A DNA stretch of 23,933 nucleotides from a virus. Location: IMG/VR virus record IMGVR_UViG_3300008114_000321, positions 1 to 23,933 of that record; one strand, written 5' to 3'. A model generated the notes under the pieces. It had not been told where the DNA came from. It searched no databases and saw only the letters and a list, made by a program, of their open reading frames with translations. Positions 1-23,933 of the stretch are shown piece after piece. The stretch's first letter is position 1. Each line of letters opens with the position of its first letter. A program made the position numbers and the translations under genes.

Positions 1-1
1 C

Positions 2-157
2 ACACAGCTAGAACTATGCAAGAAGCTAGGGCTATCTCATGCACCTATCAATCAGGTAGAGAATGGATGGGAGTCAATAAGCCTATTCAATCTGAGAATG
101 ATCTGTGATGCCATAGGACTAGAAGTAGTGATCAAAGAAAAGAAGAAGGATGCCTAG
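2..157 (+). CDS. XRE-family helix-turn-helix protein, C-terminal part (5' end outside window)
   Basis: An open frame enters from the left edge and ends at TAG 155-157, giving 51 visible residues. They read TQLELCKKLGLSHAPINQVE and then NGWESISLFNLRMICDAIGLEVVI. This is the classic Cro/C1 (XRE) layout: a first helix, a Q/K-rich turn, a recognition helix (SHAPINQVENG) and the closing helix ending in 'LGLEVVI'. Such proteins bind operator DNA, often as repressors. The start and any N-terminal extension lie outside the window. The stop overlaps the next start by eight bases, so it is probably the upstream member of the same operon. The HTH call is firm; its role as lysogeny repressor or other regulator is not known. 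Confidence 0.75.
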   Translation, partial: TQLELCKKLGLSHAPINQVENGWESISLFNLRMICDAIGLEVVIKEKKKDA

Positions 158-401
158 AACCCTGCCAATATCCAAGCCTGACTATTCACTTGAAATCCGA
201 CACAAGGATTCTCAGGGGAAGTGGTCTGCATGGATCAATAAGGGTAAAGGATTATTTCAATCAATCGAAATAGTACAGCTACAGATCAGGCTTATTTCAG
301 CACCCCATAGAGGCAATGAAATAGAAGTCAGGTTTGAATGGAATGGATGGCTATGTGACTATTCAGGTCAGCCTACAGGGGAAGTGATCAAGTTCAAATG
401 A
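150..401 (+). CDS. Hypothetical protein, 83 aa
   Basis: I do not recognise this protein. It is 83 residues with alternating hydrophobic and polar stretches (YSLEIRHKDSQGKWSAWINKG, then IEVRFEWNGWLCDYSG). The pattern suggests a small beta-rich domain with several tryptophans. There is no membrane segment or signal peptide. The ATG at 150 overlaps the end of the HTH gene, and its TGA shares an ATGA with the sigma-like gene at 398, so it sits tightly inside a translationally coupled operon. The coupling and the lack of a competing frame support it as a real gene. Confidence 0.6.
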   Translation: MPRTLPISKPDYSLEIRHKDSQGKWSAWINKGKGLFQSIEIVQLQIRLISAPHRGNEIEVRFEWNGWLCDYSGQPTGEVIKFK

Positions 402-883
402 AGGCGATCGAATGGCTATATGACAAGGAATTCGAATATGTATTCAAGAATATAGGGAAAGATTTGTGGGAAGACTTGAGGCAGGAAGTAGCTGTCATAG
501 TCCTTGAATATAACCCTGAGAAACTAGGGGAACTGCAAAGCAAAGGAAAGCAGGTCTTCAAGTTTTGGATAGTCAGAATCTGCTGCAATCAAACGAATTC
601 AAAATATGGTAAATTCGGCAGGATGTATGCAGCACTTGTGCCTGTGGAGGATGTCATGAAGTTTGTCAAGGAAGAAGAAGAGATTGACAATAGTCAAGAG
701 GTAGCAAATAGCATTTCTAAAATCATCCCTTCCCTGTATTGGTACGATCAGGAGATTCTGAAGATGTACATTGAACTAGGATCAGTCAGAAAGGTAAGCA
801 AGCAGACAGGCATTCCTCACACATCTATTTTCATCACAATCAAAAACATCAGAAAATGTATCATGCAGCAGTTGGTGTACTAG
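398..883 (+). CDS. Sigma-70-like RNA polymerase sigma factor (phage type)
   Basis: The 161-residue protein has the two-part form of a short sigma factor. Residues about 8-70 hold a region-2-like helical block (DLWEDLRQEVAVIVLE, then FKFWIVRICCNQ, matching the usual DLxQEV and Phe/Trp-rich helices). Residues about 110-158 hold a region-4-like helix-turn-helix (LYWYDQEILKMYIELGSVRKVSKQTGIPHTSI). Such factors redirect host RNA polymerase to phage promoters, here perhaps the late structural genes downstream. The start overlaps the previous stop (ATGA), and its 3' end overlaps the next gene by 28 bases. The sequence is divergent, so the family call comes from layout and motifs rather than from a close match. 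Confidence 0.65.
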   Translation: MKAIEWLYDKEFEYVFKNIGKDLWEDLRQEVAVIVLEYNPEKLGELQSKGKQVFKFWIVRICCNQTNSKYGKFGRMYAALVPVEDVMKFVKEEEEIDNSQEVANSISKIIPSLYWYDQEILKMYIELGSVRKVSKQTGIPHTSIFITIKNIRKCIMQQLVY

Positions 884-1122
884 GATCGGTGGGAATCACC
901 TTGATCTACTTCTACATCCTGAACTTTCCTAAATTTTTTAAGGAAGTCACAGGCAGAAAATTGATCAAGCCTTTCTCATGTTCCTTCTGTATATCCTTTT
1001 GGATCAGCCTGTTTTTTCTAATCTTAAAAACGGATTTGGTAAATGCGATATTTATAAGTAGCTGCACACCTTTTGTGTACCTGATCATTGAAGATTATTT
1101 CACTAACAAATTTGAATTATGA
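856..1122 (+). CDS. Small membrane protein with CxxC motif, 88 aa
   Basis: The protein has two predicted membrane helices (about residues 5-25, VGVLGSVGITLIYFYILNF; and about 48-75, ISLFFLILKTDLVNAIFIS with following hydrophobic residues). Between them lies KPFSCSFCISFW. A Pro-Phe-x-Cys-x-x-Cys-x-x-Phe-Trp motif beside a membrane helix recalls small phage and bacterial membrane proteins of unknown function (DUF1360-like, from memory). The gene starts inside the sigma-like gene in another frame and overlaps the next start by ATGA. The two cysteines might bind metal or form a disulfide. No function is assigned. Confidence 0.6.
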   Translation: MYHAAVGVLGSVGITLIYFYILNFPKFFKEVTGRKLIKPFSCSFCISFWISLFFLILKTDLVNAIFISSCTPFVYLIIEDYFTNKFEL

Positions 1123-1457
1123 CACAGATTTCACCTGAAGATTTAGAATTATTCAAGAAGCACTTCCACCTGTACGAATGCTACAAGAAGCACGCATTCA
1201 TCAGGAACTACAGCAAGGAAGTATATACTGACTTGATACACCTGTACCTGACCTATGTAAATAAGACACATCAGTTCTCCCATTGGTGCAGTAGCTGTAG
1301 GGCAGAACTAGTGGAGTACCTATATGGATGGTATGTGAACGAAAATCATACTACATGGTATAAAGAAGATCAGCCTGTGGTGGAAGAAGCACCTGCAATC
1401 ATTGAAGAACCTGTGATTGAGAATCTGCCTATCAAGAGAAGAAGAAAAACCAAATAA
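1119..1457 (+). CDS. Hypothetical protein with CxxC motif and charged tail, 112 aa
   Basis: I do not recognise the family. Residues 1-75 are probably helical and rich in aromatic residues and His (KKHFHLYECYKKHAFIRNY). They include HWCSSCRAELVEYLYGWYV, a CxxC that could bind zinc or be redox active. Residues about 84-112 form an acidic, proline-rich linker (PVVEEAPAIIEEPVIENLP) ending in a basic cluster KRRRKTK. The acidic-then-basic tail looks disordered. The start shares ATGA with the upstream membrane protein gene, indicating coupled translation. Confidence 0.6.
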   Translation: MTQISPEDLELFKKHFHLYECYKKHAFIRNYSKEVYTDLIHLYLTYVNKTHQFSHWCSSCRAELVEYLYGWYVNENHTTWYKEDQPVVEEAPAIIEEPVIENLPIKRRRKTK

Positions 1458-1465
1458 AAATACAC

Positions 1466-1732
1466 ATGGACAACAAACCAAAAATCAGACTAGGAAGCGG
1501 AAAGAAAAGAAGTGAATCCTGGATGACTGCTTCAATCTGCATAACAGATGCAGAGGCACACGCATACACCTACAATGGGAAGAAGTATGTCAACATCAAT
1601 GTCAACATCTATGACAAGGCTAATGACTATGGCAAGGATGTAGGTATCTTCTTGAATGAGTACAAGAAGGATGAAGCGATCCCAAAGGCAAATGCATTCA
1701 GCCCTGAACCTGTCAATGATCTACCCTTCTAA
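1466..1732 (+). CDS. Small SSB-like protein with SSB-type C-terminal tip, 88 aa
   Basis: The protein has a basic N-terminus (KPKIRLGSGKKR), a run of probable beta strands (WMTASICIT, HAYTYNGKKYVNINVNIYD, KDVGIFLNEYKK) and a C-terminus ending EPVNDLPF. Acidic residues followed by Leu-Pro-Phe at the very end resemble the tip of single-stranded DNA binding proteins (consensus D-D-I-P-F), which docks replication and repair partners. The strand pattern is compatible with a reduced OB fold, but 88 residues is shorter than a normal SSB. Alternatives are a phage protein that borrows the host SSB docking site, or chance. It lies eight bases after the previous gene, in the promoter-distal part of the early-looking cluster. 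Confidence 0.5.
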   Translation: MDNKPKIRLGSGKKRSESWMTASICITDAEAHAYTYNGKKYVNINVNIYDKANDYGKDVGIFLNEYKKDEAIPKANAFSPEPVNDLPF

Positions 1733-1756
1733 TTTTAAACCAAAACCAAATAAAAA

Positions 1757-1948
1757 ATGGCATCATTTGAATTGAATTTCAACAGCCCTGAGAAGACTGT
1801 AACCATCACACTTGAAGACCCAAACGGAATCTTTCAACTTGCAGATTTGTTTAAGAAGCTACTAGATGAAGCAGGGATTGAGAACACCTTGAAAGAGAAA
1901 CTAGCAGAACCTGTAGAGGCAGTAGAGGCTACAGAAGAACAGAACTAA
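1757..1948 (+). CDS. Small acidic hypothetical protein, 63 aa
   Basis: The protein is 63 residues and strongly acidic at the C-terminus (EKLAEPVEAVEATEEQN). Its N-terminal half holds two short strands (ASFELNF, KTVTITLED) followed by a helix (IFQLADLFKKLLDEAGI). There are no cysteines or membrane segments. The ATG follows an A-rich leader with the 12-mer AAAACCAAATAA, also seen upstream of two other starts. A hairpin follows directly after the stop. I do not recognise a function. Confidence 0.55.
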   Translation: MASFELNFNSPEKTVTITLEDPNGIFQLADLFKKLLDEAGIENTLKEKLAEPVEAVEATEEQN

Positions 1949-1950
1949 TT

Positions 1951-1966
1951 AGGGGAGAAATCCCCT
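1951..1966 (+). terminator. Hairpin with GAAA loop, probable terminator
   Basis: AGGGGA and TCCCCT form a perfect six-base stem around a GAAA loop, two bases after the stop at 1948. The following sequence (TTACCTTTTT) is T-rich but interrupted, so termination may be partial. It separates the small-gene cluster from the methyltransferase and packaging genes. Two other gene ends (12879 and 17749) carry hairpins with the same GGGGA/TCCCC base. Confidence 0.45.
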
Positions 1967-1985
1967 TTACCTTTTTCCAAATCAC

Positions 1986-3134
1986 ATGAACATTCAGAAA
2001 GTCAAACTATCCGATATAAAGAGCAATCCAAACAATCCAAGGATTATAAAGGATGACAAATTCAAAAAGTTGGTTAAGTCTATTCAGGAGTTTCCAAAGA
2101 TGCTTGAGATCAGGCCTATAGTAGTGAATCAGGACATGATAGTACTAGGAGGGAATATGAGATTGAAGGCATCAAAGGAGGCAGGGCTTAAAGAAGTATT
2201 TATTGTGAAGGCTGATGATCTTACAGAAGATGAGCAGAAGCAGTTTATCATAAAGGATAATGTAGGATTCGGTGAATGGGATTGGGAGATGCTTGCCAAC
2301 GAGTGGGATGCGGAAGAACTTAAAGAATGGGGATTGGATGTACCTGAATTTGCTATCAATGAATTAGAAGCAGAGGAGGATGACTATGAAATGCCTGATG
2401 AAGTTCAGACAGACATAGTGCTAGGTGACCTTTTTGAAATAGGTGAACACCGTTTGCTTTGTGGAGATAGTACAGATAGTGACCAAGTGGCTAAGTTGAT
2501 GAATGGGGAGAAGGCTGATATGGTATTCACTGATCCTCCTTATGGTGTTTCATATCAATCTAATATGAGGACAAAAACAGAAAAATTTGAAATTTTAGAA
2601 AATGATAATGTATTCATTACTGAATGGATAAATAACCTCCCTTTATTTTCACAGGGATTTGTTTTTGTTTGGACATCATGGAAAGTTTTAAAACAATGGA
2701 TTGAATTTTGTGAACCTATTGGTGAGTTATCAAATTTAATTATTTGGGATAAAGGTGGTGGAGGAATAGGTGATTTAAAAAAAACATTTTTGACAGATTT
2801 TGAAGTTGCACTTTGTTATAATAGGGGAGCAGAAATAAAAGGAAAAAGATTGGGTAGCGTTTGGAGTGTTAATAAAGATGCGAGTTCTAAATATCTACAC
2901 CCAACACAAAAGCCTATTGAACTTGCTGCAATGGCAATAGAAAATGTTTCCTTAAAAAGTAATTTAATTTTAGATTTATTCCTAGGTTCAGGTAGCACTA
3001 TGGTAGCAGCACATCAACTGAAAAGGAAGTGCTATGGAATGGAACTTGACCCTAAGTACTGCCAAGTTATTGTTGACAGGATGAAGAAACTAGATCCTAG
3101 CCTAGTCATCAAGAGAAACGGAATACAGATATAA
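1986..3134 (+). CDS. ParB-like / DNA N6-adenine methyltransferase fusion
   Basis: The 382-residue protein has two parts. Residues 1 to about 110 resemble the ParB/Srx-like domain (KLSDIKSNPNNPR near the start, VLGGNMRLKASKEAG in the middle). Residues about 140-375 form a beta-class N6/N4 methyltransferase. DPPY at 183-186 is the catalytic motif, favouring adenine N6 methylation over SPPY-type cytosine N4. DLFLGSGST at 330-338 is the S-adenosylmethionine site. ParB-methyltransferase fusions are common in phages, usually without a partner nuclease, and protect phage DNA from host restriction or mark it for replication or packaging. No restriction gene is seen nearby. Codons from about 2555 to 2985 are far more AT-rich than the ends, covering the likely target-recognition region, so this part may have been exchanged. 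Confidence 0.9.
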   Translation: MNIQKVKLSDIKSNPNNPRIIKDDKFKKLVKSIQEFPKMLEIRPIVVNQDMIVLGGNMRLKASKEAGLKEVFIVKADDLTEDEQKQFIIKDNVGFGEWDWEMLANEWDAEELKEWGLDVPEFAINELEAEEDDYEMPDEVQTDIVLGDLFEIGEHRLLCGDSTDSDQVAKLMNGEKADMVFTDPPYGVSYQSNMRTKTEKFEILENDNVFITEWINNLPLFSQGFVFVWTSWKVLKQWIEFCEPIGELSNLIIWDKGGGGIGDLKKTFLTDFEVALCYNRGAEIKGKRLGSVWSVNKDASSKYLHPTQKPIELAAMAIENVSLKSNLILDLFLGSGSTMVAAHQLKRKCYGMELDPKYCQVIVDRMKKLDPSLVIKRNGIQI

Positions 3135-3152
3135 ACCCCAAAATTCAACACT

Positions 3153-3491
3153 ATGAAAAAGCCTGATAGATCAATTATAGAGAAAGCCATTGTGAAGGCA
3201 TTTGGCAACCTTTCTACGGCTGCAAAGTCATTGAGTGTAGATAGGGCTACCCTGTACAAATGGATCGAGCAGGAGGGCTTAGAAGAGGCTGTACAGGAGG
3301 GTAGGAATACTAGGCTTGATTTTGTGGAAAGCAAACTAGATCAGAAGATCAATGGAGGAGATACTACGGCTATCATTTTCTTCCTGAAGACTCAGGGAAA
3401 GAATAGAGGCTATGTAGAAAGACAGGAGATCACAGGCAAGGATGGCCAAAAGATTTTTGAGGTCAGCATCATAGATGGCGAACAGGATTAA
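3153..3491 (+). CDS. Terminase small subunit
   Basis: The 112-residue protein starts with a helix-turn-helix (SIIEKAIVKAFGNLSTAAKSLSVDRATLYKWIEQEG) like that of many phage small terminases. A helical middle that probably oligomerises follows (LDFVESKLDQKINGGDTTAIIFFLKTQ) and then GKNRGYVERQEITGKDG. The 'ITG' ending near the C-terminus is typical. The small subunit recognises the packaging site and regulates the large subunit. Its 3' end overlaps the large-terminase gene by 17 bases, and that position confirms the role. Confidence 0.88.
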   Translation: MKKPDRSIIEKAIVKAFGNLSTAAKSLSVDRATLYKWIEQEGLEEAVQEGRNTRLDFVESKLDQKINGGDTTAIIFFLKTQGKNRGYVERQEITGKDGQKIFEVSIIDGEQD

Positions 3492-4632
3492 GACAAACAA
3501 GGTATTCAGACACCTTGAAGAAAGCACATCAAAGATAGTAGTACAGCAGGGAGGCACTCGATCAGGGAAGACCTATAACATCCTGCTTTGGATTATTTTT
3601 TCATATTGCGAAAAGAACACAGGGAAGATAGTCACCATCTGTAGGAAGACATTCCCTGCACTAAGGGGTACTGTCATGCGTGACTTCTTCCAAATCATCA
3701 AGGATCATGAAATCTATTCAGAAGACTTTCACAGCAAAAGCAATAACGAATATTTGCTTAATGGCAATGTTGTAGAATTCATATCACTAGATATGCCTCA
3801 GAAGATCAGGGGCAGAAAGAGAGATTTGCTTTTTGCAAATGAAGTCAATGAACTGACCTTTGAAGATTGGCAGCAGTTGCTTTTCAGAACCAATGAAAAG
3901 ATAATTACAGACTACAATCCTTCAGAAGAATTTCATTGGATTTATGATCAGGTGCTGACTAGATCAGATGTAGAATTCTACCAAACCACCTACAAGGATA
4001 ACCCATTCCTGGGGGATGTCATCAAGCAGGAGATCGAAAGGCTGAAGGAGATAGATGAGAACTATTGGAGGGTCTACGGACTAGGGGAAAGGGGTCAAAG
4101 CAGGTCATTGGTGTACACCTTCCAAACTTGCAAGCAGATACCAAAGGAAGCAAAGCTAGTCAGCTATGGCCTTGACTTCGGATTCTCCAATGATCCTAGT
4201 TCACTAGTGAGAACCTACCTGCTAGGGGATGATATGTATGCAGAAGAACTGCTGTATAGAACAGGCATGACAAATCAGGACATAGCCAATGAATTCAAGG
4301 TGCTAGGATTGGACAGGTCTACAGAAATCTTTGCAGATTCAGCAGAGCCTAAAAGCATAGAAGAAATCTATAGGATGGGGTGGAATGTCAAGCCTACTAT
4401 CAAGGGGTCAATCAACCTAGGGATAGACATCATCAGAAGATACAGGCTTCATGCTACGGAAGGAAGTTTCAACATGATCAAGGAACTGAGAAACTACAAA
4501 TTCATAGAAGATAAAAATGGGCAGATAACCAATAAGCCTGTAGACAATTTTAATCATGCCCTAGATGCACTCAGGTATTCGGTGGTGAATAAGATCACGA
4601 ACAGCCACCTAGGGAAGTACTCCTTCAGGTAG
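3475..4632 (+). CDS. Terminase large subunit (packaging ATPase-nuclease)
   Basis: The 385-residue protein carries both terminase domains. In the ATPase, Walker A is GGTRSGKT at 26-33, and Walker B with the catalytic Glu is DLLFANE at 117-123. The RNase H-like nuclease has acidic residues at D234 (YGLDFGFSND), D288 (FADSAEP) and D364 (HALDALRYS). These match the family in order and spacing. It cuts concatemeric DNA and pumps it through the portal into the prohead. The length is normal for the compact PBSX-like group. The start overlaps the small subunit gene, and a repeat-bearing gap follows the stop. Confidence 0.95.
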   Translation: MANRIKTNKVFRHLEESTSKIVVQQGGTRSGKTYNILLWIIFSYCEKNTGKIVTICRKTFPALRGTVMRDFFQIIKDHEIYSEDFHSKSNNEYLLNGNVVEFISLDMPQKIRGRKRDLLFANEVNELTFEDWQQLLFRTNEKIITDYNPSEEFHWIYDQVLTRSDVEFYQTTYKDNPFLGDVIKQEIERLKEIDENYWRVYGLGERGQSRSLVYTFQTCKQIPKEAKLVSYGLDFGFSNDPSSLVRTYLLGDDMYAEELLYRTGMTNQDIANEFKVLGLDRSTEIFADSAEPKSIEEIYRMGWNVKPTIKGSINLGIDIIRRYRLHATEGSFNMIKELRNYKFIEDKNGQITNKPVDNFNHALDALRYSVVNKITNSHLGKYSFR

Positions 4633-4644
4633 TATCCACATTTG

Positions 4645-4686
4645 AACTATCCATGTTTAGACATTAACTATCCATGTTTAGACATT
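4645..4686 (+). repeat. Tandem direct repeat, two perfect 21-bp units
   Basis: Two identical adjacent 21-base units occupy 4645-4665 and 4666-4686 (core CTATCCATGTTTAGACATT). Part of the unit (TTAGACATT) recurs at 4689-4697, and a degenerate copy (GTATCCACATTTG) lies just upstream at 4632-4644. The array sits in the 121-base gap between the large terminase and the tail operon, where it could be an operator, a replication iteron or part of a packaging signal. The sequence alone does not choose between these. Confidence 0.8.
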
Positions 4687-4694
4687 TCTTAGAC

Positions 4695-4711
4695 ATTCGG
4701 TTTTTCCGAAT
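4695..4711 (+). terminator. Hairpin after the tandem repeat, possible terminator or regulator
   Basis: ATTCGG and CCGAAT form a perfect six-base stem around a five-T loop. Only two T residues follow, so it is a weak intrinsic terminator at best. It could instead be a regulatory structure linked to the adjacent 21-bp repeats. It lies between the packaging genes and the tail genes, a natural transcription boundary. Confidence 0.35.
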
Positions 4712-4753
4712 TTGTAGATAAATACACAAACCAAACAAAATATATTTCTAGCT

Positions 4754-5362
4754 ATGTGGGATAAATTAACTGTCGGACAATTCATAAGCCTCTATGACAT
4801 TGAGATCAACACGAATCTGAATATCATTGAGAAGCAGCAGAAGATGCTTTCCATAGTGGAGGGCAAGCCTGAAAGCTACTATGACACATTCAAGTACAGG
4901 GACTTGATCAGCGAATATGGGGAGAAGCTATCTTTCTTTGATAACATCCCTGAGACTAAGCCTGTGGACTTCCTGAAGATAGGGGATAAGCGGTACAAGT
5001 TCTGCTATGAATTACACGAAATCACAGCAGGGCAGTACATTGATATTCTAGCCTTCTCCGGAGAGATCATGCAACTCAATAAGATAGCTGCCTGTTTCTT
5101 TCTACCTATGGAGGGGAAGAGATATCAGCCCTATGGGAAGATTCCTCATGATGTGGTGGCAGATGAATTACTGGATGCAAAGTTCATAGAGGTGTATGGA
5201 TGTATGCTTTTTTTTTGTCAATTATTCAGCGAATTAATAAGCAATACTATAATCTCTTCAATGATCAATCAGGAACTAGCGAAGAAGGTAGTGGATTCAT
5301 GGGAAGGTGGGGGTGGGTATTCAGCACTAAGCAGGTGGCAGACTTCCAAAATATTAGCGTGA
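4754..5362 (+). CDS. Tail assembly chaperone, short (unshifted) form, 202 aa
   Basis: This frame starts MWDKLTVGQFISLYDIE, an opening seen in tail assembly chaperones of Bacteroidetes phages. It stays in frame through a run of nine T at 5208-5216 and ends 48 codons later. Residues 1-154 look like the conserved domain. Residues 155-202 are low in recognisable features. The companion product reads the same first 154 residues and then shifts to the -1 frame (see the entry ending at 5481). This gene pair has the same logic as lambda G and G-T, which coat the tape measure before tube assembly. The position at the head of the tail operon fits. The unshifted form is inferred to be the more abundant one if shifting is programmed. 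Confidence 0.7.
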   Translation: MWDKLTVGQFISLYDIEINTNLNIIEKQQKMLSIVEGKPESYYDTFKYRDLISEYGEKLSFFDNIPETKPVDFLKIGDKRYKFCYELHEITAGQYIDILAFSGEIMQLNKIAACFFLPMEGKRYQPYGKIPHDVVADELLDAKFIEVYGCMLFFCQLFSELISNTIISSMINQELAKKVVDSWEGGGGYSALSRWQTSKILA

Positions 5363-5481
5363 ATGAGGCCTTTGAATTGAAGGTGGTAGAATACCTGAAC
5401 TGCCTAGCATACTTGAAAGATTATAACAAACACAAAGAACTAGAATATAAAAAATGGTCGTTGCAAGCCAAGCTAAAGTAG
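4754..5481 (+). CDS. Tail assembly chaperone, -1 frameshifted long form, about 242 aa
   Basis: Joining 4754-5215 to the -1 frame from 5215 gives 154 + 88 residues. The -1 part holds a strong family signal: FMGRWGWVFSTKQVADFQ followed by NEAFELKVVEYLNCLAYLKD. The Trp-Gly-Trp block and closing helix recur in the C-terminus of Bacteroidetes phage chaperones. This means the conserved C-terminus is not in the frame of the conserved N-terminus. The shift site is U-UUU-UUU in the upstream frame (5209-5215), an ideal XXXYYYZ slippery heptamer. Polymerase slippage on T9, or a miscounted homopolymer (T10 would make one continuous gene), are the alternatives. The last codons overlap the next gene by 28 bases. 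Confidence 0.7.
5208..5216 (+). promoter_or_regulatory. Slippery T9 tract for -1 frameshifting
   Basis: Nine consecutive T residues lie where the conserved chaperone sequence passes from one frame to the -1 frame. In the upstream frame the codons read CTT TTT TTT TGT, so both P- and A-site tRNAs for Phe can re-pair after moving back one base. I could not identify a clear downstream stem or pseudoknot. The sequence after the tract is AT-rich. Confidence 0.65.
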
Positions 5482-6113
5482 ATGGACTGATTAATGTCGG
5501 AGGCTATACACTCAAAGGGAATGAGTTAGTAGTCAGGGCTGAAGAGATACTTCTTCAGAACCTTGAATCTGCTTTGCAAAGGCTAGGTGCTAGACTTGCT
5601 GACAATCTTGAGATGAATGCACCAATGGGTGCTACAGGTAAATTGAAATCTACATTTGGTCAGCCTGTTATCAGAGAAACCAAAACAGGATATAGCATTG
5701 AGATCAAAACTGATGCAGAATACTTTGACTATATTGATAAGGGTGTCAGGGGTATTGAGCATGACATCAAAAACAAGAAAGTCTACCTGAATAAAGACAA
5801 TCAATACTACCAATTCAGGAAGTATGGGATGCCTTTGAAAGCCTTGCAGGAATTAGAAGGATGGATGCAGAGAAAGAACATTGAAATAGAAGCAAGGAAT
5901 CTCAGAATAAAATCAGGAGATGAAACCCTGAAGGGAAGAAGAATGCTTCCACAGATTTCTAGTTCAGCCCAAAGGATGGCATACTACATCAAGAAGTATG
6001 GTATAGCAGGGACTAACTTCATCCAAAAATCAATAGATCAATCCAAGCCTGATTTTGAAATAGACATTAAGACAATCGGGGCAGATAGCCTTGTACTAAA
6101 AGTAAGAAAATGA
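5454..6113 (+). CDS. HK97 gp10-like tail completion / head-tail joining protein
   Basis: The 219-residue protein begins with a helical part (VRAEEILLQNLESALQRLGARLADNLEMNAP). The family's hallmark follows: residues that would form strands around TGKLKSTFGQPVIRETKTGYSI and the motif YFDYIDKGVRG. The gp10 family acts at the neck, stopping or joining the tail tube. This version is longer than the typical 130-150 residues, with an extra segment at about 120-190 (QRKNIEIEARNLRIKSGDE). The C-terminus (IDIKTIGADSLVLKVRK) is another strand. It overlaps the long chaperone form by 28 bases and shares ATGA with the next gene. Confidence 0.7.
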   Translation: MVVASQAKVDGLINVGGYTLKGNELVVRAEEILLQNLESALQRLGARLADNLEMNAPMGATGKLKSTFGQPVIRETKTGYSIEIKTDAEYFDYIDKGVRGIEHDIKNKKVYLNKDNQYYQFRKYGMPLKALQELEGWMQRKNIEIEARNLRIKSGDETLKGRRMLPQISSSAQRMAYYIKKYGIAGTNFIQKSIDQSKPDFEIDIKTIGADSLVLKVRK

Positions 6114-7291
6114 TAACCCTCACACAGCCATCAATCAGCATACTTCCTGCTTTCAATAGGATTAACTATCAGATAGTTTCTACCAATGCCACAGAGGTAG
6201 GATTCAAGTATGTAGTCAAGGTCTACAATTCAGCAAATGAGTTGATAACTACTGCCTACTATGACAGCCCTGCTGATGCATCTGATCCTGTGGAATTTGA
6301 TGTATCAAAATTTGTTTCTACCCAATTCGAATACACCAAGGGATTCTATGAGACTGCGACATCTTCAAACAGCACAAATATTCTGAAGGGCTTCTACCTG
6401 AAGTGCTATGAGTACTATGAGGTGGGAGGGGAATTTGTGATAGTCCTTGCATCTGAGGTAATATCCTCCACCAAATATGCCCTTGCAGGGGCTTTGCCTT
6501 TGCTAGAATTGGATGATTGGTATGCTGATGTGAACCTATACAATGGATCAAGCAATACTACCTACAAGCCTTTGACAGCATGGGATACTATCAAGGTCAG
6601 AGAATCAGATGCCCAAGTATTTGGATTCATAAACACAGGATTTCTGACAAATGTAGAACTTCTTGTGACCTATAATAATGCCACTACACAGACCTACTTC
6701 ATAGCAAAGTCAGGGACTGTCTACCCAAATGTAAACTATTTTCAGATCACCCCTTTGACCTATGGAGGCAATGTAGCCTCTATTCAGTTATTTGTGAATT
6801 GGAATAACGGATCAGCAAGGAGGTATAAATTTGCTACCCTATACACTCAGGAATGTGGTAAGTTTGACCCTATGCGAATAGCCTACCTAAACAAGTACGG
6901 CACTTTTGATTTCTTCAATTTTGACCTAGTCAATAAGACTACTTTAAGCATTGAGAAGAAGGGCTATCAAAGGAATTATGATGGCAGCATCTATGAGGCG
7001 AATGGGGTAGTAGTAAAGAACACTAACCCTGTCTACTTCACAAAAGAGATGCAGTCATGGAAGATTATATCTGACTACCTAAATGATGCTCAAAGCGAAT
7101 TGATCAGGGAACTATATTCTTCACCTTTGGTCTATTTGAATCTTGTGAATGATAACTACATCAGGCCTTCATGGATTCCTGTGAAGCCAAATGCGACATC
7201 CTACGAGATCAAAAAGACTGCGACTGATAAACTATTCAACTTAGAATTAGACCTTGAATTTGGGCTTGAAAATAATCGACAGGTGATATGA
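6110..7291 (+). CDS. Tail structural protein, distal-tail-like, 393 aa
   Basis: The protein is beta-rich and of a kind common in Bacteroidetes phages. It opens ITLTQPSISILPAFNRINYQ. The middle has KYALAGALPLLELDDWYAD and ECGKFDPMRIAYLNKYGTFDFFNFDL, a block that recurs in this family. Cys and Trp are few. The position just upstream of a larger tail-tip protein and the fibre suggests a distal-tail or adaptor ring at the tail end, but this is inferred from order. ATGA joins it to both neighbours. No enzymatic motif was seen. Confidence 0.6.
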   Translation: MITLTQPSISILPAFNRINYQIVSTNATEVGFKYVVKVYNSANELITTAYYDSPADASDPVEFDVSKFVSTQFEYTKGFYETATSSNSTNILKGFYLKCYEYYEVGGEFVIVLASEVISSTKYALAGALPLLELDDWYADVNLYNGSSNTTYKPLTAWDTIKVRESDAQVFGFINTGFLTNVELLVTYNNATTQTYFIAKSGTVYPNVNYFQITPLTYGGNVASIQLFVNWNNGSARRYKFATLYTQECGKFDPMRIAYLNKYGTFDFFNFDLVNKTTLSIEKKGYQRNYDGSIYEANGVVVKNTNPVYFTKEMQSWKIISDYLNDAQSELIRELYSSPLVYLNLVNDNYIRPSWIPVKPNATSYEIKKTATDKLFNLELDLEFGLENNRQVI

Positions 7292-9465
7292 GTGCTAGAC
7301 TATTTGTAGAAGGGGTGGAGGTAGATACCCTAGGGAATATTGATGTAGAATTCACCTATTCGGTGGCTGATGTTACTGATATTGAAAGGAGAAACACATC
7401 CTATTCAAAGACTATCACGCTGCCATCAACTTCAAAGAATCAGGGGCTGTTCGGAAACATCTTTGATATTTCTGTATCAAATGACTACTACCCTATGGAT
7501 GTAAACATAGGGCAGAACTTCAACCCTGCAAAGCAAGCCAAAGCCCAAATCTTCCTAGATAATGTCAAGATATTTGATGGTGTCATCAGGATGATGAAAA
7601 TCAATAACATTTCAGGGAATATCCTATATGAGGTGAATGTCTTTGGAAGACTTCGGGATATCCTTCATGAACTAGGGGATAAGACATTAGCTGATCTTGA
7701 TTTTGATGACTATGACCATGTGTGGAATAAGGCAAATATTGAGGCATCATGGGCTAGGACTGAATATGTGGAAGGCGGTACAAACTATGTCTATCCTTTG
7801 GTGGATTATGGCATCAGTGTTGATGGGGTCACCTACCCTATTAGGAACTTCAAGCCTGCTGTATATGTATCAGAAATCCTGTCAAGAATATTTGATGAGG
7901 CAGGCTTCCAAATTACAGCACCAATATTCACATCCTTCTACTTCAAGAAGTTGATTCTAGTAACGGCAGAGAAGATGATCACAAAAGAATCTACTACCCT
8001 GCTAGATCAAACCCCTGTCCTGTATCAGCAGGAGGTAACTACTACACCTTCATTCTCCAGGCTGCTTGATTTCAGCAGTACTTTAGCAGCAGGTTTTTTG
8101 ATCCAAAATTCAGGCACTAGGTTCAGATGGAACAAAGCACAGAACCTGAATACAGGATTGAACTTGAATCTTAGGCTGTCATTTGAATCACTAGAAGCAT
8201 TCACAGAAAATACATGGACTGTATCTGTGCTGAAAAATGGGTCACCTATTTTGACTTCTACTAGAACTGCTTCCTTAATTTCAGCAGGTCAGTTCTACTA
8301 TTGGAATGTGGAGATTTCAGGTGGAATAGACCTTGCTTTGAATGACTACTTTGAGGTCAGACTCACAGGTCAGGCACTAGGCAATGTAGGCTACAATCCG
8401 AACATTCAGTCAGAGGTAGTGATAGCACCTATAGGATCACTGAAGATAGGGAACACAGTACCTGTGGCAGTGGAACTTGAAGAAGGGGACACCATGAAAA
8501 TAGAATACACCTTGCCAAAGTCAATGAAGCAGAGGGATTTCTTGAAGTCAATCATTTCAATGTATAACCTGTATATAACACAGGACAGGCTTCGGACAAA
8601 TGTCCTAGAGATTATCCCCTACAATGAATTCTACCAAACCTTCAAGGATGAAGCCCTAGATTGGAGTGAAAAACTAGATGTAGGTCAAGAGATCAGCATC
8701 ACACCTTTGAGTGAATTATCAGCCAAAGAATACAGGCTAGCATTTGATAATGATCAGGACTATTGGTCTGAATTCTACAGGACTAAATTCAATCAGGTCT
8801 ATGGGGAATCAAGAACCATCATTGACAATGATTTCATTTTAGACACAAAGACTGTCAAGGTGATCTTTGCACCACCTGTGATGAGGGAAGAAGTAGCAGG
8901 CAGAATCATGATCCACCTGTACAAGGTAGAAAATGGTGTGAAAATCCCTGATAACTTCAAGCCAAGGATAGCCTACTTCCTTCCAGGTGTGACTACTACT
9001 TCATGGAATATCCAATATGCAGCAGGGAATACAGCATACAATACCTACCCCTATGCAGGTCACTTGGATAGTCCTACAGAGCCTTCAAATGATGTGCTGT
9101 TTGCTGCACCTAGAGAGGTCTATTTCTCTATTGGTGTCTACCCTCAGAATAGTAACCTGTACACAGAATATTATCAGGGACTGATTGATTCAATAGGGGA
9201 CAGGAACAGCAGGCTTCTTGAAGGGTATTTCTACCTAACACCTACAGATATCATGAACTTGGATTTTCGCAAGATCATCAAAGTAGGGAATCACTACTTT
9301 CAACTTGAAAAGGTGGATAAATACAATCCGATAGCAAATGGATTAAGCTATGTTTCATTGTTTAAGATACTTGGGAACATCAGCCCTGTGGACTATGACT
9401 TCATCCTTCTTGAGAATGATGCCTATATGCTACAGGAAAACGGAGTAAATAGATTTTATATTTAA
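7288..9465 (+). CDS. Tail-tip / baseplate hub-like structural protein, 725 aa
   Basis: The N-terminus reads LFVEGVEVDTLGNIDVEFTYSV and then DIERRNTSYSKTITLPST, a start shared by large tail proteins of Bacteroidetes phages. A Tyr/Phe-rich beta body follows (NVFGRLRDILHELGDKTLAD, MSYN-like blocks), and the C-terminus reads KIIKVGNHYFQLEKVDKYNP. Length and position between the distal-tail-like gene and the fibre fit the hub (Tal-like) protein that links the tube to the receptor-binding fibre. No lysozyme or peptidase motif is visible. A role in host-surface contact is inferred. Confidence 0.6.
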   Translation: MSARLFVEGVEVDTLGNIDVEFTYSVADVTDIERRNTSYSKTITLPSTSKNQGLFGNIFDISVSNDYYPMDVNIGQNFNPAKQAKAQIFLDNVKIFDGVIRMMKINNISGNILYEVNVFGRLRDILHELGDKTLADLDFDDYDHVWNKANIEASWARTEYVEGGTNYVYPLVDYGISVDGVTYPIRNFKPAVYVSEILSRIFDEAGFQITAPIFTSFYFKKLILVTAEKMITKESTTLLDQTPVLYQQEVTTTPSFSRLLDFSSTLAAGFLIQNSGTRFRWNKAQNLNTGLNLNLRLSFESLEAFTENTWTVSVLKNGSPILTSTRTASLISAGQFYYWNVEISGGIDLALNDYFEVRLTGQALGNVGYNPNIQSEVVIAPIGSLKIGNTVPVAVELEEGDTMKIEYTLPKSMKQRDFLKSIISMYNLYITQDRLRTNVLEIIPYNEFYQTFKDEALDWSEKLDVGQEISITPLSELSAKEYRLAFDNDQDYWSEFYRTKFNQVYGESRTIIDNDFILDTKTVKVIFAPPVMREEVAGRIMIHLYKVENGVKIPDNFKPRIAYFLPGVTTTSWNIQYAAGNTAYNTYPYAGHLDSPTEPSNDVLFAAPREVYFSIGVYPQNSNLYTEYYQGLIDSIGDRNSRLLEGYFYLTPTDIMNLDFRKIIKVGNHYFQLEKVDKYNPIANGLSYVSLFKILGNISPVDYDFILLENDAYMLQENGVNRFYI

Positions 9466-9470
9466 GAATT

Positions 9471-12400
9471 ATGGCAGATAAGAGAATTAGTCAGTTAGTT
9501 GAAAGGGTAAACATTGCGAATAATGATGTCCTTCCTATAGTAGCAAGCGGTGCTACCACCACAAACAAGGTCACTGTATCAACCCTTCAGGATTGGATGC
9601 AAAGCAACCTAGATGTAGGGGTCACTTCTGTAGGTCTATCTATGCCTTCAGCCTTTGTGGTATCCAATAGCCCTGTGACTGCAAGCGGTAATATTAGCGT
9701 GACAGGTGCAGGGACAGTATCCCAATACATCAGGGGAGATGGTTCTTTGGCTGACTTCCCTTCAGGAGGTGGAGGTGGTGGTTCATCTGTTAACTACTAC
9801 CTAAATGGGTCAGTATCTCAGGGAACTATAGGAGGGATTGCCTACAAAGAGATGAATAGAGTTCCTGTACTAGGTGCGGGTACTGACTTTGTAGCTATTG
9901 CAGATGGATACCTTGCTTCATTCATTACAGATGCAGGAGACCCTGCTTTGCTTGAAATCCCTGCGGGGAATTGGAATTTTGAAACTTACTTTTCTGCTTC
10001 TTCAGGTGGGGGAACTCCTTCCTTCTATGTGGAACTTTACAAGGTAGATTCAGGTGGTACTGCCACCTTGATAGCATCTAATTCGGGAACACCTGAACTG
10101 ATTGCATTTGGCACTACAATCACCCCATATTTTTCTACTTTGGCAGTACCTACTACTAGCCTAGCTATAACAGATAGACTAGCACTTCGGTACTATGTGG
10201 CAAGGTCAGGCAGAACTATCACTTTGCATACAGAGAATAGTCACCTTTGCCAAATCATCACCACATTCACCACAGGCTTGACTGCCTTGAATGGGTTGAC
10301 TGCACAGGTGCAGAACTTCGCCACAGGCACAAGCGGTAATGACTTCGGGATTAGCAGTTCTGTAAGCACCCACACCTTCAATCTTCCTACGGCAAGTGCT
10401 TCAAATCGGGGTGCTTTAAGTAGTGCGGATTGGATTACTTTCAATTCTAAGCAGCCTGCGGGAAACTATGTAACTACGGATACAAGTCAATCAATAACTG
10501 CAAATAAATCATTTACAGTAGGATTCAATCTTGGTTCTGAAGGTAGCGGGAATCAGCCTTCTTTCTTTAGAAATACAAGCAGTCTTTATTCAGGTTCTGC
10601 AAGTTCAAATATATTTGGTTTTAATAATCAAAATAATATTTATTTCGGAAAAGGTTCAGTCAATGGAGGTGTACTTCAATGGAACAATGCAGCGGTAAGA
10701 TATTATACTTTGCCAAATTCAGATGGAACTTTGGCTTTAACTTCTGATTTAGCTGCATACCTTCCCTTGACAGGTGGAACTTTATCAAACACACTATTTG
10801 GGACTACTTCTATTTTTGGTTCAGCCTTTGCATCTAATCAAACAAGCAAAATAGGTATAGGCTTTGAATCAGGTTATGGAAAAATTAATTCATGGGGTGC
10901 AGATACTTCTACTTATGGTGGATTAAGTTTTGAAATTAGCAAGTCAAATGGAGATACCTATCAAGCATTAAGAATTAACCCTGATGGAACTCTTTATGCT
11001 TCTGCAGGTGGTTATTATGGGCTTATTGATGCAGCATTTCTTAAAGTAGGAAGTGCAACAGCATTTTCGCAAGTATTAACACCCCCTGTGGCAAAGTTTG
11101 TAAACTCTGCAAATAATTTTGTGAAGATTGCACTTGGTCAAGGGGAAACAAATCCAAATTTTAATGACTACTATGGAATTATTGCACTAGACAATAGTAC
11201 AACCCTAGCAAATAATAAATTAAGGTTTTATCTAGGTTATGATGATGCTGCTACTCCAGGGCATTCAAATGACCAACTAGTAATTCAGGGTGATGGGAAT
11301 GTTGGAATTGGAACTGCCACCCCTAGTGCTAAACTTCATGTAATGGGCAATGCTACTTTGACAGGTGCTTTGAGCGGGACTAGTGCTAGTTTTAGCGGGA
11401 ATGTTGCAGTAGGAACAAATAGTTATACTGTATCTTCAGGATATACAGGTGTAGGCATTAATAATGCTACAAATGGAGGTCTTTTAGATTTGCTTTTAAA
11501 TGATGTAAAAAAAGGAGAATTATATATTACTTCTACATCCTTTAATATGTATGGATTTGCAGGCGTTGGTCTTAATTTAACTGTCGATAATAATTCAAGC
11601 AAAGGTTTATCTATTGCTACCACAGGAGCAGCGACCTTCAGCAGTAGTGTGAGTGTGAAAAGCCCATCAAATTCACAAAGTTCTTTTGTTGCTAATTATA
11701 GCGGAGGAACTCAAATGATGCAATTATATGAGAAGCCTAGTGGTAGTGATGTAGAACTAAATTTAAGAAATTCAGTAGGAACTGCGGTTGTAAGACTTGA
11801 CACAAACGGAAATTCTTATTTTACAGGAGGCAATGTAGGCATAGGCACTGCTTCGCCAGACCAAAAACTGCAAGTTGATGGAAACATAAGTCTAGGAAGG
11901 TTTAATGTTGGTTCTAGTAGGTATGTAGGATTAACAAATGGAGGAGGTGGATTTGGAGATAGCAGTGGTTCGCACATTGAATTTACATCTAGTTCATCCA
12001 CAAATGGAATTAATTTCTATACTTATAACGGCACTACTTACTCTGAAAAGATGCGAATCACTTCGGGGGGGTACTTGAAGGCTAGTAATAATGGGAATTA
12101 TGTAAATGCAACAGCATCATATCACGAATTAAATAATAACTCAGATGCAAGAGTAGCTATTTTAACAAATAGGTCAACGACATTAACAGGGCAAAATGGA
12201 ATAATGGTTTATTTCAATAATGCTGCACCAAATAATACTACATCAAGTTTTATTGCTTGTGAAGATTCTTCAAATTTAAAATTTATTGTTTATTCAAATG
12301 GAAATGTTCAAAATACTAACAATTCCTATGGGGCAATATCTGATGCCAAATTGAAGGAGAATATTGAAGATGCTTCCCCAAAACTAGATGACTTGATGAA

Positions 12401-12734
12401 GGTCAAGGTCAGAAACTACAATTTGATAGGTGATGACAAAAAGCAAATAGGGGTAATTGCTCAAGAATTGGAAGAGGTATTCCCTGCCATGATTGATGAA
12501 TCGGAGGACTATGAAGAGGTGGAAGTTCCACAGGTAGATGAAGAAGGAAATGAGATTCTAAATGAAGAAGGGGAAGTAGTAATTACCAAGGAGAGAGTAA
12601 GCAAAGGTACTACCACAAAGTCCGTAAAATATTCGGTATTCGTGCCTATGCTTATCAAGGCAATGCAAGAACAGCAGGAGCAAATCAAAGAACTTAAAAT
12701 AGAAATCGATTCACTTAAAAACCAAATGCAATGA
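9471..12734 (+). CDS. Tail fibre with C-terminal S74 self-cleaving chaperone domain
   Basis: The 1087-residue protein has an N-terminal attachment part (MADKRISQLVERVNIANNDV and a 'VLPIVA' segment, then VSQYIRGDGSLADFPSGGGGGGSS, a Gly linker near residue 105). A long repetitive shaft follows, containing two copies of NVGIGTxxPxxKLxVxGN at about 608-626 and 788-806. The C-terminus is an intramolecular chaperone of the peptidase S74 family: AISDAKLKENIEDASPKLDD, then IGVIAQELEEVFPAMID, with a terminal coiled coil. In this family the chain cuts itself just before the conserved Ser, here Ser957, releasing about 131 residues after trimer folding. Codons from about 10480 to 12340 are more AT-rich than both ends, pointing to exchange of the receptor-binding shaft. 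Confidence 0.9.
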   Translation: MADKRISQLVERVNIANNDVLPIVASGATTTNKVTVSTLQDWMQSNLDVGVTSVGLSMPSAFVVSNSPVTASGNISVTGAGTVSQYIRGDGSLADFPSGGGGGGSSVNYYLNGSVSQGTIGGIAYKEMNRVPVLGAGTDFVAIADGYLASFITDAGDPALLEIPAGNWNFETYFSASSGGGTPSFYVELYKVDSGGTATLIASNSGTPELIAFGTTITPYFSTLAVPTTSLAITDRLALRYYVARSGRTITLHTENSHLCQIITTFTTGLTALNGLTAQVQNFATGTSGNDFGISSSVSTHTFNLPTASASNRGALSSADWITFNSKQPAGNYVTTDTSQSITANKSFTVGFNLGSEGSGNQPSFFRNTSSLYSGSASSNIFGFNNQNNIYFGKGSVNGGVLQWNNAAVRYYTLPNSDGTLALTSDLAAYLPLTGGTLSNTLFGTTSIFGSAFASNQTSKIGIGFESGYGKINSWGADTSTYGGLSFEISKSNGDTYQALRINPDGTLYASAGGYYGLIDAAFLKVGSATAFSQVLTPPVAKFVNSANNFVKIALGQGETNPNFNDYYGIIALDNSTTLANNKLRFYLGYDDAATPGHSNDQLVIQGDGNVGIGTATPSAKLHVMGNATLTGALSGTSASFSGNVAVGTNSYTVSSGYTGVGINNATNGGLLDLLLNDVKKGELYITSTSFNMYGFAGVGLNLTVDNNSSKGLSIATTGAATFSSSVSVKSPSNSQSSFVANYSGGTQMMQLYEKPSGSDVELNLRNSVGTAVVRLDTNGNSYFTGGNVGIGTASPDQKLQVDGNISLGRFNVGSSRYVGLTNGGGGFGDSSGSHIEFTSSSSTNGINFYTYNGTTYSEKMRITSGGYLKASNNGNYVNATASYHELNNNSDARVAILTNRSTTLTGQNGIMVYFNNAAPNNTTSSFIACEDSSNLKFIVYSNGNVQNTNNSYGAISDAKLKENIEDASPKLDDLMKVKVRNYNLIGDDKKQIGVIAQELEEVFPAMIDESEDYEEVEVPQVDEEGNEILNEEGEVVITKERVSKGTTTKSVKYSVFVPMLIKAMQEQQEQIKELKIEIDSLKNQMQ

Positions 12735-12871
12735 AAATCACACTAACAGAAGAACAAATCAAAATGCTAGAAGCATGGGCACAGGAACTGCCTACAAAGT
12801 ACGGGATGTCCTTCATCCAATTCCTAGCACAGCAAGTGCAGGAGCAGAACCCGAAGGAAGAAGCAGAATAG
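12731..12871 (+). CDS. Small protein, 46 aa, after the fibre
   Basis: An ATG at 12731 sits inside the fibre's terminal TGA (ATGA) and opens 46 codons ending at TAG 12869-12871. The protein reads MKITLTEEQIKMLEAWAQEL, then a short Pro-rich link, then FIQFLAQQVQEQ, with an acidic end. It is probably two helices. The coupled start and family-like opening make it a likely real gene. It might be a fibre-associated or tail assembly accessory protein, but this is a guess from position. Confidence 0.6.
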   Translation: MKITLTEEQIKMLEAWAQELPTKYGMSFIQFLAQQVQEQNPKEEAE

Positions 12872-12878
12872 TACAAAT

Positions 12879-12899
12879 GGGGAATCAAATCGATTCCCC
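12879..12899 (+). terminator. Hairpin terminator after the fibre operon
   Basis: GGGGAATC pairs with GATTCCCC (eight bases) around a five-base loop (AAATC). TAAATTTTAAAA follows, which is U-rich enough for termination. It lies between the 46-residue gene and the tape measure gene and shares the GGGGA/TCCCC stem base with the hairpins at 1951 and 17749. Confidence 0.6.
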
Positions 12900-12920
12900 T
12901 AAATTTTAAAACTTACACCA

Positions 12921-15104
12921 ATGGCTGAAGAAAATAAGATAATCCTAGATGCTGATGTCAAACCCTTAAAGAAGCAACTAAGGGAAGCGACTCAAGAACT
13001 CCAAGTAGCAAGGCAGAGATTCGGTGAATTCTCCACAGAGGCTGTCAATGCTGCACAGAAGGTAGCTTTGATCAGGGATGAGATTGAGGATGCCAATGAA
13101 TCGGCACAGCTATTTGATCCAGGGAAGAGATTTCAGGCATTGACTACGGCAGCCTCCACAGCAGCAGGGGGAATAGCAGCAGTTCAGGGGGCTATGGCCT
13201 TATTCGGTGGGGAATCACAGGAAGTAGAAAAGGCACTCCTGAAAGTTCAGTCAGCCATGGCACTTTCTCAGGGGCTTTCCCAACTCAAAGACATCAGCAA
13301 AGTAGGGGCTCAGTTAAAGACCACCTTCATAGGATTGACCACAGGTGTCAACGGATTCAAGAAGGCTTTAATTGCTACAGGAATCGGTGCTTTGGTGGTA
13401 GCTGTGGGGCTATTGGTGACCTATTGGGAAGACATCTTAGGTCTAGTGAATGGTGTAGGCAGTGAACAAAAGAAACTCAATGAAGCCACCCAAAAAGACC
13501 TAGAAGCAAACAAGGAAAAACTTGATGCCATAGATGGTCAGGCGAATCAATTAAAACTTCAAGGAAAGTCTGAAGAAGAAATCCTGAAGATGAAGATAGC
13601 CCAAACAGATGAGGCTATTAAGGCAGCAGAGATCAACCTACAGAATGCTGAAGCTACCAAGCAGGCACAGGTAGAAGCATCAATGCGGAACAAAGCTATC
13701 CTTCAGGGATTGATTGCAATGGTGACAGCACCAATCACAGCAGTCCTAGCAGGTATTGATTTGATAGGTAAGGCAGTAGGGCAGAATTTCAATCTTGCAG
13801 AAGGCTTCACAGGTGGAATAGCTGAAATGGTATTTGATCCTGAAGCAGTAGCAGAAGAAGGTGATAAGACTATCAAGGAAGCACAAGCCCAACTCAATCA
13901 ACTAAAGGAAAAAAGGGCAGGATTTGAATTGTCTGTTTTGGATGGTCAGAAAGCAGCAGGTGAAAAGGCAGCAGCAGAAAGGGAAAAGCAGAACCAAAAG
14001 GAGCAGGAAGCACTAGCCATCTTGAATGATGCTAGAACAAAGATGCTAGACAAACAGAAGCAAGAAGAAGAGGCAGTAGAAAAGGCCTATTCTGAGAAGT
14101 TCCTAAAGTTGAAAGAGGCAGGGATTGAAGATGATGGCATCCTAGAAGCATCCAAGCAGAAGGAACTCCAAGACATCAAAGATAAATATCAGAAGGAAGA
14201 GGCAGACAAAGAAGAGGCATTTCAAAAACAGCTAAATGAGATCAGAACACAGGTCAGATTAGAAGGCATCAAGGATGAAAATGAGAAAGCTAGGGAGCAG
14301 ATTTTGCTAGAATATGAAAAGCAAAGATTAGAGATATTTGAGAATGAAAAACTGACAGCAGAGCAGAAGACAGCCCTAGCCCTAGAACTAGCAACACAGG
14401 AACAGCAGGCACTAGCAGCACTTCAGTTGACTATTGATCAGCAGGCAGCAGCAGAAGACCTAGCAGAACTTGAAAGGGAGATGGCACAGGCTGACCTATC
14501 CTTCCAAATTCAAAGGAATCTTCTTGATCAGAAAGAAGCACTTTTGACTGAGCAGCTAGAAGCAGGACTTATCACAGAAAAAGCCTACACAGAAGCCATC
14601 AGGGAGAATGTAGATGCAAGGATAGAACTCGATAAGAAAAAGCTAGAAAATGCTGCTAGGGTTTCAGGACTTCTTGCAGGTGTGGCTGATTTGGTGGGTA
14701 AGAATACAGCAGCGGGAAAGGCTACGGCAATAGCTGCTACTACTATTGACACCTATCTAGGGGCACAGAAAGCCTATACTTCACAGCTAATTCCAGGTGA
14801 TCCATCTTCACCTATCAGGGCTGCACTTGCTGCTGCCTTGGCTGTGGCAGGTGGTATAAAGAATGTTAGGGCTATTGCAAAGACACAAGTCCCAGGTGGG
14901 AAAGGTGGAGGAGCATCTGCCCCTGATGTATCTGCATCAGCACCACAGACTGCTTCAGCAGTTCCTACTGTTGGGAATAGTCCTGTGACAGCACTAGGTC
15001 AGGTGATGAATAATCAGCCACCACTCAGAGCCTATGTAGTGGAAAGCGAAGTGACAGGAACTCAGAAGCGTGTGGCAGATATTGAACGCAGGGCAGGATT
15101 TTAA
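12921..15104 (+). CDS. Tape measure protein
   Basis: The 727-residue protein has a helical N-terminus (LDADVKPLKKQLREATQELQ and similar heptads). Two hydrophobic stretches follow at about 149-175 (ALIATGIGALVVAVGLLVTYWEDILG) and about 255-285 (AILQGLIAMVTAPITAVLAGID). A long Gln/Glu/Lys/Ala-rich coiled-coil region spans about 340-600. The C-terminus has a conserved-looking AGKATAIAATTIDTYLGAQKAY and a Gly/Ala/Pro end. This layout is that of tape measure proteins, which set tail length and are ejected with DNA. By the usual rule of about 0.15 nm per residue, it suggests a tail near 110 nm. It lies after the fibre rather than next to the chaperone, an unusual order. Confidence 0.85.
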   Translation: MAEENKIILDADVKPLKKQLREATQELQVARQRFGEFSTEAVNAAQKVALIRDEIEDANESAQLFDPGKRFQALTTAASTAAGGIAAVQGAMALFGGESQEVEKALLKVQSAMALSQGLSQLKDISKVGAQLKTTFIGLTTGVNGFKKALIATGIGALVVAVGLLVTYWEDILGLVNGVGSEQKKLNEATQKDLEANKEKLDAIDGQANQLKLQGKSEEEILKMKIAQTDEAIKAAEINLQNAEATKQAQVEASMRNKAILQGLIAMVTAPITAVLAGIDLIGKAVGQNFNLAEGFTGGIAEMVFDPEAVAEEGDKTIKEAQAQLNQLKEKRAGFELSVLDGQKAAGEKAAAEREKQNQKEQEALAILNDARTKMLDKQKQEEEAVEKAYSEKFLKLKEAGIEDDGILEASKQKELQDIKDKYQKEEADKEEAFQKQLNEIRTQVRLEGIKDENEKAREQILLEYEKQRLEIFENEKLTAEQKTALALELATQEQQALAALQLTIDQQAAAEDLAELEREMAQADLSFQIQRNLLDQKEALLTEQLEAGLITEKAYTEAIRENVDARIELDKKKLENAARVSGLLAGVADLVGKNTAAGKATAIAATTIDTYLGAQKAYTSQLIPGDPSSPIRAALAAALAVAGGIKNVRAIAKTQVPGGKGGGASAPDVSASAPQTASAVPTVGNSPVTALGQVMNNQPPLRAYVVESEVTGTQKRVADIERRAGF

Positions 15105-15115
15105 TACTTAAAGAC

Positions 15116-16156
15116 ATGGATAAGAAAATACCACTTTATCAAATGATGATAGGGGATGCTATTGAGGATGATGAAGAAGTTGACTTCATTGCCTTGGTTG
15201 AATACCCTGCAATTCAGAAAAACTTTCTTGCTTTCAAGGATCAATTTGTAGAGCCTACAGCAAACGAATCAAAAGAAGAATTCCTTCCTAGATGCATTGA
15301 ATATGTAATCAATGAAGGTAAGGAATCAGAGCAGGCTGTGGCTATTTGCTCAAATCTTTGGGAAGGTAGATTTCAGGAGGATTCCTATAATGACTACCCA
15401 CAATCAGCAAAGGACAATGCTGAAAGAGGAATCCGTTTGAATGAGGAACTAGGCAATAAATGTGCTACTCAGGTAGGGAAGGTCAGAGCGACTCAGATAA
15501 TGAAAGGAGAACCACTTTCTAGGGAGACCATCCGTAGGACTTATTCCTACCTAAGTAGGGCAGCGGAGTACTACAAGCCTGAAGACACAGAAGCCTGTGG
15601 GACTATCTCCTATCTTTTATGGGGTGGTGAGCCTATGCTCAGATGGGCAGAAAGCAAGATGAATCAGGAAGATTTTCATGCTGTAGGATTTAACAAATTC
15701 AACATTCAAAACCCTGAGCAGCGGATCGTGACAGGTGCTTTGATGATTGCAGATTTGCCAATCTACAGAAGGGATGGGGATGAGGAGTACTATGTGACCT
15801 TTTCTGCTGCTGAGATCAAGAAGATAGTGCAGCGTTTCTTCAAGAAGGGCTATCAATCTAGGGTAAATGTAGAACACTCTACACCTGTAGATGGGGTCTT
15901 CATGTTTGAATCCTACATCATTGACAGGGAGAAAGGAATCATGCCACCTAATGGATTTGAAGAAGTCTCTGATGGGTCATGGTTTGGATCATTCAAAGTA
16001 GAGAATGAGAAGATATGGGAAGAGGTGAAGGCAGGGACTTTCAAAGGCTTTTCTGTGGAGGGGCTTTTCAGATATGAGAAGACAAACAAAGTGATCACAG
16101 AGGAGGAGCAAATCATGTCACAAATTTTCAAAATATTGAGTCAAATTGAACATTAA
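15116..16156 (+). CDS. XkdF-type capsid protease with two extra N-terminal modules
   Basis: The 346-residue protein has three recognisable parts. Residues about 50-85 (EEFLPRCIEYVINEG, QAVAICSNLWEG) match a short Cys-containing motif seen in phage proteases and portals. Residues about 97-182 (SAKDNAERGIRLNEELG, then ISYLLWGGEPMLRWAE) match a helical module with a characteristic LLWGG ending. Residues about 202-340 match the XkdF putative serine protease (VTGALMIADLPIYR, VNVEHSTPVDG with His254, FKGFSVEGLF with Ser313). His254 and Ser313 are the likely catalytic pair. Its place before scaffold and capsid genes is that of prohead proteases, which process capsid precursors. The fusion is longer than a basic XkdF protein. 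Confidence 0.75.
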   Translation: MDKKIPLYQMMIGDAIEDDEEVDFIALVEYPAIQKNFLAFKDQFVEPTANESKEEFLPRCIEYVINEGKESEQAVAICSNLWEGRFQEDSYNDYPQSAKDNAERGIRLNEELGNKCATQVGKVRATQIMKGEPLSRETIRRTYSYLSRAAEYYKPEDTEACGTISYLLWGGEPMLRWAESKMNQEDFHAVGFNKFNIQNPEQRIVTGALMIADLPIYRRDGDEEYYVTFSAAEIKKIVQRFFKKGYQSRVNVEHSTPVDGVFMFESYIIDREKGIMPPNGFEEVSDGSWFGSFKVENEKIWEEVKAGTFKGFSVEGLFRYEKTNKVITEEEQIMSQIFKILSQIEH

Positions 16157-16179
16157 ATACTAAACGAATACTTACAATT

Positions 16180-16776
16180 ATGAACGCAAAAGAAGCACTA
16201 GTACAGATTAAGCAACTTCTATTCTCAGAAGCAGAAAAGAAGGCAGCCTTTGCATTAACTGAAGGCAAACTAGTAGATGGAACTATTGTAGCCTATGATC
16301 TAGAATCAGGTGAAATCTTTGTAGTAGGAGCAGAAGGTGAATCAATCCCTGCACCTGTTGGAGAACATCAGCTAGAATCAGGTGAAATAGTAGTAGTCCT
16401 TGAAGAAGGTAAAATTGCAGAGATTAAAAAAGCAGAAGAAGAGCCTAAGATCGAAGTTGAGATTGAGGCTGCTGCTGAAGAAGTACCTGCTGAAGAGCCT
16501 GTGAAGGATGAAGCAATGGCCAAAGTAGAGCAGGCCATGGGTGACCTTGAAAAGAAAGTTGAAGAACTTGCTGCCAAGGTAGAAGAAATGGCAAAGAAGA
16601 ACGAAGAGATGAAGCAAGCAGTACAACTTTCTGCGGTGGTTATCGAATCCCTAGCCAAAGAACCAAGTGACAAAGCAATATCTGCTCCCAACTCTTTTCA
16701 TAAGGCAATCAAAGTAGAGAAGGAAGACAGATATTCAAACATTCAAAAAGCATTTCAAATTTTAAAACAAAAATAA
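16180..16776 (+). CDS. Capsid scaffolding protein
   Basis: The 198-residue protein has a conserved beta-like opening (EGKLVDGTIVAYDLESGEIF, PAPVGEHQLESGEIVVVLEE), an acidic linker full of Glu and Ala, and a coiled coil at about 120-155 (DLEKKVEELAAKVEEMAKKN). The end is basic (IQKAFQILKQK), suited to capsid binding. Scaffolds of Bacteroidetes phages have this form. It lies between the protease and the capsid gene; only one base separates its stop from the capsid start. The codons are highly repetitive because of the Glu/Ala run. Confidence 0.75.
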   Translation: MNAKEALVQIKQLLFSEAEKKAAFALTEGKLVDGTIVAYDLESGEIFVVGAEGESIPAPVGEHQLESGEIVVVLEEGKIAEIKKAEEEPKIEVEIEAAAEEVPAEEPVKDEAMAKVEQAMGDLEKKVEELAAKVEEMAKKNEEMKQAVQLSAVVIESLAKEPSDKAISAPNSFHKAIKVEKEDRYSNIQKAFQILKQK

Positions 16777-16777
16777 A

Positions 16778-17734
16778 ATGGCCTTAGATTTATCAGCATT
16801 AACTAACTATGTGAAGGAGAACGAATTGCAGCTAACATCTGCTGCTATCTTCTCTGCAAAAACTGCTTCTTTGATTGAAGCTAGAGGTAATGTCCAGGTG
16901 GGTATTAAATCCGCTGAGACTATCAACATCATGACTACTGATGCAGTATTCCAATCAGGTGGAACTTGCGGTTTCAACTCAAGCGGAACTACTACTATCA
17001 CTCAAAGAACTTTGACAGTAGGAAAGATTAAAGTACAGGAATCAATTTGCCCTAAGACTTTTGAAGCTAAGTACACTCAGAAGGCTTTGCGTGAAGGTTC
17101 TAGCTATGACTACATGGCTTATGCATCTGAATATTCTGCACAGAAAGTACAGAGAATCGGTGCTGCCCTTGAGACTGCAATTTGGCAAGGTGATACAGGA
17201 AGCGGAAACGCTAACCTAAACAAGTTTAACGGCTTGGTAAAAATCATCAATGATCTAGGATTCGGTGGTGCAGGTGATCCTATCAATGGAAACACTTCCA
17301 ACTTGACTACTTTGACCAAGGCGAATGTAGAGCAGGCTGTAGATGATATCTTTGCTGCTATCCCTGCTGCCCTTTTGGACAAGGATGATGTAGTGATCTT
17401 TGCAGGTAATGATACTTTCAGAGAATATGTGTTGGCTTTGAGAGATGCTAACTTGTATCACTACCCTGTAGATGCTGCCAACATGGAACTAATCATCCCA
17501 GGTACTTCTATCAAGTTGATTGGTGTGAATGGTTTGAACGGAACTGACAAGATGTTCGGTGTATCTATGAGCAACTTGTACCTAGGTACAGATATGCTTA
17601 ATGAGCAGGATCGCTTTGAATTGTTCTATGCTAAAGAGGCAGACGAAATGAGATTCGTAGTAGAATTCAAACTAGGTGTACAAGTAGCCTTCCCTGACGA
17701 AGTAGTGTTCTGGAAGTTGTATGTTGCTCCTTAA
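16778..17734 (+). CDS. Major capsid protein, HK97-fold
   Basis: The 318-residue protein is typical of Bacteroidetes phage capsid proteins. Its N-terminus reads DLSALTNYVKENELQLTSAA. The body has SAETINIMTTDAVFQSGGTCG, CPKTFEAKYTQKALREGSSY, a helix with AALLDKDDVVIFAGNDTFREYV, and a C-terminal part LGVQVAFPDEVVFWKLYVAP. The length fits the HK97 fold, and the place after scaffold confirms it. Codon choice looks tuned for high expression (GGT, GCT, AAC, AAG, ACT preferred), and a strong hairpin follows the stop. Confidence 0.9.
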   Translation: MALDLSALTNYVKENELQLTSAAIFSAKTASLIEARGNVQVGIKSAETINIMTTDAVFQSGGTCGFNSSGTTTITQRTLTVGKIKVQESICPKTFEAKYTQKALREGSSYDYMAYASEYSAQKVQRIGAALETAIWQGDTGSGNANLNKFNGLVKIINDLGFGGAGDPINGNTSNLTTLTKANVEQAVDDIFAAIPAALLDKDDVVIFAGNDTFREYVLALRDANLYHYPVDAANMELIIPGTSIKLIGVNGLNGTDKMFGVSMSNLYLGTDMLNEQDRFELFYAKEADEMRFVVEFKLGVQVAFPDEVVFWKLYVAP

Positions 17735-17748
17735 TTGATTAAAATATC

Positions 17749-17770
17749 GGGGAAGGGATTGGCCTTCCCC
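17749..17770 (+). terminator. Hairpin terminator after the capsid gene
   Basis: GGGGAAGG pairs perfectly with CCTTCCCC around a six-base loop (GATTGG). It starts 15 bases after the capsid stop. TTCACACTTTAAAT follows, which is T-rich but interrupted. It may limit read-through so that the capsid is made in larger amounts than the genes after it. The GGGGA/TCCCC base is shared with the hairpins at 1951 and 12879. Confidence 0.6.
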
Positions 17771-17795
17771 TTCACACTTTAAATAAAAAAATACT

Positions 17796-18302
17796 ATGCC
17801 TTGTGCCTTAACTCAATCATACACATTAGACTGCAAAGATTCAATCGGTGGTCTTAAAGAAGTATGGTTTGCAGCGGTAGAAGATGTGGCTTCTTGGACA
17901 GGTGCTAGCGGTACATATACTGCTGTCACTATGGATGCAGGCAAATACTTTTGGAAGTACGAACTAGTTAAAGAAAGTTCAAACTTCGCAGAGGCTGTCA
18001 ACACCAATGTTCAAAATGGCACTGTGTTCTACGCTCAGACCTTAGAAATCATTCTAAACAAATTGCAAGTAAATACCCGAAATGAGATTCTTCTCTTGGC
18101 TAAGAATAGACTAGTAGCCCTAGTGAAAGATAACAATGACAAAATTTGGGTTCTAGGATTTGCAAATGGTTTGGACATCACAGGCGGTGGTTCTGCTACA
18201 GGTACTGCCTTCGGTGATCGTAATGGCTACACATTGACCTTCACAGGCAATGAGAAAGAACTAGCAGCATTGTTCACAGGAACTCCTCCTGTATCTGCTT
18301 AA
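17796..18302 (+). CDS. Tail-tube-like / virion structural protein, 168 aa
   Basis: The opening CALTQSYTLDCKDSIGGLKEVWF is a strong family mark in Bacteroidetes siphophages, where such proteins are structural and often called major tail protein. The rest is beta-rich with a helix (LEIILNKLQVNTRNEILLLAKNR) and WVLGFANGLDIT. The C-terminus has a Gly/Thr-rich strand pair. The region lacks another tube candidate, so major tail tube is the best call. A head decoration protein is the main alternative given its place next to the capsid gene. The codons are of the high-expression type seen in the capsid gene. Confidence 0.6.
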   Translation: MPCALTQSYTLDCKDSIGGLKEVWFAAVEDVASWTGASGTYTAVTMDAGKYFWKYELVKESSNFAEAVNTNVQNGTVFYAQTLEIILNKLQVNTRNEILLLAKNRLVALVKDNNDKIWVLGFANGLDITGGGSATGTAFGDRNGYTLTFTGNEKELAALFTGTPPVSA

Positions 18303-18325
18303 TATTTGGTTTGTTGTTTATGTGA

Positions 18326-18357
18326 AAAGCACCTTCTTTATGGAGGTGTTTTTTTTT
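18326..18357 (+). terminator. Intrinsic terminator with T9 tail
   Basis: CACCTTC (18330-18336) pairs with GGAGGTG (18342-18348), with one G-U pair, around a TTTAT loop. Nine T residues follow (18349-18357). This is the best intrinsic terminator in the window. It lies after the tail-tube-like gene and separates the abundant structural genes from the portal and neck genes. Confidence 0.85.
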
Positions 18358-18385
18358 GTGTACATGGGTAGTCTATTTTGTATTT

Positions 18386-18751
18386 ATGGTTATGGTTATA
18401 ATTCAGAAAGGATCAGCAAGTGCTATCTTCATAGCCCTATTTGATAAGAGGCAAACAAGCAGCAACACCTACACCTTCCTATTTCAGCATGAAGTAACAA
18501 AGGAAGAGGTGACCTTGAGCCTAGCAGATGTCAGTACCCATAAGGAAAGATACTCAGAATTCAATATCCTTCAGGCTTCTTTTCAGAATAGCACTGTAGG
18601 CTTTTGGCGGTACTATGTAACCCAAGCGGGAAGCGGTGCTACAATTATAGCCACAGGAAAGATGGAACTGACAGCAGTGAATTTGTCAACAGCAGGAGTG
18701 GTCAGATATGATGGCTACAATGGTAACTACAAAACATATACAACAGTATGA
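18386..18751 (+). CDS. Beta-rich virion protein, about 121 aa
   Basis: The frame is open from 18356, but a start there (TTG) would lie inside the terminator T-run. The ATG at 18386, or the one at 18392, is much more likely. The protein reads VIIQKGSASAIFIALFDKRQ, TYTFLFQHEVTKEEVTLSLAD, YSEFNILQASFQNSTVGFWRYYV and then KMELTAVNLSTAGVVRYDG. Small beta-sandwich proteins with 'YxEFxI' and 'GFWxYxV' blocks recur in structural clusters of Bacteroidetes phages. The role could be neck, decoration or whisker. The stop shares ATGA with the portal gene. Confidence 0.6.
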   Translation: MVMVIIQKGSASAIFIALFDKRQTSSNTYTFLFQHEVTKEEVTLSLADVSTHKERYSEFNILQASFQNSTVGFWRYYVTQAGSGATIIATGKMELTAVNLSTAGVVRYDGYNGNYKTYTTV

Positions 18752-20769
18752 TAAAGTTTTTCAAATTTGACCAAGTGCCTCTACCCATTTACAAAGAAGT
18801 GAAGGGAAAGGATTGGATTTATTATGGGGAAAGAAATGACTACCCAAACTACCTACTAAGGCTGTACAATAATTCTGCAAAGCACAATGCAATAGTCACA
18901 GGCAAGGTAGACTACATCTGTGGCAATGGATGGTCAGTGAAGACTGAAGATGAAATGCAGAAGGCGAAGGCCTACGGCATGATCAATCAGGTCAATTCTG
19001 AAGAAGAATCCTTGAATGAGTTAACTAAAAAGTTGACTACTGACATGACCATCTTTGGAGGATACTACCTTCAGGTGATATGGACAAAAGCCACAGGTGA
19101 AATTGCTGAACTTTACCATGTAGACTACTACAAGGTCAGAACCAATCATGACAATAGTGAATTCTATGTATCCGATAATTGGATCAAGAATGACAATGTC
19201 AACCCTAGGCCTGACTATGAGACCTTCCCTGCATTCGATCCTAATAACAGAACAGGATCACAGATTCTGTACTTCAAGGAATACAGAGCAGGGGCAAATA
19301 CCTATTCTTTGCCTGACTACAGAGGTGCAATCTCCTACATTGAACTAGATATCTCTATAGGGGAATACCACCTGAACACGATAAACAATGGAATGTTCTC
19401 TTCCAAGTTGATAAACTTGAATGGGGGCAAAGTATCCCAGGAGGAAGAAGATAGAATTGAAAGACAATTCAAAGACAAATTCTCAGGATCAAAGAATGCA
19501 GGAAAATTCATGCTTGCATTCAATGATTCAAAGGAGAATGAACCTTCCATAGTAGACCTATCAGGGACTGAACTTGATAAGCACTTTGACCTTTTGAATA
19601 AGACAGTACAAACTGAAATTTTCTCAGGTCACAAGGTGAGTAGCCCTATGCTTTTTGGAATTAAAACAGAAGGTCAGCTAGGTGGTAGATCAGAGATGCG
19701 TGAAGCATATGAATTGTTTCAGAATACCTATGTGAATACCAAGCAGCGGAACATAGAAGAGACCATCAATTACCTGTACAAGTTTAATGACTTGACAGCT
19801 ATCCTAGAACTTCGAAAGACTGAGCCTATCAATTTTGAATTCTCTGAGGCTATCATCTCTGCTAACATGACACAGGAAGAGATCAGAGAAAAGCTAGGTC
19901 TGAACCCAATCGAGAAGAAAGAAAGTGCAGGATCACAGGACATCATCAATTCCCTGAACAGCCTATCACCTTTGATTGCCACCAAGGTAGTAGAATCAAT
20001 GGATGTGAATGAATTGCGTGGCCTTATTGGGCTTCCAATCAGAACAGATATTGTCACCCCTGTTGCGATAAATGAAGCCCCTGTAGCAGAGCCTACAGCC
20101 TTCCATGATCACAAGCATCTGAACTGCTCAATCTCTGATCATGATGCAGAAATCTTAGCCAAGTTTGAAGGCAAAGGATTCAGCAGGGATAGATTTAAAA
20201 TCCTAGAAAGCAATAAGATGTTCTTTTCTTCAATGGATGAATTTGTGAAGAATGAACTATTTGCAGAATACATCTTGAATGAGGTGCAGCGGAATATAGT
20301 GAAGCAGATTCAGAATGATCCTGCCATCACCATTCCACAGATTGCAAAGGCTACAGGAATAGATGAGGCTTCAGTCATTGGTAGAATCAACACCTTGATA
20401 GATGACAATGTACTAGAAGAGAAGATTGATAGAGAAGGCCTGATCACTAGAAAAGTGACTAGAACAGGGGAGGCAGCGGTCAGAAGACTTGAGCCAATTA
20501 CTTCATTCAGGGTTCTATATTCTTATGAATTAAGGCCAAACATTCCTGATCTAAAAGCAGGTTCTCAATCAAGGCCTTTGTGCAAAGAATTAATGAAAAG
20601 AAGCCTTTTGTTTACTAGGGAAGAGATTCAGAATATCTCAAATCAGCTAGGCTATTCAGTGTTTCAACTTTGCGGTGGATGGTACAGAAGACCAGGCACA
20701 AACATAGTCACTCCCTATTGTAGGCATGAGTGGAAAAGAAATGTAGTAATCGAAAAGACATCAAGATGA
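18748..20769 (+). CDS. Portal protein with winged-helix and Cys/His C-terminal domains
   Basis: The 673-residue protein starts as a PBSX/HK97-type portal (LPIYKEVKGKDWIYYGERNDYP, then NAIVTGKVDYICGNGW, DMTIFGGYYLQVIW, and KVSSPMLFGIKTEGQLGGRSE near residue 310), with the core ending at about 440. A His-rich link (FHDHKHLNCSISDHD) follows. Residues about 510-565 look like a winged helix (DPAITIPQIAKATGIDEASV). Residues about 585-670 (SRPLCKEL, FTREEIQNISNQLGYSVFQL, GGWYRRPGTNIVTPYCRHEW) resemble the C-terminal domain of SPP1 gp7/MuF-like head proteins. The portal forms the dodecameric DNA channel and TerL dock. It lies 14 kb after terL rather than beside it. ATGA links join it to both neighbours. 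Confidence 0.85.
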   Translation: MIKFFKFDQVPLPIYKEVKGKDWIYYGERNDYPNYLLRLYNNSAKHNAIVTGKVDYICGNGWSVKTEDEMQKAKAYGMINQVNSEEESLNELTKKLTTDMTIFGGYYLQVIWTKATGEIAELYHVDYYKVRTNHDNSEFYVSDNWIKNDNVNPRPDYETFPAFDPNNRTGSQILYFKEYRAGANTYSLPDYRGAISYIELDISIGEYHLNTINNGMFSSKLINLNGGKVSQEEEDRIERQFKDKFSGSKNAGKFMLAFNDSKENEPSIVDLSGTELDKHFDLLNKTVQTEIFSGHKVSSPMLFGIKTEGQLGGRSEMREAYELFQNTYVNTKQRNIEETINYLYKFNDLTAILELRKTEPINFEFSEAIISANMTQEEIREKLGLNPIEKKESAGSQDIINSLNSLSPLIATKVVESMDVNELRGLIGLPIRTDIVTPVAINEAPVAEPTAFHDHKHLNCSISDHDAEILAKFEGKGFSRDRFKILESNKMFFSSMDEFVKNELFAEYILNEVQRNIVKQIQNDPAITIPQIAKATGIDEASVIGRINTLIDDNVLEEKIDREGLITRKVTRTGEAAVRRLEPITSFRVLYSYELRPNIPDLKAGSQSRPLCKELMKRSLLFTREEIQNISNQLGYSVFQLCGGWYRRPGTNIVTPYCRHEWKRNVVIEKTSR

Positions 20770-21359
20770 GTGCAAATGTTCTAATGATCAGTGAGCAGTC
20801 CTTCAAGGATTTCACTGTAGCCTCCGCAAATATAGACCTGAAGAATGTGACACAGGTCATCAAGATGACTCAGGATAGGTACATTCATCCTATTCTAGGG
20901 TCAGCACTCTATGACAAAATCCTTTCCTTGATTGTGGCAAACACCATAGGTCAGGCAGGGAATGCTGTATATAAGACTTTGCTAGATTCCTACATCACAG
21001 ATACCCTATTCAATTATGTCCTAGGTGAATTGCCTATGGCATTGCAGTACAAGTTTGTGAACAAAGGTGTAGTGAAAAGAAAAAGTGAGAACATAGAAGA
21101 ACCTACCTTCGCAGAATTGCAGTCCATTTCACAATACTACAAGGGATATGCTGAATGGTATGCAGAAAGGACTATCAATTATCTGTGTGCGAATTCTACC
21201 CTATACCCTGAGTACTTGAATCCAGGGTCTGATGTGACTACTATTCAGCCTGTCAGCAATCAGTACAAGGTAGCTATCAATCTAGGTAGTGGATACTATG
21301 AAGACCCTAGGCCATACAGCGAAAGATACCAAGGGAACAGATACAAAAAACCATTCTAA
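20766..21359 (+). CDS. Head completion / connector-like protein, 197 aa
   Basis: The ATG at 20766 overlaps the portal stop (ATGA) and is preferred over the in-frame ATG at 20730, which lies inside the portal gene. The protein opens SANVLMISEQSFKDFTVASA and TQDRYIHPILGSALYDKI. A long helical part follows (YITDTLFNYVLGELPMALQYKFVNKG, KGYAEWYAERTINYLCAN), ending in a Tyr/Arg-rich tail. The 'QDxxIxPxLGxxLY' block is typical of a family just after portal genes in Bacteroidetes phages, similar in place and helical form to head-completion (gp6/gp15-like) adaptors. The adaptor role is inferred. Confidence 0.65.
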   Translation: MSANVLMISEQSFKDFTVASANIDLKNVTQVIKMTQDRYIHPILGSALYDKILSLIVANTIGQAGNAVYKTLLDSYITDTLFNYVLGELPMALQYKFVNKGVVKRKSENIEEPTFAELQSISQYYKGYAEWYAERTINYLCANSTLYPEYLNPGSDVTTIQPVSNQYKVAINLGSGYYEDPRPYSERYQGNRYKKPF

Positions 21360-21361
21360 TC

Positions 21362-21487
21362 ATGGCCTATTCCAAGAACGAAAAAAAACTCAAGGAATAT
21401 TTAAGCAAACAAAATGACCTTAGCAGAACTAGTAGCAAAACTAAAAGCAATACAGGCAGCACACCCAATGATAAGAACATTCGGTGA
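21362..21487 (+). CDS. Possible small basic protein, 41 aa
   Basis: An ATG two bases after the connector stop opens 41 codons: MAYSKNEKKLKEYLSKQNDL, then a Ser/Thr/Lys-rich end. It overlaps the next gene by 74 bases in another frame. It is basic and probably helical at the N-terminus. The first 17 codons fill a gap that is otherwise empty, but the overlapped C-terminal half looks like a by-product of the other frame. It may be real or accidental. Confidence 0.3.
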   Translation: MAYSKNEKKLKEYLSKQNDLSRTSSKTKSNTGSTPNDKNIR

Positions 21488-21848
21488 AGGGGATATCTAT
21501 GACTATGTAGACAATGGAGGGGAGATTGAATACCCTGTCCTTTGGACTGTGGTCAGACCTGCCCAATATTCTACATCTGTTATCAGATACAGGGCTGTCC
21601 TTCTATTTGCTGATCTGCTAACTGAAGACAAATCAAACAGGCTACAGATTCAAAGTGATCAGATGCTTGTAGCCTTGGATGTGCTAGGGAAGTTGAAACT
21701 AGACACAGCCTATTCCTTCAATCCTTCAACAAATGCTACCATTGAATTCTTCCAAGAAAGATTTGATGACTTTACGGCAGGGGTATCTATTGAGATAGAG
21801 ATCAGTAGCCCTGTACCTTTGAACCTTTGTGCAATTCCTACAACTTAA
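21414..21848 (+). CDS. Tail terminator-like / neck protein, 144 aa
   Basis: The protein opens TLAELVAKLKAIQAAHPMIRTFGEGDIYDYVDNGGEIEYPVLWTVV. It then has strands (STSVIRYRAVLLFADLLT) and a helix (QIQSDQMLVALDVLGKLKLD), and ends in a beta pair with VPLNLCAIP. The pattern of N-terminal helix, FGxGD, EYPxLW and a C-terminal strand before Cys recurs next to connector genes in Bacteroidetes phages. Size, alpha/beta form and position fit a tail terminator or stopper. No direct motif proves it. Confidence 0.6.
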   Translation: MTLAELVAKLKAIQAAHPMIRTFGEGDIYDYVDNGGEIEYPVLWTVVRPAQYSTSVIRYRAVLLFADLLTEDKSNRLQIQSDQMLVALDVLGKLKLDTAYSFNPSTNATIEFFQERFDDFTAGVSIEIEISSPVPLNLCAIPTT

Positions 21849-21854
21849 ACAAAA

Positions 21855-22061
21855 ATGAATATCTTCCAAAAAGATGAAATAGGAGTACCTTCCACCTTTG
21901 TGGCAATCATTGCCAACATCTTTCAGGCTATTGACTTGATGAATGTGAATATCTTCTTGACTGTGATTATTTCACTGCTGTCAATCGTGTGGCTAGTCTT
22001 CAAGATCAAGAACGAAAAAGCAATCTTTGACAGCAAGAAGAAAGATGAAGAAGGGAAGTAG
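21855..22061 (+). CDS. Small membrane protein, possible holin, 68 aa
   Basis: The protein has a hydrophobic segment at about residues 31-49 (VNIFLTVIISLLSIVWLVF) with a moderately hydrophobic stretch before it (STFVAIIANIFQAIDLM). The C-terminal tail is highly charged (KIKNEKAIFDSKKKDEEGK). A small protein with one or two membrane helices and a charged tail at the start of a lysis-like region fits a holin. The end overlaps the next small gene by 17 bases. Confidence 0.5.
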   Translation: MNIFQKDEIGVPSTFVAIIANIFQAIDLMNVNIFLTVIISLLSIVWLVFKIKNEKAIFDSKKKDEEGK

Positions 22062-22167
22062 TACACAGATCAAGATCACCTTTGGAAAGCGAAGGAATGG
22101 GAAGGCAAAGAAGGCCTATTCAAAGGCATTGAATAAGCCCAAGAGATACAGGGGTCAGGGAAGATGA
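22045..22167 (+). CDS. Small basic protein ending YRGQGR, 40 aa
   Basis: The ATG at 22045 opens 40 codons ending at TGA 22165-22167. The protein starts MKKGSSTQIKITFGKRRNGK, continues AKKAYSKALNKPKRYRGQGR, and is strongly basic. The C-terminal pattern of a Lys/Arg-rich stretch, KPK and YRGQGR is, from memory, seen in small proteins beside lysins in Bacteroidetes phages. It could bind nucleic acid or virion surfaces; the role is unknown. It overlaps the preceding gene and shares ATGA with the amidase remnant. Confidence 0.55.
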   Translation: MKKGSSTQIKITFGKRRNGKAKKAYSKALNKPKRYRGQGR

Positions 22168-22477
22168 AAAGACCTATCAAGTATAACCAAACGGAACGAT
22201 CCACAGGCTTATGGATTTTAATGGGGTAGCAAATGGGGTGAAGGGCTTCAACAAAGAAAGCATTCACATATCCTACATTGGAGGGATAACCAAGGAAGGC
22301 AGACCTGTAGACAATAGAACTGCTGTGCAAAAAGAAGCTATTTTAAAGTGCATAAAAGAGGTGATTGAGTGGTCAGATAATAAGTGCCTAATCATTCAGG
22401 GTCACAGAGACTTCCCGAATGCAAATAAGGCCTGCCCATGCTTTGATGCCAAGGCAGAATATAGGGGAATAGTATGA
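22164..22477 (+). pseudogene. N-acetylmuramoyl-L-alanine amidase (amidase_2), internally deleted
   Basis: The original start survives as ATG 22164, overlapping the previous stop, and gives MKRPIKY, a normal amidase opening. After seven codons the reading changes frame. The next recognisable piece, in the frame of 22187-22477, reads PNGTIHRLMDFNGVANGVKG, FNKESIHISYIGGI and GHRDFPNANKACPCFD. The segment that should hold the first zinc-binding His (the 'HCxAT' region), the helix after it and the catalytic Tyr is missing, about 45-55 residues. The second zinc His (GHRD), the Lys and the last zinc Cys (NKACPCF) remain. The ORF from ATG 22211 could yield an 88-residue fragment, but it should lack amidase activity. 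An assembly fault is possible. Confidence 0.75.
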
Positions 22478-22695
22478 AAGCAATCCTAAAATTCAATCTA
22501 CCTGAAGACAATCATGAATTCACAAATGCTGTGAATGGGGCTAAAATGAAGTCTATCCTGTGGGACTTGAAAGAATACTTCAGGGATGAATTAAAATATC
22601 AAGACCTTAATGAAGTTGAATACAAAACCATAGAAAAAGCATCTGAGTATTTTTGGAATTTAATCAATAGTGAAAATATAGACCTAGACTCATGA
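22474..22695 (+). CDS. Small conserved phage protein, 73 aa
   Basis: The protein opens MKAILKFNLPEDNHEFTNAV and continues NGAKMKSILWDLKEYFRDEL, with a helical acidic end. The pattern 'AxLxFNLPEDxxEFxxAxNG...LWxL...LRxxLK' is shared by small proteins found in many phages near lysis or DNA-metabolism genes. Its function is not known. The start shares ATGA with the amidase remnant, and the stop shares ATGA with the next gene. Confidence 0.65.
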   Translation: MKAILKFNLPEDNHEFTNAVNGAKMKSILWDLKEYFRDELKYQDLNEVEYKTIEKASEYFWNLINSENIDLDS

Positions 22696-22883
22696 AGGTG
22701 AATAACATCAAGCAATGGAAGACCACAGCCCTAGGATTGATTTTGATCCTAGCTAGTATTGCATCTGTATTTGTGAAGGGCTTATCATGGGCTGATGCAT
22801 CCTTCGGGATCGGCACAGGTCTAGTCCTGATATTCAGCCCTGATTCAATCCTGTCTAGGTTTGAAAAGTTTGTAAAAAACTAA
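22692..22883 (+). CDS. Small two-helix membrane protein, possible holin, 63 aa
   Basis: After KQWKTT the protein has two hydrophobic helices (ALGLILILASIASVFVKGL; and FGIGTGLVLIFSP) and a basic C-terminus (RFEKFVKN). Both termini on the same side and a short loop between helices is a class II holin plan. It is the second holin-like gene in this 1 kb. It could instead be an antiholin or a general small membrane protein. ATGA couples it to the preceding gene. Confidence 0.55.
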   Translation: MKVNNIKQWKTTALGLILILASIASVFVKGLSWADASFGIGTGLVLIFSPDSILSRFEKFVKN

Positions 22884-22893
22884 AACCAAATAA

Positions 22894-23775
22894 ATGGAAC
22901 TTACCAAAATTGCAAGGAATGTGCATTCACTTTCACTTAGCAAAGAGGAGAACAGGGTAGCACTTCTTTCTGACATCCATTGGGATAATCCCAAATGTGA
23001 CAGGGATATGCTGAAAAGACATCTTGACTATTGCCTTGAGAATAATATTCCTATTTTTATCAATGGGGATTTCTTTTGCTGTATGCAGGGGCGCATGGAT
23101 CGGAGGAGCAACAAATCAGACATCAGGCCTGAACACAATAACGCAAAATATTTAGATTCAGTGATAGAAACTGCCATTGAATGGTGGTCACCTTATGCAT
23201 CACTATTGACTGTGATAGGCTACGGCAATCATGAGACATCTATCATCAAGTATTCAGAGACTGATATCCTGCAAAGATTCGTAGACCTATTCAACTACAA
23301 AAATCAAAGCAGTGTGTACACAGGTGGATATGGTGGATGGATGGTGATCAAATATGAATTGAAAGCTAACACCTTGATGACCAAGACCTTAAAGTATTTT
23401 CATGGGAGTGCAGGCGGTGGAATTGTTACACGCGGGGCTATCAACTTGACTAGGGCACTAGAAATCTATGAGAACATGGACATCTTTGTCATGGGTCATA
23501 TTCATGAGAATTCAAGTAGGAATGATGTGAGGGATACCCTTCAGTACAACCAAGGGAAGAGGGTCTATGAATTACAGCAAAAGCAGATTCACCTTGCTAT
23601 CACAGGGACATACAAGGAAGAATATGGTGATGGTAGTCAGGGGTGGCACATTGAAAGAGGTGCGCCTGTCAAGCCTGTAGGAGGAAGAATCTTGACATTG
23701 CATGGAAGAAGACACAGGAGTGATGAAGGAGAACATTATGAATTATTAATAGACTCAATAAAATTCCCACTATGA
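22894..23775 (+). CDS. Calcineurin-like metallophosphoesterase, 293 aa
   Basis: All metal-binding motifs are present in order: DIH at 27-29, GD at 58-59, GNHE at 111-114, HGS at 170-172 and GHIH at 201-204. Between them are family-typical helices. Enzymes of this superfamily cleave phosphomono- or diesters in nucleotides, nucleic acids or proteins with two metal ions. The substrate cannot be read from sequence. It lies at the end of the lysis-like block. The ATG is preceded directly by the repeated leader AAAACCAAATAA. The stop shares ATGA with the last gene. Confidence 0.85.
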   Translation: MELTKIARNVHSLSLSKEENRVALLSDIHWDNPKCDRDMLKRHLDYCLENNIPIFINGDFFCCMQGRMDRRSNKSDIRPEHNNAKYLDSVIETAIEWWSPYASLLTVIGYGNHETSIIKYSETDILQRFVDLFNYKNQSSVYTGGYGGWMVIKYELKANTLMTKTLKYFHGSAGGGIVTRGAINLTRALEIYENMDIFVMGHIHENSSRNDVRDTLQYNQGKRVYELQQKQIHLAITGTYKEEYGDGSQGWHIERGAPVKPVGGRILTLHGRRHRSDEGEHYELLIDSIKFPL

Positions 23776-23933
23776 TGGACAGAGAACAAACAAGGATAGC
23801 AGGAATCTTCTTTTTGATTGGGGCAATAGTAGCTATCATTCTATTCCCTAAGAAAGAAGTGGAGACCATCTATAAGACAGAAATCAAAAAAGAAAGTGAT
23901 ACCATCTATGTGGCCTCCACAGATACGGTATAT
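23772..23933 (+). CDS. Membrane-anchored protein, possible inner-membrane spanin (3' end outside window)
   Basis: The frame opens at ATG 23772 (a second ATG follows at once) and runs to the right edge, 54 residues. It has a short charged start (MMDREQTR), one hydrophobic helix (IAGIFFLIGAIVAIILF) and then a charged, probably extended or coiled region (PKKEVETIYKTEIKKESDTI). N-terminal anchor plus periplasmic stalk is the plan of an i-spanin, and the lysis-like setting agrees. The rest of the protein is outside the window, so the call is tentative. Confidence 0.5.
   Translation, partial: MMDREQTRIAGIFFLIGAIVAIILFPKKEVETIYKTEIKKESDTIYVASTDTVY

Follow-up and report, generated by a model that had tools for sequence, protein, structure and literature searches.

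In a stretch of viral DNA of 23,933 nucleotides (IMG/VR record IMGVR_UViG_3300008114_000321, positions 1 to 23,933; hereafter the window), the gene that directly follows the terminase large subunit gene (TerL) nearly certainly undergoes a programmed -1 frameshift at a run of nine T (T9), as judged from comparison of its relatives. Two proteins with a common N-terminus of 154 residues would be made: a 202-aa protein in the 0-frame and, by a -1 shift at U9 in some fraction of cases, a 242-aa protein. Taken as a whole, the best explanation is probably a programmed shift that yields a G / G-T type pair, the tail assembly chaperones of a Bacteroidota siphophage; we infer this host phylum from the relatives. 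In such a pair, one would expect the short form to coat the tape measure protein, and the long form, presumed to be rare, to recruit the protein of the tail tube.

Layout and conservation of the slip site

The gene comprises the following features:

4754-5481, + strand: dual-product gene with the T9 run and two reading frames
4754-5362, + strand: 0-frame ORF, 202 aa
4754-5215, + strand: N-terminal part ('G' domain) shared by both products, 154 codons, coding in the 0-frame only
5208-5216, + strand: slippage site, the T9 run, flanked by C and G
5209-5215, + strand: in-phase heptamer U_UUU_UUU, within codons CTT TTT TTT TGT
5216-5362, + strand: 0-frame C-terminal tail of the unshifted product, 48 codons and a stop
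5215-5481, + strand: -1 frame C-terminal 'T' domain, 88 codons and a stop, accessible only through the shift

Across the site the codons read TGT ATG CTT TTT TTT TGT CAA, which agrees with the first-pass annotation that N- and C-terminal halves in frames related by -1 meet at nine T and that the upstream frame reads U-UUU-UUU there. The -1 frame stays open as far as 5481 and contains GRWGW...CLAYLKD, and a slip would give the predicted 242-aa fusion ..CMLFF-LSIIQRINKQYYN.. As a correction, the 0-frame does not stop close to the slip: it continues for 48 more codons, and this stretch is itself under selection.

Relatives of the fusion were searched in IMG/VR with peptide patterns that left the T run out. 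This search matched 142 relatives, and the 80 that were listed all carried T9 at the same codon (80/80). Further loci obtained by an alignment search and by a search with divergent TerL brought the set to 211 loci with 119 distinct gene sequences, the most divergent at ~57% identity (IMG/VR and genome loci are partly redundant). An exact T9 at the same codon was present in all 211 fetched IMG/VR loci, with variable flanks, C, G or A before the run and GT, AT or GC after it. The 108 unique full-length fusions were all 242 aa long and aligned without gaps. Ten T or a continuous frame occurred in no member of the window clade. The run is also almost exclusive to the site: on the gene strand of 50 diverse loci (308 kb) we counted 51 T9, 50 of them at the slip site (one per locus), no T8 and eight T7. 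Within the clade, the 0-frame tail ends after 5 codons in one relative (L018). Another (L053, 1529-2261, on a 4968-bp contig) is the sole close relative with an 8-nt surplus and a disturbed C-domain frame, probably a local assembly fault.

Selection on the two reading frames

To read selection we reconstructed changes by parsimony on a tree of 108 related sequences, so that the counts are descriptive and involve no formal tests. Synonymous change was close to expectation (~1.0) in codons 1-150 and past 190, fell to 0.06 of expectation in codons 151-160 and was 0.57 and 0.52 of expectation in codons 161-170 and 181-190, respectively. The T positions of the run showed zero changes on the tree. 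Conserved Phe codons had no third-base changes at the site and mostly several to nineteen elsewhere in the gene, and the two further Phe-Phe pairs are nearly always written TTC-TTY. Chance is excluded by the near-exclusivity of T9 to the site, its presence in all 211 loci and this local synonymous constraint.

The reconstructed changes were then sorted by their effect in each frame. In codons 1-150, changes synonymous in the 0-frame occurred at a rate of ~5.9 vs 0.4-1.0 for the others. Past the run, constraint was seen in both frames, stronger in the 0-frame at 5216-5248 and moderate at 5249-5320, a dual-frame stretch of ~35 codons (5216-5320). Beyond ~5321 only -1 coding is visible, though the 0-frame mostly remains open, and in the -1 frame domain the rate was 5.3 for -1-synonymous changes vs ~1.1-1.25 for non-synonymous ones. 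Since the gene is coding in the 0-frame before the site, in the -1 frame after it and in both frames between, the substitution pattern shows that selection keeps both proteins, the unshifted one including its tail and the shifted one. Altogether, conservation and frame-specific selection lend strong support to the probable -1 frameshift of the first-pass annotation.

An RNA element was considered as the cause of the conservation after the run and dropped, because the substitution classes fit dual coding. No stable or conserved downstream RNA structure was detected: alifold found nothing, and few stretches of the gene are less structured than the 50 nt that follow the site (rank 63 of 67), in line with the earlier remark that no clear structure is seen. 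A small hairpin just past the run (UUC-NNN-GAA) was rejected, as it folds like shuffled sequences, is broken in relatives and has no alifold support. No downstream structure was found in the other clades of the family either. Downstream RNA structure is not obligatory for programmed -1 shifts in phages, and the slip would work without it. The second T9 of the window was rejected as another shift site, because its position as the tail of a hairpin marks an intrinsic terminator:

18324-18357, after the gene at 17796-18302: intrinsic terminator, hairpin GCACCTTCTTTATGGAGGTG followed by T9 (18349-18357)

The wider family and the machine that slips

Against phages, tblastn returned nothing credible whether the query was the window protein, the consensus of its clade or the Hymenobacter protein described below, and a profile search of genome contigs with the fusion alignment gave no match. 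A TerL query instead reached Hymenobacter pini (L169), in which the gene right after TerL has a T9 and a 90-aa C-terminal domain in the -1 frame. A profile search of the phylum and then of the order found a homologue in 91 of 401 genomes from another order; in nearly all of these 91, the N- and C-terminal parts matched separately. A part of each genome group was sampled, and junction frames were read in the loci fetched. In this wider family, junctions were located by a script that took T runs of at least 7, and a frame scan not limited to T runs found no junction off a T run. A T run marked each of the clear junctions examined, and with a single exception the C-terminus lay in the -1 frame.

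In Cytophagales prophages (47-64% GC) the copies carry T9 in the register GAT/GCT TTT TTT TTG, except for one (L225; G328:C1:938637-939410, a single-contig genome) that has T10 and the fusion in one continuous frame, which may be a real switch or a homopolymer error of assembly. A relative with the protein in one continuous frame at an unslippery site had been named as evidence against a shift: the window clade holds none with a continuous frame, and the remote L225 has one, yet by way of a T10 that is still slippery.

A Foldseek match (I6R9M9) led to a cultured marine phage, Nonlabens phage P12024S. Its gene 38, after TerL, reads TGC ATA CTT TTT TTT TAT, with the C-domain (..FSLKWSWYHTF..SILYWLAYQSD..) in -1, and the frameshift fusion (L250, 23136-23830) would be 231 aa. 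The gene 38 regions of P12024S and P12024L (JQ823122, JQ823123) are direct homologues of the window gene: the register of the T9 is shared, and the C-domain again lies in the -1 frame. Both records differ from our reading in that they list hypothetical proteins only and leave the shift unnoted; the deposited P12024S annotation has two hypothetical ORFs and no fusion. Profile comparison matched the window/P12024S group to the Cytophagales group (A7-A5; 96%, E 3.6e-9; 80%, E 1.5e-5 with P12024S removed) and the Cytophagales group to a third group (A6-A5; 99.4%, E 1.6e-21), which supports homology of the three groups at the level of sequence profiles. A weak structural relative in Flavobacterium phage 6H (L237, 10352-10927; Foldseek E 8.5e-3) ends in TGT TTT TTC (U_UUU_UUC), and its possible -1 C-domain hits a stop two codons later. 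Another match (L231, E 0.003) was judged to be due to chance.

On a family tree of 71 members, T9 occurs across all deep branches in three registers: 2 (window, P12024S), 3 (most) and 1 (L307). T10 occurs in two places besides L225. T7 and T8 are confined to one derived clade (support 0.89; 29 loci), which reads CAT TTT TTT A/T.., an exact in-phase heptamer, with the first codon always CAT and never CAC. A run of at least about nine A/T regardless of register describes the deep lineages, in three registers, and not the derived T7/T8 clade.

Which machine slips is a close call. We lean slightly towards the ribosome, slipping on the in-phase U_UUU_UUU, and hold this with a confidence no better than even. 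The argument for it is that the heptamer is present in all shifted junctions listed and is the only element common to the shifted members, and that T7 is enough in one clade, the derived one that retains the exact in-phase heptamer and CAT. In E. coli the ribosome slips less readily on U_UUU_UUU than on A_AAA_AAG, and some tailed phages are known to perform G-T shifting at a low level with no stimulator (PMC5009743).

In the rival account, which we place only a little behind, the slip happens during transcription: on T9, RNA polymerase inserts an extra U (or skips two), and ordinary translation of ten-U mRNAs yields the long protein. It draws on the run length itself, at least nine T in three registers: nine or ten T are kept in every deep lineage, in registers 1, 2 and 3, which exceeds the seven that the heptamer needs and counts against the ribosome, and T9 persists in Cytophagales prophages even at 55-64% GC. 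The missing stimulator and the T10 of L225 with its continuous frame fit it as well. Nine A/T is, moreover, the slippage threshold in many bacteria (PMC1088944), and bacterial polymerase favours T runs and insertion (PMC6260861). In register 3 with runs of at least nine, all 32 loci have TTT as the -1 Phe codon beside the site, whereas TTT averages 55% elsewhere in the same genes; this suggests selection for length, though dual coding with a 0-frame Leu gives the same bias. In the genes of window-clade phages, A-runs of 9-10 are depleted (2 seen vs 8.9 expected) and A8 is tolerated (11 vs 15.2), hinting that nine-base runs are costly there. Against polymerase slippage, the derived clade functions with T7/T8, two-frame coding can account for positions T1 and T9 of the run in the window and the Leu/Phe dual coding for the register-3 extras, the T10 of L225 may be an assembly error, and the G-T systems studied so far are ribosomal. 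Invariance of the T8 position, which is doubly synonymous, was discarded as proof of a need for a homopolymer, because a ribosomal preference for Z=U could also explain it.

The two mechanisms may also act at the same run. Ribosomal and transcriptional slippage can share one site (PMC5009743), and in dnaX they replace each other (PMC3711429). The earlier caution that transcriptional slippage on T9 is a serious alternative was right and still stands.

Function of the protein and place of the family

From one gene, a short product and a -1 extended product are thus predicted, and the gene lies in a virion module with TerL, HK97-gp10-like, tail fibre, tape measure, protease, capsid-like and portal genes. 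The neighbours that matter most here are:

3475-4632, + strand: terminase large subunit, directly upstream (phrog_2, E 3.8e-40)
5454-6113, + strand: HK97-gp10-like tail component, whose start overlaps the end of the -1 frame (PF04883, E 1.1e-4, above the gathering score)
12921-15104, + strand: tape measure-like protein, not adjoining the shift gene (phrog_24676, E 1.3e-18)

On this architecture and module we consider a role as tail assembly chaperone probable. Across the family, a helical domain of ~150-195 aa is followed by a -1 extension of ~80-95 aa. AlphaFold modelled the 0-frame product as mostly helical (mean pLDDT 79) and the C-domain alone poorly (pLDDT 52). Family scans of both halves and of the fusion (Pfam, PHROG, NCBIfam) gave no match, nor did the PDB by sequence or by fold. 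Foldseek ranks uncharacterised phage proteins highest, and the first annotated chaperone in the BFVD fold search appears at a weak E 0.67. Known tail chaperones are often too diverged for sequence or fold matches. Their genes usually lie between those of the major tail protein and the tape measure, a position that is not strictly defining; in the window the gene instead directly follows TerL, as it does in Hymenobacter L169, P12024S and L314, and the tape measure gene lies ~7.4 kb downstream, an order also seen in L314. The chaperone assignment of the first-pass annotation therefore holds for the short/-1-extended architecture and the virion module, and fails for the usual gene position and for any profile or solved-fold match.

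These same points, the empty profile and PDB searches and, in several families, a gene that adjoins TerL and is separated from the tape measure gene, would suit a different protein of head or tail assembly that a real shift produces in two lengths. We think this unlikely, as the architecture and the shared virion-gene module are those of G and G-T. Two overlapping genes with their own starts are very improbable: the ATG at 5200 from which the second would start exists in the window, but this codon is CTG, GTG or TTG in most relatives, an NTG there takes any first base as the third base of a Gly/Ser codon, and the C-domain would begin mid-helix. Still less credible is a sequencing or assembly error in the homopolymer, error-prone as such runs are, or a decayed gene, given the equal run length in >100 distinct sequences from many contigs, cultured phages and GC-rich genomes and the selection on both frames.

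A 21-nt tandem direct repeat (AACTATCCATGTTTAGACATT x2, 4645-4686) occupies the sole sizeable gap between TerL and the shift gene. Further upstream, at 1986-3134, a ParB-like N-terminus is fused to a DNA methyltransferase (phrog_498, E 3.5e-91; ParB-like families). The TerL proteins of L118 (2783-3964) and L153-L160 are only ~42% identical to that of the window, and the shift gene of L118 falls within the window clade at ~77-78% identity; by these identities, L118 is a case of mosaic exchange of the terminase beside a conserved chaperone-like gene.

The phage P2 tail chaperone shifts on U_UUU_UUG. It has a U-rich -1 heptamer in common with the window family and belongs to another protein family, and the window family's run extends to nine or ten. 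Lambda gpG / gpG-T and its counterparts in long-tailed phages (PMC5009743) share an N-terminal product with a -1 extension, encoded by one virion-module gene with no obvious stimulator. In contrast to lambda, the window family has no detectable sequence or solved-structure relation to G / G-T, slips on a homopolymer of T7-T10 rather than on G_GGA_AAG, has in the window clade a long dual-coded 0-frame tail, and lies behind TerL instead of ahead of the tape measure gene. Transcriptional slippage in Thermus dnaX, Shigella mxiE and IS elements (PMC1088944, PMC5009743, PMC3711429) resembles the window's site in its run of nine, a dispensable RNA structure and a free register; those genes are cellular, virulence-regulatory or transposase genes, whereas here the gene is of a phage and the polymerase route is a candidate. 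No phage tail chaperone that uses transcriptional slippage was found in the literature searched.

The gene supplies a tail-chaperone-like frameshift family for Bacteroidota phages. Neither Pfam nor PHROG has a model that covers the protein, and annotations split or shorten the gene, for example in cultured P12024S. A practical rule for annotation follows from the family: a T7-T10 run with a -1 extension directly downstream of TerL. With runs of 7, 8, 9 and 10 T and three registers represented among its members, the family is a natural test bed for ribosomal vs transcriptional slippage. A tentative scenario, possible though short of probable, is that of an undescribed, widespread Bacteroidota chaperone family in which ancestral RNA polymerase slippage on nine or ten T sets the product ratio, with one derived clade turned purely ribosomal on U_UUU_UUU. 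If this is true, one gene family would have switched, in the course of its evolution, between transcriptional and translational frameshifting.
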